A stretch of DNA of 64,000 nt, from contig NZ_CP118480.1 of NCBI RefSeq assembly GCF_030450055.1, positions 895,415-959,414 of the forward strand, in the 5' to 3' direction. This DNA is from Gallaecimonas kandeliae. Its GTDB lineage: Bacteria; Pseudomonadota; Gammaproteobacteria; Enterobacterales; Gallaecimonadaceae. Below, in pieces: positions 1-64,000 of the stretch. The notes under the pieces are model-generated. The model did not search any database. It saw only the letters and a list, made by a program, of their open reading frames with translations, and was not told where the DNA came from. Positions within the stretch are counted from its first letter, which is position 1; each line of letters starts with the position of its first letter. Position numbers and translations under genes: made by a program.

Positions 1-4
1 TTTC

Positions 5-523
5 ATGGAAAAGATCACTGTTGGCCGACTCGGCGCCCCTTACGGTATCCGTGGCTGGGTCAAGGTGAATTCCTTTACCGACGATCCGGAAAACATCTTC
101 TCCTACCAACCCTGGCTCTTGGGCCGTGATGGGGACTGGCAGGAGAGAGGCATCGTCAAATGGCGACGCCACAACAAGGGCCTGGTAGTGCTCTTGGACC
201 AAGTTACCGATCGCAACGGCGCCGAGCTGTTGAATGGCATGGACATCGCAGTCGAAGCCTCTCAACTGCCGGAGCTTGCTGATGGCGACTACTACTGGCG
301 CGACCTGGAAGGGCTTCGCGTGGTCAACCTCCAGGGCTATGACCTGGGCCAGGTGGACCACCTGATGGAGACCGGTTCCAACGACGTGCTGGTGGTCAAG
401 GCCAACAGCCGAGACAGTTTTGGTCAACGTGAACGATTGATCCCCTTCGTCACAGAACAGTTCATCAAGAAGGTCGACATCCCTGGTGGTGTCATCGAGG
501 TGGACTGGGATCCCAGCTTCTGA
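5..523 (+). CDS. rimM: Ribosome maturation factor RimM
   Basis: This 172-aa protein matches RimM, which binds ribosomal protein S19 and helps the 30S head domain mature. The N-terminal RimM barrel shows [15 protein letters not shown] near residues 8-22. The C-terminal PRC-barrel part carries [10 protein letters not shown] and [11 protein letters not shown] and ends in EVDWDPSF, as in the E. coli protein. It is slightly shorter than the E. coli protein at the N-terminus. The start lies only four bases inside the window, so an upstream start cannot be excluded. Its stop overlaps the trmD start as TGATG. With trmD and rplS it forms the conserved rpsP-rimM-trmD-rplS operon, and rpsP would lie just upstream of the window. 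Confidence 0.95.
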
Positions 524-1269
524 TGAAGCTGGCGGTTGTCACCCTTTTCCCCGACATGTTCCGGGCATTGACCGAACACGGGGTGATGGGGCGAGCCATA
601 GACAAGGGTTTATTGCGGCTTGAGTGCGTGAATCCCCGTGATTTCACCACCGACAAGCATCGCACCGTGGACGACAGGCCTTACGGCGGTGGTCCCGGCA
701 TGCTGATGAAGGTCGAGCCGCTGCAAGACGCCATTGCTGTAGCCAAGGCCGCAGCAGGTGCGCAGGCTAAGGTGGTTTACCTTTCGCCCCAGGGCCGAAG
801 GCTGGACCAACAAGGCGTCCGAACCCTGGCCAAGGCCGAAGCCTTGGTATTGGTGTGCGGCCGTTACGAAGGCATAGACGAGCGCGTGATAACGTCGCTG
901 GTAGACGAAGAATGGTCTATAGGTGATTACGTGCTGTCCGGCGGGGAACTCCCTGCCATGGTGCTGATTGACGCTGTCGCCCGGCTGGTGCCGGGAGTAC
1001 TGGGTCATGATCAGTCAGCCGAAGAGGACTCTTTCGCGACGGGGCTGCTCGACTGCCCCCACTATACGCGGCCTGAGGTACTCGACGGCATGACGGTACC
1101 AGAAGTCCTTCTGAGCGGTGATCACCAGGCCATCCGCCGTTGGCGCCTCAAGGCGTCACTGGGCCGGACTTGGCAAAGGCGTCCGGATCTGCTGGACAAC
1201 CTAGCTCTGACTGACGAGCAGGAACTACTTCTTGCTGAATTTATCCGCGAACAAGCGGATCACAGTTAA
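523..1269 (+). CDS. trmD: tRNA (guanine37-N1)-methyltransferase TrmD
   Basis: TrmD methylates G37 of tRNAs reading CNN and UGG codons using S-adenosylmethionine, which prevents +1 frameshifting. The 248-aa length is typical of the family. Visible SPOUT-fold signatures are LFPDMF near the start, [18 protein letters not shown] near residues 50-67, [12 protein letters not shown], and the trefoil-knot stretch [19 protein letters not shown]. The start codon overlaps the rimM stop by one base, which indicates translational coupling. About 30 bases separate its stop from rplS. Confidence 0.97.
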
Positions 1270-1299
1270 GTCTCAGTTACACCTAGGGAAATTGAAATT

Positions 1300-1653
1300 A
1301 TGAGCAACATCATCAAGCAACTTGAAGACGAACAGCTGAAACAGGACGTCCCGGCCTTTGCCCCCGGTGACACCCTGGTTGTTTCCGTCCGTGTTAAAGA
1401 AGGCGATAAAGAGCGTCTGCAGGCTTTCGAAGGCGTGGTTATCGCCAAGCGTAACCGCGGCCTGCACTCCGCTTTCACCGTGCGTAAGATCTCCAACGGT
1501 GAAGGTGTTGAGCGTGTCTTCCAGACCCACAGCCCCCTGATCGCCAAGATCGAGGTCAAGCGTCGCGGTGACGTACGTCGCGCCAAGCTGTACTACCTGC
1601 GCAGCCGCACCGGTAAGGCAGCTCGCATCCGCGAGAAGCTGACCAGCAAGTAA
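1300..1653 (+). CDS. rplS: 50S ribosomal protein L19
   Basis: The 117-aa product matches bL19, which sits at the 30S-50S interface. The sequence contains the family signatures [39 protein letters not shown] and a basic C-terminus ([18 protein letters not shown]). It is the last gene of the rimM-trmD-rplS operon and is followed at once by a strong intrinsic terminator. No alternative identity is plausible. Confidence 0.98.
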
Positions 1654-1676
1654 TGGTCGCTGTATAAAGCAAAATG

Positions 1677-1705
1677 AAACCCCGCCATCTGGCGGGGTTT
1701 TTTTA
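1677..1705 (+). terminator. Rho-independent terminator after rplS
   Basis: A GC-rich hairpin (AACCCCGCC, loop ATCT, GGCGGGGTT) is followed by a run of T residues, placed 23 bases after the rplS stop. It closes the ribosomal operon. Confidence 0.9.
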
Positions 1706-1751
1706 TGCCTTGCCAACGGCGCCTGTCACAGCGGCTAAGCCGGGGCTGGCC

Positions 1752-2117
1752 TCAGGGCTGGTATTGCACCGACGGTGTGAAGCCGCCCCAGAACATGCGC
1801 TTGCCGTCGAAGGGCATCTTGCTGGCATCCATCATGTCGGCCAAGCGGGGATCCTTGAAGACCTTGTCGTTGATGGCGTCCCTGGCTTCCCTGGAAGGGT
1901 AGGTGATCCAGGCGAAGATCACCGTCTCGCCGGGCTGGAGCTGCACCGCCTGGGGAAAGGAGGTGAGCTTGCCCTCCTTGACGTCGTCGGCGACGCACTC
2001 CACATAGCTCAGGGCGCCGTGCTCGCGCCAGACGGCACCGGCGAGGCGAGCCATGGCCAAGTAGTCCTCCAGCCTGTCCAGTGGTACCGGGACCACGAAT
2101 CCGTCGACATAACCCAT
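1752..2117 (-). CDS. DUF1428 (YbaA-like) protein
   Basis: The 121-aa protein resembles the DUF1428 family (E. coli YbaA), small cytosolic alpha/beta-barrel proteins of unknown biochemical role. Typical family features are the start MGYVDGFVVPVP, a central FAWITYPSREARDAIN and the C-terminal MPFDGKRMFWGGF. The ATG at 2117 is preceded by an AGGAGGA ribosome-binding site. It is transcribed alone on the minus strand, convergent with rplS. The family assignment is firm; the function is not known. Confidence 0.85.
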   Translation of the reverse strand: MGYVDGFVVPVPLDRLEDYLAMARLAGAVWREHGALSYVECVADDVKEGKLTSFPQAVQLQPGETVIFAWITYPSREARDAINDKVFKDPRLADMMDASKMPFDGKRMFWGGFTPSVQYQP

Positions 2118-2162
2118 GATGCTTCCTCCTGTTGCTGACCCTTCCAGCCTAGCAGGGATGCA

Positions 2163-3710
2163 CTACTTGAGGTGCAACACCCGGGCGGGGTGGCCGAGGC
2201 GGATGAGTTCCCGCAGCCAGCGCTTCTGGCCGGGCTGGAGGCGGTCACCTGGGCCCTTGACCTCCACCAGGGCGTAGCCGCCCTCTTCGAGCACCAGCAG
2301 ATCGGGAAAACCGCTGCGGTGGTGGCGGGGGTCGCTAAGAAAATGGCGGAACCAGGCGGCCAGGTGCGCCCCCGGTATGGCGCCGGCCAGTTCAAGGCTT
2401 TCCTCTGTCCAGAAGGGCCAGTGCACCAGGGCGTTGGTGATGCCCTGCTTTTGCCGCCGACAGGCCTGGGCCCTTGGCAGCCAGTCACCCTCAATTTCCT
2501 TGAGCCTTGCCTCGATAAGGGCCCGGCGCTTCTCGGTGAAATCAGGGCTGAACAGATCTTGGGGGCCGCGCTGGAAGGGGTGGAAGAAGGCGCCCGGCAC
2601 CGGGGCGAAGACGATGTCCCAGAACAAGAGGCCGAAGAGGCCGGTGAGCAGTTGGTTCTCGCCGTGCACGCCGGCCTGGAAATACTGAAGGGCCTTTAGC
2701 TCCACCGAGCCCTTGCCGGCCGGCAGTGGCCGCACTTCCTCGGCTACGGCGCTGACCGGTGCCGCCGGCAGCTGCTGGCCCAGCTTCTTGGCCAGGCGCT
2801 GGCCGAAGCACTCGATAAAGTCCTGCTCGCTGGCGTCCATTGGCCCTTGCAGTACCGGCGCCAGCGCCTGCCAGGCGGCCTGGTCGCCGGCTTGCTTCTG
2901 GATAAGCCGTACCTGGCGCTCGCGGCTGGGGGGCAGGGGCGTCTTGGCATAAAAGGCCAGGGCCTGGGCGGTTGCACCGGCCCTTTCCAGGCGCCTGGCC
3001 AGGGCCAGGGTCAACTTCTGCCAGCGCCTGTCATCCCCTTCAGGCCAGCTGGTTGCCAGGGCCGGCAGCTCGGCCTCTTCCGTGGCCTCCAGTTCCTGGG
3101 CCAGTTTGGCCAGGGCGAAGTGGCGCTCGAGGTGCCCCCTGTCCCGGTAGAAACGGCTGCCAACATCCAGGGCATAGGCCTCGTAGCGCACGTGCTCCAG
3201 CGCCGTCACTACGAACTCGCTGAGATCCTGGTAGGGGTTGCCGAAATAGAGCAGCAGGCAGCGGCGGAAGAAGTCTTCGAAGCGCAGTTGCCAGATGTGA
3301 AAGGGCAGGGCGGGGAAGGGCAGGGCCTCGGCCTGGGCCAGCAGGTCGAGGCGCTTTTGCCGAGCGTCGAGGCCAAAGAGCTGGGCCAGCTCGGCCTTGG
3401 TCAGCAGCGCCAGCAGTGCAGTGGTCGGGGGAGCCGCTGCGATAAAGCCGGCGGCCTCGAGGCTGGCCAGGGCCTGGGGCAATGCCAGCTCGGGGTAATT
3501 GAGCTTGTCTTGCCGAAAGGCTTGGCCGCGGCGGCCAAGGAAGCGCACATAGAGGGCGCGGGCGTCGACCGGCAGGACCTTGAAGCTGGCCAGCAGAGCC
3601 TGCTCGGCCTCAATAAAAAGGTCGCCGTAGCGACCTTCAACCTGGGCCAGCAGGGCCTCGAAATGCTCAAGGTAATAGGTGCCGGTCAGGGCGTCAGCTT
3701 GAGCTGCCAT
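2163..3710 (-). CDS. FAN1-like VRR-NUC domain nuclease
   Basis: This 515-aa protein ends in a VRR-NUC endonuclease domain of the PD-(D/E)XK type: GFPDLLVL near residues 467-474, LVEVKGPGDRLQPGQ near 483-497, and the closing helix-strand. The N-terminal 400 residues are helical with a SAP/TPR-like arrangement resembling bacterial FAN1, a structure-specific 5'-flap nuclease that unhooks interstrand crosslinks. The likely catalytic residues are the Asp of PDLL, the Glu and Lys of EVK, and the following Gln. Its first 25 bases overlap the 3' end of the upstream penicillin-acylase gene, so the two are probably co-transcribed. A role in crosslink repair is inferred from the family. Confidence 0.85.
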   Translation of the reverse strand: MAAQADALTGTYYLEHFEALLAQVEGRYGDLFIEAEQALLASFKVLPVDARALYVRFLGRRGQAFRQDKLNYPELALPQALASLEAAGFIAAAPPTTALLALLTKAELAQLFGLDARQKRLDLLAQAEALPFPALPFHIWQLRFEDFFRRCLLLYFGNPYQDLSEFVVTALEHVRYEAYALDVGSRFYRDRGHLERHFALAKLAQELEATEEAELPALATSWPEGDDRRWQKLTLALARRLERAGATAQALAFYAKTPLPPSRERQVRLIQKQAGDQAAWQALAPVLQGPMDASEQDFIECFGQRLAKKLGQQLPAAPVSAVAEEVRPLPAGKGSVELKALQYFQAGVHGENQLLTGLFGLLFWDIVFAPVPGAFFHPFQRGPQDLFSPDFTEKRRALIEARLKEIEGDWLPRAQACRRQKQGITNALVHWPFWTEESLELAGAIPGAHLAAWFRHFLSDPRHHRSGFPDLLVLEEGGYALVEVKGPGDRLQPGQKRWLRELIRLGHPARVLHLK

Positions 3711-5977
3711 CGGCTTTCCTGGGGCATCAGGGGTTCGGGGTGGCCTTCCTGCCAGTCCTGGTGGCCTTTGAGGTAATAAGGGGACAGGGGGTTGCTGGCC
3801 TGGCCGCCCGGCATCACCAAAATGCCCCTGTCCTCCTGGCCTGGAGTGACCACCAAGCGCTCCGAGGCGCCGAAGGCCGGGCCAGTGACGTGCACCGCGT
3901 AGCTGTCGCCGGACTGGGGCACCACGGGCGCGTCCAGGTAGCGGGCCAGCCAGCCTGGCAGGGCGCTGGAGAGGGGATGGCGAATGTGGCTCTGGTGCTC
4001 GGCGCCCCAGGTGGGCCAGCCCTGCTCGGCGGCCCTGGCCACCTGCCGCGCCGTCTGCTCGCTCAAGAGGGCGTCCCAGTCGTCATAGCCGGCGGGCAGC
4101 AGTTGGCCAGGCCGCTCGGTCAGCAACTGGCGCAAGGGGTATTCCCACTGGTTGTCGATGGCGGCGGTGTCGAAGCCGGGCAGTTTCTTCTGCAGTTCAT
4201 AGAAGGGAGCAAAGAGGCTGCCCATCATGGCTTGGCGGAAGCCCTTGATGAGACCGAAGGCCTGGGAGCCGGCGCTGGCGCTGCCGTCCCAGGCGTCCAC
4301 CAGACGCCTGGCCTTGACGAAGTCCGGCGAGGGCGGCATGGCCGCCAGCTCCTTGGCCAGCAGCTTGGCCCAGAAGTCGTAGAGGGGCACGCGGTTGTCG
4401 TACTGGAGGGCGAAGAAGCCTTTTTCATCCCAGAGGTTCTGGCTGCGCAGGGCGTCGCGGATGCGCCCGGCCCGCTCGCCGAGGGCAAAGCCGCCGTCGC
4501 CGATGCGGTCCAGCTCGGCACCGCCCAACATGCGCTGGTTGGCGCTCCAGATCCGCCCGCCAGGCGGGTTGATGCGCCTGGGGTAGGCGCTGGCCGGCAG
4601 GCGATCGCTCCAGGTAAGCCCGGGCTGGCTGAGGTCGACCGGGGCCTGGCCGTCGTAGCCGGTGCGCTCCGGCAGGGGGCCGGCCGGCGTCCAGGCGATA
4701 TTGCCGCGGCTGTCGGCCACCACCAGGTTCTGGGTGGGGATCCCCATCTGGGGAGCCAGGTCCAGGGCGCAGTTGACGTCGGGGCAGTTCACCAGTTGCA
4801 TCAGCTTGAAGTTGACGGCTCCCTCCTGCTGGGCCTCCCAGAGCTGGGCGTAGGGCCGGCCGTCGGGCAGGGTGCCCATCAGCGGCCCCCACTGGGTCTC
4901 GTCCACATCCAGCACTTCGCTCTTGCCGCTGGCGCTCAGCAACGTTTCCTGGTGGTGCACCAGGGGCTTGGGGCCCTCCTGGGTCTGGTAGCTGTTGTCG
5001 CCCACCTTGTTGACCACCACCAGGTCGGAGAAGTCGCCGTAGGCGTTGGTAAAGCCCCAGGCGATATGGCCGTTGCTGCCCACCACCAGGCCGGGGGAGC
5101 CGGGCAATGTCAGGCCCACCTCCATCTGTTCGCCGACCCGGGCGGCCATGCGGTACCAGATGTTGGGCAGGCGCAGGCTGAGGTGCATGTCGGAGGCCAG
5201 CATGGCGGCGCCGTCGTTGGTGAAGCGGCCGGCCACGGCCCAGGCGTTGGAGCCGGGGGCCTGCTCGGGGGCCGGCTTGCCGGGGGCGGCGAGGTTGGGC
5301 AGGCCATCTTCTGGGATGGGGGCCGGCTCAGGGAAGCTGCTGTCCAGGGCCGCATCCAGGGCGCCTCCTTCGGGGAACCAGAAACGGCGCTGGGCCGCAT
5401 CCAACCTGTCGCTGATGGCGGCCAGGCTCCATTCCCGCTCGGCGCTGTTGCCCTGCAGGTCCAAGTACATGGCGTCGATCACCAGCAGGCTGTCTTCGGG
5501 GCGCCAGGGCTGGGGTTTTTGCCGCAGCAGCCAGTATTCGAAGGGCCTGCCGTGGAGAGCCGCCAGGCCCTGGTTGACGCCGCCGGCATAGGCCTGGAGC
5601 AGGGCCTGGGTCTTGGGATCCAGCTTGGCCAGGGCCTGCTCGGCCCGGGCGCGGAAGCGGTGACGGCGCTTGTCGCGGTCCGTCGCCAGGGCCTTGTCCC
5701 CCACCAGGGCGGCCAGCTCACCGGCGGCAAGGCGGCGCAGCAGATCCATCTGGAAGAAACGCTCCTGGCCGTGCAGGTACCCCAGGGTCCTGGCCAGATC
5801 CAGCTGGTTGCTGGCATGGATCAGCGGCACGCCCCTGTTGTCGCGGTCGACGCTGACGCCGTGGTTGAGCCCGGCCAGCCGGACCTCCCCGTCCAGCTTG
5901 GGGGTACTAGCGTAGAGCAGTACCAGAGGAGTAACGGCAAGGGCTGCCAGTAACAGTGCTCCAATTCGCCATTTCAC
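3686..5977 (-). CDS. Penicillin acylase family protein (Ntn-hydrolase)
   Basis: The 763-aa protein belongs to the penicillin amidase (S45) family of N-terminal-nucleophile hydrolases, which hydrolyse acylated amides such as penicillins or acyl-homoserine lactones. A signal or signal-anchor segment occupies residues 1-23. The alpha-chain motif NRGVPLIHA is near residue 47. Autoprocessing should occur before the Ser in PGSNAWAV (residue 243), followed by ASDMHLSL and further beta-chain signatures. The product is expected in the periplasm. The substrate cannot be told from sequence; quorum-signal acylases belong to the same superfamily. The gene overlaps the FAN1-like gene by 25 bases. Confidence 0.88.
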   Translation of the reverse strand: MKWRIGALLLAALAVTPLVLLYASTPKLDGEVRLAGLNHGVSVDRDNRGVPLIHASNQLDLARTLGYLHGQERFFQMDLLRRLAAGELAALVGDKALATDRDKRRHRFRARAEQALAKLDPKTQALLQAYAGGVNQGLAALHGRPFEYWLLRQKPQPWRPEDSLLVIDAMYLDLQGNSAEREWSLAAISDRLDAAQRRFWFPEGGALDAALDSSFPEPAPIPEDGLPNLAAPGKPAPEQAPGSNAWAVAGRFTNDGAAMLASDMHLSLRLPNIWYRMAARVGEQMEVGLTLPGSPGLVVGSNGHIAWGFTNAYGDFSDLVVVNKVGDNSYQTQEGPKPLVHHQETLLSASGKSEVLDVDETQWGPLMGTLPDGRPYAQLWEAQQEGAVNFKLMQLVNCPDVNCALDLAPQMGIPTQNLVVADSRGNIAWTPAGPLPERTGYDGQAPVDLSQPGLTWSDRLPASAYPRRINPPGGRIWSANQRMLGGAELDRIGDGGFALGERAGRIRDALRSQNLWDEKGFFALQYDNRVPLYDFWAKLLAKELAAMPPSPDFVKARRLVDAWDGSASAGSQAFGLIKGFRQAMMGSLFAPFYELQKKLPGFDTAAIDNQWEYPLRQLLTERPGQLLPAGYDDWDALLSEQTARQVARAAEQGWPTWGAEHQSHIRHPLSSALPGWLARYLDAPVVPQSGDSYAVHVTGPAFGASERLVVTPGQEDRGILVMPGGQASNPLSPYYLKGHQDWQEGHPEPLMPQESRWQLKLTP

Positions 5978-6101
5978 TTTTTTTTCCTTGCCGTTCAGGA
6001 AGAGTCCATCAGAATAGGCCTCTTACATTACAAAGAAGGCCATGCTTATGGCCAGCATATTGATATAGCAGCGAAAAGACTGCCTATTTAGGGAGAGACC
6101 C

Positions 6102-7808
6102 ATGCTGTTTTCCCCTTCGCTTGTCGAACTGGGAACATCCGGCCTGCTGGGTGGTGCCTGCCTGTGCTGGTGGCAGGGGCATAGGCGCATCAAGGCCTTG
6201 GAAGGCCAACTGCTCAAAGAGCGGCGGCAGTCGCAGCTCCTGGAGCAACTGGCGAGCCAGGGGCGCAGCGGCTGGCTATGCCTGACCCCTGAACTGGATG
6301 TGGCGAGCTACAGTCGCTCCCTGGCCGACTTGCTGCCCAAGCTGGAAGACGTCCGAGGCCGCCACGTCAGCCTGCTGGAGCTGCCCCTGCAACTGGGGGC
6401 CCTGCGTCAGTGGCGTGACGGCAAATCACCCTATTTCGAACAACAGATCCCGGGTTTCCAACTCCACGGCTACCGCAAGGACGGCCAACTCTGGCTGCAT
6501 GTCCAATGCCAGCAGGGCCAACAGCGCCAGCTCAAGGAACTGCGCCGGCAACTGCAGTTGGACGGGGTCACTGGCCTGCTGAACCGCCAGGGCTTCATCC
6601 TCAAGCTGGCGTCCGAAGGCCTGGCCGACGGCGCCCTGGCCCAGCTCAACCTGCGCCGCTTTCGCCTCCTTAACGACAACCTCGGCCATGACGCCGGCGA
6701 CAGCCTGCTGAGCCGCCTGGGCGAACTGGTCAAGGGCGCCCTGCACCATGGCGAATTCGCCGCCCGCCCCGACGGCGACACCTTCTGGGTCCGCTTCTGC
6801 GGCGACGACTGGGCGCCGCGCCTGGAGGCCCTGCTGCGGGTGCTGGAAAGTGCCGTCGGCCAGATCAACCGTGACGGCTATCCCCTGGCGGTGAAGGCCG
6901 GGGTCTGTGTCGGCGAGCCGGACTTGGAGATCTGGGAGTGCCTGCGCCGGGCGGATCTCGCCTGCCATCTGCCGTCCGAACTGCCCTGGGTCAAGTTCAG
7001 CGCCGATCATCCGGTGCTGGTGGAGCGCCACCAGGCCTCCGTCTGGGCCAGGAAGGTCAGCCAGGCCATCAACAACGACGATTTCCTGCTCTTCTACCAG
7101 CCCCTCAAGGCCCTCAAGCCCCAGCACGGCCCGCTGAGGGTGGAGGTGCTGGTGCGGATGCTGGGTGACCAGGGCGAGATGCTGAGCCCGGGCCGTTTCC
7201 TGGCCGCCACCGAGCATTTCCAGCTCACCAACCGCCTTGACCACTGGGTGCTGAAGGCGGTGATCGACTGGCTGAGCCGCCACCCCGACCTGCACGACCA
7301 GCTGGTGCTGGCCGTCAACCTCAGCGGCCAGAGCCTCTCTGACTGCCGTTTTGCGTTGCAGATCCGCGACTGGCTGCGCGCCGCCGGCGTGCCGGCCAAG
7401 ACCCTCTGCATCGAGATCACCGAATCGGTGGCCATCGACAGCCTCAAGGAAGCGCGGCGTTTCATGGAAGCCTTGCAGCAAGAAGGGGTGCGTTTCGCCC
7501 TGGACGATTTTGGCAGCGGCTTTTCCTCCTTCCGCTACCTGCAGGTGTTGCCTGTGGATTACGTCAAGATTGACGGCAGCCTGGTGCGGGACCTGCTCAA
7601 CAGCCCCAGGGACAGGGCCATAGTGCGGGGCATAGCGGCGGTCTGCCGCGGCTTGTCATTGCCGGTGGTGGCGGAGTTCGTGGATTCGCCGACCTTGCTG
7701 AACTACGTGCGGCGGCTGGGACTGGATTATGCGCAGGGCAACCTCATCGGTCGCCCTTCCCGGTTGGATCTGCTGCCCCTGGAGTGGCCGGAGCAGCAGG
7801 AGGCTTGA
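6102..7808 (+). CDS. GGDEF/EAL hybrid protein with degenerate GGDEF
   Basis: This 568-aa protein has one N-terminal membrane segment (residues 8-26), a PAS-like stretch (about 50-140), a GGDEF domain (150-300) and an EAL domain (315-560). The GGDEF site reads PDGDTF at residues 223-228, so cyclase activity is doubtful. The EAL signature is EVLVR at 348-352 instead of EALxR. The other metal and catalytic residues look kept: N406 in NLSG, E438 in EITES, DDFGSG at 468-473, K489 in KIDGS and E525. I infer a c-di-GMP phosphodiesterase or c-di-GMP-responsive protein. A good ribosome-binding site (AGGGAGAG) precedes the ATG. It is monocistronic. Confidence 0.88.
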   Translation: MLFSPSLVELGTSGLLGGACLCWWQGHRRIKALEGQLLKERRQSQLLEQLASQGRSGWLCLTPELDVASYSRSLADLLPKLEDVRGRHVSLLELPLQLGALRQWRDGKSPYFEQQIPGFQLHGYRKDGQLWLHVQCQQGQQRQLKELRRQLQLDGVTGLLNRQGFILKLASEGLADGALAQLNLRRFRLLNDNLGHDAGDSLLSRLGELVKGALHHGEFAARPDGDTFWVRFCGDDWAPRLEALLRVLESAVGQINRDGYPLAVKAGVCVGEPDLEIWECLRRADLACHLPSELPWVKFSADHPVLVERHQASVWARKVSQAINNDDFLLFYQPLKALKPQHGPLRVEVLVRMLGDQGEMLSPGRFLAATEHFQLTNRLDHWVLKAVIDWLSRHPDLHDQLVLAVNLSGQSLSDCRFALQIRDWLRAAGVPAKTLCIEITESVAIDSLKEARRFMEALQQEGVRFALDDFGSGFSSFRYLQVLPVDYVKIDGSLVRDLLNSPRDRAIVRGIAAVCRGLSLPVVAEFVDSPTLLNYVRRLGLDYAQGNLIGRPSRLDLLPLEWPEQQEA

Positions 7809-7811
7809 GCT

Positions 7812-8159
7812 TCAGGCCGCGTCGGCAGCCCCGTCCATCTCCAGCAGTTGGGCCCTGTTGCTGCGCGCGGCGCGGTGGGCGTTGGGCTTGTGCACATAGG
7901 TCTTAAGCTGGCGCTGCAGTTTCTGCACCAGGGCGCTGAGCGCCGCGTAGCCGTCGACATCCTTCGCCTTGGCGATGAGTTCACCACTGGGCAGTCCTAT
8001 GCTGGCCTCCATCAGCACGGCCTGGCCGTCACGGTCGATGATGAACTTGGGGTTGATGAAGGGGACGTCGAAGCGTTCCAGCTTGCCCAGTTGTTTCTGG
8101 ATCTGAGCCTCGAGGGCGGCGGTGATGGGCTGGGTCCGGCTGGTAATATCGATGCGCAT
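7812..8159 (-). CDS. raiA: Ribosome hibernation factor RaiA/HPF family
   Basis: The 115-aa protein matches the YfiA/RaiA family: the start MRIDITSRTQPIT, then INPKFII, ASIGLPSGELIAKAKD and KLQRQLKTYVHK. The C-terminal extension beyond residue 95 favours RaiA (E. coli 113 aa) over the shorter HPF (95 aa). Such proteins bind the 30S decoding centre and silence ribosomes in stationary phase or anoxia. The gene is divergent from the regB-like kinase gene, and a candidate FNR/CRP-type site lies in the shared intergenic region. Confidence 0.88.
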   Translation of the reverse strand: MRIDITSRTQPITAALEAQIQKQLGKLERFDVPFINPKFIIDRDGQAVLMEASIGLPSGELIAKAKDVDGYAALSALVQKLQRQLKTYVHKPNAHRAARSNRAQLLEMDGAADAA

Positions 8160-8230
8160 GGTGAAACCTCCTGAGTCATCTTTTTCTTCGCCTTCGGTTT
8201 CAACCTACGCCTTTTGACAGGGGCTGTCAT

Positions 8231-8244
8231 GTGATCTTGATCAA
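8231..8244. promoter_or_regulatory. Candidate FNR/ANR box between raiA and regB-like genes
   Basis: The 14 bases GTGATCTTGATCAA match the FNR/ANR consensus TTGAT-N4-ATCAA at 9 of 10 defined positions, with only the first T changed to G. The site lies between divergent raiA (start 8159) and the redox sensor kinase gene (start 8353). A CRP-type site is an alternative reading. The evidence is the motif only. Confidence 0.4.
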
Positions 8245-8352
8245 CTTTTTTCGCCATTGCTGCCGGTCGCAAACAAAGCGTGAAAAAGGTGGCAGATCTG
8301 GCTTTTGGGGGCTTGTCGCCCGGCTTGGCCGAGGGCATAGTTGAGTGGATTT

Positions 8353-9486
8353 ATGACGGCTCCCCTCCCCAACGACATCCAGGCCCTGCGCCTTATCCTC
8401 TGGCTTGCCGCCGGTGCCATGCTGCTCTGGCTGGGCATCGCCGGGCTGCCCTATTCGTTGCCGCTGCTGCTGGGCCTCTGGCTTGCCCAGGGGCTGATGC
8501 TGCTGCTGACCCGCAGGCGCAGCGGCCAGCGCTGGCTGCTGGCGGACATGGCCCTGCTCACCGCCCTCTTCGGGTTTTCCGGCGGCCATACCAACCCCTT
8601 CGTCAGCCTCTACCTGCTGCCCGTGGTCATAGCCTTGCTGGCCAAGGCCCAGCAGCGGGCGCTCTGGGTCGCCCTGGCCGCCGTGCTGGGTTACAGCGCC
8701 CTGATGCTGGTGCCGGACAACATGGGCTGGCACAGGGCAGGGCATTACTGGGGCATGTGGGCCAACACCCTGCTCACCATAGGGGTGCTGCTGCTCTTCG
8801 CCGCCCACCTCAACAAGGTGCTGCGCCGCCAGGAGGCGGCCATAGGCCGGCTGCGCGAGCAGCAGCTGCGCTCCGAACAGGTGATGGCGGTAGCGGCCCA
8901 GGCGGCCCTGGCCGCCCACCAGTTGGCCAGCCCCCTGTCGGTGGCCAGGCTCAACGCCGACGAACTGGCAGAAGAGCTGGCCGATCCCAGGCTTGCGGCC
9001 CTGCAAGGGGCCCTGTCCCGTTGCGCCGGCCAGTTGCAGGAGGTGCGCCAAGCGGCCGAACCTCAGCCGGCCAGTGGCCTGGCCCTTGGCGCACTCTTGG
9101 CCGACCTGGCCGAGCGCTTCATGCTGCTGCGCCCCGCCACCGACCTGCAGCTGCCAAAGGCGCCGACCGCCCTGGTGAGAAGTGACGCCACCCTGATCCC
9201 GGCCCTGCTCAACCTGCTGGACAACGCCGCCCACCAGGGCGGCCAGATAACCCTGCGGCTGACGGAAGAGGGCGAGCATTGGCTGCTGCGCATCGACGAC
9301 GGCGGCCCTGGCCTGGCCCCAGAGCTGGCCCGCTCCCTGGGCCAGCCGCTGCCCTCAGACCGCCATCCGGGCCCTGGCCTCGGCCTCTTCCTGGCCCATG
9401 TCAGCCTGGAGCGGCTGGGGGGCTTCCTGCGTATCCAGGGGGACGGCGAGCGCAGCTGGGTGGAAGTGGGGCTGAGAAAGGCGTGA
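8353..9486 (+). CDS. RegB/PrrB-like redox sensor histidine kinase
   Basis: The 377-aa membrane kinase has about five or six hydrophobic segments in residues 10-155. It includes GGHTNPF at residues 77-83, which matches the RegB/PrrB GGxxNPF motif implicated in quinone sensing. The H-box is AAHQLASPLS with His189, and the ATPase domain has LLNLLDNAAHQGG, IDDGGPGL and GPGLGLFLAH. I chose ATG 8353; an in-frame TTG at 8341 is possible. It overlaps the regA-like response regulator by four bases. RegBA systems control respiratory genes in response to redox state, and the cytochrome genes just downstream fit that role. Confidence 0.85.
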   Translation: MTAPLPNDIQALRLILWLAAGAMLLWLGIAGLPYSLPLLLGLWLAQGLMLLLTRRRSGQRWLLADMALLTALFGFSGGHTNPFVSLYLLPVVIALLAKAQQRALWVALAAVLGYSALMLVPDNMGWHRAGHYWGMWANTLLTIGVLLLFAAHLNKVLRRQEAAIGRLREQQLRSEQVMAVAAQAALAAHQLASPLSVARLNADELAEELADPRLAALQGALSRCAGQLQEVRQAAEPQPASGLALGALLADLAERFMLLRPATDLQLPKAPTALVRSDATLIPALLNLLDNAAHQGGQITLRLTEEGEHWLLRIDDGGPGLAPELARSLGQPLPSDRHPGPGLGLFLAHVSLERLGGFLRIQGDGERSWVEVGLRKA

Positions 9487-10022
9487 ACACCAAACTGCTG
9501 CTGCTGGAGGACGACCTCGTCCTGGCCGCGACTTTGGCCAGGGTGCTGGGGCGCAAGGGCTTCGAGGTCAGGCACCTGGAAAGGGCCGAGGCGCTGCTGG
9601 CCGAGGCCGGGTCCTTCGCTCCCCAGGTGGTGCTGCTGGACCTCAAACTGGCCCAGGGCACCAGCCTGCCGCTGATAGCGCCGCTGCGGGCGCTGTTGCC
9701 CCAGGCACGGCTCCTGGTGGTGACCGGCTATGCGGCCATCGCCTCGGCGGTGGCGGCCATCAAGGCCGGGGCCGACGACTACCTGCCCAAGCCCCTGGAC
9801 ATGGCCTCCTTGCTGGCCGCCATAGGCGGCGAAGCGACGCCCTCCCAGGCCCAGCAGCCCTTGCCGCCGGCGCGGCTGGAATGGGAACATTTGCACAAGG
9901 TGCTGGCCGACCACGGCGGCAACGTCTCCGCCACCGCCAAGGCCCTTGGCATGCACAGGCGCACCCTGCAGCGTAAGCTGGCCAAGCACCCGGTGGCGGT
10001 TGCGGCCAAGGATGAGGAGTAA
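9483..10022 (+). CDS. RegA/PrrA-like response regulator
   Basis: The 179-aa protein starts at a GTG (9483) overlapping the kinase stop. The receiver domain has the acidic pocket LLLLEDD, phospho-acceptor D53 in LLDLKLAQG, T81 in VVTGYA and K103 in YLPKPLDM. The C-terminal Fis-type helix-turn-helix NVSATAKALGMHRRTLQRKL closely resembles the conserved RegA/PrrA/ActR DNA-binding helix pair. RegA family regulators are about 180 aa, as here. It forms a two-gene operon with the RegB-like kinase and is probably co-transcribed with the b561 gene 7 bases downstream. Confidence 0.88.
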   Translation: MNTKLLLLEDDLVLAATLARVLGRKGFEVRHLERAEALLAEAGSFAPQVVLLDLKLAQGTSLPLIAPLRALLPQARLLVVTGYAAIASAVAAIKAGADDYLPKPLDMASLLAAIGGEATPSQAQQPLPPARLEWEHLHKVLADHGGNVSATAKALGMHRRTLQRKLAKHPVAVAAKDEE

Positions 10023-10029
10023 CGACGGC

Positions 10030-10668
10030 ATGACCAAGGTTTGGGACGGTTTCGTCCGGCTTTACCACTGGGCCCAACTGGGCCTCTTGGGCGGCTGCTG
10101 GTGGACGGCAGAGCAGGGGGACATGGTCTGGCACCAGTGGCTGGCCATGACCCTGATGGCCCTCTGGGGCGCCCGTCTCTACTGGGGCTTCGCCGGCTCG
10201 GGCAGCGCCCGCTTCGGCCAGTTCCTCAAGGGGCCCAGGCAGGCCCTGGCCTTCGGCCGCGATCTCTTCAAAGGCCGCGGCAAGGGTGTGGCCGGCCACA
10301 ATCCCCTGGGGGGCTGGATGGTGGTGGCGCTGCTGCTGAGCCTCGGCGTCCAGCTCGGCACCGGCCTGTTCGCCAATGACGAGATCTTCACCGAGGGGCC
10401 GCTTTATGGCTGGGTTTCAGGCGAAACCTCCGACTGGTTGACCCGGCTCCACCACCTCAACTTCAACCTGCTGCTGGCCCTGGCCGCCGTCCATGTGCTG
10501 GCGGTGCTGGGCCACAGCCTGCGTGGCGACAGGCTGGTACCGGCCATGGTCACGGGCCGCAAGGCCGGGGTGGCAGAGGCGCCAAGGCTCAAGGCGCCCT
10601 GGCCGGCCTGGCTGGTGTTCGCCGGGCTCTGGGGGCTCCTGTACTGGGGCTGGGGCAGCGGCCTCTGA
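10030..10668 (+). CDS. Cytochrome b561-type membrane protein
   Basis: The 212-aa integral membrane protein resembles the NiFe-hydrogenase/cytochrome b561 family, which moves electrons between the quinone pool and periplasmic partners. Candidate haem-ligand histidines are in RLYHWAQ, VWHQWLAM, RLHHLNFNLL and AVHVLAVLGHSL, each in or next to a hydrophobic helix. An alternative start at 10012 overlaps regA; the ATG at 10030 has a GAGGAG upstream. A cytochrome c' gene lies convergently 37 bases away, a plausible periplasmic electron partner. Confidence 0.8.
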   Translation: MTKVWDGFVRLYHWAQLGLLGGCWWTAEQGDMVWHQWLAMTLMALWGARLYWGFAGSGSARFGQFLKGPRQALAFGRDLFKGRGKGVAGHNPLGGWMVVALLLSLGVQLGTGLFANDEIFTEGPLYGWVSGETSDWLTRLHHLNFNLLLALAAVHVLAVLGHSLRGDRLVPAMVTGRKAGVAEAPRLKAPWPAWLVFAGLWGLLYWGWGSGL

Positions 10669-10672
10669 CCAC

Positions 10673-10700
10673 AAAAAAGGCCACTGAAGGTGGCCTTTTT
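10673..10700. terminator. Bidirectional terminator
   Basis: AAAAAGGCCAC and GTGGCCTTTTT form a perfect stem between the convergent cytochrome b561 and cytochrome c' genes, with A and T runs on both sides. Confidence 0.85.
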
Positions 10701-10705
10701 GCTGC

Positions 10706-11143
10706 TCAGCGGTTCTTGAACTCGGTGTGGCAGGCCTTACAGTTCTTGGCCGTCTTCATGAAGGCCGGCTTGATGGCGGCCAGCTCACCGCCAGCGGCGG
10801 CTTTTTCCAGGGCCGCGGCATCGGCCTGGAAACCGGAGAGGTGCTCCTTGAACTCGTCCATCTTCTCCCAGACGGCGGCCTTGGCGTGGGTGTCGCCCTT
10901 GTCGGAGCCGGGGTAGAGGAAACCCTCCAGGGGCATCTTGGACAGGGCGGCCAGGCTGGCGGCGCGGTACTGGAATTCCTTGGCGTCGAAGGCCTTGTCG
11001 CCCTTGACCATGGAACCCATCTCGTGGAAGTGGGCCGCCACCAGGTCGAACACCGACTGGCGATAGTGGATGGCGTCATCCTTGTTGTCGAAGGCCTGGG
11101 CCAGGGGGGCCACCAGCAGGGCGGCCAGAAGCAATTTTTTCAT
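10706..11143 (-). CDS. Cytochrome c' (c-556 family)
   Basis: This 145-aa protein has a signal peptide (MKKLLLAALLVAPLAQA), a four-helix-bundle-like body and the C-terminal haem motif CKACH near the end, the standard layout of class II cytochromes c. It would be exported to the periplasm and loaded with haem by the Ccm system. The start is set at MKKLLL (11143) because a GGAGGGA ribosome-binding site precedes it; a GTG-type extension of ten residues exists upstream. It lies beside a b561-type cytochrome and a redox two-component system. Confidence 0.87.
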   Translation of the reverse strand: MKKLLLAALLVAPLAQAFDNKDDAIHYRQSVFDLVAAHFHEMGSMVKGDKAFDAKEFQYRAASLAALSKMPLEGFLYPGSDKGDTHAKAAVWEKMDEFKEHLSGFQADAAALEKAAAGGELAAIKPAFMKTAKNCKACHTEFKNR

Positions 11144-11235
11144 TATCCCTCCTTGTTGGGCATTGCCGGTCAAGTTCTAACCCAGGCAAGGCCTTGGGAG
11201 CAAGGGCAGGGAAAAGGGATCGGGATCACAAGTCC

Positions 11236-11265
11236 TTGGAGCGCGGCGACCAGCTCTGATATACT
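11236..11265 (+). promoter_or_regulatory. Predicted sigma70 promoter of ssrA
   Basis: TTGGAG (11236-11241) and TATACT (11260-11265) are spaced by 18 bases and end 13 bases before the mature tmRNA 5' end. Confidence 0.6.
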
Positions 11266-11278
11266 GGCCGCACTACTT

Positions 11279-11639
11279 GGGGCCGATCAGGATTCGACGG
11301 GGATCGCGAAACCCAAGGTGCATGCCGAGGTGCGGTTGGCCTCGTAAAAAAACCGCAAAAAAATAGTCGCAAACGACGAAACTTACGCACTCGCTGCCTA
11401 ATAAGCAGTAGAGAGCCCTTCCCCCTTAGCCCGCCTGTCGGCTTTGGATCAGGAAGGTCAAACTTGACAGGATCGCGTGGCGGCTTCGCCTGGAGCCAAG
11501 ACGTTAAAACCAATCAGGCTCGCTGCTTGAAAGCCTGCCACTCGGCGCTCAACGCAGTTAACTAAAAGAGACGGCTAAGCATGTAGTACCGAGGATGTAG
11601 GGTTCACGGACGGGGGTTCAAATCCCCCCGGCTCCACCA
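11279..11639 (+). ncRNA. ssrA: tmRNA (transfer-messenger RNA)
   Basis: The 361-nt one-piece tmRNA begins GGGGCCGATCAGGATTCGAC and ends GGCTCCACCA; the two ends pair as the alanyl acceptor stem. The T-arm is GGACGGGGGTTCAAATCCCC. The resume codon is GCA at 11369 and the tag reads ANDETYALAA, followed by two TAA stops at 11399-11404. With SmpB it rescues ribosomes stalled on broken mRNA and tags the product for ClpXP. ssrA 3' ends are classic integration sites for islands, and an accessory insert starts directly downstream. Confidence 0.97.
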
Positions 11640-11688
11640 AACCAACAAAAAGGCCACCCAAGCGGGTGGCCTTTTTGTTGGTTTGACG
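11640..11688 (+). terminator. Terminator of ssrA with a 20-bp perfect stem
   Basis: Two 20-base arms (11640-11659 and 11664-11683) pair perfectly around a four-base loop AAGC, and the 3' arm contains TTTTTG. The outer 16 bases of the arm (AACCAACAAAAAGGCC) recur at 15555-15570 at the far end of the accessory insert. Confidence 0.88.
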
Positions 11689-11793
11689 AGCGGGTGGTGA
11701 ATGACCCCCTGGGGTTCACCAATCGGCATGGACAGCCGATTGGCACAGCGCGCAGCGCTGCCCGCAGGGCGAGCGCCAGGGACGGCGCGAGTG

Positions 11794-11830
11794 CAATTCC
11801 CCCGGCTCGGCCTCCGTTAGGTGGCCTCGG
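11794..11830 (+). repeat. ssrA-3'-end-like repeat, copy 1
   Basis: CAATTCCCCCGGCTCGGCCTCC resembles the tmRNA 3' strand (AAATCCCCCCGGCTC) and is followed by an imperfect hairpin GGCCTCC/GGTGGCC. Related copies are at 13882-13962 and, inverted, at 15555-15630. Confidence 0.55.
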
Positions 11831-11859
11831 GCAGCAGGCCAGCCTTGATGTTCCGAGTC

Positions 11860-11894
11860 ACCGGTTTGCCGGGAGCAAACCGGAACAGCCGCAG
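11860..11894 (+). repeat. 35-bp inverted repeat, left copy
   Basis: These 35 bases are the exact reverse complement of 15634-15668. The repeat contains a palindromic hairpin CCGGTTTG / CAAACCGG with a seven-base loop, followed by AACAGCCGCAG. The pair brackets the lipoprotein and toxin/immunity genes. Confidence 0.8.
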
Positions 11895-12352
11895 AATGAA
11901 GTACAAGCGACTTACAACAAGACCGAGCACGACGTTAAGGGATTAGGACATCCGAGGTAGGCTAGATGCTTGGCGACAGCGCAGGTGTACGAATTTCAAT
12001 CGAAATAGCTTGGCGGCTTACTTGGTATATTCTGGATAAATTGGTTTTGGACCTGAGGTCAGAGGCTATCTTGTTTATCCGTCTCCCACATGCGATACGC
12101 AATTCTGGGGATGTATAGGCTAAATGTGATCAAAAAACGCTCAGCGCTAATTCCAACAGTAAGTTCTAGATGAGGTCGCCATCTAGTGATTTTTCAATGT
12201 GGGTTTAACGGAATTTCTGCTGCTGAAATTAAGGATAGATCCGATAAATGTCGCTGAAACCAGTAGAGTATTAAAACAGCTGCCGAGACCTTTGGGAAAT
12301 GTCTCGATCATCGGTAGCGATTCATCTGTTGTAACCCTAAATGGAATGACTC

Positions 12353-13702
12353 ATGTCAAGGATATCCTCTCTCATTCTACTGGCCGCAGGCTTGCTGTCC
12401 GGCTGTGCCAGTCACGAAACTGCACCCACCTATCCTCATAGTGATATCGCTGTTAAATACCATATCCGGCACTTTGCTATGGACATGGCTACATCAGACT
12501 CCGATCTGGGTAAAAACCTGCTCCAGCCAGGCAAGGCTAAGGTGCTGGTGCAGACTCAGCTGATCAAAAAACTGCGTGACAAGGGCCTGCTGGCTGACAA
12601 GAACGATGTGAATGTTGTCGATTTGGACATCTTTGTCGATTACGTCAGGCATTTTGTCGGCGATGGCACCCCGTTTCCAACGGATAAGCTGCGTGAGCCC
12701 AACATGAGGCTGACTATTACCAATTATCTGGGAGATGAGGTGCTTTATTTTCATGAAAGCCCTGTTTTTGACAGGGTAAAGGGAGTCGCCCTAGGTGGGA
12801 TGCTGGATGACGACCAAAAGCTGCAATATGCCTATCTAAGCGCAACGGTGAACTCCCTGATTGAAGCTACAGAGGATGATCGCCAGTTCGTATCTGATGC
12901 TTTTTCATTCAAGACCAAGGGCTTGAACGAAGAAGCCATTATTGCCAAGCGTCGCTATACCGAGAAGCCACCCATTGTTGAAAGCAAGCCTGTCGGACTA
13001 GCCTCCAAAGACTATATCCCCTCAACTGTTGTTCAACCTTACCTCCAAGCCCTGGCAAGCGGCGACCGGGATAAACGCATCGACACCGACAAAGCCCTTC
13101 TGGGTACCTGGTTCTACAGCAAGGAACTTTACGATAGGGTGCAAAAGCAAGTGCTGGACAACTACCTGGGCACGGACCCTGAGATGGTCAAAGAGGCTAT
13201 CTGGGCGACTAAGGCGCTGGCTTACTCTGGCTTGGAGCAATACCGGAGTACTGTGGTGGATGTGGCCAATCTTACTAAGGATGAGAAGCTAAAAAAATAT
13301 GCTCTCAAGTATCAGAGGACTATGACGGAACGTGTTGTGATGGCCAAGGCCATCCACGATGTCTCCACCATGGATCCCTCACTCGACTGGCGAGCTAATC
13401 AGCTGTCCAACATGCTGCGTTCCGGTGACGGCGACCTAAGGGACTTTGCGGTCAAAACGATCTACAAGGACTACGGTAAGAATGCCTATCTGCTGGCTCA
13501 GCTGAGTCATATATTGGATACCGAAGCTCGCTCTGACCATTTCCGTTATGGGGGCCAGTCAGACTTTTACGCCTGGGCCTGCCGAGTGCTTGGCGTCTCC
13601 GGTGACAAAGGATACAAGCCATTGCTGGATGATATGGCGCAGCATGCTGCCTCACCCATGGTACGAGAATATGCTGAGAAGTTTGCCGGAAAACTGGATT
13701 AG
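12353..13702 (+). CDS. Orphan lipoprotein of unknown function
   Basis: I do not recognise this 449-aa protein. It has a lipoprotein signal peptide with lipobox LLSGC (acylated Cys at residue 18), so it should be anchored to a membrane, probably the outer one since residue +2 is Ala. Residues 30-190 are mixed alpha/beta. The C-terminal half (about 220-449) is rich in helical repeats that could be HEAT/TPR-like. Codon use and base composition are clearly less GC-rich than in the genes on either side of the insert. It is monocistronic with its own terminator and lies inside the ssrA-linked insert. Confidence 0.75.
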   Translation: MSRISSLILLAAGLLSGCASHETAPTYPHSDIAVKYHIRHFAMDMATSDSDLGKNLLQPGKAKVLVQTQLIKKLRDKGLLADKNDVNVVDLDIFVDYVRHFVGDGTPFPTDKLREPNMRLTITNYLGDEVLYFHESPVFDRVKGVALGGMLDDDQKLQYAYLSATVNSLIEATEDDRQFVSDAFSFKTKGLNEEAIIAKRRYTEKPPIVESKPVGLASKDYIPSTVVQPYLQALASGDRDKRIDTDKALLGTWFYSKELYDRVQKQVLDNYLGTDPEMVKEAIWATKALAYSGLEQYRSTVVDVANLTKDEKLKKYALKYQRTMTERVVMAKAIHDVSTMDPSLDWRANQLSNMLRSGDGDLRDFAVKTIYKDYGKNAYLLAQLSHILDTEARSDHFRYGGQSDFYAWACRVLGVSGDKGYKPLLDDMAQHAASPMVREYAEKFAGKLD

Positions 13703-13711
13703 GAATGGCAG

Positions 13712-13742
13712 AATGGGGTGTCGATAGATGCCCCGTTTTTTC
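13712..13742 (+). terminator. Terminator after the orphan lipoprotein gene
   Basis: GGGGTGTC, loop GATA, GATGCCCC pair fully (two G-T wobbles), followed by GTTTTTT, ten bases after the stop codon. Confidence 0.8.
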
Positions 13743-14053
13743 TGCTAGTCAGGCCTACTAGATTCTGAACTTTCATAAATCTTTGAGTAAAGCCGCTACT
13801 GGTTTTGGATATTCCATGGAGGGAGGTTTCCCCCGTTTGGCACAGCTGGCGGCCCATATTTTCATGTGCTCCAATGGCCAGTCCCGAGCGAAGCGAGGGG
13901 GGAGGCGCAGGGAAGCGCCGAATAAGTCCCCCCTGCTCGGCCTCCATCAGGAGGCCTTTGCGTATGCCGTTTCTACTGCCTTTTTGGGAAGTGGGGATTG
14001 AGGCATAGTGTTCCTTGCACAAGCCGTCTGCTCGAACTCGGCCAGATCAATCT
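13743..14053. other. Gene-free spacer inside the insert
   Basis: No supported gene is seen here. It contains one ssrA-like repeat (13882-13962) that separates the lipoprotein module from the toxin/immunity module. Confidence 0.6.
13882..13962 (+). repeat. ssrA-3'-end-like repeat, copy 2
   Basis: The order of blocks CCCGAGCGAAGCGAG, GCGCCGAATAAGTCCCCCC, GCTCGGCCTCC then GGAGGCCTTT matches the inverted element at 15555-15630 block by block. The last part forms a small hairpin (GGCCTCC ATCA GGAGGCC) followed by three Ts. Confidence 0.6.
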
Positions 14054-14626
14054 TCAGAAGACGCTGAGCAGGTCGCTGTCGAACCTCAGCCCCTTCAATT
14101 CATTCCGCTCACACAACGCCTTGAACTCTTCACCGCAGAACAGGAACTGGCCGTGCTGCATCTTTGATTTAAAGACCAGCTTGGCCTCAACGTCCTGCTC
14201 GTCGAAAGCCAAATGCTCCAAGCCGACAGCCACACCGTCGATATATTCGGTGATGGTCTGGCTCAAGTCTTCTTTACCGAAGGTCAGGCAGTTAAACAAC
14301 ACCATTGGCTGACCGCCAGTAGTGGCATCAAGGAACTCTCCGAATGGCGCAAGGTGCGGATGGAGACAGTCCAGGGCTTTGGGCGTCAATACAAGGCCCG
14401 ACTGCCAAAGGGCAATGTCTGGCGTCGTTGTTGCCTTCTGTGCCTGAGAGGCGTCAGCCATGGGGAAGTCCAGAGGTTGCCAGACGTCTTTCAACGGCTC
14501 GTTGGTGTCAGGCTGATCCAGTATCCGCTTCACGTTGGGAAAGGTTTTGTAGACTTCCCGTAGCTCTGTAGGGCCGATCTCGGCGATCAGGTAACGGTCG
14601 GCGTCATCCTTCACTCGGTACATCAT
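14054..14626 (-). CDS. Imm11/DUF1629-type immunity protein
   Basis: The 190-aa protein resembles the DUF1629/Imm11 family of cytosolic immunity proteins in polymorphic toxin systems. The C-terminal signature FCGEEFKALCERNELKGLRF is characteristic, and a preceding helix-rich stretch LDCLHPHLAPFGEFLDA fits the family. There is no signal peptide. Its start overlaps the stop of the upstream nuclease gene as ATGA, which implies coupled translation. It is predicted to bind and block that AHH nuclease; the partnership is inferred from operon structure and family knowledge. Confidence 0.78.
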   Translation of the reverse strand: MMYRVKDDADRYLIAEIGPTELREVYKTFPNVKRILDQPDTNEPLKDVWQPLDFPMADASQAQKATTTPDIALWQSGLVLTPKALDCLHPHLAPFGEFLDATTGGQPMVLFNCLTFGKEDLSQTITEYIDGVAVGLEHLAFDEQDVEAKLVFKSKMQHGQFLFCGEEFKALCERNELKGLRFDSDLLSVF

Positions 14627-15384
14627 TGGTCGCCCTTCCAGTTCGGGTCTTGCGGTTCTTCAATCATCTTCGGATAACCACCGAAGCGTAACTGACGCTT
14701 TATATCTTGCAGACGGACCATGAAGCTCCTTTCCTGCATGTTCGGCTGGCCCAGGTTAACGGTGATCCAGGTCTCGTAGTTGGCACCATGCATGGAGAGG
14801 TGAACGGGAGACTCGGGGGTTGCCCAATGCCTGGGTTTCTCTGTCGACGACTCTGTTACCCGCCACTGCTCAGAACCTTTTCTGTTATTGGCCAACCAGA
14901 CGCCATTGATGGGGTCATTGATACCAACACCAAAGAGGTGAAGGTTAAGACGGGCTCGGGCCATTTGGCCAGCCCTGTAACGGCCCTTGCCCATGATGAT
15001 GTGGTGGGCTGCGTGTTTGGGACTGGGTTTGACTTCCCCTATTGCGTAGAGGTGGCGGGTGAGCCTTTGGGTCGGGTGATGGGGCTCGTCCTGAAGTTCA
15101 AAGGGGTCCTTGAGTCTGTTCTCGGTCCGGTAAGTCTCAAGCTCGCCTTGAAGCTGCGCATGGGTAGCTAGTGCTGCCTTGCGTCGCTGTAGATGCTGCC
15201 AGTCCTTTTCCTGGGCAGCGTAGAGCTTCTGGCGCTCCTCTTTCGAGGCCTGCTGGCTCAACATCGCAGTTTTGCCGTTGTGGTACTTAGCGCAAGCTAC
15301 CTCGTAGTTATAAATGGCCAACTCCAGAGGCGTTGGGTCTTGGGGGCGTTCAGGGGCTGGCAATGGCCTATGTTTTGGGGTCAT
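14623..15384 (-). CDS. AHH-family nuclease toxin (orphan polymorphic toxin)
   Basis: The 253-aa protein carries an AHH nuclease domain of the HNH/Endo VII group: KHAAHHIIMGKG at residues 123-134 with the AHH triad at 126-128, GINDPINGVWLANN at 154-167, and HLSMHGANYETWI at 195-207 with His195, His199 and Tyr203. The N-terminal 100 residues are charged and helical with a proline-rich start; I see no signal peptide, PAAR, RHS or other trafficking domain. It could be a cargo effector of a type VI system or a detached toxin cassette. It is followed by an Imm11-type gene with a four-base overlap. Toxicity is inferred. Confidence 0.78.
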   Translation of the reverse strand: MTPKHRPLPAPERPQDPTPLELAIYNYEVACAKYHNGKTAMLSQQASKEERQKLYAAQEKDWQHLQRRKAALATHAQLQGELETYRTENRLKDPFELQDEPHHPTQRLTRHLYAIGEVKPSPKHAAHHIIMGKGRYRAGQMARARLNLHLFGVGINDPINGVWLANNRKGSEQWRVTESSTEKPRHWATPESPVHLSMHGANYETWITVNLGQPNMQERSFMVRLQDIKRQLRFGGYPKMIEEPQDPNWKGDQ

Positions 15385-15518
15385 GGTTCATCCTTGAGTA
15401 AGTTGCTTCCTAGCGGTCAAAGGCTACTCGATATGACTGCTCCCCGTAAAATGCTGGAGGGCTAATGTAGAGAGGGCAAGCCGGGGATAGCTGTCCTGCC
15501 ATTTTGTGAACCCTCTAC

Positions 15519-15531
15519 GGGGGGGGGGGGG
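15519..15531. repeat. Poly-G tract of 13
   Basis: Thirteen consecutive G residues lie about 135 bases upstream of the toxin start codon. Such tracts are prone to slippage and to sequencing error. Confidence 0.8.
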
Positions 15532-15554
15532 AAATCCACCCACTGGCGACAGCG

Positions 15555-15630
15555 AACCAACAAAAAGGCCGAGCCGGGGGGATTTATTCGGCGCGTCCTT
15601 TCGCCTCACCCACTCGCTGCGCTCGGGGCC
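15555..15630 (-). repeat. ssrA-3'-end-like repeat, copy 3 (inverted)
   Basis: Read on the minus strand this holds TAAATCCCCCCGGCTC (15 bases identical to tmRNA 11620-11634), then GGCCTTTTTGTTGGTT, identical to the ssrA terminator arm. It is preceded by the GAGCGCAGCGAG and GCGCCGAAT blocks shared with copy 2. Confidence 0.7.
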
Positions 15631-15633
15631 CGC

Positions 15634-15668
15634 CTGCGGCTGTTCCGGTTTGCTCCCGGCAAACCGGT
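15634..15668 (-). repeat. 35-bp inverted repeat, right copy
   Basis: Exact reverse complement of 11860-11894. Two bases beyond it (15670-15680), AACCCCCGTCC is the inverse of the tmRNA T-stem 5' strand (11608-11618). Confidence 0.8.
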
Positions 15669-15701
15669 TAACCCCCGTCCCCCTCTCCCGACTTCACACA
15701 C

Positions 15702-15729
15702 AAAAAAGCGCTGCCTCGGCAGCGCTTTT
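15702..15729 (-). terminator. Terminator of ilvE
   Basis: AAAAAAGCGCTGCC and GGCAGCGCTTTT form a 12-bp stem with a two-base loop. The T run on the minus strand follows the ilvE stop by 11 bases. Confidence 0.85.
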
Positions 15730-15740
15730 CCTTTCCCTAC

Positions 15741-16829
15741 TCAGATCACCACCCGCCACCCGAAGGGATCCTCGGCACGGCCGTACTGGATATCCAGCAG
15801 CGCCCCTTTGAGCATGGCCGTCACTTCGCCGGCGCCGCCATTGCCGATGGCAAAATCAAAGCGGTTGCCGCGTACCTGGCCTATGGGGGTGACCACGGCG
15901 GCGGTGCCGCAGGCGAAGGCCTCCACCAGGCGGCCGCTTTGGGCGTCCGCCTGCCACTGGCCGATGTCGTAACGCTCCTCGCGCACTGTCAGGCCCTGGC
16001 TCCTGGCCAGTTGGATGATGGAGTCGCGGGTGATGCCGGCGAGGATGGTGCCGGACAGGGGCGGGGTCTGGAGGCTGCCGTCGTCGAAGACGAAGAAGAC
16101 GTTCATGCCGCCCAGCTCTTCGACCCAGCGGCGCTCGACGGCGTCGAGGAAGACCACCTGGTCGCAGCCCTGGGCGCTTGCCTCCAACTGGGCCAGCATG
16201 GCGGCGGCGTAGTTGCCGCCGCACTTGGCGTCGCCGGTGCCGCCGGGGGCGGCGCGGCTGTAGTTGTCCGACACCCAGAGGGAGACGGCGCCGCTGCCCT
16301 GGAAATAAGGGCCGACCGGGGAGGCGATGACGCTGTAGAGGCAGTCGCCGGCGGGCTTGAGGGCCAGGGTCTGGTCGGTGGCGATCATGAAGGGGCGCAG
16401 GTAGAGGGAGGCGGCATCGGTGCTTGGGATCCAGTCCTGGTCCAGGTGGGCCAGGGCCTTGACCGACTCGACGAACAGCGCTTCGGGCAGCGGCGGCATG
16501 GCCAGGCGCCTGGCCGAGTGGGCAAAGCGGCGGGCGTTGGCCTGCGGGCGGAAGAGGGCGACGCCGCCGCCGGCCTGGCGGTAGGCCTTGAGGCCTTCGA
16601 AGATCTCCAGGCCATAGTGCAGCACAGTGGTGCTGGGGGCGAAGTTGAAGTCCTGGCGGGCCGCCAGCCTGGCGCCGTGCCAGCCCTGCTCGGCGCTGTG
16701 GTGGATGGTCACCATGTGGTCGGTCAGCACCTTGCCGAAGGCCGGGTTTTCCAGCAGCGCCTGGCGTTCGGCGGCGGGAGTGAGGGACTGGGTGGGCTCG
16801 AAGGTCAAGCCGGGATAGGGCTGGGTCAT
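15741..16829 (-). CDS. ilvE: Branched-chain amino acid aminotransferase
   Basis: The 362-aa PLP enzyme transfers amino groups between glutamate and the keto acids of valine, leucine and isoleucine. It is the longer (mammalian/Bacillus type) fold IV form. Signatures are VLHYGLEIFEGLKAYR near residues 69-84, RPQANARRFAHSARRL, catalytic Lys202 in GTGDAKCGGNYAA, and FACGTAAVVTPIG. The frame stays open far upstream, but the ATG at 16829 gives the family start MTQPYPGLTFEPT. It is monocistronic and ends at a clear terminator next to the ssrA-linked insert. Confidence 0.93.
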   Translation of the reverse strand: MTQPYPGLTFEPTQSLTPAAERQALLENPAFGKVLTDHMVTIHHSAEQGWHGARLAARQDFNFAPSTTVLHYGLEIFEGLKAYRQAGGGVALFRPQANARRFAHSARRLAMPPLPEALFVESVKALAHLDQDWIPSTDAASLYLRPFMIATDQTLALKPAGDCLYSVIASPVGPYFQGSGAVSLWVSDNYSRAAPGGTGDAKCGGNYAAAMLAQLEASAQGCDQVVFLDAVERRWVEELGGMNVFFVFDDGSLQTPPLSGTILAGITRDSIIQLARSQGLTVREERYDIGQWQADAQSGRLVEAFACGTAAVVTPIGQVRGNRFDFAIGNGGAGEVTAMLKGALLDIQYGRAEDPFGWRVVI

Positions 16830-16997
16830 GGGGATCTCGGATCTGGGCTGATGCCCCATTCTAAGCAAAAAGACCGGCCTCAGGCAGCCTAGAGGCGAAC
16901 GGCCTTGGCGCTGGGGCCTGGCCGGATAATGGCGGATGATCCCCGCCGGCATTTGCGCCACAATAGCGCACCTTTCTGGCCGCCGCGAAACTACCCC

Positions 16998-17255
16998 ATG
17001 AATTGTCGTGACCATTGCGGGGCCTGCTGCATAGCCCCTTCCATCACCAGCCCCATCCCCGGTATGCCAAACGGCAAGCCGGCCAACGTCAGGTGCATCC
17101 ACCTGGCCGAGGACTTTCGCTGCAACATCTTCGGCCACCCCGACAGGCCCGCCTTCTGCGCCGGCCTCAAGCCCTCGCAAGAGATGTGCGGTGACAACCG
17201 CGATCAGGCCATGCGCTGGCTGGGGGAGCTGGAGATCGCCACCCGCCCGGCCTGA
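16998..17255 (+). CDS. YkgJ-family cysteine cluster protein
   Basis: The 85-aa protein has the start [11 protein letters not shown], then RCIHL, FRCNIF, FCAGL and EMCGD, giving eight cysteines in the pattern of the YkgJ/UPF0153 putative metal-binding (zinc or Fe-S) family. The ATG at 16998 places the Cys cluster at the N-terminus as in relatives; the frame is open further upstream. The role is unknown. It is divergent from ilvE. Confidence 0.8.
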
Positions 17256-17272
17256 AGGGCCATTATGCTCGG

Positions 17273-17400
17273 CAGGGTCAACGACACTGGCCTGGATTTT
17301 CCACGGTGGAGTTAATGAGCCGACAGAAAGAGCGGCCCCGATGGGCCGCTTTTCATGGGCACTTGCCGGCTCAACTGATATCCACCGCCGGTTTGCCGAG
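17273..17400. repeat. Duplicated intergenic segment, copy A
   Basis: About 128 bases align over their full length with 21073-21202. In copy B the segment is the 3' end of the AhpD-like gene, a terminator and the 3' end of the MDR gene. Here both gene ends are orphan remnants: GGGTCAACGACACTG.CCTGGATTT on the left and GATATCCACC.CC on the right. Confidence 0.75.
17331..17353 (+). terminator. Terminator-like hairpin
   Basis: AGCGGCCC, loop CGAT, GGGCCGCT then TTT. It is the counterpart of the hairpin at 21133-21158 in the duplicated segment. Confidence 0.6.
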
Positions 17401-17414
17401 GCATCAAGGCCTGC

Positions 17415-18338
17415 TCACCCCTGGCCCCAGTGGCCCCGCTGTTCCATCAGGAAGTCGATGAAGGCCCGCAGCCGCAGCGGCATGTGGCGGTTCTGGGGGT
17501 AGAGCAGGCTGTAGGGGCGCGACCGCCCCCTGAAGGGCTCCAACACCTCCACCAGGCTGCCGTCGGCCAGGGCCTGTTCGACGATGAAGCTGTAGGTCTG
17601 GAAGAGGCCGGCGCCGTGCCGGGCCAGGGTGACGCCGCCCAGCACGTCGTCCGAGCAGCAGTAGCCGCCCTGGGTAAAGATCTCCCGCTCCTCGCCTTGC
17701 TCCTTGAACAGCCAGGAGATGCGCCGGCCGCTGCTGGGCAGCTCGAACTGGATGCATTGGTGCTGGGCCAGGTCCGCCAACTGCAACGGCACCCCGGCCT
17801 TTTCCAGGTAGCCCGGGGTGGCCACCACCACCAGGGCCGCGTCTTCGAGGTGGCGGGCGACCAGGGTCGAGTCGGGCTGGGCCCGCACCCGGATCGCCAG
17901 GTCGAAGCCTTCGCTGACGAAGTCGATGTTGCGGTTGGAGAGGTGGATATCCACCTCGACCTGGGGATAGCGGGCCCGGAATTGGGGCAGCAGCGGCAAG
18001 ATGCGGTGGTGGCCGTAGGTGGTGGGCAGGCTGATGCGCAAGGTGCCGGCCGGCTGCTGCTGGCGGCCGGTCAGCTCCCGCTCCGCCTCCACCAGTTGGG
18101 CCAGGGCCTGGCGGCACTGCTGGTGGTAACCCTGGCCCCCTTCGGTGAGGCGGATGTGGCGGGTGCTGCGGGTGAAGAGCCTGACCCCCAGCCGCTCTTC
18201 CAGCCTGGAGATGGTGCGGCTCACCGCCGCCGGTGTCACCCCCGCTTCCTGGGCGGCGGCGGTAAAGCTGCCGAGCTCGGCGGCCAGGCAGAACAGCTCC
18301 AGGCTGCCCAGTTGCACATCGTCGAATTGTCGCTTCAT
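17415..18338 (-). CDS. LysR-family transcriptional regulator
   Basis: The 307-aa protein has an N-terminal winged helix-turn-helix (LGSFTAAAQEAGVTPAAVSRTISRLEERLG, residues 20-50) and a LysR substrate-binding domain (about 90-295). It resembles the AaeR/DsdC-like group of LysR regulators that control a divergent neighbour. The gene is divergent from the SDR-tautomerase pair starting at 18509, its most likely target. The inducer cannot be told from sequence. Confidence 0.9.
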   Translation of the reverse strand: MKRQFDDVQLGSLELFCLAAELGSFTAAAQEAGVTPAAVSRTISRLEERLGVRLFTRSTRHIRLTEGGQGYHQQCRQALAQLVEAERELTGRQQQPAGTLRISLPTTYGHHRILPLLPQFRARYPQVEVDIHLSNRNIDFVSEGFDLAIRVRAQPDSTLVARHLEDAALVVVATPGYLEKAGVPLQLADLAQHQCIQFELPSSGRRISWLFKEQGEEREIFTQGGYCCSDDVLGGVTLARHGAGLFQTYSFIVEQALADGSLVEVLEPFRGRSRPYSLLYPQNRHMPLRLRAFIDFLMEQRGHWGQG

Positions 18339-18508
18339 TTGTTACGCCATGTATCAATAGAAGTGCCTGGTGGCCAGTTTTTCAGAGCTTTGGTAAAAAA
18401 TATAGTGGCTTCCAACCGGATGGGAGCACTCCTGACCGGCAGGGCCTCGCCGAGGGGCCCGGGTACAGCGGGCCTTACCGCTGCTCAGCAGTACAGCAGG
18501 AGTTCCAC

Positions 18509-19222
18509 ATGAACAACGTAGCCAAAGTCGCCATCATCACCGGTGCCTCCCAGGGCATAGGGGCCGGACTGGTCCAGGCCTACCGCCAGGCGGGTTTCAG
18601 GGTCGTGGCCAGCTCCCGAAACATCCAGCCGTCCGACGACCCGGGCGTCGCCACTGTGGCAGGCGACATCGCCGACCCCGCCACGGCCCGCCGCATCATC
18701 AGCGAAGGCCTGGAGCGCTTCGGCCGCATCGACACCCTGGTGAACAACGCCGGCGTCTTCACCGCCAAGCACTTCACCCAGTTCAACCTGGAGGACTGGC
18801 AGCACAACATCGCCACCAACCTGGCGGGCTTCTTCCACCTCAGCCAGGCCGCCATAGCCCGGATGGAGCAGCAGGGCGGCGGCCATCTGGTGCAGATCAC
18901 CACCAGCCTGGTGGACCAGCCCATCAACGGCGTGCCCAGCGTGCTGGCGTCCCTGACCAAGGGCGGCCTCAACGCCGCCACCCGCTCCCTGGCCATCGAG
19001 TACGCGGGCCGCAACATCAGGGTGAATGCCGTCTCCCCCGGCATCATCAAGACCCCCATGCACCCAGTGGAAAGCCACCAGGCCCTGGCCGGCCTGCATC
19101 CCCTGGGCCGCATGGGGGAAGTCCAGGACATCGTCGACGCCGTGCTCTTCCTCGAGCGTTCGGCCTTCGTCACCGGCGAGATACTGCACGTCGACGGCGG
19201 CCAGTCCGCCGGCCACTGGTAA
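18509..19222 (+). CDS. SDR-family oxidoreductase lacking the catalytic Tyr
   Basis: The 237-aa protein is a classical short-chain dehydrogenase: cofactor motif TGASQGIGAG at residues 11-20, NNAG at about 81-84 and the C-terminal GEILHVDGGQSAG. The active-site segment reads SVLASLTKGG, so the Tyr of YxxxK is Ala while the Lys and an upstream Ser remain. A good AGGAG site precedes the ATG. It is followed after 25 bases by a tautomerase gene and is divergent from a LysR gene. It may be a non-classical reductase or a binding protein; the substrate is unknown. Confidence 0.87.
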   Translation: MNNVAKVAIITGASQGIGAGLVQAYRQAGFRVVASSRNIQPSDDPGVATVAGDIADPATARRIISEGLERFGRIDTLVNNAGVFTAKHFTQFNLEDWQHNIATNLAGFFHLSQAAIARMEQQGGGHLVQITTSLVDQPINGVPSVLASLTKGGLNAATRSLAIEYAGRNIRVNAVSPGIIKTPMHPVESHQALAGLHPLGRMGEVQDIVDAVLFLERSAFVTGEILHVDGGQSAGHW

Positions 19223-19247
19223 GGGTCACCCCTTAAGGAGCATTGCC

Positions 19248-19454
19248 ATGCCTTACATCAACGTACGGATCACCCGCACCGGCGTGACCCGGGAGCAAAA
19301 AGCCCAGGTGATCAGGGAGATCACCGACACCATGCAGCGGGTGCTGGACAAGCCGCCGGAGCTGACCCACATCACCATAGAGGAAATCGACACCGACAAC
19401 TGGGGTTACGCGGGCCTGACCACCACGGAGCACAGGGCCAAGAACCCGGGATGA
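19248..19454 (+). CDS. 4-oxalocrotonate tautomerase family protein
   Basis: The 68-aa protein begins MPYINVRITRTGVT, leaving the catalytic Pro1 of the tautomerase superfamily after Met removal. The central ITDTMQRVLDKPPELTHITIEE follows the 4-OT fold. Members convert 2-hydroxy-muconates or related enols. An AAGGAG site precedes the ATG. It forms a two-gene operon with the SDR gene and ends at a strong terminator. Confidence 0.85.
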   Translation: MPYINVRITRTGVTREQKAQVIREITDTMQRVLDKPPELTHITIEEIDTDNWGYAGLTTTEHRAKNPG

Positions 19455-19487
19455 AAAAAGGGCCCCTGGCAAGCCAGGGGCCCTTTG
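19454..19487 (+). terminator. Terminator after the tautomerase gene
   Basis: AAAAAAGGGCCCCTGGC, loop AA, GCCAGGGGCCCTTT form a 15-bp stem immediately after the stop codon. Confidence 0.85.
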
Positions 19488-19549
19488 CTTTGGGCAGCCT
19501 GTGGGGGGATGGAAGCTGCCTTGCGCTTGGCGGGTCTCTGGGAGACGCC

Positions 19550-20458
19550 CTAGCCAATGTGGCGCCGGAACTGGCCAGGGGTTTGGCCGTGGTGGGCCTT
19601 GAAGGCGCGGCTGAAGGCGGCCTGGGACAGGTAGCCGCATTGCTCGGCCACCCGCAGCAGGCCCTGGGGGCTTTCCCGCAGCAGGCGGGCGGCCAGGGCC
19701 ATGCGCAGCTGGGTCAGCCATTCCTGGGGTGTGAGCTGGTAGCACTGGCCGAAGTGGCGGGCGAAGCTGGCCCGGGACAAGTGGCAGGCGGCGGCCATGG
19801 CCTCCAGGGTCCAGTTGCCCTGAGGCTCGGCCAGTACGGCGGCCACGGCCGGGGCCAATCGTTGGTCGGCCATCAGGTTCAGCAGGCCGGGCGGCGGCGC
19901 CTGCTGGGTCAGCAGGGCCCTGAGCAGCAGGGTCAAGAGGGTGGCGGAGAGCTCGCGGATGATGGCCTGGGCGCCGGGCTGGCCGTCCAGGCTTTCCCTG
20001 GCCAGCATGGCCACCAACGCCTTGAGCTCGGCACAGTCGTCCCTTTGGGCCGTCCGCACCTGCACCAGCGCCGGCATACTGGCCAGCAGCAGGGCGCCCG
20101 GGGCGCCGACCTGGAATTCGCCGCAGAGCATCTCCAGGGCTTCTCCTTCTCCCGCCCGCACCAGTTCGGTGACGGCGCCGTTGTGGCGGCGGTGCTGAGG
20201 GGCTGGCCGGTCTCCTTGCCGCAGGCCCTTGAGCAGGTGGGGCGAGCCTTGGGGAAGCAGCAATACATCGCCGGCGGCCAGTTGCCATTCCCGGCCTTCG
20301 GCCAGCAGCTTGGCCTGGCCGGCCAGGATAAGGTGGTAGGGGAGATGGCCCTTGGGGGCCTGGGGATGATCGGACTGCCAGCTGCCGCTGAAGCGGCAGT
20401 GCAGATCCACCTGGCCTTTGGGGGCCAGCAGGCCGATGAGCTGACTGAGGCTGTCCAT
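19550..20458 (-). CDS. AraC-family regulator with N-terminal cupin
   Basis: The 302-aa protein starts MDSLSQLIGLLAPKGQVDLHC, typical of AraC regulators with a cupin_6 domain (residues 1-165). The C-terminal double helix-turn-helix (about 205-300) shows MAAACHLSRASFARHFGQC and VAEQCGYLSQAAFSRAFKAHHG. An upstream start at 20482 is possible. The gene is divergent from the AhpD-like gene at 20579, which it probably controls. Confidence 0.9.
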   Translation of the reverse strand: MDSLSQLIGLLAPKGQVDLHCRFSGSWQSDHPQAPKGHLPYHLILAGQAKLLAEGREWQLAAGDVLLLPQGSPHLLKGLRQGDRPAPQHRRHNGAVTELVRAGEGEALEMLCGEFQVGAPGALLLASMPALVQVRTAQRDDCAELKALVAMLARESLDGQPGAQAIIRELSATLLTLLLRALLTQQAPPPGLLNLMADQRLAPAVAAVLAEPQGNWTLEAMAAACHLSRASFARHFGQCYQLTPQEWLTQLRMALAARLLRESPQGLLRVAEQCGYLSQAAFSRAFKAHHGQTPGQFRRHIG

Positions 20459-20578
20459 TTTGTCCTTGAGACGCTGGAGCAAAAAACCGAGACGCCGCGG
20501 CGCAGAGGCCGAGGCCAGTGCTCCCTAGTATGGAGCCATCGCCAAAGGGGCGATACCCATACCCAACAGGAGTAGATC

Positions 20579-21115
20579 ATGAGCCGACTGCATACCCTGG
20601 CCCCTGAGCAGGCCACAGGCCAAACCGCCGACCTCTTCGCCGCCATCAAGAAGGCCGCCGGCAAGGTGCCCAACGCCTACGCCACCATCGGCAGCAACGC
20701 GCCCGCCGTGCTGGCCCAGGCCCTGGCCCATAACGCGGCCCTCAAGAAGGGCAGCCTCAGCGCCCGCGAGCTGGAAGCCATCAACCTGGCCGTCAGCGAG
20801 GCCACCGGCTGCGACTATTGTGTCGCCGCCCACACCCTGATGGGCAAGATGGCCGGCTACAGCGCCGAGCAGACCCGGGCGCTGCGCAGCGGCCGCTATG
20901 AAGAAGACGCCAAGCTGGACGCCCTGGTCCGCTTCGCCCGCACCCTGGTACAAAGCAGCGGCACCCTGCCGGTGGCGGGCCTCGAGGCCTTGCGCGCCCA
21001 AGGCTACGGCGACGGCCAGGTGGTGGAGGCCATCAGCGCCGTCAGCGCCATCCTCTTCACCAACATGATCAACAGGGTCAACGACACTGTCCTGGATTTC
21101 CCGAAGGTGGATTGA
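20579..21115 (+). CDS. Carboxymuconolactone decarboxylase/AhpD-like protein
   Basis: The 178-aa protein has the AhpD-type active-site motif EATGCDYCVAAHT (Glu74, Cys78, Cys81, His85), used for peroxide or alkylhydroperoxide reduction through a CxxC pair. The overall length fits the family of small helical trimers or hexamers. It is divergent from an AraC regulator. A TAGTATGGAG promoter-like stretch and an AGGAGTAG ribosome-binding site precede it. Its 3' end belongs to the duplicated segment. Confidence 0.87.
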   Translation: MSRLHTLAPEQATGQTADLFAAIKKAAGKVPNAYATIGSNAPAVLAQALAHNAALKKGSLSARELEAINLAVSEATGCDYCVAAHTLMGKMAGYSAEQTRALRSGRYEEDAKLDALVRFARTLVQSSGTLPVAGLEALRAQGYGDGQVVEAISAVSAILFTNMINRVNDTVLDFPKVD

Positions 21116-21202
21116 AATGAGCTTAAAAAGACAAGCGGCCCAGTAGGGCCGCTTTTTTATGGGCGCTGGCCGGTTCAAAGGATATCCACCACCAGCTTGC
21201 CC
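21073..21202. repeat. Duplicated intergenic segment, copy B
   Basis: This is the intact counterpart of 17273-17400. It includes the last 14 codons of the AhpD-like gene, the shared terminator and the last codons of the MDR gene. Confidence 0.75.
21133..21158. terminator. Bidirectional terminator
   Basis: AAGCGGCCC, loop AGTA, GGGCCGCTTTTTT between the convergent AhpD-like and MDR genes. Confidence 0.8.
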
Positions 21203-22173
21203 TGGGCCTGGCCGCCGGTAAGCAGCAAGTGGGCCTCCTCGGCCTGGTCCAGGTTGAAGCGGCGTGGGTCCAGGTGCACTTTCAAGAGGCCTGCGTCCAC
21301 CAGGCGGGCGGCCTGGGCCAGGATCTGGCCGTGATGTTCCCGGCCCTTGCCGCTCAGCAGCGGCAGCAAGGTGAAGACCCCCGAGTAGCTGGCGCCCCTG
21401 AAGGAAAGCGGCGCCAGGCTGTGGCTGCCCCAGCCGAGGCTGCTCACCACCTGGCCGCTGTAGGTCCGCACCGCCTGGAAGGCGTCGTCCAGGGCCGGGC
21501 CGCCGATGCTGTTGTAGACGATGTCGAAGCCTTCGCTGTCAGTGTGGCGGGCGACCATCTCTTCGACCGGGATTTTCTCGAAATCGATGGCGGTGGCACC
21601 CAGGCCCTCGATGAAGGCGGCCTGGCCGGCGCGGCCCGTGGCAAAGGCCTCGGCACCGAAGGCCCTGGCCAGTTGGATGGCCACCTGGCCGACGCCACCG
21701 GCGCCGCCCTGGACCAGCACCTTCTGGCCGGCGCTGACCCTGGCCCTGTCCACCAGGCCTTCCCAGGCGGTGATCACCACCAGCGGCATGGCGGCCGCTT
21801 CGCGCAGGCTGAGGCTGGCGGGGGCCCTGGCCAGCAGCCGGGCGTCGACGGCGGCATATTGGGCCAGTGAGCCCGGGATGCCGCCGACACCGCCGGTCAG
21901 GCCGTAGACCCTGTCACCGACGGCGAAGCCGCTGACCCCTGCTCCCAACGCGACCACTTCCCCGGCCATGTCCAGCCCCAGTACGGCGGGGAAGGGATGG
22001 CGGGCGTGGGCGGCGGCGCCTGCGCGGATCTTGGCGTCCAGGGGGTTGACGCCGCTGGCGGCGATCCTGACCAGAACTTCTCCCTTGGCGGGGGTAGGGA
22101 TGGGCCTTTCGACCCTGTTGAAGGGGCCCTGGGCGGTTTCGACCTGCAGTTGGAACATGCTGTGCTTGGACAT
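21175..22173 (-). CDS. MDR-family zinc-free alcohol dehydrogenase/quinone oxidoreductase
   Basis: The 332-aa protein shows the quinone-oxidoreductase signature of medium-chain reductases: GVNPLDAKIRAG at about 40-51, GLDMAGEVVALGAGV, and the NADPH-binding VLVQGGAGGVGQVAIQLA at about 149-166. The usual zinc-ligand Cys/His set is not evident, which fits the QOR branch. It ends GKLVVDIL. It is divergent from a LysR regulator at 22280 and convergent with the AhpD-like gene. Confidence 0.88.
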   Translation of the reverse strand: MSKHSMFQLQVETAQGPFNRVERPIPTPAKGEVLVRIAASGVNPLDAKIRAGAAAHARHPFPAVLGLDMAGEVVALGAGVSGFAVGDRVYGLTGGVGGIPGSLAQYAAVDARLLARAPASLSLREAAAMPLVVITAWEGLVDRARVSAGQKVLVQGGAGGVGQVAIQLARAFGAEAFATGRAGQAAFIEGLGATAIDFEKIPVEEMVARHTDSEGFDIVYNSIGGPALDDAFQAVRTYSGQVVSSLGWGSHSLAPLSFRGASYSGVFTLLPLLSGKGREHHGQILAQAARLVDAGLLKVHLDPRRFNLDQAEEAHLLLTGGQAQGKLVVDIL

Positions 22174-22279
22174 GGTGCTGTCTCCTCAAGTGACTTCAAA
22201 GACAGTCTTTGCCATTCAAATAAGAATTAAAATCAACTAAATTCTATTCTCTTCATGCAATTTTGAATGAGGCTTTGGC

Positions 22280-23137
22280 ATGGATTGGGACGACATCCGC
22301 TTTTTCCTGGCCGTGGCCGAGACCGGTCAACTGACGGCCGCCGCCGCCAAGGTGGGGGTGACCCAGCCGACCATGGGCAGGCGCATCAGCGCCCTGGAAG
22401 CGGGCCTGGGCCACAAGCTGTTCCAGCGCACCCCTGAGGGGTTCGTGCTGACCGACGAGGGCGCGGCCCTGCTGCCCCACGCCAGGCGCATGGAGGCCGA
22501 ATCCCACGCCTTGCAGCGCACCCTGGAAGGCCAGGCCCAGCTGAGTGGCACCCTGAGGATCTCTTCCTCTGACTGGTTCGGGGTTCATGTGCTGTCGGCC
22601 CTGGCCGAGCGCTTCATCGCCCAGCATCCCGAGGTCAGCATAGAGCTGGTCACCGAGAGCCGGCTGCTGAGCCTGGCGCGGCGGGAGGCGGATCTGGTGT
22701 TCCGTATCAAGGCCTTCGAGGAGCCGGACATAGCCCAGCGGCGGCTCTTGACCATGGAGTACGGCCTCTATGGGGCGGCGGACTTCGACGAGGCCCTGCT
22801 GGCAGAGCCGGCCAAACTGCGGCTGGTGACCATGGACAGCCAGTTTCGCGAGCTGCCGGATGTGCTCTGGCTTGAGCGGCAGTTCCCCGGCGCCAGGGTC
22901 GCCTTTGCCAGCAACAGCCGCGAGGCCCAGGCCAGGCTCTGCGCCGCCGGCATAGGCCTGGCCGTGCTGCCGGTGCTGCTGGCCGAGCGCCTGCCCGGCC
23001 TCAAACGCCTGGCGGTGGCCGAGGCGCCACCCAGCCGCGACCTCTGGCTGGGCTACCACCAGGACCTGCGCCAGCTGCCCAGGCTCAGGGTCTTCGTGGC
23101 GCTGGTGGTGGCGGAATTGGGGGGGAGCCTCCCCTAG
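22280..23137 (+). CDS. LysR-family transcriptional regulator
   Basis: The 285-aa protein begins MDWDDIRFFLAVAETGQLTA with a winged helix-turn-helix (AAAKVGVTQPTMGRRISALEAGLG, residues 22-45) and an effector domain (about 90-280). It is divergent from the MDR oxidoreductase gene, its probable target. A hairpin AGCCTCCCC/GGGGAGGCT spans its stop codon (23126-23147) and may terminate transcription, although no long T run follows. Confidence 0.9.
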   Translation: MDWDDIRFFLAVAETGQLTAAAAKVGVTQPTMGRRISALEAGLGHKLFQRTPEGFVLTDEGAALLPHARRMEAESHALQRTLEGQAQLSGTLRISSSDWFGVHVLSALAERFIAQHPEVSIELVTESRLLSLARREADLVFRIKAFEEPDIAQRRLLTMEYGLYGAADFDEALLAEPAKLRLVTMDSQFRELPDVLWLERQFPGARVAFASNSREAQARLCAAGIGLAVLPVLLAERLPGLKRLAVAEAPPSRDLWLGYHQDLRQLPRLRVFVALVVAELGGSLP

Positions 23138-23146
23138 GGGGGAGGC

Positions 23147-23485
23147 TTAGTGGCAACTCCAGGGATCGTGCTGGTCGTTGTCCTTGATGTTCTGGTCCAC
23201 GAAGCGGTAGTAGCTTTCCTTGAGGTGGGTCCACCAGTCGTGGCTGACGGTGAGGCCGTGCTCTTTCAGCAGGGCCTCCAGTTTGTCGAGGTCGAGGCGG
23301 GTGGCGTCATAGGCCAGGCTCAGCACCTGGGCCCTGTCGTCGAAGGACACCCCGTCCATGCCCAGCAGGGGATCTATCTCCGCCATGGCCTGAGCCACCT
23401 TCTGGGCGTCGGGTGCGTCCAGCTTGAGGTGGCGAACCACCAGGTTCAGTTCCCGGACGCCGGGCCTGTGCTCCAGATCGCTCAT
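23147..23485 (-). CDS. Small HMA-like protein
   Basis: The 112-aa cytosolic protein has no certain family. Two stretches (VRELNLVVRHLKLD..DAQKVAQAMAEIDPLLGMDGVSFDD and LDKLEALLKEHGLTV) follow a beta-alpha-beta ferredoxin-like pattern seen in heavy-metal-associated domains, but the usual CxxC is missing. The only cysteine is in the C-terminal WSCH. It is the last gene of a three-gene operon after the Met-rich protein (9 bases apart) and the P-type ATPase. A role in metal handling is an inference from context. Confidence 0.6.
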   Translation of the reverse strand: MSDLEHRPGVRELNLVVRHLKLDAPDAQKVAQAMAEIDPLLGMDGVSFDDRAQVLSLAYDATRLDLDKLEALLKEHGLTVSHDWWTHLKESYYRFVDQNIKDNDQHDPWSCH

Positions 23486-23494
23486 GGGGCCTCC

Positions 23495-24031
23495 TTACTT
23501 CTTATCCTTGTCTTTGGCTTGCTCGGCGCTGTGCTGGAGCATCTGGGCCATCATGGCCTGCATCAGGGCCATGTGCTGCTGCATCTGGGCCAGTTGCTGC
23601 TCCATGTTCATCTGGCCTTGGCCCTGGGCCTTGCCGCCCTGCATCATGCCCTGGCCGCCCATCATGCCGCTGCCCTGCATCATGCCCTGGCCGCCCATCA
23701 TGCCGTTGCCTTGCATCATGCCTTGGCCGCCCATCTTGCTGTTGCCTTGCATCATGCCTTGGCCACCCATCATGCCCATGCCGCCCATCATCTGCATGCC
23801 GTGCTGCATGGCGGCCATGTGCTGCATCATCAGCGCCTGGTGCTGGGCCGGATCCTGGGACTGATGGATCTGCATCATCAGCTGCTGCATCTGCTGGAAC
23901 TGTTGCTGCATGGCCACCACTTGCTGCTGGCCGCTCTCGTCCTTGGCCGGCGCCTTGCCCTGTTCTTCGTTGGCGAGGGCCCCGGTGGCCAGCAGGGCGC
24001 AGCACAGCAGTGCCTTGGAAAATCGTTTCAT
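23495..24031 (-). CDS. Secreted methionine-rich repeat protein
   Basis: The 178-aa protein has a signal peptide (MKRFSKALLCCALLATGALA), then a Gln/Met-rich helical region, four tandem 12-residue repeats of GMMGGQGMMQGN type (residues 86-133), and a second Met/Gln helical segment with a Lys-rich tail. By my count 36 of 178 residues are methionine. Periplasmic Met-rich segments in other proteins bind Cu(I) or Ag(I), so a metal-binding role is reasonable but inferred. The start is set at MKRF (24031); five residues could be added upstream. It lies 49 bases after the P-type ATPase gene. Confidence 0.75.
   Translation of the reverse strand: MKRFSKALLCCALLATGALANEEQGKAPAKDESGQQQVVAMQQQFQQMQQLMMQIHQSQDPAQHQALMMQHMAAMQHGMQMMGGMGMMGGQGMMQGNSKMGGQGMMQGNGMMGGQGMMQGSGMMGGQGMMQGGKAQGQGQMNMEQQLAQMQQHMALMQAMMAQMLQHSAEQAKDKDKK
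23633..23776 (-). repeat. Four tandem 36-bp coding repeats
   Basis: The DNA coding residues 86-133 of the Met-rich protein consists of four 36-base units encoding [G/S]-x-M-GGQGMMQG-x. Copy number is likely to vary between strains. Confidence 0.8.
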
Positions 24032-24080
24032 GCCTGGTCTCTCCATTGTTTGGCTACCCCATCAGGATAGCCCCTTGGGA

Positions 24081-26771
24081 TCAGGGGTGTTTGCGCTGAG
24101 TCAAGTTAAGGGCTTTGAGCGACTGGCCCAGCAGCAACGGCAGCAGGGAGGCCGACAACACCAGGGCCCAGCCGGTGAGGCCGGGGGGCTCGAGGTGCAG
24201 CAAAGCGGCCAGGGGGGGCAGGTAGAGGGCCAGCCACAGCAGCACCAGGCACAGGGCCAGGGCGGCCCAGGCATAGGGATTGCGGACTATGGCGTTGTGG
24301 CGCCAACTGCTGCCGGGCTGGCGCATGTTGAAGAGATGCCAGAGCTGGGCCAGGGCCAGGGTCAGGAAGGCGATGGTCACGGCGGCGGCCGGCGCCAGCG
24401 CCAGCGGGCCCAGAGCCAGAGCGAAGGCCCCCAGCACGGCAAAGGTGATGCTGCTGCCATAGCCGAGGATGGCCAGCCAGTGGCGGCCGTCGATGACCGC
24501 CTCCGCCCTTGGCCTGGGCGGCCTCTCCATGACCCCCGGCGCCCCAGGCCCCACTCCCAGGGCCAGGGCGGGGAAAACGTCCGTGACCAGGTTGAGGTAG
24601 AGGATCTGCAGCGGCAGCAGCGGCAAGGGGGCGTCCGCCAGTGTGGCCAGGGCCACCACCATCAGTTCGCTGATGTTGCAGGACAGCAGATAGAGCACGA
24701 AGCTGCGGATATTGTCGAAGATGATGCGGCCCTGGCGCACCGCCAGCACCAGGGTGGCGAAGGCGTCGTCCTTGAGCACCATGGCGGCCGCCTCCCTGGC
24801 CACCTGGGTGCCCCTTTGGCCCATGGCGATGCCGATATCGGCCTGTTTCAGGGCCGGGGCGTCATTGACCCCGTCGCCGGTCATGGCCACCACGGCGCCC
24901 GCCTCTTGGTGCAGGGCCACCAGCCTGAGCTTCTGGGCCGGTTCGACCCGGGCAAAGACGGAAGTGGCCAGGGCCGCCACCTTGTCTGGCTCGCTCATCT
25001 CGTCCAGCGGGCGCAGCGCCTTGCCCTGGGCCACCACCAAGGGCTGATCACCGTCGAGCCCCAGCTGCCTGGCCACATGAGCGGCGGTGGCGGCCTGGTC
25101 GCCCGTGACCATCACCACCCGGATCCCGGCGGCCCGGCATTGGGCCAGGGCCAGGGCCACGTCCTGGCGAGGTGGGTCCATCAGCCCTACCAGGGCCAGC
25201 AGGCTGAGCCCCTGGTAGGGTTCGGCCTCGATGTTGGCGGCGCGGCCTTCCGCCAGGGCCAGCACCCTCAACCCCTGTTTTGCCAGCCGCTGGTTCTGGG
25301 CCAGCCAGTGTTGGCGCCTGGCGTCCACCATGGGCTCAGCCTGGTCCCCGCTTCCCTCAAAGGCGCAGGCTGCCAGCACCGCCTCGGGTGCGCCCTTGAC
25401 CGCCACCCTGATGCCGTCCGGCCCTTGGTGGAAGCTGGCCATCATGCGGCTGTCGGTGCTGAAAGCCTCTTCCCGCAGTTCGGGCCAGCGGCGCAGCAGG
25501 GCCTCCCTTTCCAGCCCGGCCTGGCGGCCGGCGGCCAGCAATGCCACTTCCAGGGGATCGCCGAGGCCGCCTTCATCCAGGCTGGCGTTGTTGCAGAGCA
25601 CTGCCAGCTCCAGGGCTTGGCGCAACTGGGGGGAGTCTTGGCCAGTGCCTTCGAAGCCCGCCTCGGCCAGCTCCGCTTGTTCTCCCGATGCCAGCAGCAA
25701 CCTGGCCAGGCTGAGGCGGTTCTCGGTGAGGGTGCCGGTCTTGTCGGTGCAGATCACGGCCGTGGCGCCCAGGGTTTCCACCGCCGCCAGCCTGTTGATC
25801 AGGGCGTTCTGCCTGGCCATGCGCCACATGCCCCTGGCCAGGGCTATGGTCGCCACCACCGGCAGCCCTTCCGGTACCGCCGCTACCGCCAGGGCTATGG
25901 CGATCTTCAGCATGGCCACCGGCTCCCTGCCCACCCAAATGCCGGCCAGGGCCAGCAGGGCGGCCAGGGCCAGGGTCAGCCAGATGAGTTTCTGGCCCAA
26001 TAAGGCCAGTTTTTGCTCCAGGGGCGTAGCCTTGTCCGGGATCTGGGTGACCAGGGTGGCGATCCGGCCCAGCTCCGTGGCCAGGCCCGTGGCCACCACC
26101 ACCGCCTCGCCACTACCCTGGACCAGGTGGGTGCCGCTGTAGAGCATGGTGCTGCGCTCGGCCAGGGGGCTGTCGGCAGGGACAGGCTCGATCCCCTTGG
26201 TAACGGGCAGGGATTCGCCGGTCAGGGCCGACTCGTCGACCTGGAGATTGGCCGCCTCCAGCAGCCGCAGGTCGGCGCCGACCTTGTCGCCACCTTCCAG
26301 CAGCACCAGATCCCCCGGCACCAGCTGCTCAGTGGCGATTTGCTTGACGTGGCCGCCCCGGCGCACCCTGACCTTGAGCCGGGTCAGGCGGTAGAGGGCT
26401 TCCATGGAGCGCACCCCGCGCAGCTCCACCGTGAAGCCGATGGCGACGTTGAGCCCCAGCACCGCCAGTATGGCGGCACCGTCCACGGTTTGGCCGAGGC
26501 CAAAGGCCAGCAGCGCCGCCAGCGCCAGCAGCAGCATCATCAGGCTCTTGAACTGGGCCAGCAGCACCTGCCAGGCGCTGCGGTGGCGCGGCGGGCGCAG
26601 CCGGTTGGGGCCGAATCGGCGCAGCCGTCGCCGCGCCTCCTGGCGGTCCAGGCCCTGGCGGGGGTTGACCCCCAGGCCGGCCAGCACGCTTGGCGCCGGC
26701 TGGCTCCAGGGCGGCGGGGCTGTATCGGCTGTGGGGGTATGGGGGCTTGGCAAGGGCGCTTCTCCTGCCAC
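24081..26771 (-). CDS. P2A-type cation-transporting ATPase (Ca2+-like)
   Basis: The 896-aa pump has the order of P2 ATPases: actuator TGES at about 184-187, AVPEGLP in M4 (E301), phosphorylation site CTDKTGTLTE (D343), MTGDQ, and the hinge MTGDGVNDAPALKQADIG. Membrane residues SCNISE in M5 and NLVTD in M6 match the Ca2+-coordinating positions of SERCA/PMR1-type pumps. No CPC motif or N-terminal metal-binding CxxC is present, so it is not a P1B heavy-metal pump. It heads the operon with the Met-rich and HMA-like genes. Calcium or manganese export is the best guess. Confidence 0.9.
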   Translation of the reverse strand: MAGEAPLPSPHTPTADTAPPPWSQPAPSVLAGLGVNPRQGLDRQEARRRLRRFGPNRLRPPRHRSAWQVLLAQFKSLMMLLLALAALLAFGLGQTVDGAAILAVLGLNVAIGFTVELRGVRSMEALYRLTRLKVRVRRGGHVKQIATEQLVPGDLVLLEGGDKVGADLRLLEAANLQVDESALTGESLPVTKGIEPVPADSPLAERSTMLYSGTHLVQGSGEAVVVATGLATELGRIATLVTQIPDKATPLEQKLALLGQKLIWLTLALAALLALAGIWVGREPVAMLKIAIALAVAAVPEGLPVVATIALARGMWRMARQNALINRLAAVETLGATAVICTDKTGTLTENRLSLARLLLASGEQAELAEAGFEGTGQDSPQLRQALELAVLCNNASLDEGGLGDPLEVALLAAGRQAGLEREALLRRWPELREEAFSTDSRMMASFHQGPDGIRVAVKGAPEAVLAACAFEGSGDQAEPMVDARRQHWLAQNQRLAKQGLRVLALAEGRAANIEAEPYQGLSLLALVGLMDPPRQDVALALAQCRAAGIRVVMVTGDQAATAAHVARQLGLDGDQPLVVAQGKALRPLDEMSEPDKVAALATSVFARVEPAQKLRLVALHQEAGAVVAMTGDGVNDAPALKQADIGIAMGQRGTQVAREAAAMVLKDDAFATLVLAVRQGRIIFDNIRSFVLYLLSCNISELMVVALATLADAPLPLLPLQILYLNLVTDVFPALALGVGPGAPGVMERPPRPRAEAVIDGRHWLAILGYGSSITFAVLGAFALALGPLALAPAAAVTIAFLTLALAQLWHLFNMRQPGSSWRHNAIVRNPYAWAALALCLVLLWLALYLPPLAALLHLEPPGLTGWALVLSASLLPLLLGQSLKALNLTQRKHP

Positions 26772-26823
26772 CGGGCCAGGGTCCTTAGAGCCTAGCCAGG
26801 AGAAGGGCCTTTAGCCAAAGGGG

Positions 26824-27750
26824 TCAGGCCCTGAAGGGATCCAGCGCCGCCTCCCACTCCGGGTGGTCGCCGAAGCGCTTGCCCAGGAAGTCGATGAAGC
26901 CCCTGACCCTGGGAGAGAGGTGGCGGGTGCCGGGGTAGAGGGCGTAGATCCCCATCTGGTACCAGCGATATTGGGTCAGCACCGGTTCCAGCAGCCCCTG
27001 GCGTATGGCCTGGTAGGTGATGAAGCTGGGCTCACAGAGCACTCCCAGGCCGGCGATGGCGGCGTGGCGCAGGGCGTCGCCGTTGCTGGCCCTGAACCTG
27101 ATGGGCACCTTGACGCTCTGGCGCCGGCCCTGATCGTCGAAATAGAGCCACTGGCCAGGGGCCTTGAGGTTGGCGTAGCAGAGCCCCTGGTGGCCGGCCA
27201 GCTCTTGCGGACTTTGGGGCCGGCCGTGGCGCTGGAAATAGTCCGGCGCTGCGGCCACCACGTGGCTGACCGGCGCCAGCTTGCGGGCCACCAGGCTGGA
27301 GTCTTCCAGCTCGCCGATGCGGATGGCCAGGTCGAAGCCTTCCGCCACCAGGTCGACCTTGCGGTCGTTCATGTCCAGGTCGATCTCCACCCTGGGATGC
27401 AGGTACATGAATTCGGTGATGGCCGGCACCAGGTGCGAGACCCCGAAGCTCCAGGGGGTGGTGATGCGCAGGCGGCCGCTCAGCTCCCCCGAGCGGCTGC
27501 CCAGCTCCCGCTCCGCCTCGTCCAGATCCTCGAGGATCCGCACGCAGCGCTCATAGTAGGCGCGGCCGTCGTCGGTGAGGGTCATGCTGCGGGTGGTGCG
27601 GTGCAGCAGCTCGGTGCCGAGCCTGGCCTCCAGCTCCTTGAGGCGGCGGCTCACCGCCGAGGTGGCCAGGTTCAACTGCCGGGCGGCCTGGGTGGCGCTG
27701 CCGGCCTTGACCAGTTCCACGAAGATGCGGATCTGCTCCAACTGGTTCAT
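26824..27750 (-). CDS. LysR-family transcriptional regulator
   Basis: The 308-aa protein starts MNQLEQIRIFVELVKAGSAT, has the helix-turn-helix AARQLNLATSAVSRRLKELEARLG (about 21-44) and a long LysR effector domain ending near residue 300. It is of the type often annotated as DmlR/AaeR-like. A TTG at 27768 would add six residues; ATG 27750 is preferred. It is divergent from the SDR-azoR pair. Confidence 0.9.
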   Translation of the reverse strand: MNQLEQIRIFVELVKAGSATQAARQLNLATSAVSRRLKELEARLGTELLHRTTRSMTLTDDGRAYYERCVRILEDLDEAERELGSRSGELSGRLRITTPWSFGVSHLVPAITEFMYLHPRVEIDLDMNDRKVDLVAEGFDLAIRIGELEDSSLVARKLAPVSHVVAAAPDYFQRHGRPQSPQELAGHQGLCYANLKAPGQWLYFDDQGRRQSVKVPIRFRASNGDALRHAAIAGLGVLCEPSFITYQAIRQGLLEPVLTQYRWYQMGIYALYPGTRHLSPRVRGFIDFLGKRFGDHPEWEAALDPFRA

Positions 27751-27877
27751 GGACTTCTCTTTTTTCAATCTTTCTGATTATCAGAAATATGATTTGAATT
27801 TTAGGCTGTTTTTCCCGGTTTTGCGTTGGAATAGCCTGGGCTCGTGGATTTTCAACCTCGCAGCTAAGGAGCCAATC

Positions 27878-28591
27878 ATGGCCAATCTGACCGGAAAGAA
27901 AGCCCTGGTACTGGGCGGTAGTCGCGGCATAGGCGCCGCCATAGTGACCCGCCTGGCCGCCGAGGGCGCCGACACCCACTTCACCTATGCCGGCTCTGTC
28001 GACGCCGCCAACAGCCTGGCCGCCGCTACCGGCACCCAGGCCAGCCGGGTGGACAACAGCGACCGCGACAGCCTGAGTGCCTTCATCGCCGCCCAGGGGC
28101 CCCTGGACATACTGGTGATCAGCGCCGGCACCCTGGTGATGGGCGACCCCCTGGAACTGGATGCCGACCAGGTGGACAGGATGATCGACATCAACGTCCG
28201 CGCCCCTTACCACGCCGCTGTGGCGGCGGCCAGGCAGATGCCCGAAGGGGGCCGCATCATCGTCATAGGCTCGGTCAACGGCGACCGCATGCCCATGGCC
28301 GGCGCCGCCGCCTATGCCCTCACCAAGTCCGCCGTCCAGGGCATGGTCCGCGGCCTGGCCCGGGACCTGGGGGCGCGCGGCATCACCGTCAACAACGTCC
28401 AGCCCGGCCCCGTCGACACCGAGATGAACCCGGCCGAAGGCCCCTTCGCGGAGTTGATGCACAGCTTCATGGCCATCAAGCGCCATGGCCGCGGCGACGA
28501 AATTGCGGCCTTCGTGGCCTTCCTGGCCGGCCCCGAGGCCGGTTACATCACAGGTGCCCAGCACAGCATCGACGGCGGCTTCGGCGCCTGA
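27878..28591 (+). CDS. SDR-family oxidoreductase
   Basis: The 237-aa classical SDR has the cofactor motif GGSRGIGAA near residues 13-21 and the catalytic triad residues Ser in VIGSVNG and Tyr/Lys in AAYALTKSA, and ends HSIDGGFGA. The ATG at 27878 follows AAGGAG. An open frame continues upstream but is not supported. It is followed 18 bases later by azoR and is divergent from a LysR gene. Confidence 0.9.
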   Translation: MANLTGKKALVLGGSRGIGAAIVTRLAAEGADTHFTYAGSVDAANSLAAATGTQASRVDNSDRDSLSAFIAAQGPLDILVISAGTLVMGDPLELDADQVDRMIDINVRAPYHAAVAAARQMPEGGRIIVIGSVNGDRMPMAGAAAYALTKSAVQGMVRGLARDLGARGITVNNVQPGPVDTEMNPAEGPFAELMHSFMAIKRHGRGDEIAAFVAFLAGPEAGYITGAQHSIDGGFGA

Positions 28592-28609
28592 CCAACAGAG
28601 GTAAACGTC

Positions 28610-29200
28610 ATGTCCAAGCTCAACATCCTGCGTATCGACGCCAGCATGCGTGTCAAAGGCTCCACCGGCCGCCAGCTCAGCGATCAGCTGATCGACAGGC
28701 TGGGCCAGGGCCAGCAACTCAAGGTGGTCAACCGCGACCTCAGCCAGGGGATCAGCTTCATCAGCGACGCCTGGATCGAGGCCAACTTCACCGACAAGGC
28801 CGAGCGCAGCCCCCAGCAGCAGGGGGTACTGGCCCAGTCAGACGCCCTGGTCGGCGAGGTGCGCGACGCCGACGTGCTGGTGCTGGCGGTGCCCATCTAC
28901 AACTTCGGGGTGCCGGCCGCCTTCAAGGCCTGGGTCGACCAGATAGCCCGGGCCCGCGAGACCTTCCGTTTCACGGAGCGGGGCCCCGAAGGACTGCTGA
29001 CCGGCAAGAAGGCCTATGTCATCGTCACCTCCGGCGGCACCCCCATGTTCAGCGACATCGACTTCGCCTCCGGCTTCGTGCGCCATGTGCTGGGCTTCAT
29101 CGGCATTACCGACGTGACCTTCATCGGCGCCGACAAGCAGCTGATGGACGCCGAGGCCCTGGCCAAGGCCGAGGCCCAGATAGCGGCCATCGCCGCCTGA
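28610..29200 (+). CDS. azoR: FMN-dependent NADH-azoreductase
   Basis: The 196-aa flavodoxin-like protein matches AzoR: an N-terminal phosphate-binding region with RIDASMRVKGSTGRQLSD, VPIYNFGVPAAFKAWVDQI for FMN contact at about residues 96-114, and VTSGGTPMF. AzoR reduces azo dyes and, more physiologically, quinones by two electrons. It is the second gene of the SDR operon and ends at a terminator. Confidence 0.9.
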   Translation: MSKLNILRIDASMRVKGSTGRQLSDQLIDRLGQGQQLKVVNRDLSQGISFISDAWIEANFTDKAERSPQQQGVLAQSDALVGEVRDADVLVLAVPIYNFGVPAAFKAWVDQIARARETFRFTERGPEGLLTGKKAYVIVTSGGTPMFSDIDFASGFVRHVLGFIGITDVTFIGADKQLMDAEALAKAEAQIAAIAA

Positions 29201-29212
29201 ACAAGGCCCATG

Positions 29213-29242
29213 AAAAAGGCCGCCCCGAGGGCGGCCTTTTTT
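29213..29242. terminator. Bidirectional terminator
   Basis: AAAAAGGCCGCCC, loop CGA, GGGCGGCCTTTTTT between azoR and the convergent GT39 gene. It overlaps the GT39 stop by two bases. Confidence 0.85.
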
Positions 29243-30803
29243 ACTCGTCGACGTCTTCCGGTTGGTCCGTCAGCAGTTGCCACTGGCTGCTGGGCAGCAG
29301 CACATAGTAGCGCTTGCGGTAGGGGGTGCTGGCGATGGCGACAGCCCGAACCTGCGGGCTCAGGTGCCTTACCACCACCACCAGCGCACCGTTGGGATGG
29401 CCTTGGGCCCAGTCGCGGATGGCGTCCGCGCCGTGCAGGTCGGTGAGATCAGCGCTGCCACGGCCAAGGAAGCGGAACTGGTTGGCGTACTTGCCGAGGT
29501 AGCCCAGGGGCCGGCCTTCTTGCTGCAGCGCCGCGACCTTCTGGGCTATGGGGGACAGGTCGTAGTAGTGGTGCATGGCCGGGGCCACCGCCAACAGCAG
29601 CAACTGCATGGACAGGGGGAAGGCCAGCATCAGCACAGCATCCTTGGGCTGGCGCAGCATCAGCCAGGCAAAGGCCAGGGGCACCAGCGCCAGGGCCCTG
29701 ACCCATTGCGGCAGGGGGGCGGCAGGGAACTGCTTGGCGGCGATGTCGGGCAGCATGGCCAGGGCCACAGTCAATGCCAGCAGCAGCAGGGCCTGGCCCC
29801 ACTGGCGCTTGGCCTGGAACTGGGGCCATTTGCTGGCCAGCCAGATGGCCAGGAAGGGCAGGGTGGGCAGCAGGTAGTGGATCTGTTTGGAGCTGACCAG
29901 GCTGAACAGCAACAGCTGCGGCAGCATGCCCCAGAGGGCCATGCGCTGCAGCGGCGTGGCGGAAAATGAGCCTTTCCAGAAGCGGGTCAGGGTCCAGGGC
30001 AGCATCAGCAGCGGCACCATCATCAGGTACCAGTACCAGGGCCTGGTATGGGCGAAGGCGTTGGCGACGCGGCCTGCGGACTGGCGCCAGAAGATGGCTT
30101 GGGCATAAGCCTCGCCACCGTGGATGGCGGCCGGGACGGCCCAGGCCAGCACCACGGCGATGCCGAGCAGGGTGGCCAGGCCGGTGTCGGCCAGCCAGCG
30201 CTTGTTGTTACCCACCTCGCCTTGCCAGTACTTGTAACCCAGGGTCAACGGCAACCAGTAGAGCAGCATCACGGGGCCCTTGGCCAGCATGCCGAGGCCC
30301 ACACCCAGGCCGGCCAGCCACAGCCAGCGGCGGTCCTGGCGGCTCTTGAGCATGCTCCAGACGGCCAGCAGCAGGCAGAGGGTCACCGTCATGTCGAACA
30401 TGGTCAGGGGCAGGAACAGGGCCCAGGGCAACAGGGTCAGCAGCACCAGGGGGGCCCTGTTGGCCGTGGCCTCGTCCTGAGGGGAGGCCGCTTTCACCAG
30501 GGCGCTGAGCAGGAAGAAGTTGAGCAGGCCCACCAGGGGCATTACCAGGCGGGAGAGGTAATCCGAGCTGATGCCCAGTTGCCAGGCCAGGTTGATCAAC
30601 CAAAACATCAGCGGCGGTTTGTGGGGATAGGGGGCGCCGTTCAGGTGGGGCACCAGCCAGTTGCCGTTCTGGGCCATCTCCCAGGCCACCGACAGGTAGC
30701 GGGTCTCGTCGACGGGAAGCAGGGGGAAGGCCAGCAACCTGGCCAGGATCAGCACCAATCCCAGCAAGGCTGCCAGGGTCGGGCCGGTGAAGACTTTACG
30801 CAT
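29241..30803 (-). CDS. GT39/ArnT-like membrane glycosyltransferase
   Basis: The 520-aa protein has about ten to twelve hydrophobic segments and the PMT/ArnT signature in the first periplasmic loop (LLPVDETRYLSVAWEMAQNG, residues 30-49, with the Asp-Glu pair), then PYPHKPPLMFWLI. This family transfers sugars from polyprenyl-phosphate carriers to lipid A or other periplasmic acceptors. No arn operon genes are near, so the donor and acceptor cannot be named. It is monocistronic. Confidence 0.85.
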   Translation of the reverse strand: MRKVFTGPTLAALLGLVLILARLLAFPLLPVDETRYLSVAWEMAQNGNWLVPHLNGAPYPHKPPLMFWLINLAWQLGISSDYLSRLVMPLVGLLNFFLLSALVKAASPQDEATANRAPLVLLTLLPWALFLPLTMFDMTVTLCLLLAVWSMLKSRQDRRWLWLAGLGVGLGMLAKGPVMLLYWLPLTLGYKYWQGEVGNNKRWLADTGLATLLGIAVVLAWAVPAAIHGGEAYAQAIFWRQSAGRVANAFAHTRPWYWYLMMVPLLMLPWTLTRFWKGSFSATPLQRMALWGMLPQLLLFSLVSSKQIHYLLPTLPFLAIWLASKWPQFQAKRQWGQALLLLALTVALAMLPDIAAKQFPAAPLPQWVRALALVPLAFAWLMLRQPKDAVLMLAFPLSMQLLLLAVAPAMHHYYDLSPIAQKVAALQQEGRPLGYLGKYANQFRFLGRGSADLTDLHGADAIRDWAQGHPNGALVVVVRHLSPQVRAVAIASTPYRKRYYVLLPSSQWQLLTDQPEDVDE

Positions 30804-31020
30804 TAGATAAGTCCTTGTTTTGACGAGTGTTGAGCTTCAGCTTTCAAGGTTAAGCCAGGATTAATGGTGGCTACATCGCTGCATAGCGGCAAGGATATGG
30901 CCCTGGAAAAAAGATCTCCAGGCCGAAGAAAGGCTTAGCTTCATCGCCACTTTTCCCCCCTTGCCAGCTGCCTTAAAAATGAACTAAAGCTTTATGACCA
31001 ATCATCACAGGGAGGTCACG

Positions 31021-31185
31021 ATGCGCCAACCCACCGACCCCAGAGACCGCCTGCTGCAGGCGAACGAGACAGAAAACGAAGCCTTGCTCGACCCCAGGCA
31101 TGATGATGAAGGCCCCGACTTCTCTGAAGAGTTTCGAGCCTTCTGCCCGGTAAGCGATCGCGACTACGGGCCCTTGGAACGCTGA
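31021..31185 (+). CDS. Small acidic protein of unknown function
   Basis: The 54-aa product starts MRQPTDPRDRLLQANETENE and is rich in Asp, Glu and Arg with one Cys. A textbook AGGGAGGT ribosome-binding site lies seven bases before this ATG, and a terminator follows the stop by 11 bases, which support a real gene. I see no known domain. It lies directly upstream of lpp. Confidence 0.6.
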   Translation: MRQPTDPRDRLLQANETENEALLDPRHDDEGPDFSEEFRAFCPVSDRDYGPLER

Positions 31186-31196
31186 ACCACCCTGTG

Positions 31197-31225
31197 AAAA
31201 CCCGCCACCTGAGCGGGTTTTCTTT
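31197..31225 (+). terminator. Terminator after the 54-aa gene
   Basis: AAAACCCGC, loop CACCTGA, GCGGGTTTT then CTTTATT. Confidence 0.8.
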
Positions 31226-31352
31226 ATTAGACGTTTTCTTGATGACAGAGGCCAGCGCCCTTTGGCAAGCAGGAAAAAAAATTTATGCCACACTTCAGGG
31301 TGCAATCCTTGGCAGTAAAGGTTTGTCACCTATGGAAAAAAAAGGAGTGGAT

Positions 31353-31619
31353 ATGAAGCGTACTGTGACATTGGCGGCCCTCATCGTTGCGGCTGCATCC
31401 CTTTCCGGCTGTGCCAACAGCAACCTGGAGTCCCAGGTGCAGGCACTGTCCAACAAGGTAGACCAGCTCTCCGGCAAGGTAGACCAGATGGCCTCAGACC
31501 AGGCGATGATCAAAAAGGATGTGGCGGATGCCAAGTCGGCTGCCGAGAATGCCAACATGGAGGCCAAGCGGGCCAACCAGCGCATCGACAACATGTCGTC
31601 GACCTACTACAAGAAATAA
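31353..31619 (+). CDS. lpp: Braun-type major outer membrane lipoprotein
   Basis: The 88-aa protein has a lipoprotein signal with lipobox LSGC (Cys20), followed by the heptad coiled coil SNLESQVQALSNKVDQLSGKVDQ.. and a C-terminal TYYKK with a terminal Lys. This is the architecture of Lpp, which trimerises and links covalently by its last Lys to peptidoglycan. It is about ten residues longer than E. coli Lpp. The ATG at 31353 follows AAAGGAGT. A convergent L,D-transpeptidase gene sits 38 bases beyond the stop, the enzyme class that makes this link. Confidence 0.92.
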   Translation: MKRTVTLAALIVAAASLSGCANSNLESQVQALSNKVDQLSGKVDQMASDQAMIKKDVADAKSAAENANMEAKRANQRIDNMSSTYYKK

Positions 31620-31647
31620 GAAAAGGCGCCAGCGGCGCCTTTTCTTC
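31619..31647. terminator. Bidirectional terminator between lpp and L,D-transpeptidase
   Basis: AGAAAAGGCGCC, loop AGC, GGCGCCTTTTCTT, with A and T runs on both sides. Confidence 0.85.
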
Positions 31648-31657
31648 TGGTCCCGGT

Positions 31658-32572
31658 TCAAGGCGCCTGTACTGAGGCGCCTTGTTGTTTCTGGCCGACG
31701 GCCAGGGGCAGGCCGCTCTTGGCCAGCAGGGCCTGGCGCACCCTGTCCTCGTCGGCGAAGTTGGCGCTCAGCCACTTCTGCTGGGACTGGCTGAGTTGCA
31801 GCAGGTCGGGGGCGCTACCGCCCCGGGTCAGGGGCTGGTGCACTTCCAGGTAGAGGGTGCCGTCCGGCTCCAGGGCCGTCTTGACGGGCTGGTTGACGAT
31901 GCGCACCGGGGTGCCCACCGGCACCATCTGGAACAGTTCCTCAATGTTGTCCGGCATCAGGCGGATGCAACCGGCGCTGACCCTCATGCCCACGCCGACG
32001 TCCAGGTTGGTGCCGTGAATGAGGTACTGGCCGCCTTTGAAGCCGAGGCGCAGGGCGTACTTGCCGAGGGGGTTGTCGGGGCCGGCCGGCACCTTGTCGG
32101 GAATGCTTTGGCCCTGCTCGGCAAGGCGCTCATGGGTGCCTTTGGTGGGGGTCCAGACCGGATCCTTCTGCTTGCTGACCACGGCCGTCTGGCCCAGGGG
32201 GCTGTCCAGGCCGATGCGGCCTATGCCCACAGGGAAGACGAAGACCCGCTTGTTGGCGGTATCGAAATAATAGAGGCGCAGCTCGGCCAGGTTGATGACG
32301 ATGCCTTGGCGGGGAGCGTCTGGCAGCAGCATGGCGGTGGGCAGGGTCAGCAGCAAGCCGGGGGACGGCAACAGAGGATCTATGCCGGGGTTGGCCTCTA
32401 TGAGATTGAGGGGGCTGAGATCCCGGTCGCGGGCTATGGCCTCGAAATAGTCCCCCTTTTCCACCTTGTAGCTGACCAGTTGGCCCAGCAGGGCGCTGTC
32501 CTTTGGGGGCAGGGGGAAGACGGCGGCCTGGGCGCAGGCGCTGAGCAGCAGGGAGAGGAGCAATAACCTCAT
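31658..32572 (-). CDS. L,D-transpeptidase (YbiS/ErfK family)
   Basis: The 304-aa exported protein has a signal peptide (MRLLLLSLLLSACAQA), a LysM-like segment (YKVEKGDYFEAIARDRDLSPLNLIEANPG, about 35-63) and a YkuD catalytic domain with HGTN and RVSAGCIRLMPDNIEEL, containing the catalytic Cys. Such enzymes attach Lpp to the meso-diaminopimelate of peptidoglycan or form 3-3 crosslinks. The adjacency to lpp favours the first role. A ten-residue longer start at 32602 is possible. The Cys at the end of the signal peptide could also make it a lipoprotein. Confidence 0.9.
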   Translation of the reverse strand: MRLLLLSLLLSACAQAAVFPLPPKDSALLGQLVSYKVEKGDYFEAIARDRDLSPLNLIEANPGIDPLLPSPGLLLTLPTAMLLPDAPRQGIVINLAELRLYYFDTANKRVFVFPVGIGRIGLDSPLGQTAVVSKQKDPVWTPTKGTHERLAEQGQSIPDKVPAGPDNPLGKYALRLGFKGGQYLIHGTNLDVGVGMRVSAGCIRLMPDNIEELFQMVPVGTPVRIVNQPVKTALEPDGTLYLEVHQPLTRGGSAPDLLQLSQSQQKWLSANFADEDRVRQALLAKSGLPLAVGQKQQGASVQAP

Positions 32573-32769
32573 GGCGGGCCTCAATGGTGATACCTTGACC
32601 ATGTTAGCCCGCTTCGGGGCTTGGGCGCGACAAGGGCCTTGCGCTTTTGCGGGCCAAGACAGGCTGTTGTCAGTTTTTCCCGAGCCTGGCTTTCCTTTTA
32701 CCGTACTGATTTTTCCCGCCGCTGCCTTTATGATCCGGCTCTTTATTGCGGGGAAAAGGCGACAAGAGG

Positions 32770-33615
32770 ATGGAAACCGTCAAAACGTTTTGGCAGAGCC
32801 ATGCCGAGCTCTTCCTGGATCTGGCCTACAAGGCGCTGTTGGTGCTGCTGGTGCTGGTGGCGACTGCCGTGCTGGCGGGCTGGGCCCGCAGATCGGTACG
32901 CCATGCCCACCAGAAGCTCAACAAGTTGGACGCCACCCTGGTGCCGCTGCTGTCCAGCCTGGCGGGCTACGGTTTCTACCTGGTGGGGCTGGTCATCATC
33001 CTCGATATCCTCGGCTTCAACACCTCCAGCCTCATCGCCCTGCTGGGTGCCGCCGGCCTGGCGGTGGGCCTGGCCCTCAAGGACACCCTCGGCAATATCG
33101 CCGCCGGCATCATGCTGCTGATCCTGAGGCCCTTCAAGGCGGGGGACTTCATCGAATGCGGCAGCTTCAGCGGCACAGTGAAAGAAGTGGGGCTCTTCAC
33201 CACAGTGCTGGAAACCGGGGATGGCCTCTATGTCAGCGCCCCCAACGGCAGCCTCTGGGGAGCCCCCATCAAGAATTACAGCCGTAACGGCAAGAGGCGC
33301 ATGGATCTGGTGGTGGGCATCGCCTATGGCGACCCCCTGGAGAAGGGCCTGGCGGTGCTGGCTCGCCTGGCCGCCGAAGAGCCGAGGCTGCTGAGCGATC
33401 CTGCGCCCCAGGTGATGGTACTGACCCTGGGGGAGAGCAGCGTCAACCTGCAGCTGCGGGCCTGGGCCAAAGTGGCGGACTACTGGCCCGCCTACTGGGA
33501 CCTTAACCAGCGCATCAAGCTGGCCATCGAAGCCGAGGGCCTCACCATTCCCTTCCCGCAGCGGGTATTGTCCCTGGCCCCCGGCCATTCGTTCGTTTCC
33601 AAGGAGTCCCATTGA
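32770..33615 (+). CDS. mscS: MscS-family mechanosensitive channel
   Basis: The 281-aa protein follows E. coli MscS in length and layout: three N-terminal membrane helices (about 15-125), the pore-lining TM3 with AAGLAVGLALKDTLGNIAAG (residues about 95-114), the beta domain with IKNYSRNGKRR and an alpha/beta C-terminus. It opens under membrane tension to release solutes. The stop overlaps the start of the antiporter gene as TGATG. Confidence 0.93.
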   Translation: METVKTFWQSHAELFLDLAYKALLVLLVLVATAVLAGWARRSVRHAHQKLNKLDATLVPLLSSLAGYGFYLVGLVIILDILGFNTSSLIALLGAAGLAVGLALKDTLGNIAAGIMLLILRPFKAGDFIECGSFSGTVKEVGLFTTVLETGDGLYVSAPNGSLWGAPIKNYSRNGKRRMDLVVGIAYGDPLEKGLAVLARLAAEEPRLLSDPAPQVMVLTLGESSVNLQLRAWAKVADYWPAYWDLNQRIKLAIEAEGLTIPFPQRVLSLAPGHSFVSKESH

Positions 33616-34574
33616 TGTTGTTACCCCTTCTGGCCGTGCTGGCGGGCCTGGCCCTGCTGGTTTGGAGCGCCGACCGCTTCGTGGACGGCGCCGCGGCCAC
33701 GGCCCGCCACGCCGGCATGCCGCCGCTGTTGATCGGTATGGTGGTGATCGGCTTCGGCACCTCGGCCCCTGAGATGGTGGTCTCGGCCCTGGCGGCCCTG
33801 AACGGCAATCCCGACCTGGCCCTGGGCAACGCCTACGGCTCCAACATCACCAATATCGCCCTGATCCTGGGGCTGGTGGCCATGCTGAGCCCGATCCAGG
33901 TGCAGTCCCAGGTGCTGAAGAAGGAGCTGCCGGTGCTGGGGGGCGTGACCTTGCTGGCCGGTGCCTTGCTGCTGGACGGCAAGCTGGGGCGCCTGGACGC
34001 CGCCATCCTGCTGGGGGTCTTCGCCGTGCTGATGGGCTGGAGCATCCACCAGGGCCTGCGCCAGCGTGGCGATGCCCTCAGCAAGGAAGTGGGGAGCGAA
34101 CTCAAGACCCATCCCATGCCCCTGAACCGGGCCCTGTTCTGGCTGCTGCTGGGGCTGGTGCTGCTGGTGGTCAGCTCGCGGATACTGGTCTGGGGGGCCG
34201 TCGCCATAGCCCAGCAACTGGGGGTCAGCGATCTGGTGATCGGCCTGACGGTGGTGGCGGTGGGTACCTCGTTGCCGGAGCTGGCCAGCTCCCTGGCGGC
34301 GGTGCGCAAGGGCGAACATGACCTGGCCCTTGGCAACGTCATCGGTTCCAATCTCTTCAATACCCTGGCGGTGGTGGGCATAGCGGCCGCCATCAGGCCC
34401 ATGTCGGTGGACATGCTGGTGCTGCACCGGGACTGGGTGCTGATGGCGGTGTTGACGGTGCTGCTGTTCGTCATGGGCAGCCGCCAGAGCCGCATCAACC
34501 GCGTCGAGGGAGCGGTGCTGCTGGCCTGTTACCTGGGCTACACCGGCTACCTGGTCAGCACCATGGTGGCCTGA
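33615..34574 (+). CDS. YrbG-like calcium/sodium antiporter
   Basis: The 319-aa protein has ten or so hydrophobic helices with two inverted alpha-repeats: GFGTSAPEMVVS and GNAYGSNITNIALILGL in the first half, GTSLPELASSLAAV and GNVIGSNLFNTLAVVG in the second. These are the signature motifs of the CaCA (NCX/YrbG) family. It is coupled to mscS by a one-base overlap and ends at a terminator. Confidence 0.92.
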   Translation: MLLPLLAVLAGLALLVWSADRFVDGAAATARHAGMPPLLIGMVVIGFGTSAPEMVVSALAALNGNPDLALGNAYGSNITNIALILGLVAMLSPIQVQSQVLKKELPVLGGVTLLAGALLLDGKLGRLDAAILLGVFAVLMGWSIHQGLRQRGDALSKEVGSELKTHPMPLNRALFWLLLGLVLLVVSSRILVWGAVAIAQQLGVSDLVIGLTVVAVGTSLPELASSLAAVRKGEHDLALGNVIGSNLFNTLAVVGIAAAIRPMSVDMLVLHRDWVLMAVLTVLLFVMGSRQSRINRVEGAVLLACYLGYTGYLVSTMVA

Positions 34575-34593
34575 GGCCAGACCCCAGCAAAAG

Positions 34594-34620
34594 AAACGGC
34601 GCCATGGGCGCCGTTTTTTG
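34594..34620. terminator. Bidirectional terminator
   Basis: AAACGGCGCC, loop ATG, GGCGCCGTTTTTT between the convergent antiporter and LysE-family genes. Confidence 0.85.
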
Positions 34621-35232
34621 TCAGCGGCTGGCCAGGAAGAGGCCGGCGGCGGCCATCAGGCTGCCGGCGCCGCGGTTAAGGCCGCGCATGGCCCGCTCGG
34701 AGCGGAAGAAGAGCCTGGCCCTGCCGGCAAAACCGGCCACAGTCCAGACTCCCAGGAAGAGGCCGGTGAAGGTCAGGGCCACCACCAGGGCGATATCCTG
34801 GCCGGTCAGGGCCGTCAGGTCCATGAAGCTTGGCAGGAAGGCCAGGTAGAAGAGGATCGCCTTGGGGTTGGACAGGGAGATCAGCATGCCCTGGACGAAG
34901 CTGAAGGCGCCGTCGCCCCGGCCCGGATGCCCGTCGGCGGGCGGGGCCGGCTTTGCCGTCCACATCCGGTAGGCCAGGTACAGCAGGTAGGCGGCACCGG
35001 CCAAGCGGATACCCAGGAAGAGGCCACTGAAGTGGCTGGCAATGGCGGCCAGGCCAAAGCAGGCGGCCAGCAGGTAGAGGATGTCGGAGAGGATCATGCC
35101 GAGCCCCAGCCAGAGGCAGGCGCCGGCCCCCTTGGCCAGGGCCCGCCCCAAGATGGCGAAGACCCCTGGCCCCGGGGTCAGGCAGAAGATATAGATGGCG
35201 ATGAAAAAGGAGAGGGCGCTTTGTGCTGTCAT
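34621..35232 (-). CDS. LysE/RhtB-family amino acid exporter
   Basis: The 203-aa protein has six hydrophobic helices and the family signature FFIAIYIFCLTPGPGVFAILGRAL at the N-terminus, then GMILSDILYLLAACFGLAAI and LLYLAYRMW, and LISLSNPKAILFYLAFLP. LysE/RhtB members export homoserine, threonine, lysine and similar amino acids. The substrate is not predictable here. Confidence 0.9.
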   Translation of the reverse strand: MTAQSALSFFIAIYIFCLTPGPGVFAILGRALAKGAGACLWLGLGMILSDILYLLAACFGLAAIASHFSGLFLGIRLAGAAYLLYLAYRMWTAKPAPPADGHPGRGDGAFSFVQGMLISLSNPKAILFYLAFLPSFMDLTALTGQDIALVVALTFTGLFLGVWTVAGFAGRARLFFRSERAMRGLNRGAGSLMAAAGLFLASR

Positions 35233-35282
35233 GGCCTGGCCTCAACGGGGATGTGGCGGCAGTGTAGCGCCGCAGCAGCGAT

Positions 35283-35307
35283 GAAAAAAGCGGCCCTGGG
35301 GCCGCTT
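35283..35307 (-). terminator. Terminator of the catalase-like gene
   Basis: On the minus strand AAGCGGCCC pairs with GGGCCGCTT and is followed by a run of Ts, just past the stop at 35310. Confidence 0.75.
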
Positions 35308-35309
35308 GC

Positions 35310-36314
35310 TCAGTTGCCGGACAGCCGCTTGCCGAAGGACACCGCATAGGCCGCCGAACGGGCCCTCAGCACGGGGTCGTCTGTCACTGCGATGCCGTCG
35401 GCCACCACCATGGGGTCGAAGTTGATGGGCTCGCAGGCGGCGCCTTTCTGCGCCATGGCCTGAGTGATGGCAAGGGTGCCCAGGGTCACTTCTTTGCGAT
35501 CAGCCGGCCAGGGCTTGGAGGGATCGTTCTGCGGATCCCCTTCCTGGCCCAAGGTCACCACCAGGTCCCATTTCACAGGCCCCTTGTGGGTGCGGTCGAT
35601 CAGCACCTTTTCCAGGAAATCGGCCGGGGCCTTCTGCATCTGCTCGTCGGTCATGAACTTGACCCCGTCCTGGGGTTCGAAATGCCAGCGCACCAGCGTC
35701 TTGTGGTTGTCCTTGTTGACGAACCAGAAGGCGTGGAGGCTGTAGTAGGGGCTGTTGGCGTAGCTGGGGGGCGGGTTGTGGCTCTTGGCGTAGTCCCCCA
35801 TGGCCTGGTAGTCGGGGTGACTGGCCGCGAAGGTCTTGATGGCCTCGGGGTCGGGCTTGTGGGTGGCCGGATCCGGCTTCAGGGCCACCAGCATGTCGTA
35901 GAAGGTCTGGGGCTTGGCGGCGCCGAAGATAGGCATGTTGATCATGGTCATGTGCTGGATGGCGCCGCCGGGCAGCTTGAACTCCAGGGCCATGCCCCTG
36001 ACCCCCTTGGCGGCGTCCGAGGCCGCCGGGTTGCCACCCCCGACGGAGAAGCGGGCCGTGACGGGAATGGTGTCGCCGCTGAACAGCTTGGAGCGGGAAT
36101 AAGCGGCGCCGGCCGGCAACCCTGTGAATTCACCCAGGGCGCAGCTGCCCTTGATGTGGTTGCGGCGCTGGCCGGGGTGGACGCCGAAGGCATCTTCCAT
36201 GGCCGAGATCATCTTCACGGGGCCGACATCACCGCTGTCGGCGCCAAAGGCGAACAGGGGCAGCAGTGGCAGGCAGCCGAAGGCGGTGGTGGCAACAAAG
36301 CGTGACAGTTTCAT
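35310..36314 (-). CDS. Periplasmic catalase-family peroxidase
   Basis: The 334-aa protein has a signal peptide (MKLSRFVATTAFGCLPLLPLFAFGA) and a compact catalase fold (SrpA/KatA-like small subgroup). The distal His is in RRNHIKGSCALGEF, the distal Asn region in MINMPIFGAAKPQTF, and the proximal Tyr haem ligand probably in RARSAAYAVSFGKR. Small secreted catalase-like proteins usually act as peroxidases with organic substrates rather than as true catalases. The start is set at MKLS; five residues could be added upstream. Confidence 0.87.
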   Translation of the reverse strand: MKLSRFVATTAFGCLPLLPLFAFGADSGDVGPVKMISAMEDAFGVHPGQRRNHIKGSCALGEFTGLPAGAAYSRSKLFSGDTIPVTARFSVGGGNPAASDAAKGVRGMALEFKLPGGAIQHMTMINMPIFGAAKPQTFYDMLVALKPDPATHKPDPEAIKTFAASHPDYQAMGDYAKSHNPPPSYANSPYYSLHAFWFVNKDNHKTLVRWHFEPQDGVKFMTDEQMQKAPADFLEKVLIDRTHKGPVKWDLVVTLGQEGDPQNDPSKPWPADRKEVTLGTLAITQAMAQKGAACEPINFDPMVVADGIAVTDDPVLRARSAAYAVSFGKRLSGN

Positions 36315-36444
36315 CAAGGGTTCTCCCAAATGGCCGCCAAGGGGATGGGCCAGCTACCCAGTATAGTGTCCGCCGGCCCCTGCCCAGGGGCTCTTCCCTG
36401 CTATGCCCAAGGACCCCTGATGGGTATCTGTGATCGCCGCCATT

Positions 36445-36490
36445 TTGCGGGCGGCGCCATAGTAGGTATAATGAGACCGATTATCGTTTG
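36445..36490 (+). promoter_or_regulatory. Candidate feo promoter with overlapping Fur-like site
   Basis: TTGCGG (36445-36450) and a perfect TATAAT (36467-36472) are spaced by 16 bases. The -10 lies inside an imperfect palindrome ATAATGAGACCGATTATCG, whose outer halves (ATAAT/ATTAT) resemble a Fur box. Repression of feoABC by Fur-Fe2+ is expected from other bacteria; the site itself is only a motif match. Confidence 0.45.
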
Positions 36491-36505
36491 TAAGGCTGTG
36501 ATCCC

Positions 36506-36748
36506 ATGAATCTGGCAGATGCAAAGAAAGGGCTCCAGGCGTTCGTCCTGGCCGTGAAAGATGCCTACCCCGACGACCCCATTGCCCGCCGCCTGCGAGA
36601 GCTGGGTTTTGTCGATGGCGAGCCGGTCAAGGTGGTGGCCCGCAGCTTCTTTGGCGGCAATCCCCTGGTGGTCCAGGTGGGCGCCACCCGCTTTGCCCTG
36701 CGCCGCAACGAAGCCCAGCGCATCACCCTGCAACTGGGAGCCGCTTGA
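36506..36748 (+). CDS. feoA: Ferrous iron transport protein A
   Basis: The 80-aa protein has the SH3-like FeoA fold: IARRLRELGFVDGEPVKVVARSFFGGNPLVVQVGATRFALRRNEAQRI. FeoA is a small cytosolic partner of FeoB. The stop overlaps the feoB start as TGATG. Confidence 0.9.
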   Translation: MNLADAKKGLQAFVLAVKDAYPDDPIARRLRELGFVDGEPVKVVARSFFGGNPLVVQVGATRFALRRNEAQRITLQLGAA

Positions 36749-38592
36749 TGAGCGAGGCCAGTTCCCGCATCGCCCTGGTGGGTAACCCCAACTGCGGCAA
36801 GACAGCCCTGTTCAACCAGCTGACCGGCAGCAACCAGAAAGTGGCCAACTACGCCGGCGTTACCGTCGAGCGTAAGGAAGGGCGTTTCCGCAGCCCCTCC
36901 GGCCGTAGCTTTCAGCTGCTGGACCTGCCCGGCGCCTACAGCCTGGACGCCACCAGCCCCGACGAGGAAGTGACCCGGGACGTCTGCCTGGGCCGCCTGC
37001 CCGGCGAGGCACTGCCCGACCTGCTGGTCTGCGTGGCCGACGCCACCAACCTGCGCCTGCACCTGCGTTTCGTGTTGGAAGTGCTGGCCCTGGGCCGGCC
37101 CGTGGTGCTGGCGCTGAACATGATGGACGCCGCCAAGCGCAAGGGCATCGCCATCGACAGCCAGCTGCTGGCGCAAAAGCTCGGCATCCCGGTGGTGGAA
37201 ACGGTGGCGGTGGACCGCCAGGGCGCCCAAGCCCTGGTGGCGCAGCTGGAACAGGACTGGCCCCAGCCCAGTGCCCTGGTGGCCGGGGACATCCAGGCTC
37301 GCCACCAGCAGGTGCGCGAGCTGATGCGCGACGCCGTGCGCCAGGGGCCCGTAGTCCATAGCCTGGACGACAAGATCGACGCCCTGGTGCTGCACCCGGT
37401 GCTGGGCCTGGGGTTGCTGGCGGTGCTGATGTTCTTCATCTTCCAGGCGGTCTTCTCCTGGGCCGAGCCGGTGATGGATGCCATCACCGACGGGGTCAGC
37501 GCCGTCGGCGCCTGGGTCACCGGCTTCCTGCCGGCGGGCAGCGCCCTGCACAGCCTGCTGGCGGACGGCATCTTCGCCGGCCTCGGCAACGTGCTGGTGT
37601 TCATGCCGCAGATCCTGATCCTCTTCTTCTTCATCCTGACGCTGGAGGAATCCGGCTACCTGCCGCGGGCCGCCTACCTGCTGGACCGGCTGATGTTCAA
37701 GGCCGGCCTCACCGGCCGCGCCTTCATCCCCTTGCTGTCGAGCTTCGCCTGCGCCGTGCCCGGCATCATGGCCACCCGCAGCATCCAGGACCCTCGGGAG
37801 CGCCTCATCACCATACTGGTGGCGCCGCTGATGACCTGCTCGGCGCGGCTGCCCGTCTATGCGCTGCTGATCGCCGCCTTCATCCCCCACCAGACCGTCT
37901 GGGGCCTGTTCAACCTCCAGGGCCTGGTGCTCTTCGGCCTCTATTTCGCCGGCATCCTCAGCGCCCTGGTGGTGTCCCTGGTGCTCAAGTGGGTGCGTAA
38001 GGACAAGCGCGAGCACGCCCTGATGATGGAGCTGCCGGCCTACCGCATCCCCAACCCCAGGGATCTGGCCTTCGGCCTTTTGCAGCGGGCCAAGATCTTC
38101 CTGCGCCGGGTGGGGGGCATCATCTTCGCCCTGACGGTGATCCTCTGGTTCCTGTCCAGTTTCCCCGGCGCGCCTGAAGGGGCCACTGGGCCGGCCATCG
38201 ACTACAGCTTCGCCGGCCGCCTGGGCCATGCCCTTGCCTACATCTTCGCGCCGGTCGGCTTCAACTGGCAGATCTGCGTGGCCCTGGTGCCCGGCATGGC
38301 GGCCCGTGAGGTGGCGGTGTCGGCGCTCGGTACCGTTTACGCCATGTCCGGCTCCGAAGACGCCGTGGCCAACCAGCTGGGGATGCTGATCGGCGCCCAG
38401 TGGTCGCTGCCCACGGCCCTGGCGCTGCTGGCCTGGTACGTCTACGCGCCCCAGTGCATCTCCACCTTGGCGGTGATCCGCCGGGAGACCAACTCCTGGA
38501 AGGTGATGCTGGGGGCCATGGCCTACCTCTTTGCCCTGGCCTATGGCGCCGCTTTCGCCACATTCCATATCGCCAGCAGCCTGTTGGCCTAA
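36748..38592 (+). CDS. feoB: Ferrous iron transporter FeoB
   Basis: The 614-aa protein has an N-terminal G domain: G1 GNPNCGKT (residues 11-18), the G2 region VANYAGVTVERKEG, G3 DLPG and G4 NMMD. A GDI-like helical segment and a membrane domain with two Gate motifs follow, including FIPLLSSFACAVPGIMATR and LVPGMAAREVAVSALG. It imports Fe2+ across the inner membrane. It is shorter than E. coli FeoB (773 aa), within the range of compact FeoB proteins. Confidence 0.95.
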   Translation: MSEASSRIALVGNPNCGKTALFNQLTGSNQKVANYAGVTVERKEGRFRSPSGRSFQLLDLPGAYSLDATSPDEEVTRDVCLGRLPGEALPDLLVCVADATNLRLHLRFVLEVLALGRPVVLALNMMDAAKRKGIAIDSQLLAQKLGIPVVETVAVDRQGAQALVAQLEQDWPQPSALVAGDIQARHQQVRELMRDAVRQGPVVHSLDDKIDALVLHPVLGLGLLAVLMFFIFQAVFSWAEPVMDAITDGVSAVGAWVTGFLPAGSALHSLLADGIFAGLGNVLVFMPQILILFFFILTLEESGYLPRAAYLLDRLMFKAGLTGRAFIPLLSSFACAVPGIMATRSIQDPRERLITILVAPLMTCSARLPVYALLIAAFIPHQTVWGLFNLQGLVLFGLYFAGILSALVVSLVLKWVRKDKREHALMMELPAYRIPNPRDLAFGLLQRAKIFLRRVGGIIFALTVILWFLSSFPGAPEGATGPAIDYSFAGRLGHALAYIFAPVGFNWQICVALVPGMAAREVAVSALGTVYAMSGSEDAVANQLGMLIGAQWSLPTALALLAWYVYAPQCISTLAVIRRETNSWKVMLGAMAYLFALAYGAAFATFHIASSLLA

Positions 38593-38602
38593 GGAGGGGG
38601 AG

Positions 38603-38890
38603 ATGCTGTTCGAGCTGATACAGACCTTGGTCATCGCCAGCCTGCTGGCCTGGAGCGGCCTGGTGGTGGCCCGCAAGCTGGCCCCAGGCTGGCTGCTGCG
38701 TGCCCAGGGCCGGCTGGCGGCCGGCCTGCTGGCCCCGGGGCGGGGCCTGGTTGCCCGCCGCCTGGGTCTGCTGGTGATGCCGAAAATCGCCGCCCAGGGC
38801 GGCTGCGGCAGCGGTGGCTGCGGCCCTTGCCAGGGCTGCGCCCCGGCACCCTCAAAGGACCCGCAGGAGATCCTGAGGGTCAAGCTCTAA
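38603..38890 (+). CDS. FeoB-associated Cys-rich membrane protein
   Basis: The 95-aa protein has one N-terminal membrane helix (MLFELIQTLVIASLLAWSGLVV), a basic amphipathic middle and a short cysteine cluster CGSGGCGPCQGC at about residues 71-82. It lies 10 bases after feoB with a GGAGGGGG ribosome-binding site, the position usually held by feoC, but it shows no FeoC winged-helix. It belongs to the type of small Cys-rich proteins found beside feoB; binding of iron or an Fe-S cluster is an inference. The reading frame is open further upstream inside feoB. Confidence 0.7.
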   Translation: MLFELIQTLVIASLLAWSGLVVARKLAPGWLLRAQGRLAAGLLAPGRGLVARRLGLLVMPKIAAQGGCGSGGCGPCQGCAPAPSKDPQEILRVKL

Positions 38891-38906
38891 GAAGCGGCTT
38901 CCCGCC

Positions 38907-39401
38907 CTAGTGGACGGGGCCGGCGCGCCCTTCCACTTCGGCCTTGAGCCCTGGCAGCAGCCCCAGCAGGAAGGCCAGCTCCGCCACCACGAACAGCGGC
39001 CCTATGGCCAGCCCCATGAGATCGTCCAGGAAGGCCGGCTTCTTGCCCTCGAAATAGTGGCCGATGAACTGGAACACCCAGCCCACCACGAAAAGCCCTA
39101 TGCCGAGGGGAAGCCAGAGGCCGGCCTGCACCGCCGCCTGGCCGGCCCAAAGCGCCAGCCCCAGCAGCACCGTCATCACCAGCCCCAATCCCAGGCTCAG
39201 CCGCAGGTAGTAGAGGCTGCAGAGCAGCGCCACCAGCGTCGCCGGGCTCAGGGTCCATCCGGCCAGCAGCCAGTGGGGGCTGGACAGCAATATGGCCGCC
39301 GCCGCCACTATCAGGGGAATGCCCACGAAGTGGGTCAGGATGTTGCGCCTGTCCCTGTGGTAGTTCGCATAGTTAACTAACTGATCCGCTAAATTTCTCA
39401 T
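38907..39401 (-). CDS. Mpo1-like (DUF962) membrane protein
   Basis: The 164-aa protein has four hydrophobic helices and the DUF962/YGL010w signatures YHRDRRNILTHFVGIPL near residues 14-30 and FQFIGHYFEGKKPAFLDDL at about 115-133. The conserved histidines are those proposed to bind Fe2+ in the yeast dioxygenase Mpo1, which shortens 2-hydroxy fatty acids. The start is set at MRNLADQLVNYANYH (39401); the frame is open upstream. It is divergent from the flagellar fliM operon. Confidence 0.82.
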   Translation of the reverse strand: MRNLADQLVNYANYHRDRRNILTHFVGIPLIVAAAAILLSSPHWLLAGWTLSPATLVALLCSLYYLRLSLGLGLVMTVLLGLALWAGQAAVQAGLWLPLGIGLFVVGWVFQFIGHYFEGKKPAFLDDLMGLAIGPLFVVAELAFLLGLLPGLKAEVEGRAGPVH

Positions 39402-39564
39402 CCTGAAATGTCCTTTTTCTGCATGCTTTTTTGACGACTTTTCCACCATGCCACGGAAGGGGGCGGAAAAAAATTTCCTGGTTCTTTTCTCCACTTTATT
39501 TGGTAAAAAGCCGGCTAAGTAGGACAGACGGTTGGCTATCGGCGAATGGTGGAGAACAGTTTGC

Positions 39565-40425
39565 ATGCAGAATAAACCCCTGGACGGTCAGGGCAAACGC
39601 TTCATCTCGGGGGCGCGTGCCGCTGAATATCCAAGCTTCGATCTGCTGGGTGAGCGCCGCCAGGCAGCCCTTTTACGTGGCCGCCTGACTGCCCTCAACC
39701 CGCAGCTGGCCGACCAGCTCAGCACCCACTGCCGCCACCTTTTCAACGACAACAACATCCAGGTCAGCCTGAGCCCCTGGCAGCCCCAGGGTGCCACCGC
39801 CGACTACTGGCTGGGCGTCTTCGGCGGCGAAGGGCAGGGCGTTTTTCTTGGTTTTGGCAGCCGCGCCCTCTTCGGCCTCTCCGAGCTCTTCTTCGGCGGC
39901 CAGCCGGCGGCGATGGCCAGCAAGGCCTTGTCGAGCCGTACCCTCAGCGACACCGAGGAGCGCCTGGCCCAGAAACTCTTCCACTACCTGTTGAGCGCCC
40001 TCTTTCCGGCCCTGGGTTTGAACCTGGACGGCTGGCAGAGCCGCTGGAGCAACAGGGGGCCGGGGGAGGGTATGGCCTGCTGCGAGCTAACCCTGGCCGC
40101 CGGTGACTGGCAGCTGAGCTGGCATTGCTGCTGGCCCCAGTCCCTGGGCGCGGACAAGCCCCAGGCCCTGCCGGCGCCCCAGCTCCAGGCGCAACTGGAC
40201 GAGGCCGTCAGGGCCGTGCCGGTCAAGCTGACCCTGGAGCTGGCCCAGCTGTCGTTGAACCTGGGCGAGCTGGCGAGGCTGCGGGTGGGGGACATTCTGC
40301 CCATCGAACTCAATGAAACCGTGCTGGCGAGAGCCGGCGACGTCGTATGCCTGGGGGGCCAGGTGGCCGAGCAGGGCGAGCAATTGGTACTCAAGGTAAC
40401 AGACAGGGTCGGAGACGTAGCATGA
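39565..40425 (+). CDS. fliM: Flagellar motor switch protein FliM (lateral type)
   Basis: The 286-aa protein is first in a lateral-type flagellar cluster. It contains the FliM middle domain (about 30-200) and a C-terminal SpoA/FliN-like domain (VPVKLTLELAQLSLNLGELARLRVGDILPIEL, about 215-247). It is shorter than polar FliM (320-360 aa). The N-terminus reads MQNKPLDGQGKRFISG, with no recognisable EIDALL-type CheY-P-binding peptide. It forms the switch with FliG and FliN. The stop overlaps fliN as ATGA. The identity rests on the domain pattern plus gene order fliMNPQR-flhBA. Confidence 0.85.
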   Translation: MQNKPLDGQGKRFISGARAAEYPSFDLLGERRQAALLRGRLTALNPQLADQLSTHCRHLFNDNNIQVSLSPWQPQGATADYWLGVFGGEGQGVFLGFGSRALFGLSELFFGGQPAAMASKALSSRTLSDTEERLAQKLFHYLLSALFPALGLNLDGWQSRWSNRGPGEGMACCELTLAAGDWQLSWHCCWPQSLGADKPQALPAPQLQAQLDEAVRAVPVKLTLELAQLSLNLGELARLRVGDILPIELNETVLARAGDVVCLGGQVAEQGEQLVLKVTDRVGDVA

Positions 40426-40778
40426 CCACAGAAAACAACAGCCTGCTGGACGAATTCGCGCTGGAAGAAGGCCTGGACAGCCTGCTGGGGGAAGCCGGCG
40501 AAGCCGCGCCCCAGGCGCCCCGTGATTTGGCGCTCTTTCGCAACATCCCGGTGCGACTGACCCTGGAGGTGGACAGCGTGGAGCTGCCCCTGGGGGAACT
40601 GCTGAACCTCAGCCAGGGCCAGGTGCTGCCCCTGGACAAGCAGGCCGGCGCGCCCATGGACGTCAGGGTCAACGGCACCCTGCTGGCCCGCGCCGAGGTG
40701 GTGGTGGTGGACGGCCGTTACGGCCTGCGCCTGACCCAGGTCATGGACGGACTGAGCCTTAGCAACCTGGCCTCATGA
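40422..40778 (+). CDS. fliN: Flagellar motor switch protein FliN
   Basis: The 118-aa protein has an acidic N-terminal tail and a SpoA domain IPVRLTLEVDSVELPLGELLNLSQGQVLPL (about 43-72) ending with GYGLRLTQV-like residues. FliN forms the lower C-ring with FliM and helps dock FliH. The start at 40422 overlaps the fliM stop, and its own stop overlaps fliP. Confidence 0.9.
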   Translation: MTTENNSLLDEFALEEGLDSLLGEAGEAAPQAPRDLALFRNIPVRLTLEVDSVELPLGELLNLSQGQVLPLDKQAGAPMDVRVNGTLLARAEVVVVDGRYGLRLTQVMDGLSLSNLAS

Positions 40779-41500
40779 AGCGCCTCCTGTGGCTGGTGGC
40801 CCTGATGCTGCCGGGGCTGGCCTTTGGCGCCGATCTGCCGCTGTTCAGCGTCAAGCACGGCAGCGGCGCGGACGACTACAGCATCAATGTGCAGATCCTG
40901 CTGTTGATGACGGCCCTGTCCTTCCTGCCGGCCATGCTGCTGATGCTGACCAGTTTCACCCGCATCATCATAGTGCTGGCGGTGCTGCGCCAGGCCCTGG
41001 GCCTGCAGCAGAGCCCCCCCAACAAGGTGCTGATCGGCATAGCCCTGACCCTCACCATCCTCATCATGAGGCCGGTCTGGACCGACATCTACGACAACGC
41101 CTTCGTCCCCTTCGACAGCGACCAGATCAGCCTCAAGGAGGCCTTCGGCCGGGCCGAGAAGCCGCTGCGCACCTTCATGCTCAAGCAGACCAAGGAGCCG
41201 GAGCTGGAGCAGATGCTGCGCATCGCCCACGAGCCTTTGACCCTCAAGGCCGAGGAAGTCCCCTTCACTGTGCTGATGCCGGCCTTCGTGCTCTCCGAGC
41301 TCAAGACCGCCTTCCAGATCGGCTTCATGCTGTTCCTGCCTTTCCTCATCATCGACCTGGTGGTGGCCTCGGTGTTGATGGCCATGGGCATGATGATGCT
41401 GTCGCCGCTGATCATCTCCTTGCCCTTCAAGCTGATGATCTTCGTGCTGGTGGACGGCTGGGCCATGACGGTGGGCAGCCTGACGGCCAGTTTCGGGTAG
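40775..41500 (+). CDS. fliP: Flagellar export gate protein FliP
   Basis: The 241-aa protein has a signal peptide (MKRLLWLVALMLPGLAFGA), then LLMTALSFLPAMLLMLTSFTRIIIVLAVLRQALGLQQSPPN and the C-terminal FMLFLPFLIIDLVVASVLMAMGMMMLSP signature. FliP forms the FliP5-FliQ4-FliR1 export gate core. It overlaps fliN by four bases. Confidence 0.96.
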   Translation: MKRLLWLVALMLPGLAFGADLPLFSVKHGSGADDYSINVQILLLMTALSFLPAMLLMLTSFTRIIIVLAVLRQALGLQQSPPNKVLIGIALTLTILIMRPVWTDIYDNAFVPFDSDQISLKEAFGRAEKPLRTFMLKQTKEPELEQMLRIAHEPLTLKAEEVPFTVLMPAFVLSELKTAFQIGFMLFLPFLIIDLVVASVLMAMGMMMLSPLIISLPFKLMIFVLVDGWAMTVGSLTASFG

Positions 41501-41504
41501 CGCC

Positions 41505-41774
41505 ATGACACCGGAAATGGCGGTCTCCCTCATCTTTGACGCTGTGTGGAACATCATCCTCATCGTCTGCGTCATGGTGTTGCCCAGCCTGGTGGTGGGG
41601 CTGCTGGTGTCCATCTTCCAGGCCGCCACCCAGATCAACGAGCAGACCCTGTCCTTCCTGCCGCGGCTGCTGGTGACCCTCGGCATGCTGGTCTTCGCCG
41701 GCCACTGGATACTGCAGCGCATCATGGACGTCTTCCACACCCTCTTCATCACCATCCCAGGGGCCCTGGGATGA
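41505..41774 (+). CDS. fliQ: Flagellar export gate protein FliQ
   Basis: The 89-aa protein has two hydrophobic hairpin helices and the family motif LVVGLLVSIFQAATQINEQTLSFLPRL. Its length is typical. It starts four bases after fliP and overlaps fliR as ATGA. Confidence 0.96.
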   Translation: MTPEMAVSLIFDAVWNIILIVCVMVLPSLVVGLLVSIFQAATQINEQTLSFLPRLLVTLGMLVFAGHWILQRIMDVFHTLFITIPGALG

Positions 41775-42559
41775 GTTTCATGACCTTGTCCGCCCCGGAG
41801 CTGACCGCCTGGCTGGGCAAGGCCTGGTGGCCCTTTTTGCGCATCGGTGCCCTGATCTGGGCCATGCCCCTCTTCGGCGACCTCCTGACCCTGCCCCAGG
41901 TGCGGGTGCTGCTGGCGTTGTTGCTGGCGCTGCTGGTGGCGCCCATGATGCCGGCCATGCCGGCCTTCGATCCCTTCTCCCTGGGCGCCCTGGCCCTGGC
42001 CACGGAGCAGATCCTGATGGGCGCCCTGCTGGGGCTGATGGTGCAGATGCTGTTCACCGTCATGACCATGCTGGGGCAGATGCTGTCCTTGCAGATGAGC
42101 CTGTCCATGGCGGTGATGAACGACCCGGCCCACGGCGAGTCTGTGCCGCTGCTCAGCCAGTTGCTGATGGTGTTGGGCACCTTCCTCTTCTTCAGCCTGG
42201 ACGGCCACCTGGTGGTGCTGGACGTGCTGGTGGAGAGCTTCTTCACCTGGCCCCCCGGCCAGGGCCTTTTCGACCTCGATCTGCAGCGGCTTCTGGAGCT
42301 GTTCGGCTGGATGTTCGGCAGCGCCCTGATCCTGGCCCTGCCGGCCATCATCGCCATGCTGATGGTCAACTTCAGCTTCGGGGTCATGAACAGATCCGCC
42401 CCCAGCCTCAACATCTTCGCCCTGGGCTTCCCCCTGGGCCTGACCATGGGCCTGCTGTGCCTGCTGCTGACGGTGTCCGGGGTGCCGGGGCGCTTTGCCG
42501 AGATGGCCTCCTACGCCCTCGACCAGATGCGGCTGCTGGTGACGGGAGGCGCGGCTTGA
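41771..42559 (+). CDS. fliR: Flagellar export gate protein FliR
   Basis: The 262-aa integral membrane protein shows the FliR layout, with WWPFLRIGALIWAMPLFGD at the N-terminus, MVQMLFTVMTMLGQMLSLQMSLSMA and ALPAIIAMLMVNFSFGVMNRSAPSLNIFALGFPL. It completes the FliPQR gate. The start overlaps fliQ and the stop overlaps flhB. Confidence 0.95.
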   Translation: MSFMTLSAPELTAWLGKAWWPFLRIGALIWAMPLFGDLLTLPQVRVLLALLLALLVAPMMPAMPAFDPFSLGALALATEQILMGALLGLMVQMLFTVMTMLGQMLSLQMSLSMAVMNDPAHGESVPLLSQLLMVLGTFLFFSLDGHLVVLDVLVESFFTWPPGQGLFDLDLQRLLELFGWMFGSALILALPAIIAMLMVNFSFGVMNRSAPSLNIFALGFPLGLTMGLLCLLLTVSGVPGRFAEMASYALDQMRLLVTGGAA

Positions 42560-43683
42560 GCGAGCACAGCAGCCAGGACAAGACGGAACAGCCCTCGGCC
42601 CAGCGCCTGGACAAGGCGCGTAAGGAAGGGCAGATAGCCCGCTCCAAGGAACTGCAGAGCGCGGCCCTGGTGTTGCTGGGCGGCGCCATGCTGCTGTCCA
42701 TGGCCGAAAGCTTCGGCGGCTTTGCCAAGGCCCTGATGCAGCTCCAGTTCCAGCTGGACCGCACCGCCACCACAGAGCCCGGCCAGATGCTGGCCCACCT
42801 CCAGGCCGCCGGCAGCCTGGCGCTGTCCGCCTTCCTGCCGCTGCTGGTGATGTTGTGGCTGGCTTCTTTCATCTCCGGCCTGGTGCCGGGGGGCTGGCTG
42901 CTGGCCTGGAAGGGGCTGGCTCCCAAGTTCAGCCGCATGAACCCCTTGTCGGGCCTCGGCCGGATGTTCTCCAGCCAGAGCCTGGTGGAGCTGGTCAAAT
43001 CCCTGGCCAAGGTCTTTTTGCTGCTGGGAATGCTGGGGGCGTTGCTTTGGGTCCACTGGCGCGAACTGCTGGCCCTCAACCGCCTGCCCCTGGCCCTGGG
43101 CCTGGTGGGGGGCCTGCACCTGGTGGCGCTGCTGCTTATTTGGTTGGGGCTGGCGCTCGGCCTCGTCGCCTTGCTGGACGTGCCCTTCCAGCGCTGGTCG
43201 CTGCTCAAGAAGCTGCGCATGACCAAGCAGGAAGTCAAAGAGGAACACAAGCAGAACGAAGGCAGCCCGCAAGTGAAGGGCCGCATCCGCCAGCTGCAGA
43301 TGCAGCTCAGCCGCCAGCGCATCGACGCCCGGGTGCCGGAAGCGGACGTGATCCTCACCAACCCCACCCACTATGCGGTGGCCATCAAATACGACCCCGG
43401 TCAGGCCCAGGCGCCCTTCGTCATCGCCAAGGGCTGCGACGAGCTGGCCCTGCGTATCCGCGAGGTGGCGGACAAGCACAACAAGACGGTGCTGGAGCTG
43501 CCGCCCCTGACCCGGGCCATCTACCACTCCACCCGGGTGGACCAGGAAGTGCCGGCCGGCCTCTACAACGCCGTGGCCCAGGTATTGATGTACGTGATGC
43601 AACTTAACGCCTTCAAGGCCAAAGGGGGCAGGGCGCCGGCGCCGCTGCCGGTGTTCCAGATCCCGGACTCATTGAAACGATAG
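42556..43683 (+). CDS. flhB: Flagellar export switch protein FlhB
   Basis: The 375-aa protein starts at a TTG overlapping the fliR stop. It has the N-terminal DKTEQPSAQRLDKARKEGQI, four membrane helices and a cytoplasmic domain with the autocleavage motif NPTH at residues 269-272, the same position as in E. coli FlhB. Self-cleavage between N269 and P270 switches export from rod/hook to filament substrates. The TTG start is set by the family N-terminus. Confidence 0.95.
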   Translation: MSEHSSQDKTEQPSAQRLDKARKEGQIARSKELQSAALVLLGGAMLLSMAESFGGFAKALMQLQFQLDRTATTEPGQMLAHLQAAGSLALSAFLPLLVMLWLASFISGLVPGGWLLAWKGLAPKFSRMNPLSGLGRMFSSQSLVELVKSLAKVFLLLGMLGALLWVHWRELLALNRLPLALGLVGGLHLVALLLIWLGLALGLVALLDVPFQRWSLLKKLRMTKQEVKEEHKQNEGSPQVKGRIRQLQMQLSRQRIDARVPEADVILTNPTHYAVAIKYDPGQAQAPFVIAKGCDELALRIREVADKHNKTVLELPPLTRAIYHSTRVDQEVPAGLYNAVAQVLMYVMQLNAFKAKGGRAPAPLPVFQIPDSLKR

Positions 43684-43693
43684 GGGAAAGCAG

Positions 43694-45760
43694 GTGAAGT
43701 CGCCCTTTACAAGAACCTACGCCGCCATACCGCTGGTGCTGCTGGCGGTGCTGGCCATGATGATACTGCCGCTGCCGCCTTGGCTTATCGACACCCTCTT
43801 CACCTTCAACATAGTGCTGGCGGTGCTGGTGCTGCTGGTGGCGGTGTCGGCCCGCCGGCCCCTGGAGTTCTCGGTCTTCCCCACCATACTGCTGGTGGCC
43901 ACCCTGATGCGCCTGACGCTGAACGTGGCCTCAACCCGGGTGGTGCTGCTCAACGGCCACAACGGCTCCGACGCCGCCGGTAAGGTGATCCAAGCCTTCG
44001 GCGAGGTGGTGATCGGCGGCAACTATGTGGTGGGCATGGTGGTCTTCGTGATCCTGATGATCATCAACTTCGTGGTGATCACCAAGGGCGGCGAACGGAT
44101 CTCCGAGGTGGCGGCCCGCTTCACCTTGGACGCCATGCCCGGCAAGCAGATGGCCATCGACGCCGACCTCAACGCCGGCGTCCTCGACCAGGCCCAGGCC
44201 AAGCAGCGCCGCCAGGAAGTGGCCAGCGAGGCCGACTTCTACGGCGCCATGGACGGGGCCTCCAAGTTCGTGCGCGGCGACGCCGTCGCCGGCCTGATGA
44301 TCCTGGTCATCAACCTGTTGGGCGGCCTGGCCATAGGCGTCTTCCAACATGGCCTCTCCGGCGGCGACGCCTTCAAGCTCTATGCCCTGCTGACCATAGG
44401 CGACGGCCTGGTGGCGCAGATCCCGTCCTTGCTGCTGGCCACGGCCGCGGCCATCATAGTCACCCGGGTCAACGACGAATCGGAGATGTCCGATCAAGTC
44501 CAGCAGCAGCTGCTGGCCTCGCCGAGGGTGATCTGGACGGCGGCATCGGTGATGACGGTGCTGGGCCTTATTCCCGGCATGCCGACCCTGGCTTTCCTGG
44601 GCTTTGGCGCCGTGCTGGCCTTCGCCGCCTGGCGCCAGGGCCAGGTGGTGCAGGTGGAGGAGCGGGACCAGGTCCACGAGGATCTCGCCAAGCAGCTGCA
44701 GCAGGAAAAGCCCCTGGCCTGGGACGATCTGCCTCAGGTGGACGCCCTGGCCATCGACCTCGGCTACCGGCTGGTGACGTTGGTGGACAGGGACCAGGGC
44801 GCCGAGCTGCTGGGCCGGGTGCGGGGCGTGCGCAAGACCTTGTCCGAACAGATGGGCTTCCTGGTGCCTGAGGTGCGCATCCGCGACAACCTGCAACTGG
44901 GGGCCAGCGAGTACCGCATCAAGCTCGGCGGCGTCACAGTCGCCCGCGGCGAGGTGGACCCGGAGCGACTGATGGCCATCCAGAGCGGCGAGGTCTACGG
45001 GGTGCTGGACGGCGAGCTGGCGGTGGAGCCGGCCTACCAGATGGAGGCCGTGCTGATCGCCCCCGACCAGAAATCCAAGGCCCTCAACCTCGGCTATTCG
45101 GTGGTGGACAGCGCCACCGTCATCGGCACCCACCTCGGTAAGGTGATGCGCGAACACCTGGACGAGCTCTTCGGCCATGACGAAGCCCTGGCCCTGTCCG
45201 AACGCCTCAAGGGGCTGTCGGAGAAGCTGGCCGAGAGCCTCAATACCCAGCTCAATCCCATACAGCTGCTGCGGGTCTACCGCCAGTTGCTGGCCGACCA
45301 GGTCAGCCTGCTGGATATCCGCACCATAGCCACCACCCTCATCGACAGCTGCGAGCTGACCAAGGATCCGGTGCTGTTGGCCGCCGACGTGCGCTGCGCC
45401 CTCAAACGCAGCCTGATCCGCCAGGCCATAGGGGAGCGAGAGCAGCTCACCACCATGACCCTGGACGACAAGCTGGAGCAGACCTTGATGAAGGCCCTTA
45501 ACCAGGCCCAGCAGGGCGGCAAGGTGGCCCTGGACAGCTTCCCCATAGAGCCCAGCCTGCTCGGCAAGCTGCAGCAGGTGATGCCGCAGCTCAAGGACGA
45601 GATGCAGCGCCAGGGCCATCCGCCGGTGCTGCTGGTCGTGCCGCAGCTGAGGCCGCTGCTGGCCCGCTATGCCCGCACCTTCGCCCGCGGCCTCAAGGTA
45701 CTGTCCTACAACGAGGTTCCGGAGAAGATGCACATAGACGTGGTCGGGACTTTGGGTTGA
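43694..45760 (+). CDS. flhA: Flagellar export protein FlhA
   Basis: The 688-aa protein starts at a GTG with AGGGGAAAG upstream. It has eight hydrophobic segments in the first 330 residues with the FHIPEP-type signature LVATLMRLTLNVASTRVVL, EVAARFTLDAMPGKQMAIDADLNAG and a large cytosolic domain that docks chaperone-substrate complexes. It ends the fliMNPQR-flhBA operon. About 190 bases follow before the riboswitch. Confidence 0.96.
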   Translation: MKSPFTRTYAAIPLVLLAVLAMMILPLPPWLIDTLFTFNIVLAVLVLLVAVSARRPLEFSVFPTILLVATLMRLTLNVASTRVVLLNGHNGSDAAGKVIQAFGEVVIGGNYVVGMVVFVILMIINFVVITKGGERISEVAARFTLDAMPGKQMAIDADLNAGVLDQAQAKQRRQEVASEADFYGAMDGASKFVRGDAVAGLMILVINLLGGLAIGVFQHGLSGGDAFKLYALLTIGDGLVAQIPSLLLATAAAIIVTRVNDESEMSDQVQQQLLASPRVIWTAASVMTVLGLIPGMPTLAFLGFGAVLAFAAWRQGQVVQVEERDQVHEDLAKQLQQEKPLAWDDLPQVDALAIDLGYRLVTLVDRDQGAELLGRVRGVRKTLSEQMGFLVPEVRIRDNLQLGASEYRIKLGGVTVARGEVDPERLMAIQSGEVYGVLDGELAVEPAYQMEAVLIAPDQKSKALNLGYSVVDSATVIGTHLGKVMREHLDELFGHDEALALSERLKGLSEKLAESLNTQLNPIQLLRVYRQLLADQVSLLDIRTIATTLIDSCELTKDPVLLAADVRCALKRSLIRQAIGEREQLTTMTLDDKLEQTLMKALNQAQQGGKVALDSFPIEPSLLGKLQQVMPQLKDEMQRQGHPPVLLVVPQLRPLLARYARTFARGLKVLSYNEVPEKMHIDVVGTLG

Positions 45761-45953
45761 AATGTGCAACGATGGTGCAGGAAAAGTGTAACAGGGAGAG
45801 GGGTTTAGCTTTTTTAACGGCGCTGCAGCCCAGGTCTGGTACGACGTGGCATCTTTTTAACGACTAGGCACTTTACGTCGCAAGGATGCAACTATATGCT
45901 ACATCCTGAATCGTTTAGATTCTGTTTAAGTCTGCGGGGCCTGTCCCCAAATA
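45761..45953. other. Gene-free leader upstream of the riboswitch
   Basis: No gene is supported between flhA and the riboswitch. The region is AT-richer than its surroundings and contains TTTACG..TATATG promoter-like hexamers near 45870-45900 and a small GGGG/CCCC hairpin at about 45936-45949. The promoter of motY-lafK must lie here, but I cannot fix it. Confidence 0.5.
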
Positions 45954-46053
45954 CTTAGCTGTTGAAAAAGGCAAACTGTTGCGAAAGCGCAGGACGCAAA
46001 GCCTCCGGTCTTAGGGAGTTCGCTCCTATGATAGCGGGGTTGCCAGAGCTGAG
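45954..46053 (+). ncRNA. Cyclic di-GMP-I riboswitch (GEMM-I)
   Basis: The sequence follows the GEMM-I consensus: P1 strands CTTAGCT/AGCTGAG, the AAGGCAAAC entry, P2 capped by a GAAA tetraloop, the invariant GGACGCAAAGCCTCCGG, P3 closed by a TTCG loop between GGGAG and CTCCT, then ATAGCGGGGTTGCC. The G before CAAAC and the C in GTTGCC correspond, by my alignment to Vibrio cholerae Vc2, to ligand-contact positions G20 and C92. It lies about 300 bases upstream of motY-lafK in the same direction. I see no clear terminator or anti-terminator, so on/off polarity is open. Confidence 0.93.
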
Positions 46054-46348
46054 GTCTTTGCCTCGGAAGTAGATACTGATGAGCGTCGGTAAGCATATCT
46101 GCATGTGCTTGACTGCTTCCACGGCATTCCTTTCTCTTGATGATGGGTGGGTGCTTAGTGCCCCTGTCTGTCGGCATGCCTTTTCCAGCTACTCGTTTCC
46201 ATTAACTGAGTAGGCACGACATCATGATGTACGTTGCAGCTGGACAAAGTGCGTTTTCCTCAACCGCCCGTCGTTACGGGCCGGAACCCTGGATCTTGTC
46301 CAAGGGCTAGCCGCCCCTGTCCGACAATCCCTGTTCCGCTGTTGAGGT
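46054..46348 (+). promoter_or_regulatory. Long leader between riboswitch and motY
   Basis: About 295 bases with no supported gene. It includes GGGTGCTTAGTGCCC and GGCATGCC followed by TTTT (46173-46187) and a pairing CCGCCCGTCGTTACGGGCCGG near motY. These may be part of the riboswitch expression platform, but none is a convincing terminator. Confidence 0.4.
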
Positions 46349-47200
46349 ATGAAAATGCACAGAACATCCCTGGCCCTAGGCCTGGGGGGCGTGGCGTTTT
46401 TGTCCCTAGCGGCCAAGACGCCCCTGCCCGCCATGGACCACGTGGCCTGGCAATTTAAAGGCGATCCCTTCGTCTGCACCCTGGCGTTGCCGGTGGCGGG
46501 CTTCGGCAAACTGCGCTTTGAGAAATGGGCGGGGGAAGACCTGGCTTTCGAAGCCAGCCCCAGCCTGCCGCTCAGCGCCGATGCCGAGGTCAGCCTGTCC
46601 TGGCGTAACGCCCCCTGGCAGGAACCTGTCCAGAGCCTCCGCTATCCCGCCACCCGGCAAGGGCCACAGCTGCGCTTCTCGGCGCCGGCCAGCCAGGAGC
46701 TGCTGGAGGCCATGGACAAGGGCCGTTGGGCGGTGCTGACCCTGCCCCAGGGGGAGATGCAGGTGCCCAGTGTCCACTGGCAGGGGGCGGCCACCGCCTT
46801 CCGTACTTGCCTGGACCACCAGGCCCCCATCTCCTACCGCCAGGCCAGGGACCAGTCCCTCTACTACGGCCTTGGCGTGCGCAGCCTGACGTTGGCCCAG
46901 CGCCAGCAACTGGCCAAACTGGCCCGCTACGTCCAGCTGGACAAGGCGGTCAGGGCGGTGCTGGTGGACGCCTATACGGACGACACCGGTGACCATGTGG
47001 CCAACCTGCAACTGGCCAGGGAGCGCGCCGCCGATGTGCGCGCCGCCCTGGTAGAAGCCGGTCTGCCCAAACGCCTGATCCAGACCCGTGCCCACGCCGA
47101 CCGTTACCCCGCCACCGACAACAAGAGCGCCAGGGCCCGTGCCCTGAACCGCCGAGTCACCTTGAGGGTGCTCAAGGACAAGAAAGGGAAGAGCTCATGA
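46349..47200 (+). CDS. motY: MotY-like sodium-motor T-ring protein
   Basis: The 283-aa exported protein has an N-terminal signal, a MotY_N-type domain (about 30-150, with WQFKGDPFVCTLALPVAGFG and the second Cys region FRTCLDH) and a C-terminal OmpA peptidoglycan-binding domain (VLVDAYTDDTGDHVANLQLARERA and ARALNRRVTLRVL). MotY forms the T ring that anchors PomAB-type sodium stators. Its place directly before lafK is typical of lateral flagellar loci. It overlaps lafK by four bases. It is the first gene downstream of the riboswitch. Confidence 0.88.
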   Translation: MKMHRTSLALGLGGVAFLSLAAKTPLPAMDHVAWQFKGDPFVCTLALPVAGFGKLRFEKWAGEDLAFEASPSLPLSADAEVSLSWRNAPWQEPVQSLRYPATRQGPQLRFSAPASQELLEAMDKGRWAVLTLPQGEMQVPSVHWQGAATAFRTCLDHQAPISYRQARDQSLYYGLGVRSLTLAQRQQLAKLARYVQLDKAVRAVLVDAYTDDTGDHVANLQLARERAADVRAALVEAGLPKRLIQTRAHADRYPATDNKSARARALNRRVTLRVLKDKKGKSS

Positions 47201-48513
47201 ACAAGACCATATTGCTGGTGGACCCCAGAGGCGCCACCGATCCTCTCTTCGGCCAGCTGGAAGCGGCCGGTTACCGCCTGGAGCGGGCCCTGGATTGCGC
47301 CACCGCCCTGGTCAGCCTCCATCAACATCAGCCGATGCTGGTACTGGTGGACGCCGACCTCGACACCCCGCTCAGCGAATTCGTCGCCCGCGTCAAGCGC
47401 AGCCACCCCAAGTGCGCCCTGGTGACCCTGGTGCGCGCCCACCAGAGTGTCAAGGCCAGTGAGGCCATGCGCCAGGGCGCCATGGACTACCTGCTCAAAC
47501 CCTTCAACAGCGACCAGCTGCTGGCCGTGGTCAACCACGCCTTCAGCTTCTTTGAGCCCATTCCCAACATGGTGGTGGCCTCCCAGGCCAGCCGTCAGGT
47601 GCTGCTGCTGGCCAAGAAGGCGGCCCAGACCAACGCCTCCATCCTCATCGGTGGCGAGTCCGGCACCGGCAAGGAGCGCCTGGCCCAGTACATCCACGAA
47701 CAATCCCAGCGGGCCGAAGGCCCCTACGTGGCCGTGAACTGCGCCGCCATCCCCGAGACCATGCTCGAGTCCACCCTCTTCGGCCACGCCAAGGGCGCCT
47801 TCACCGGCGCCGTGGCCAGCCAGGTGGGCAAGTTCGAGCTGGCCAACGGCGGCACCTTGGTGCTGGACGAGATCTCCGAGATGCCCCTGGAGCTCCAGGC
47901 CAAGCTGCTGCGGGTGCTGCAGGAGCGGGAGTTGGAGAAGCTGGGCTCCAACCAGAAGGTGAAGCTGGACGTGCGCATCATCGCCGCCAGCAACAAGGAT
48001 CTGCGCGCCGAGGTGGCCAAGGGCCGTTTCCGTGAAGATCTCTTCTACCGCCTGGACGTGCTGCCCCTGGCCTGGCCGGCCCTGCGGGAGCGCCAGGAGG
48101 ACATACTGCCCCTGGCCCGCCACTTCCTCGAGAAATACGCGGATAGCAGCCGTTTCGAGCTGCACCCCGACGCCGCCCGCGCCCTGCTGGCCCACCCTTG
48201 GCCCGGCAACGTGCGGGAGCTGGAAAACGTCATCCAAAGGGCGCTGATCCTGGCCCGCGGCCTGGTGCTGCAGCCCGAGGATCTGATGCTGCCCCGCAGC
48301 GCCGTCCCCGAGCTGGAGCCCGGCTTCGGCTCCCTGCGGGCCTCCAAGAAATGCGCCGAGTTCCAGCACGTGCTGGACACCCTGCGTCGCTTCAACGGCC
48401 ACCGCCAAAACACCGCCGAGGCCCTGGGGGTCACCACCAGGGCGCTGCGCTACAAGCTGGCCGCCATGCGTGAACAGGGCATCGACATCAACCAACTGGT
48501 CGTCACCGGCTAG
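47197..48513 (+). CDS. lafK: Sigma54-dependent flagellar regulator LafK
   Basis: The 438-aa protein has an N-terminal receiver domain (1-115, with D52 and K101), an AAA+ domain with Walker A GESGTGKE (153-160), GAFTGA at 200-205 for sigma54 contact, Walker B LVLDE (221-225), and a Fis-type C-terminus NTAEALGVTTRALRYKLAAM. LafK activates early lateral flagellar operons with sigma54. The receiver acidic pocket is reduced (LLVDPRG instead of DD), so phosphorylation may not matter. No partner kinase gene is next to it. Confidence 0.9.
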   Translation: MNKTILLVDPRGATDPLFGQLEAAGYRLERALDCATALVSLHQHQPMLVLVDADLDTPLSEFVARVKRSHPKCALVTLVRAHQSVKASEAMRQGAMDYLLKPFNSDQLLAVVNHAFSFFEPIPNMVVASQASRQVLLLAKKAAQTNASILIGGESGTGKERLAQYIHEQSQRAEGPYVAVNCAAIPETMLESTLFGHAKGAFTGAVASQVGKFELANGGTLVLDEISEMPLELQAKLLRVLQERELEKLGSNQKVKLDVRIIAASNKDLRAEVAKGRFREDLFYRLDVLPLAWPALRERQEDILPLARHFLEKYADSSRFELHPDAARALLAHPWPGNVRELENVIQRALILARGLVLQPEDLMLPRSAVPELEPGFGSLRASKKCAEFQHVLDTLRRFNGHRQNTAEALGVTTRALRYKLAAMREQGIDINQLVVTG

Positions 48514-48521
48514 GGAGCAAC

Positions 48522-48848
48522 ATGAAAATCGACAACATCAGCACCCAGGCCAGCTTGCTGCAGAGCCTGGAACGGATGAGCCGCGAAGCGGCCGGTATTG
48601 CCCCCAACAGCCTGGGCGGCCAGGAAGGCGCTTCCTTCGGCCAGGTCATGGCCCAGGCCATCGACAAGGTGGATTTGGACCAGAAGAGCGCCGGCGCCCT
48701 GGTGTCGGCCGTGGAAACCGGCCAGAGCGACGACCTGGTGGGGGCCATGGTGGCCAGCCAGAAGGCGGGCCTGAGCTTCTCGGCCCTGGTGCAGGTGCGC
48801 AACAAGCTGGTGTCGGGTTTCGACGACATCATGCGCATGCCCCTCTAA
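48522..48848 (+). CDS. fliE: Flagellar hook-basal body protein FliE
   Basis: The 108-aa protein matches FliE, which joins the MS ring to the rod: SFGQVMAQAIDKVDLDQKSAGALVSAVETG and FSALVQVRNKLVSGFDDIMRMPL at the C-terminus. It lies nine bases after lafK and heads fliEFGHIJ. Confidence 0.93.
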   Translation: MKIDNISTQASLLQSLERMSREAAGIAPNSLGGQEGASFGQVMAQAIDKVDLDQKSAGALVSAVETGQSDDLVGAMVASQKAGLSFSALVQVRNKLVSGFDDIMRMPL

Positions 48849-48858
48849 GGACTGACCC

Positions 48859-50526
48859 ATGGCAGAACTGATCAACGCCCAGCCGGCTTCCCCCTTGCTG
48901 GATAACCTCAAGAGCCTGGGCAGCCGCTGGCGGCGCCTGTCCGGCGACAGCCGCTCCGTACTGGTGATAGCCCTGCTGGCGGCCCTGGTGGCCAGCGCCA
49001 TCGTCGTCATCCTCTGGACCAGCAGCCGCCAGTACGTGCCCCTCTACGGCAAGCAGGAGGCCTATGACAAGGCCAGCATCCTCGACAACCTGGAGAAGGA
49101 CGGCATCGACTTCCGCCTCGACGCCGCCACCGGCAACGTGCTGGTGCCCCAGGACAAGCTGGCCGACGCCCGCATGCGCCTGGCCGCTCACGGCATCAAG
49201 GCCGCCCTGCCGGCGGGCCTCGATGACCTTGGCAACATCTCCAGCCTCGGCACCAGCCAGTTCATGGAATCGGCCCGCTACCTGCACGCCCTGGAAGGGG
49301 AGCTGGCCCGTACCATCATGGCCCTGGACTCGGTGCGCAGCGCCCGGGTCCACCTGGCGGTGCCCAAACGCACCCTCTTCGTGGGCCGCGAGGAACAAAA
49401 GCCCAGCGCCGCCATACTGGTGGATCTGGCCTCACCCTTGGACCGCGGCCAGGTGGAGGCCATCCTCAACCTGGTGGCCGGGGCCATCCCCGGCATGAAG
49501 GCCAGCGCCGTCTCAGTGGTGGACCAGGAGGGCCAGCTGCTGTCGGCCGACCTGGAAGAAGCCGCCAACAGCGGCCGCCTCACCGACAAGCAGATGGACT
49601 ACGGCAGCCGCCTGGAAGAGCGCATGGCCCAGCGGGCCCGCGACATGCTGAGCCCGCTGCTGGGCCAGGACAACTTCCGGGTGCAGGTGGCCGCCAACCT
49701 CGACTTCTCCGCCGTGGAGGAGACCCGCGAGGCCCTGGACGACAAGCCGGTGATGGTGAGCGAGACCGCCAAGCGCGACAACAGCACCGACAACATCGCC
49801 CTCGGCATCCCGGGGGCCCTGACCAACAGGCCGCCGGTGGCCCAGAACAACAGCGCCACCGCCGCCAACAGCAACACCAACACGGCTGAGGATCCCCAGA
49901 AGGCCGTCAGCCAGCGGGAGGAGACCAGCCGCCGCTTCGAGACCGGCAAGGCCGTCACCCATACCCAGTACGCCCAGGGCCGCCTCAAGCAGCTGTCGGT
50001 GTCGGTGCTGCTCAACAGCGCCAAGGCCCCCAAGGGCGGCTGGAGCCAGGCCGAGCTGGACCAGCTGTCCGACATGGTCAAAAACGCCGTGGGCTTCGAC
50101 GCCCAGCGCGGTGACCAATTCAGCCTGCACGCCTTCAGCTTCGCCCCCGCAGCCCCGGCCCTGGCCGAGCTGCCCCAGCCCCAGTGGTGGCAGGACCCGA
50201 TGTGGCGCGACTACCTGCGTTATGGCCTGGGCGCCTTCATGCTGCTGCTGCTGATCCTTTTCGGCATCCGACCCCTGGTCAAACACCTGGTGCGGCCCCT
50301 GCCGGCCGGTGACGAGGAGCTGGATTACCTCCAGGAAGAGCAGGCGCCAGCTCCTGTCCAGGCCCTTGAGGGCAGTGGCGAGGAAGCGCTGCTGGCCGCC
50401 TTGCCGCCGCCGGGCTCTGAGCTGGAAGTGCAACTCAAACACCTGCAACTGCTGGTGGACAAGGAGACCGCCAGGGTCGCCGAAGTGGTCAAGCAATGGG
50501 TGAGCAACGATGAACGACATGACTGA
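48859..50526 (+). CDS. fliF: Flagellar MS-ring protein FliF
   Basis: The 555-aa protein has two membrane segments (about 34-55 and 455-475) flanking the ring-building motifs, with YVPLYGKQEAYDKASILDNLEKDGIDF, VRSARVHLAVPKRTLFV and VAGAIPGMKASAVSVVDQEG. The C-terminal tail binds FliG. It overlaps fliG by 17 bases, which suggests translational coupling of the two stoichiometric ring proteins. Confidence 0.96.
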   Translation: MAELINAQPASPLLDNLKSLGSRWRRLSGDSRSVLVIALLAALVASAIVVILWTSSRQYVPLYGKQEAYDKASILDNLEKDGIDFRLDAATGNVLVPQDKLADARMRLAAHGIKAALPAGLDDLGNISSLGTSQFMESARYLHALEGELARTIMALDSVRSARVHLAVPKRTLFVGREEQKPSAAILVDLASPLDRGQVEAILNLVAGAIPGMKASAVSVVDQEGQLLSADLEEAANSGRLTDKQMDYGSRLEERMAQRARDMLSPLLGQDNFRVQVAANLDFSAVEETREALDDKPVMVSETAKRDNSTDNIALGIPGALTNRPPVAQNNSATAANSNTNTAEDPQKAVSQREETSRRFETGKAVTHTQYAQGRLKQLSVSVLLNSAKAPKGGWSQAELDQLSDMVKNAVGFDAQRGDQFSLHAFSFAPAAPALAELPQPQWWQDPMWRDYLRYGLGAFMLLLLILFGIRPLVKHLVRPLPAGDEELDYLQEEQAPAPVQALEGSGEEALLAALPPPGSELEVQLKHLQLLVDKETARVAEVVKQWVSNDERHD

Positions 50527-51514
50527 ACGCAGCGATCTGGACAGGGCCGCCATACTGATGCTGTCCATGGGCGAGGCCACGGCCGCCAAGATCATGGCCC
50601 GCCTGGGCCGTGACGAAGTCCAGGCCCTGTCCCAGCGCATGGCCAAGCTGAGCGGCGTCTCCACGGCGGAAGCCAAGTCGGTGATGCAGGGCTTTTTCGA
50701 ACACTACCGCGAGCACAGCGGCATCAGCGCCGCCTCCCGCCAGTACCTGGAGAAGACCCTGGATCTGGCGCTGGGCAAACGCCTGGCCCGCGGCATGGTG
50801 GACAGCATCTACGGCGACGCCCTGCGCCAGGAGCTCAAGGCATTGCAATGGGTGCCGGCCGAGACCCTGGCTCGCTTCTTCCGCAACGAACATCCCCAGC
50901 TGCAGGCCGTGCTGCTGGCCTTCCTGCCGCCGGAAAACGCCTCGGCGGTGCTGGGCGCCTTGCCCGGTGAAGCCCATGACGATCTCCTCTACCGGGTCGC
51001 CAACCTCAAGGAGGTGAGCGAGCAGGTGCTGGACGAGCTCAAGGCCACCCTGGCCCGCTGCCTGCAATTCGTCTCAGAGCAGTCCACCGCCAAGGTGGAC
51101 GGGGTGCGCCAGGCCGCCGACATCCTCAACCGCTACCAGGGGGACCGCGGCGCCCTGATGGAGATGCTCAGGCTGCACGACCAGGACACGGCCGGCATGG
51201 TGGCCGACAACATGTACGACTTCCTGATCCTGGCCCGCCAGTCCGACGAGGTGCTCCAGGCCCTGGTCCAGGAAGTGCCCACCGAAACCTTGGCCCTGGC
51301 CCTCAAGGGTGCCGACGCCGTCGTGCGCGACGCCCTGCTGGCCGCCTTGCCCAAGCGCATGGCCCAGGGGTTGGAAGACGCCCAGAAAGCCATGGGCCTG
51401 GTGCCGCTGTCCCGTGCCGAGCAGGCCAGGGGCGAGATCATGGCCCTGGTGCGCCGCCTGCACGAAGAGCAGCAGCTCAACTTCCAGCTCTTCGAGGAAA
51501 AGACGGTCAGCTAA
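50510..51514 (+). CDS. fliG: Flagellar motor switch protein FliG
   Basis: The 334-aa protein matches FliG: an N-terminal FliF-binding domain (AAILMLSMGEATAAKIMARL), a middle domain with EHPQLQAVLLAFLPPENASAVLGALP, and a C-terminal torque domain containing the charged helix (LALKGADAVVRDALLAALPKRMAQGLEDA). It converts stator force into rotation. Confidence 0.96.
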   Translation: MNDMTERSDLDRAAILMLSMGEATAAKIMARLGRDEVQALSQRMAKLSGVSTAEAKSVMQGFFEHYREHSGISAASRQYLEKTLDLALGKRLARGMVDSIYGDALRQELKALQWVPAETLARFFRNEHPQLQAVLLAFLPPENASAVLGALPGEAHDDLLYRVANLKEVSEQVLDELKATLARCLQFVSEQSTAKVDGVRQAADILNRYQGDRGALMEMLRLHDQDTAGMVADNMYDFLILARQSDEVLQALVQEVPTETLALALKGADAVVRDALLAALPKRMAQGLEDAQKAMGLVPLSRAEQARGEIMALVRRLHEEQQLNFQLFEEKTVS

Positions 51515-52174
51515 ATGGACAAACTCAAAGGCAATTACCGGCGCCACCGCTTCGCCTCCCTGTCCAGCCTCCAGGCCCGCGACAAGGGGGAGGTCGATCC
51601 CTTCCAGCAGGGCTATGACGACGGCTTCCAGCAGGGCCAGGAAAAAGGCCTGCACCAGGGCCTGGAAGATGGCCGGGCCCAGGGCCGCCAACAGGGTTTT
51701 GAGGACGGCTTTAGGGACGGTAGGGCCCAGGGCGAGGCCGCCGGCCGCGCCGACTTCGACCAGGCCCTGGCCCCCCTCCAGGCCGCCCAGCAGGCCCTGG
51801 CAGAGGCGCGGGAGCAGCAGCTCGGCGACAACCTCGACAGCCTCTGCGCCCTGGTGGAACAGGTGGCCAGGCGCGTCATCCACGCCGAGCTCAGCCTCAA
51901 CCCGGCCCAGATCCTGAAATTGGTGGAAGAGGCCATAGGGCGGCTGGACAACAGCAAGGGCCCGATCCGCATCTTCCTGTCCGGTGACGACCACCAGCGC
52001 CTGGCCAAGGTCGGCATCAACCACTGCGGCGACTACCCGCTGCTGGCCGACCCCAGTCTCGGCATCGGCGACTGCCGCCTCGAGAGCGAGCAGCAGCAGC
52101 TGGCCGTGAGCAGCGAGGCCCGCCTGGAAAGCTGCATGGCCCAGGTGCGCAGCGAGTTGGAGAGCGAGCAGTGA
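51515..52174 (+). CDS. fliH: Flagellar export ATPase regulator FliH
   Basis: The 219-aa protein has the hallmark glycine repeats of FliH (GYDDGFQQGQEKGLHQGLEDG.., residues about 29-75) ahead of a helical stalk and a C-terminal FliI-binding domain. It starts directly at the fliG stop and overlaps fliI. FliH links FliI to the C-ring. Confidence 0.92.
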   Translation: MDKLKGNYRRHRFASLSSLQARDKGEVDPFQQGYDDGFQQGQEKGLHQGLEDGRAQGRQQGFEDGFRDGRAQGEAAGRADFDQALAPLQAAQQALAEAREQQLGDNLDSLCALVEQVARRVIHAELSLNPAQILKLVEEAIGRLDNSKGPIRIFLSGDDHQRLAKVGINHCGDYPLLADPSLGIGDCRLESEQQQLAVSSEARLESCMAQVRSELESEQ

Positions 52175-53484
52175 ACCTCTCCGAGCGCCTCAACCGCGCC
52201 GCCGGCAAGCTGCCGGCGGTGGAACTGGGCGAGGCGGCCGGGCGGCTGGTGCGGGTCACCGGCCTGACCCTGGAAGTGGTGGGCTGCCGCCTGGTGATAG
52301 GGCAGCGCTGCCTGGTGGACACCAAGGGGGGGGCCCCTGTGCTGGCCGAGGTGGTGGGTTTCGACCGCGACACCGCCTTCCTGATGCCCTACAGGGCCGT
52401 CTCCGGCCTCTACTCAGGGGCCGGGGTCAGGCCCCTGGACGACGAATTCAAGCTGCCGGTGGGTCCGGCGCTGCTGGGCCGGGTGCTGGACGGCCTGATG
52501 CAGCCCTTGGACGAGCTGCCGCCCCCCATAGGGGAGCTGATCCCCCTGCACGGCACCCACCTCAACCCCCTCAAACGCAAGCCCATCCGCGAACCCCTGG
52601 ACGTGGGGGTGCGGGCCCTCAACGCCCTCCTGACCCCCGGCAAGGGCCAGCGCTTCGGCCTTTTTGCCGGCGCCGGCGTCGGCAAGAGCGTGCTGCTGGG
52701 CATGATGACCCGCTACACCCGCGCCCAGGTGGTGGTGGTGGGGCTCATCGGCGAGCGGGGCCGGGAGGTGCGGGAGTTCCTCGAAGAGGCCCTGGGGGAA
52801 GAGGGCATGAAGCGGGCCGTGGTGATAGCGGCCCCCGCCGACCAGTCGCCGCTGCTGCGCCTGCGGGCCGCCGAGGTCTGCCACCGCCTGGCCGAGCATT
52901 ACCGCGACCAGGGCCTGGACGTACTGCTGCTGATGGATTCCTTCACCCGTTACGCCCAGGCCCAGCGCGAGCTGGCCCTGGCCATCGGCGAGCCGCCGGC
53001 CACCCGCGGCTACCCGCCGTCGGTGTTTGCGGCCCTGACCCGCCTGGCCGAGCGGGCCGGCAACGGTGAAGGGGCCGGCTCCCTGTCCGCCGTCTATACG
53101 GTGCTGGCGGAAGGGGACGACCAGCAGGATCCGGTGGCCGACGCCGCCCGCGCCATCCTCGACGGCCACGTGGTGCTGAGCCGGGAGCTCGCCGAGGCCG
53201 GCCATTACCCGGCCATCGACGTGGGGGCCTCCATCTCCAGGGTCATGCCCCAGGTCACCAGCCCCGAACACCAGCAGCTGGCGCTGCGCCTGAAACGGCT
53301 GCTGGCCCGCTACCAGCAGGTCAGCGAACTGCTGCCGCTGGGCGGTTACCAGCCGGGCCAGGACATGGAGCTGGACGAGGCGGTGCGGCGCTACCCGCGG
53401 CTGGCCGCCTTCCTGCAGCAGGGCATGCTGGAGGCCGCCTCCCTGGATGAGAGCCTCCAGGCCCTGGCGGAGGCCCTCGCCTGA
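52171..53484 (+). CDS. fliI: Flagellar export ATPase FliI
   Basis: The 437-aa protein starts at a GTG overlapping the fliH stop. It has Walker A GLFAGAGVGKS near residues 163-173, VGLIGERGREVREF, Walker B VLLLMDSFTRYAQAQRE and TRGYPPSVFAAL, as in F1-beta-like export ATPases. It energises loading of export substrates. Confidence 0.96.
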   Translation: MNLSERLNRAAGKLPAVELGEAAGRLVRVTGLTLEVVGCRLVIGQRCLVDTKGGAPVLAEVVGFDRDTAFLMPYRAVSGLYSGAGVRPLDDEFKLPVGPALLGRVLDGLMQPLDELPPPIGELIPLHGTHLNPLKRKPIREPLDVGVRALNALLTPGKGQRFGLFAGAGVGKSVLLGMMTRYTRAQVVVVGLIGERGREVREFLEEALGEEGMKRAVVIAAPADQSPLLRLRAAEVCHRLAEHYRDQGLDVLLLMDSFTRYAQAQRELALAIGEPPATRGYPPSVFAALTRLAERAGNGEGAGSLSAVYTVLAEGDDQQDPVADAARAILDGHVVLSRELAEAGHYPAIDVGASISRVMPQVTSPEHQQLALRLKRLLARYQQVSELLPLGGYQPGQDMELDEAVRRYPRLAAFLQQGMLEAASLDESLQALAEALA

Positions 53485-53903
53485 TGCTGCAGCTCTTTCT
53501 CGAACGCCAACAGCAGCTGCTGGACGATCTGGGGGCCGGCAAGGCCCAGAAGGACAGGGCCAGCCAGCTGCACCGCCAGCGCCTGGAGGCCCTGGAGGCG
53601 GTGGACCAGCACCTGGCCCAGGTGGCCAGCCACAGCGCCCTTTTCCACCAGAACCGCCTGGCTTTGCGCCAGCAGTTGGGCACCCTGCTGGCCAGCCAGC
53701 AGCAGGAAGCGGAGCTGGCCCAGCTGGAACAGGCCCATCAGCAGCAACTGCTGCTGCGCCAGTTCGGCAAGGTCAAGGGCCTGGAACAGGTGCAAAAAAA
53801 ACGCGCCACTGAGGCGCGTCTGGATGGAAACCGTAAGGAACAACGGGAAATGGAGCAGTGGCTCAGTAGCCGATCCCGTACTCCAGGCCGTGCTGGCCCA
53901 TGA
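53484..53903 (+). CDS. fliJ: Flagellar export chaperone FliJ
   Basis: The 139-aa protein is almost entirely a charged, Gln-rich coiled coil (MLQLFLERQQQLLDDLGAGK to the end), as expected for FliJ, which sits in the FliI ring like F1-gamma. It overlaps fliI by one base. Its last 41 bases overlap the 3' end of the convergent flgN gene. Confidence 0.85.
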   Translation: MLQLFLERQQQLLDDLGAGKAQKDRASQLHRQRLEALEAVDQHLAQVASHSALFHQNRLALRQQLGTLLASQQQEAELAQLEQAHQQQLLLRQFGKVKGLEQVQKKRATEARLDGNRKEQREMEQWLSSRSRTPGRAGP

Positions 53904-54291
53904 CGTCTTTCAACACCTCCTGCTGGCCGGCCAGCAGGCTGCCGTTGCGCTCGTTGAGCGCCTTGCACTGACCCAGGCGCTGCACCAGCGCCTGCCACAG
54001 GGGGCTGAGCTCCCGGGCCAGCTTTTCCGGTAACTTCTCCAGCAACTTGGTCATGCCGTGCTCGTTCCCGTCCAGGCCCAGCCGCTCAAGCAGCTGGCTG
54101 CGCTGGCGGGCGCTCTGGCCCAGTTGGTCCAGGGCCGGTTGCAGGGCCTGGTTGAGGTGTTCCAGGCCGTCGCTGTCGGTGCGGGCCAGCAGGTGCTGCT
54201 GGTGGCGCAGCAGTTTCTGCAACTCGTCGCAGCGGCGGATATCGAGACGGACCCCTTCCACCAGGGCGGCCAGGGCGGCTTTGACGCTCAT
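53863..54291 (-). CDS. flgN: Flagellar chaperone FlgN (lateral)
   Basis: The 142-aa helical protein is placed at the flgN position of lateral loci, after flgM. Features are KAALAALVEGVRLDIRRCDELQKLLRHQQHLL at the N-terminus and a C-terminal amphipathic helix. FlgN escorts FlgK and FlgL to the export gate. Its start overlaps the flgM stop by one base. The call rests on the FlgN pattern plus position. Confidence 0.82.
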   Translation of the reverse strand: MSVKAALAALVEGVRLDIRRCDELQKLLRHQQHLLARTDSDGLEHLNQALQPALDQLGQSARQRSQLLERLGLDGNEHGMTKLLEKLPEKLARELSPLWQALVQRLGQCKALNERNGSLLAGQQEVLKDVMGQHGLEYGIGY

Positions 54292-54545
54292 CAGCGATGC
54301 AGGGCCAGTATGGCGTCGGCCAGCTTGTCGGGATCCAGGGCCAACTGGCCCTGGCTGATGGCCTGGCGCACCTCGTTGACCTTGGCCATGTCCACGTCGC
54401 TGGCGCCGCTGAGCACGTTGGCCAGGTCGGCGTTGTGGATGGCGGGACCCTGGGGCTTGGCGGTCTTGGCGGCCTGAGTCTTGGGGGCCTGCGCCTGGGT
54501 CTGGCTAAGGCCGTTGAGGCCCTTGTTGCTGGGGGTGATCTTCAT
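54291..54545 (-). CDS. flgM: Anti-sigma28 factor FlgM (lateral)
   Basis: The 84-aa protein starts MKITPSNKGLNGLSQTQ, has a flexible Gln/Ala/Lys-rich N-terminal half and a helical C-terminus with SDVDMAKVNEVRQAISQGQLALDPDKLADAIL, the sigma28-binding region of FlgM. It holds the lateral sigma28 until the hook is complete and FlgM is exported. An upstream start would add ten residues, but MKIT fits the family. Confidence 0.88.
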   Translation of the reverse strand: MKITPSNKGLNGLSQTQAQAPKTQAAKTAKPQGPAIHNADLANVLSGASDVDMAKVNEVRQAISQGQLALDPDKLADAILALHR

Positions 54546-54573
54546 GGAATTCGCCGCTGTGATGCTTCTGAAC

Positions 54574-54606
54574 AACCAAAGCGACAGGGCGGCGGAAAAA
54601 CTTTAG
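54574..54606 (-). promoter_or_regulatory. Possible sigma28-type promoter of flgMN
   Basis: On the minus strand CTAAAGTTT, 11 bases, then TGTCGCTT precede flgM by about 30 bases. The -35 half equals the sigma28 consensus TAAAGTTT; the -10 half matches GCCGATAA poorly. The -35 element overlaps the end of flgA. Confidence 0.3.
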
Positions 54607-55346
54607 AAACGGGTTTCCACCACGCCTTTTTCCACCACCAGGGCGCTCAGCACCTTGCCGGAGCTGTTGTTGCGCACCTTGACCAGCTCCCCTTTGCCGC
54701 CGTCCTCGAGTGCGGTGCCGGCCATGCTGGCCGCCACCCCTTGGGCCTGGACCCGGATCAGCACCCCTTCGCCTTTTTTCACCCAGAGCGGCTCGGCCAG
54801 CAGCAGCGGGCTCAGCACCTGGCCGGCCTTGAGGTTGCGCCTTGCCCTGTGCTCCAGCAGTTGGCTCTGGTCGGTGACGAAGCCCCCGTGCAACGTCTCT
54901 ATGGGCAGGGGGCGCCTTCGCAGATCCCCCATCCCCAGCACGGCGCCGCGGCGCAGGGCATGGGCCGCCGTCCACACCGGCAAGGTCACCCTGACCTCGG
55001 CGCGGCCCCGCAGCGTCCAGGCCGGCTGCTGGCAGCTGACCTCATAGGGCACCCGGCCCCAGGGGTTGCCCTGGGGGTTGCTGGGGGTGATCGCCAGGCC
55101 CTGCTCACAGGTCGGCAGGGCCGTGCCGGCGGCCCCCAGCCAGGCCTGGACCTTGGCCTGGTAATGGGGCCAATGGGCTTCCTCGGCGTAGCGGGCCAGC
55201 CTGGCCCTGGCGTCCAGGGCCAGGTCAGCTTCCAGGCCCTGGCCCTGGGCGCTACTTGCCAACAGCAGGGGAAAAAGCGCTTTCCAGAGCGGAAGCAAAG
55301 CCTTCCGCCCCTGCTTCCCTTTTGTTCGCTCTTGTTTGTAACTCAA
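54603..55346 (-). CDS. flgA: Flagellar P-ring assembly chaperone FlgA
   Basis: The 247-aa exported protein has a basic N-terminus and signal (LLPLWKALFPLLLASSAQG), a middle region with two cysteines, and a C-terminal SAF domain (VWTAAHALRRGAVLGMGDLR.., LKAGQVLSPLLLAEP, VKKGEGVLIRV). FlgA helps FlgI assemble in the periplasm. It is divergent from flgB with 71 bases between starts. Confidence 0.88.
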   Translation of the reverse strand: MSYKQERTKGKQGRKALLPLWKALFPLLLASSAQGQGLEADLALDARARLARYAEEAHWPHYQAKVQAWLGAAGTALPTCEQGLAITPSNPQGNPWGRVPYEVSCQQPAWTLRGRAEVRVTLPVWTAAHALRRGAVLGMGDLRRRPLPIETLHGGFVTDQSQLLEHRARRNLKAGQVLSPLLLAEPLWVKKGEGVLIRVQAQGVAASMAGTALEDGGKGELVKVRNNSSGKVLSALVVEKGVVETRF

Positions 55347-55367
55347 TGAATTAAAACCTTTTTAAAG

Positions 55368-55384
55368 TTGGCATGGGGCTTGTT
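55368..55384 (+). promoter_or_regulatory. Sigma54-type promoter of the flgB operon
   Basis: TTGGCATGGGGCTTGTT fits the -24/-12 consensus YTGGCACGNNNNTTGCW, with GG and the final G-T pair at the required ten-base spacing (GT in place of GC). It lies 34 bases upstream of the flgB start. LafK-sigma54 control of this operon is expected from lateral systems. Confidence 0.55.
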
Positions 55385-55417
55385 TACGCCTTAGCCACAT
55401 CCCAACGGAGGTGCGAT

Positions 55418-55798
55418 ATGGGCATCAGTGTGGACAAAGCCCTGGGGCTGGATCAATACGCCCTGGCCATGCGCCTGGAGCGGTCCAAGGTGATCGCCGG
55501 CAACCTGGCCAACGTGGATACCCCAGGCTACCTGGCCCGGGATTACGACTTCAAGGCGGCGCTGCGTGACGTGGCAGGCGATATCCAGGGTATGCGCAGC
55601 GGCGACGCCCTGCCGAGCCCGGATTTCTCCGGCGATCTGCGCTACCGGGTGCCCCAGCAGGCCGCCGAAGACGGCAACACCTCGGAACTGGGGGTGGAGC
55701 AGGGCCAGTTTGCCGCCAACGCCATGGATTTCCAGAGCAGCCTGACCTTCCTCAATCTCAAGCTGGCCGGGATCAGAAAAGCCATAGAGGGACAATAA
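55418..55798 (+). CDS. flgB: Flagellar proximal rod protein FlgB
   Basis: The 126-aa protein carries the rod signature RSKVIAGNLANVDTPGYLARDYDF at about residues 22-45. ATG 55418 is chosen for the family start MGISVDKALGLDQYALAMRL; GGAGGTG precedes it. First gene of flgBCDEFGHIJKL. Confidence 0.94.
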   Translation: MGISVDKALGLDQYALAMRLERSKVIAGNLANVDTPGYLARDYDFKAALRDVAGDIQGMRSGDALPSPDFSGDLRYRVPQQAAEDGNTSELGVEQGQFAANAMDFQSSLTFLNLKLAGIRKAIEGQ

Positions 55799-55799
55799 G

Positions 55800-56228
55800 A
55801 TGGCCTTCAACAGTATCTACGACATCGCCGGCAGCGCCATGCGCGCCCAGACGGTCCGCCTCAATACGGTGGCCTCCAACCTGGCCAACGCCGACAGCGT
55901 CTCCGGCACCGAAGCCGGCGCCTACCGGGCCCTGAAACCGGTCTTCGCCACCCTCTACCAGGGCGGCGATATCGCTGGCCAGGAAGGCATCAACGGCGCC
56001 TCTGTGCAGGTGGCGGGGCTGGTGCAGTCCGACCGCAGCGTCGAGAAGCGCTATGAGCCCGGCAACCCCCTGGCCGACAAGAAAGGCTTCGTCTACTACG
56101 GCAACGTCAACGTGGTGGAAGAGATGGCCGACATGATGTCGGCGTCCCGCACCTTCCAGAGCGCCGCCGACGTCATCAGCCGCACCAACAGCATGCAGCA
56201 GGCCCTGCTGCGCCTCGGCCAGGTCTAA
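55800..56228 (+). CDS. flgC: Flagellar proximal rod protein FlgC
   Basis: The 142-aa protein has MRAQTVRLNTVASNLANADSVSG at the N-terminus and VNVVEEMADMMSASRTFQSAADVI at the C-terminus, both typical FlgC rod signatures. It starts one base after flgB. Confidence 0.95.
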   Translation: MAFNSIYDIAGSAMRAQTVRLNTVASNLANADSVSGTEAGAYRALKPVFATLYQGGDIAGQEGINGASVQVAGLVQSDRSVEKRYEPGNPLADKKGFVYYGNVNVVEEMADMMSASRTFQSAADVISRTNSMQQALLRLGQV

Positions 56229-56237
56229 GGAGCTTCC

Positions 56238-56897
56238 ATGAGCGTCTCCCAGGTTTCCAACAACGCCGCCACCGGCGGTGCCAGCGGCGGCATCGCCGCC
56301 AATGACGCCGGCGCCATGAAGGACGAGTTCCTGCAGCTGATGGTGGCCCAGATCAACAACCAGGATCCCCTCAACCCCCTGGACGGCACCCAGTACCTCT
56401 CCCAACTGGCCCAGCTGTCCACCGTCGAAGGGATCCAGAACCTCGGCAGCCTGCAGACCCAGGGCAACACCCTGATGGACACCCTGCAGGTGCTGCAGAG
56501 CACCCAACTGGTGGGCAAGCAGGTCAGCGTACCGGTGCAGAGCCTGAGCCTGGACCAGGCCGAGAGCCTGACCGGCAAGGTGCGCCTGGACCAGAGCGCC
56601 GAGGACCTGCGGGTGCGGGTCACGGATGCCGCCGGCAACCTGGTCCAGGAAAAGGCCCTTGGCCCCCAGCAGGCCGGGGACATCCCCTTCAGCCTCGACG
56701 AGCTGCCCGCCGGCCTCTACCAGTTCGAGGTGGTGGCCAAGAACGGCGACGCCAGCCAGAGCCTGAGCCCCTTCCTCAACCGCACCGTGGAAAAGGTCAG
56801 CATCCCCGCCAACGGCGGCGACATCCAATTGCAGGTGGCCGGCCTCGGCAACCTGTCCCTGTTCAGCGTCAGTGAATTCCTTGGAGAAGCAGCATGA
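56238..56897 (+). CDS. flgD: Flagellar hook cap protein FlgD
   Basis: The 219-aa protein has DEFLQLMVAQINNQDPLNPLDGTQYLSQLAQLSTVEGI, the N-terminal FlgD signature, and a C-terminal beta-sandwich. It scaffolds hook polymerisation. It overlaps flgE by four bases. Confidence 0.95.
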   Translation: MSVSQVSNNAATGGASGGIAANDAGAMKDEFLQLMVAQINNQDPLNPLDGTQYLSQLAQLSTVEGIQNLGSLQTQGNTLMDTLQVLQSTQLVGKQVSVPVQSLSLDQAESLTGKVRLDQSAEDLRVRVTDAAGNLVQEKALGPQQAGDIPFSLDELPAGLYQFEVVAKNGDASQSLSPFLNRTVEKVSIPANGGDIQLQVAGLGNLSLFSVSEFLGEAA

Positions 56898-58081
56898 GCT
56901 ACAACATTGGCCTCAGCGGCCTGCGCACCACCAACCAGGCCCTGGACGTGATTTCCCAGAACATCGCCAACGTCTCCACCGCCGGCTTCAAGGCCGGCCG
57001 TGCCGAGTTTGCCGCCCTCTATTCCGGCGGCCAGCCGGGTGGGGTGGAGCTGGCCGGGGTCACCCAGGATTTCGGCAAGGACGGCACCAAGGAATTCACC
57101 GGCCGTAACCTGGATCTGGCCATCACCGGCCAGGGCTTCTTCGTCACCAAGAACAGCCTGGGCCAGGCCGTCTACACCCGCGCCGGCACCTTCGGCAAAG
57201 ACGCCCAGAACTACATCACCGCCGCCAGCGGCGAGCGCCTGCAGGGCTACGGCGTGGACGCCAACGGCAACCTGCTGACCGGCGTCATGAGCGACCTCAA
57301 GGTCTCGGCCTCCAACCTGCCGGCCAAGGCCAGCACCCAACTGGATTTCGCCGCCAACCTGCGCGCCGACGCCGCCGTGCCGGCCAACGCCTTCGACCCC
57401 GCCGACGCCAGCAGCTACAACTTCTCCTACACCTCCAGCCTCTACGACTCCCTGGGCAGCGAGCACAACCTCACCCAGTACTTCGTCAAGACGGGCCCCA
57501 ACGCCTGGACCGTCAACTACTACGTGGACGGCGCCGCCCTGGGTTCGCCGGCCAGCCAGGCCGTCACCTTCAACACCGACGGCACCCTGAGCAGCCCGGC
57601 CGCCCCCGTCAGCCTGAACCTGGCCCCGGCCGGCGCCGACCCCATGACGGTGAGCCTGGACATGAGCACCAGCACCCAGTACGCCGCCGACTTCAACGCC
57701 TCCTACGACGCCGACGGCTACAGCTCCGGCGAGCTGGCCGGGGTGCGGGTGGACAACGACGGTGGCCTCTATGCCGTCTTCACCAACGGCAAGGATCTGC
57801 TGCAAGGCAAGGTGGTGCTGGCCAACTTCGACAACCCAGAGGGCCTGGCCAAGGGCGACAACACCAGTTGGACCCAGACCTTCGCCTCCGGCAACGCCAT
57901 GCTCGGCGAACCCGGCACCGGCAGCCTCGGCAACCTCACCGCCGGCGCCTATGAGGGCTCCAACGTCGACCTGACCGGCGAGCTGGTGAACCTGATGACG
58001 GCCCAGCGTAACTACCAGGCCAACGCCAAGAGCATCAGCACCGCCGACAAGATGACCCAGGTCCTGTTCAGCTCCATGTAA
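56894..58081 (+). CDS. flgE: Flagellar hook protein FlgE
   Basis: The 395-aa protein has MSYNIGLSGLRTTNQALDVISQNIANVSTAGFK at the N-terminus, GRNLDLAITGQGFFV, and the C-terminal YEGSNVDLTGELVNLMTAQRNYQANAKSI. This is the hook subunit; length is typical. Confidence 0.96.
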   Translation: MSYNIGLSGLRTTNQALDVISQNIANVSTAGFKAGRAEFAALYSGGQPGGVELAGVTQDFGKDGTKEFTGRNLDLAITGQGFFVTKNSLGQAVYTRAGTFGKDAQNYITAASGERLQGYGVDANGNLLTGVMSDLKVSASNLPAKASTQLDFAANLRADAAVPANAFDPADASSYNFSYTSSLYDSLGSEHNLTQYFVKTGPNAWTVNYYVDGAALGSPASQAVTFNTDGTLSSPAAPVSLNLAPAGADPMTVSLDMSTSTQYAADFNASYDADGYSSGELAGVRVDNDGGLYAVFTNGKDLLQGKVVLANFDNPEGLAKGDNTSWTQTFASGNAMLGEPGTGSLGNLTAGAYEGSNVDLTGELVNLMTAQRNYQANAKSISTADKMTQVLFSSM

Positions 58082-58091
58082 GGCATAACCG

Positions 58092-58823
58092 ATGGAACGC
58101 TTCCTCTACACCGCCATGGGCGGGGCGCTGCACACCTTGACGGCCCAGCGCATCCACGCCAACAACCTGGCCAACGCCGGCACCACCGGTTTTCGCGCCG
58201 ACCTGGAACAGGTGGCCGCCTACCAGGTGCAGGGGCCCGGCTTTGCCTCCAACGTGCTGGCCCAGGAACAGGATCCCACAACCGACTTCACCCCTGGCCA
58301 TCTGGAGACCACGGGCCGGGATCTGGACGTGGCCATCCGCGGCGCCGGCTTCCTCAGCGTGCAGGCCGCCAACGGCAAGGAAGCCTACACCCGCGCCGGC
58401 AATCTCCAGGTGGACGCCGACGGCCAGCTGCTGGCCGATGGCCGGCCCGTGCTGGGGGTCGGCGGGCCCATACAGGTGCCGGACTACCAGTCCATCACCC
58501 TGGGCCAGGATGGCACCGTTTCCGTGGTGCCGGTCGGGGGCAACGCCACCTTGCAGCTGGGCCAGCTCAAGCTGGTCAACCCGGCCATCCAGGGCCTGGC
58601 CAAGGGCGAGGATGGCCTCTTCCACCTCAAGGCCGGCGGCCAGGCGCCCCAGGACCCCAACGTGGTGCTGGAACCTGGCCACCTGGAGGCGTCCAACGTC
58701 AACGCCGTGGACGAGATGGTCAACACCCTGTCCCTGTCCCGCACCTTCGAGGTGCAGATCCGCATGATGAAAACCGCCGACGAGCTGTCGGCCGCCGGTA
58801 GCCGCCTGGTGCGCGGCGCCTGA
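58092..58823 (+). CDS. flgF: Flagellar rod protein FlgF
   Basis: The 243-aa protein has MERFLYTAMGGALHTLTAQRIHANNLANAGTTGFRADL, AIRGAGFLSVQ and the C-terminal VNAVDEMVNTLSLSRTFEVQIRMM, matching the proximal rod protein FlgF. Confidence 0.95.
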   Translation: MERFLYTAMGGALHTLTAQRIHANNLANAGTTGFRADLEQVAAYQVQGPGFASNVLAQEQDPTTDFTPGHLETTGRDLDVAIRGAGFLSVQAANGKEAYTRAGNLQVDADGQLLADGRPVLGVGGPIQVPDYQSITLGQDGTVSVVPVGGNATLQLGQLKLVNPAIQGLAKGEDGLFHLKAGGQAPQDPNVVLEPGHLEASNVNAVDEMVNTLSLSRTFEVQIRMMKTADELSAAGSRLVRGA

Positions 58824-58841
58824 AGCCAAAGGAGTTAACCA

Positions 58842-59627
58842 ATGCAAGCAGCACTTTGGGTCGCCAAGACCGGCCTCGCCGCCCAGGACGCCAAGATGGC
58901 GACCATTTCCAACAACCTGGCCAACGTCAACACCACCGGCTTCAAGCGCGACAGGGTCGCCTTCGAGGATCTCTTCTACCAGGTGGAACGCCAGCCCGGC
59001 GCCCAGCAGGACCAGCAGAACCAGCTGCCGAGCGGCGTCCAGGTCGGCAACGGGGTGCGCATCGTCGGCACCCAGAAGGTGTTCACCGAGGGCGGCTTCG
59101 AAAACACGGGGCAGGACTTGGACTTGGCCATCGTCGGCCGCGGCTTTTTCCAGATAGAGCTGCCCAGCGGCGAAACCGCCTACACCCGTAACGGCCAGTT
59201 CAACCGCAACAGCGAAGGCCTGATGGTCAACTCCGACGGCCTGCCCCTGGTGCCGCAGATCCAGATCCCCGAGAACGCCCTGGCGGTCAGCATCGGCACC
59301 GACGGCACCGTCACCGCCCAGATCGCCGGTGACGCCCAGCCCCAGGAGCTGGGCCAGATCACCACCGTCAACTTCACCAACCCCGCCGGCCTCGAGGCCA
59401 TGGGCGGCAACCTCTTCAAGCAGACCGCCGCCTCCGGCCAGCCCCAGGAAGGGGTACCCGGCACCGAGGCCCTGGGCAGCCTCAAGCAGCAGACCCTGGA
59501 AGGCTCCAACGTCTCGGTGGTGGAGGAGATGGTCAACATGATCGCCACCCAGCGCGCCTACGAGATGAACGCCAAGGTGGTGTCCTCCACCGACCAGATG
59601 CTCAAGTTCATCAACCAGTCCGTCTAA
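58842..59627 (+). CDS. flgG: Flagellar distal rod protein FlgG
   Basis: The 261-aa protein has LWVAKTGLAAQDAKMATISNNLANVNTTGFKRDR, LDLAIVGRGFFQIELPSGE and GSNVSVVEEMVNMIATQRAYEMNAKVVSS. Length and motifs match FlgG. Confidence 0.97.
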   Translation: MQAALWVAKTGLAAQDAKMATISNNLANVNTTGFKRDRVAFEDLFYQVERQPGAQQDQQNQLPSGVQVGNGVRIVGTQKVFTEGGFENTGQDLDLAIVGRGFFQIELPSGETAYTRNGQFNRNSEGLMVNSDGLPLVPQIQIPENALAVSIGTDGTVTAQIAGDAQPQELGQITTVNFTNPAGLEAMGGNLFKQTAASGQPQEGVPGTEALGSLKQQTLEGSNVSVVEEMVNMIATQRAYEMNAKVVSSTDQMLKFINQSV

Positions 59628-59636
59628 GGAGTGCCC

Positions 59637-60302
59637 ATGCGAGCCCTGACCCTGCTGCTGTTGCTGGCCCTGGCCGGCTGCCAGAGCGCCCGTTACGACA
59701 TCGCCACCCCCGAGCCTGGCGAGCAGGACTGGGCGCCGACCCTGGTGCAGGGCGACAAGGCGCAGGGCGAGGACGGCAGCCTCTACGCCAAGCCGAGCAT
59801 GCTGACCCTCTTCCAGGACCGCCGGGCCTACCGGGTCGGGGACATCCTCACCATAGTGCTCAACGAACAGACCCAGTCGTCCAAGAAGGCCGACACCAGC
59901 CTGGACAAGAGTTCCAGCGTCGGCCTGGCCGCCCCTCAGTTGGGCAATAAGGAACTGGGTGACCTCAGTGCCACCCTGGACGGCAAGCGCGCCTTTGCCG
60001 GCGGCGCCAGCGCCAGCCAGCAGAACTCCCTGTCCGGCTACATCACCGTCACCGTGGCCAAGGTGCTGGCCAACGGCGTGTTGGCGGTGAGGGGGGAGAA
60101 GTGGATCCGCCTCAACCAGGGGGACGAGTTCCTGCGCCTGCGCGGCCTGGTGCGGGTGGACGACATCGACGGCCAGAACCGGATCTCTTCCCAGCGGGTG
60201 GCCAACGCCCAGATCACCTACGCCGGGCGCGGCTCCCTGGCCGAGGCCAACCAGCCCGGCTGGTTGACCCGCTTCTTCCAAAGCCCGCTTTTCCCCTTCT
60301 GA
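59637..60302 (+). CDS. flgH: Flagellar L-ring lipoprotein FlgH
   Basis: The 221-aa protein has a lipoprotein signal with lipobox LAGC (Cys15), [28 protein letters not shown] and [19 protein letters not shown] near the C-terminus. It forms the L ring in the outer membrane. ATG 59637 is preferred to the GTG six bases upstream. Confidence 0.95.
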
Positions 60303-60315
60303 TTTGGAGCCTGCC

Positions 60316-61422
60316 ATGCGCTGTTTCGCTTTGCTGTTGGCCCTCTTTTCCTCCCTGGCGGTGGCCCAGAGCCGGCCGCTGCTGGACATCGCCGACGTCC
60401 AGGGCCTGCGTGAAAACCAACTGGTGGGCTACGGCCTGGTGGTGGGCCTGTCCGGCACAGGCGACCGCAACCAGGTGAAGTTCACCAGCCAGTCCATGAC
60501 CAACATGCTCAAGCAGTTCGGGGTGCAGTTGCCGGCCAACATCGACCCCAAGCTCAAGAACGTGGCGGCCGTGTCGGTGCACGCCACCCTGTCCAGCGTC
60601 GCCGGCCGCGGCCAGACCCTGGACGTGACCGTCTCTTCCATCGGTGACGCCAAGAGCCTGATGGGCGGCAGCCTGCTGATGACGCCCCTGCGCGGCGTGG
60701 ACGGCGAAGTCTACGCCGTGGCCCAGGGCAACCTGGTGGTGGGCGGCCTCAAGGCCGACGGCAACGACGGCTCTTCCGTCACCGTCAACGTGCCCACCGT
60801 CGGCCTCATCCCGGGCGGCGCCACCATCGAAAAAGAAGTGCCCGCTGCCCAGCCCAAGCCCCAGGTGGTGCTCAACCTCAAGGTGCCCAATTACAAGACG
60901 GCCCGTAACGTCGAGCTCGCCATCAACAAGGTATTCGGCCCCCAGGTGGCCGCCGCCCAGAACGCCGGCCGCATCCTGGTGCGGGCCCCCATGGACAAGG
61001 AGCAACGGGTGGTGTTCATGTCCATGCTCCAGGACATCCAGGTTCAGATGGGCCGCCAGCGTCCAAGGGTGGTGTTCAACAGCCGTACCGGCACCGTCGT
61101 CATGGGCCAGGACGTCAAGGTCCACAAGGCCGCCGTCACCCACGGCAGCCTGACGGTGACCATCACCGAGGACTACAACGTCTCCCAGCCCAACGGCGGC
61201 GGCTACAAGTCCAGCAACAACGGGCGCACCGTGGTGACCCCCAATTCCAAGATCAACGTCAACCAGGAGAGGCCCAACATGTTCGTCTGGCCCGACGGCA
61301 CCTCCCTGGAGACCATAGTGCAGGCGGTGAACAGCCTGGGGGCCTCCCCCGGGGACATCATGTCGATCCTCCAGGCCCTCGACGAAGCAGGCGCCTTGGA
61401 AGGGGACCTGGTGGTCATTTAA
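60316..61422 (+). CDS. flgI: Flagellar P-ring protein FlgI
   Basis: The 368-aa protein has a signal peptide ([19 protein letters not shown]), [42 protein letters not shown] and [15 protein letters not shown]-like residues. It forms the peptidoglycan-layer bushing. A TTG at 60304 could extend it by four residues. Confidence 0.96.
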
Positions 61423-61433
61423 GGAGAACGGAA

Positions 61434-61829
61434 ATGGACGCTATCCAGGCCGCCCAGGGCGGTTTCTACCAGGACAGCAGCCGGCTCAGGAGCCTCAAGG
61501 GCCCAGAGGGGCTCAAGGCCGCCGCCGGCGAGTTCGAAGCCATGTTCCTGCAGATGGTGCTCAAGAACATGCGCCAGGCCTCCCAGGCCCTGGCCGACGA
61601 GGACAACCTCTTCAACAGCCGCCAGCAGCAGTTCTACCAGGCCATGGCCGACGGCCAGTTGAGCAAGGATGTCTCCAGCCGCGCCAACCTGGGGCTGGCC
61701 GATGCCATCAGCCGCCAATGGGGTGGCCTGGCGGCAGAGGAGCTAAAGGAAAAGCCCGAAGCTGTCGCTTCTCACCCTGTAGGAACGGCGGCGCTTCGCC
61801 AGCCCCTTAACAGAACGGGTAAAGCATGA
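61434..61829 (+). CDS. flgJ: FlgJ rod-cap domain only
   Basis: The 131-aa protein holds the FlgJ N-terminal rod-binding domain (AAGEFEAMFLQMVLKNMRQASQAL.., QQFYQAMADGQLSKDVSSRANLGLADAI) and stops before any glucosaminidase domain. Full-length FlgJ is about 300 aa. The peptidoglycan hydrolase must come from elsewhere. It overlaps flgK by four bases. Confidence 0.9.
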   Translation: MDAIQAAQGGFYQDSSRLRSLKGPEGLKAAAGEFEAMFLQMVLKNMRQASQALADEDNLFNSRQQQFYQAMADGQLSKDVSSRANLGLADAISRQWGGLAAEELKEKPEAVASHPVGTAALRQPLNRTGKA

Positions 61830-63163
61830 GTCTGTTGAACAACGCCCTGTCCGGCCTGCAGGCGTCCCAGTACGCCATGAACGCGGCCAGCCAGAACATC
61901 GCCAACCTCAACACCCCCGGCTACAGCCGCCAGCAGGCCTTGCTGGTGGCCCGCAGCGGCGGCGGCTTCGGCACCCTGGAGGCCGGCAACGGCGTCGAGG
62001 TGCAGAGCCTGAGGCGAGTCAGCGACGGTTACCTCACCGCCGCCCTGTGGCGGGCCAACACCCAGAACGGCTACGACGACCAGTTCCAGACCCTTATCGG
62101 CCAGGCCGAGGCCCTGTTCGGCAGCGACGAACTCAGCATCAACGGCGGCCTGGACGGCCTCTTTTCGGCCTTGTCGGCGGCCACTGCCAGCCCCCAGTCC
62201 ATAGCGCCGCGCCAGCAAGTCATTGCCACGGCCCAGGCCCTGGCCGGGCGTTTCAACCAGCTCTCCAGCAACCTGGATCTCCAGGAAAAGCAGCTGGACG
62301 AGCAGGCCGACGCCATGCTGGCCAACATCAACACCCAGGCGGCCGGCGTCGCCAAGCTCAACCAGGCCATAGTGGATGTCCAGGCCAAGGGCGGTAACAC
62401 GGCGGCCTTGGAAGACCAGCGGGACCAGCTGGTCTCGGGGCTGGCCAAGCAGGTCAGCCTCAAGACCCAGCGCCAGGCAGACGGCACCTTGAGCCTGAGT
62501 CTGGCCAGCGGCCAGCCCCTGGTATTGGGGGCCCATGCCGCTACCCTGAGCCGCAGCGGCGACGACATCAGCCTGGAGCTGGGCAAGCAGAGCTTCCAAC
62601 TGCTGAAGGTGGGCGGCTCCCTGGGGGCCAACCGCGATTACAAGACGGGCCAACTGGCCGGGCTGCGCACCAGCCTCAACAGCCAGGCCCAGGCCATCGC
62701 CGACCAGATGAACGGCCAGTTGCAACAGGGTTTCGACCTCAGCGGCAACCCCGGCCAGGCCCTGTTCACCTATGATCCGGCCAACCCCGCCGGCACCCTG
62801 GCCCTGAGCGGCATAACCCCGGAACAGCTCGCCTTCGTCGGCAACGACGGCAGCGGCAATCCTGTCGGCGGCAGCGGTGACAACAGCAACCTGCTGGCCC
62901 TGGTGGACATGAAGCCCGGCTTCTACGACGGCTACAGCCAACTGGTGGGGGACCTGGCGGTCAAGAGCGGCCAGGCCCAAGCCACCGCCAGCGCCAGCGC
63001 CAGCCTGCAGCAGGACGCCCAGGCCCAGCGCGACAACGTCAGCGGCGTCAACCGCGACGAAGAAGCGGCCAGCCTGATGCAGTACATGCAGGCCTACCAG
63101 GCCAACGCCAAGGTCATCACCGCCGCCGATGATCTCTTCCACACCTTGATGGGGATGTTCTGA
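61826..63163 (+). CDS. flgK: Hook-filament junction protein FlgK
   Basis: The 445-aa protein has LLNNALSGLQASQYAMNAASQNIANLNTPGYSRQQ at the N-terminus and VSGVNRDEEAASLMQYMQAYQANAKVITAADDLFHTLM at the C-terminus. It is shorter than E. coli FlgK (547 aa), common in lateral systems. Its stop overlaps flgL. Confidence 0.95.
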   Translation: MSLLNNALSGLQASQYAMNAASQNIANLNTPGYSRQQALLVARSGGGFGTLEAGNGVEVQSLRRVSDGYLTAALWRANTQNGYDDQFQTLIGQAEALFGSDELSINGGLDGLFSALSAATASPQSIAPRQQVIATAQALAGRFNQLSSNLDLQEKQLDEQADAMLANINTQAAGVAKLNQAIVDVQAKGGNTAALEDQRDQLVSGLAKQVSLKTQRQADGTLSLSLASGQPLVLGAHAATLSRSGDDISLELGKQSFQLLKVGGSLGANRDYKTGQLAGLRTSLNSQAQAIADQMNGQLQQGFDLSGNPGQALFTYDPANPAGTLALSGITPEQLAFVGNDGSGNPVGGSGDNSNLLALVDMKPGFYDGYSQLVGDLAVKSGQAQATASASASLQQDAQAQRDNVSGVNRDEEAASLMQYMQAYQANAKVITAADDLFHTLMGMF

Positions 63164-64000
63164 TGCGGGTCAGCAGCGCACAACTCGGCCAATACGTGCT
63201 CAAGGGCCTGGATCGCCAGGGCACCGAGTACGCCAAGGTCATGGAGCAGATGAGCTCCGGTTACCGGATCACCAAGCCGTCGGACGATCCGCTGGGCACA
63301 GTCACCCTGCTGGGGCTCAAGAGCGAGCAGGGCAGCCTGGACCAGTACCGCACCAATATCGGCAACGTCAGCAGCCGCCTGGAAAAGGCGGAGAGCTACC
63401 TGGATTCGAGCTACCAGGTGATGCTGAGGGTCCAGGACCTGACCCTGTCCGGCACCAACGGCGCCGCCACCGACGCCGACCGCCTGGCCTATGCCGGTGA
63501 GCTGCAAAGCCTGAGGGACACCTTGCTGGATTTCGCCAACGCCCAGGACGAAGAGGGCCACTACCTCTTCGGCGGCAGCCAGGTGGACAAGCCGCCCCTG
63601 GTGGACAACGGCAGCGGCACCCTGGTCTACCAGGGCGACAGCCTGGGCCGCCAGGTACAGGTGGCCAAGGGCGTCAGCATGGACGCCAACGAGACGGTGC
63701 AAAACATCTACTTCGCCGGCGGCAACAACTTCTTCGCCGACCTGGACGGCTTCATCCAGCAGCTCCAGACCCCGGGGGCATCTGTCTCTGCCAGCGGGGC
63801 CGCCATGTTGGGCCGCATCGACGGTGCCATCACTGGCATCAACCGCAGCCTGACCGACATCGGCGGCCGCCTGTCCAGCCTGCACAGCCTGGATACGGCC
63901 CAGCAGGACCTGGGTCTCGCCAACGACAAGGTGATAGGGCAGATCCAGGATCTCGATTACGCCGCGGCGGCCGACAAGGTCAACCAGATCCAGTTGACCC
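63163..64000 (+). CDS. flgL: Hook-filament junction protein FlgL (partial, runs off the window)
   Basis: An open frame begins at ATG 63163, overlapping the flgK stop, and continues without a stop to the end of the window (at least 279 codons). It has MRVSSAQLGQYVLKGLDRQGTEYAKVMEQMSSGYRITKPSDDPLGTV at the N-terminus and flagellin-like coiled coils, including FANAQDEEGHYLFGGSQ. The 3' end is missing. Confidence 0.93.
   Translation, partial: MRVSSAQLGQYVLKGLDRQGTEYAKVMEQMSSGYRITKPSDDPLGTVTLLGLKSEQGSLDQYRTNIGNVSSRLEKAESYLDSSYQVMLRVQDLTLSGTNGAATDADRLAYAGELQSLRDTLLDFANAQDEEGHYLFGGSQVDKPPLVDNGSGTLVYQGDSLGRQVQVAKGVSMDANETVQNIYFAGGNNFFADLDGFIQQLQTPGASVSASGAAMLGRIDGAITGINRSLTDIGGRLSSLHSLDTAQQDLGLANDKVIGQIQDLDYAAAADKVNQIQLT

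Follow-up and report, generated by a model that had tools for sequence, protein, structure and literature searches.

A class I c-di-GMP riboswitch aptamer with conserved placement upstream of the lateral flagellar genes motY and lafK

In the 64,000-nucleotide stretch of Gallaecimonas kandeliae DNA analysed here (the window), a class I c-di-GMP riboswitch located in the leader or intercistronic region probably governs motY-lafK-fliEFG, and the most likely direction, which we infer, is OFF at high c-di-GMP. The preliminary description of this DNA had already read the element as a riboswitch acting in cis on motY and lafK, and this core reading now draws strong support, at the level of sequence, from the placement of the aptamer in related genomes, from covariation and from the residues expected to contact the ligand. 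Our results suggest that the novelty lies in the conserved placement of a known riboswitch class before lafK and in its regulatory use, and that the RNA may switch surface swarming directly at the top of the hierarchy. Outside Vibrio, the shutdown of lateral flagellar expression by c-di-GMP is unsettled, and the authors who studied it in S. putrefaciens point to protein sensors (PMC8203827, PMC9061725). A riboswitch at the top of the hierarchy would be a direct route, and exchanging a single base of the aptamer should free swarming from c-di-GMP control.

A cmscan search of the whole window against Rfam 15 revealed a match to c-di-GMP-I (RF01051) at 45960-46047 on the forward strand with 81.1 bits (E = 2.2e-14), well above the gathering score of 35. 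The match spans the full model (1-87) with no non-standard pair marked, and GAAA and TTCG loops are both present. The near-consensus GEMM-I aptamer with stems capped by these loops, for which the same covariance model had been proposed as a check, was thus borne out. By eye, a P1 helix can be drawn between CTTAGCT (45954-45960) and AGCTGAG (46047-46053), so that the complete aptamer occupies 45954-46053 (+); these ends are exactly the limits first drawn for the element. On sequence grounds, the RNA is a typical representative of RF01051: it shares with the family the full-length match, the helices, the loops and the contact residues, and differs only in the genes it precedes, an operon encoding a lateral flagellar activator. 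The one other Rfam match above cut-off in the 64 kb is tmRNA, whose gene (RF00023) lies at 11279-11639 with 246.8 bits.

The aptamer sits in a gap of 588 bases that separates flhA of the lateral system (43694-45760; TIGR01398, 779.8 bits against a cut-off of 772.1) from lateral motY (46349-47200; Pfam MotY_N 1.2e-16, OmpA 5.6e-14), the first protein gene behind it. These are followed by lafK (47197-48513), encoding the sigma-54-dependent lateral flagellar regulator, and by fliE, fliF and fliG of the lateral system (48522-51514; Pfam/NCBIfam), all six genes being on one strand (+); FlgD, FlgE, two FlgF/G-type rod proteins, FlgI and FlgK are encoded further downstream. The start of motY is either 46349 or, more likely, the ATG at 46355, as judged by eye from the Shine-Dalgarno (SD) sequence GAGG at 46344-46347 and from the start context (46344-46357, +), ATGCACAG, which is identical in G000, G002 and G004. 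The distance from the aptamer to the likelier start is 307 nt, and the earlier placement of motY-lafK about 300 bases downstream on the same strand therefore stands with either start. Upstream of the aptamer we noted a promoter-like element, TTTACG-N17-TATGCT (45872-45900, +), of putative function. It agrees with the consensus at 8 of 12 bases, too few to be reported by the consensus scan, and the form TTTAC[GC]-N17-TATGCT precedes the aptamer model by 51-59 nt in each of the four locus-bearing genomes of the genus (G000, G001, G002 and G004); it was not found in the Marinobacter locus described below. Read-through transcription from flhA might also reach motY-lafK.

The stretch 45950-46370, which includes the aptamer, folds more stably than its shuffled versions (z = -3.0, with 1 of 100 as stable). 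In the alignment, conservation of the leader peaks in the block at 46185-46243 (+), CCAGCTACTC...GAGTAG...AGCTGG, whose beginning is similar to the complement of the aptamer's 5' strand. When 46140-46265 was used as a DNA query, matches besides the window itself came from two of the other 98 genomes, G004 (79%) and G002 (78%). Just behind this block, the strand at 46249-46264 (+) is predicted to pair with the ribosome-binding site of motY in a minimum free energy (MFE) helix with 46341-46360, comparable helices being predicted in G004 and G002. By eye, and with alignment made only within groups, the leaders share little between families past the aptamer. The preliminary description had regarded a long leader without an obvious terminator as unusual, a view that did not hold: the window stands at the top of a range of 106-307 nt in 27 leaders, and the leader of Vc1 in Vibrio cholerae has 225-244 nt and no apparent terminator or anti-SD sequence in the account of PMC4744006.

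To examine the distribution of this arrangement, we searched 394 genomes of the order with the window LafK protein as the query; the matches were sorted and the top set was complete. They split into 41 genomes with at least 416 bits and a remainder with at most 410 bits, so that LafK proteins below the 416-bit limit, possibly including more distant true ones, lie outside the count. One genome (G102) was left out because its contig ends before lafK. In 27 of the 40 assessable genomes, belonging to five families, Rfam scans detected a same-strand aptamer of the c-di-GMP-I clan just upstream of motY-lafK, or of lafK where motY was not found; the search for a conserved GEMM element in relatives that had been advised at the outset thus succeeded. 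By family label, the positive loci number 4/4 in f1, 3/3 in f2, which we take to be Shewanella, 16/17 in f25, 3/3 in f7, 1/8 in f6 and 0/5 in f21. Gene order at the 27 loci was checked by tblastn, the distances given above rest on starts chosen by eye, and for two of the aptamers (G005 and G117) the best-scoring model is the variant c-di-GMP-I-GGC (RF03167). Genomes with aptamers bear just one to seven each, and the placement before lafK is therefore not a matter of chance. The fifth genome of the window's genus (G003) is without a close LafK.

Two family labels could be assigned to known genera by protein identity. In f25-g35, the FlrC-like protein is 83-98% identical to that of A. caviae in six genomes and 60-70% in the other eight of 14, and we assign this genus to Aeromonas; the five LafK proteins of f21 share 79-93% identity with the V. 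campbellii protein, and f21 is assigned to Vibrio. As a side observation, the plasmid collection PLSDB contains an Aeromonas caviae record, NZ_AP026896.1, whose size (4.94 Mb) suggests a complete chromosome entered under the label of a plasmid.

A second scan of the 13 negative genomes under laxer settings recovered one decayed aptamer, in the Aeromonas genome G154, with 28.3 bits and hence below the cut-off. It lies between flhA and lafK (L090, 3131-3221), and G154 is a possible natural riboswitch knock-out within a genus whose 11 other lafK loci, of 12, retain the aptamer. In the remaining 12 genomes no aptamer appeared in the laxer scan, although motY and lafK were present with upstream DNA, and at the five f21 loci neither a c-di-GMP-I aptamer nor a class II match was found at E values up to 10. 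A lateral flagellar system can do without the aptamer, as 12 of the 40 lafK loci lack one. A second database, of genome contigs, contributed 13 loci encoding a relative. The two closest, in Marinobacter xestospongiae (L033; LafK 72% identical) and in a gammaproteobacterial MAG (L044; 53% over 159 residues), carry an aptamer at the same position, and the other 11, distant, loci showed none. Nor was any aptamer above the cut-off found at the named V. campbellii lafK locus or at seven FlrC-like loci with short flanks.

To evaluate selection on the RNA, we aligned 30 aptamers, namely those of the 27 census loci, of L033 and L044, and the decayed copy of G154. The 22 pairs of the model are formed in 96.6% of cells, compared with 83.5% in shuffles, and double changes occur at 12 of them. 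The covariation score was 0.417 against 0.183 for shuffles, none of 500 shuffles scoring as high, and slid versions of the structure each scored at most 0.096. For one of the five covariation measures, the count of further pair types, 47 of 500 shuffles attained the observed value.

Under the scenario that we propose, a promoter about 50-60 nt upstream would start the RNA, and the aptamer would be its first large structured element. At high c-di-GMP, the ligand would shut P1, the leader would lower the output of MotY and LafK, and the lateral operons activated by LafK would be off; at low c-di-GMP, LafK would be produced and swarming flagella assembled. LafK is required for lateral promoters in A. 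hydrophila, where PlafA activity drops from 976 to 22 MU (PMC5013049), and most genes of the lateral cluster of Pseudoalteromonas SM9913 need the LafK homologue (PMC10304486). When S. putrefaciens loses the phosphodiesterase PdeB, its c-di-GMP rises and its lateral flagellar genes are expressed less (PMC8203827, PMC9061725), in agreement with an OFF switch. We favour the initiation of motY translation, possibly coupled to Rho, as the level at which the switch would act, since the scan gave no intrinsic terminator and the ribosome-binding site of motY lies in a long predicted helix; this is the weak step of the scenario and was adopted by default.

Four switching devices were considered. An intrinsic terminator was rejected, as a consensus scan of 45700-46400 found none, against a mean of 1.0 in shuffles. 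Release of the SD sequence through the 3' strand of P1 was rejected as well: with P1 formed or absent, the energy needed to open the ribosome-binding site is the same to within 1.0 kcal/mol in 19 of 27 leaders, and in the remaining eight it goes up in five and down in three. An anti-aptamer strand, AGCTG..GATAAGG against CCTTATCCAGCT, catches the eye in three genomes of the genus, where one double change occurs, as well as in two other lineages. RNAduplex energies compared with dinucleotide shuffles, however, gave p values of 0.027-0.997 over the 27 leaders, with p < 0.05 in only two of them, G316 (0.027) and G338 (0.033), neither in the window's genus. In addition, swaps of this strand between groups did not favour the own pairs overall, and a test of contiguity (p = 0.093-0.993) placed none of the 27 leaders above shuffles. 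We therefore dropped the anti-aptamer strand as evidence and keep it as a hypothesis. As for occlusion of the ribosome-binding site, the helix is present in the MFE structures of G000, G004 and G002, and its opening energy was reached by 7/40, 17/40 and 8/40 shuffles, respectively, so that occlusion is within the range of shuffles in three of four genomes of the genus, and mostly so overall. It stands out in G001 (0/40, with a different helix) and in G253 and G338 (1/40 each), less so in G070 and G117 (3/40) and in G028 and G229 (4/40), and is reversed in G343 and G085 (38/40), G005 (37/40) and G352 (35/40).

An alternative is an ON switch, in which c-di-GMP binding would raise motY-lafK expression, for example by blocking a hairpin that competes with P1. 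In the window such a hairpin, CTGAGG/CCTCGG, can be drawn by eye at 46049-46066 (+), where it would compete with the 3' strand of P1, and similar P1-competing hairpins can be drawn right behind P1 at the same site in some other lineages. Furthermore, V. cholerae Vc1 is an ON-type class I riboswitch with a long leader, and lower c-di-GMP cuts Vc1-dependent expression (PMC4744006). Against this, the direction in S. putrefaciens is the opposite, higher c-di-GMP going with lower lateral expression (PMC8203827), and no terminator-like hairpin was found in the window leader. We regard an ON switch as unlikely.

A further alternative is that proteins, either LafK itself as a sensor of the FlrA/FleQ type or a PilZ protein, carry the c-di-GMP control, and that the RNA is minor or vestigial. 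The authors of the S. putrefaciens study deem an effect via FlrA2 and MotL likely (PMC9061725). The decay of the aptamer in G154 and the dozen loci without any would also agree with a dispensable RNA; its retention with compensatory changes across several families is, however, unlike a vestige. By eye, no LFRS motif is seen at the start of the AAA+ domain in the window protein; at the arginine position the window LafK has Q, and most LafK orthologues keep R. The protein is built of a receiver-like N-terminus, a sigma-54 AAA+ domain and a Fis-type HTH (Pfam Response_reg, Sigma54_activat at 2.1e-70 and HTH_8), and it is nearer to FlrC (E = 2e-88) than to FleQ (1e-72) or FlrA (4e-67). Among the best 25 NCBIfam models listed, none is named LafK and none is at its cut-off. 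Control through proteins with a marginal RNA seems quite unlikely to us; protein routes may nevertheless operate beside the riboswitch, and the chances we give to the alternatives are not exclusive of one another.

To reveal the history of the arrangement, a maximum-likelihood tree was built from 49 proteins, 43 LafK and 6 FlrC-like, with L044 left out as too short. The 43 LafK sequences, that of V. campbellii included, are set apart from the FlrC-like sequences with support of 100/100, and the window LafK thus lies on a branch apart from the FlrC-like proteins, of which its own genome encodes a second copy at C1:1174302. The 13 LafK proteins without an aptamer (12 genomes and V. campbellii) make up one side of a branch supported at 98/96, and the lineages branching nearer to the FlrC-like sequences bear the aptamer; three backbone forks have bootstrap values of only 81-85%, and the deep branch order is uncertain. 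Since the aptamer-less proteins form a single supported clade, we consider it probable that the arrangement is old, with a single loss in the lineage of Vibrio and f6 and one decay in Aeromonas. The LafK proteins of G252 (f6) and of Marinobacter L033 (NZ_JAKZAK010000015.1) group with other families, the latter with the window's genus at 100/99, from which the lateral cluster seems to move together with its aptamer; for L033, a transfer of cluster and aptamer, or else a misassigned contig, is probable. We give about an even chance to the broader hypothesis that gating by c-di-GMP through this riboswitch is ancestral to LafK-type lateral flagella; the RNA would have stood before motY-lafK in the common ancestor of the clusters, travelled when clusters were exchanged, and been lost once toward Vibrio and most of f6, the promoter in Vibrio being under the DNA-binding regulator OpaR. 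If this is true, the effect of c-di-GMP on lateral gene expression in Shewanella, ascribed to proteins, would run at least partly via the RNA. The clade of LafK without the RNA offers a natural comparison.

The ligand of the window RNA is predicted from its class and contact residues to be c-di-GMP. Among the 30 aptamers, the position equivalent to G20 of Vc2 is G in 29, the window included, and that equivalent to A47 is A in all 30. A near-invariant C column, which we take to be that of C92, is an approximate assignment, as the ruler of Vc2 positions used for G20 and A47 places 92 on no C. Class I relatives with an A at position 20 prefer or accept 3',3'-cGAMP, and the single A at this position among the 30 belongs to the homologue in G252 (L071, 3781-3870, minus strand), which also has a C at the equivalent of A18. 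That the aptamer is real and its ligand here is another cyclic dinucleotide such as 3',3'-cGAMP is nonetheless very improbable, given the G at position 20 in the window and in 28 of the 29 other aptamers. In Vc2, G20, A47 and C92 are the residues that contact c-di-GMP (PMC4744006).

Least probable of all is that the aptamer serves an unannotated short ORF or small RNA in the leader instead of motY-lafK: a 27-codon ORF (46227-46310, MYVAAGQSAF...) does begin in the most conserved block, with a similar MYVAAG start by eye in G004, but it has no good SD, it diverges in length and sequence (16 codons in G002), and the block was found by DNA search only in three genomes of the genus among 99 searched, while the aptamer precedes motY or lafK elsewhere too.

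Taking control of motY-lafK by the riboswitch as the preferred reading, we compared it with known systems. Cd1, in the flgB leader of Clostridioides difficile, is likewise a class I riboswitch atop a flagellar hierarchy, but it terminates transcription when bound and acts on the main flagellar operon (PMC6366702), whereas no terminator was found in the window and the system is a second, surface-induced one. Vc1 and Vc2 of V. cholerae (gbpA and VC1722) are also class I riboswitches of a gammaproteobacterium, with different targets and, for Vc1, the ON direction (PMC4744006). OpaR of Vibrio parahaemolyticus acts at the same point of the hierarchy, in the promoter region of the lafK operon, but is a DNA-binding protein rather than an RNA (PMC4406679); no aptamer above the cut-off was found at lafK in the five f21 genomes and V. 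campbellii. The c-di-GMP-II riboswitch of V. parahaemolyticus was considered as a counterpart and rejected, as it lies between VPBB_A1460 and VPBB_A1461 and lafK is VPBB_A1405 (PMC4406679). In the available text of the open-access literature searched, we found no report of a riboswitch at lafK; an older, subscription or Rfam-table listing may exist. Just one paper there, PMC4406679, mentions both lafK and a riboswitch, and the element in question is the unrelated class II one. In passages of four papers that mention riboswitches, lateral flagella and c-di-GMP (PMC8273514, PMC9061725, PMC10269520 and PMC4406679), riboswitches come up as reporters or as this class II element, and the targets of Aeromonas c-di-GMP riboswitches named in the review PMC6366702 are fimbrial and chitinase genes, not lateral flagella.

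The preliminary description had also named a GGDEF/EAL protein at 6.1-7.8 kb of the window as a candidate contributor to the signal. This suggestion found no backing, since the protein is one of 61 GGDEF matches in the genome (60 over the cut-off) and no tie to the RNA was found. By eye, the GGDEF site of the protein (6102-7808) is degenerate (DGDTF) and its EAL motifs look intact, for which reason it is probably a phosphodiesterase. The whole genome (one contig, 3.84 Mb) contains three c-di-GMP-I aptamers at E values of at most 0.001, the other two being far from that of the window and 5 kb apart from each other (L002 and L003; G000:C1:3805670-3805744 and 3810676-3810750). Behind each of them, as judged by eye, an ORF encodes a secreted metalloprotease-like protein that contains an HExxH motif, its earliest possible start being about 50-70 nt away; the two proteins look paralogous.
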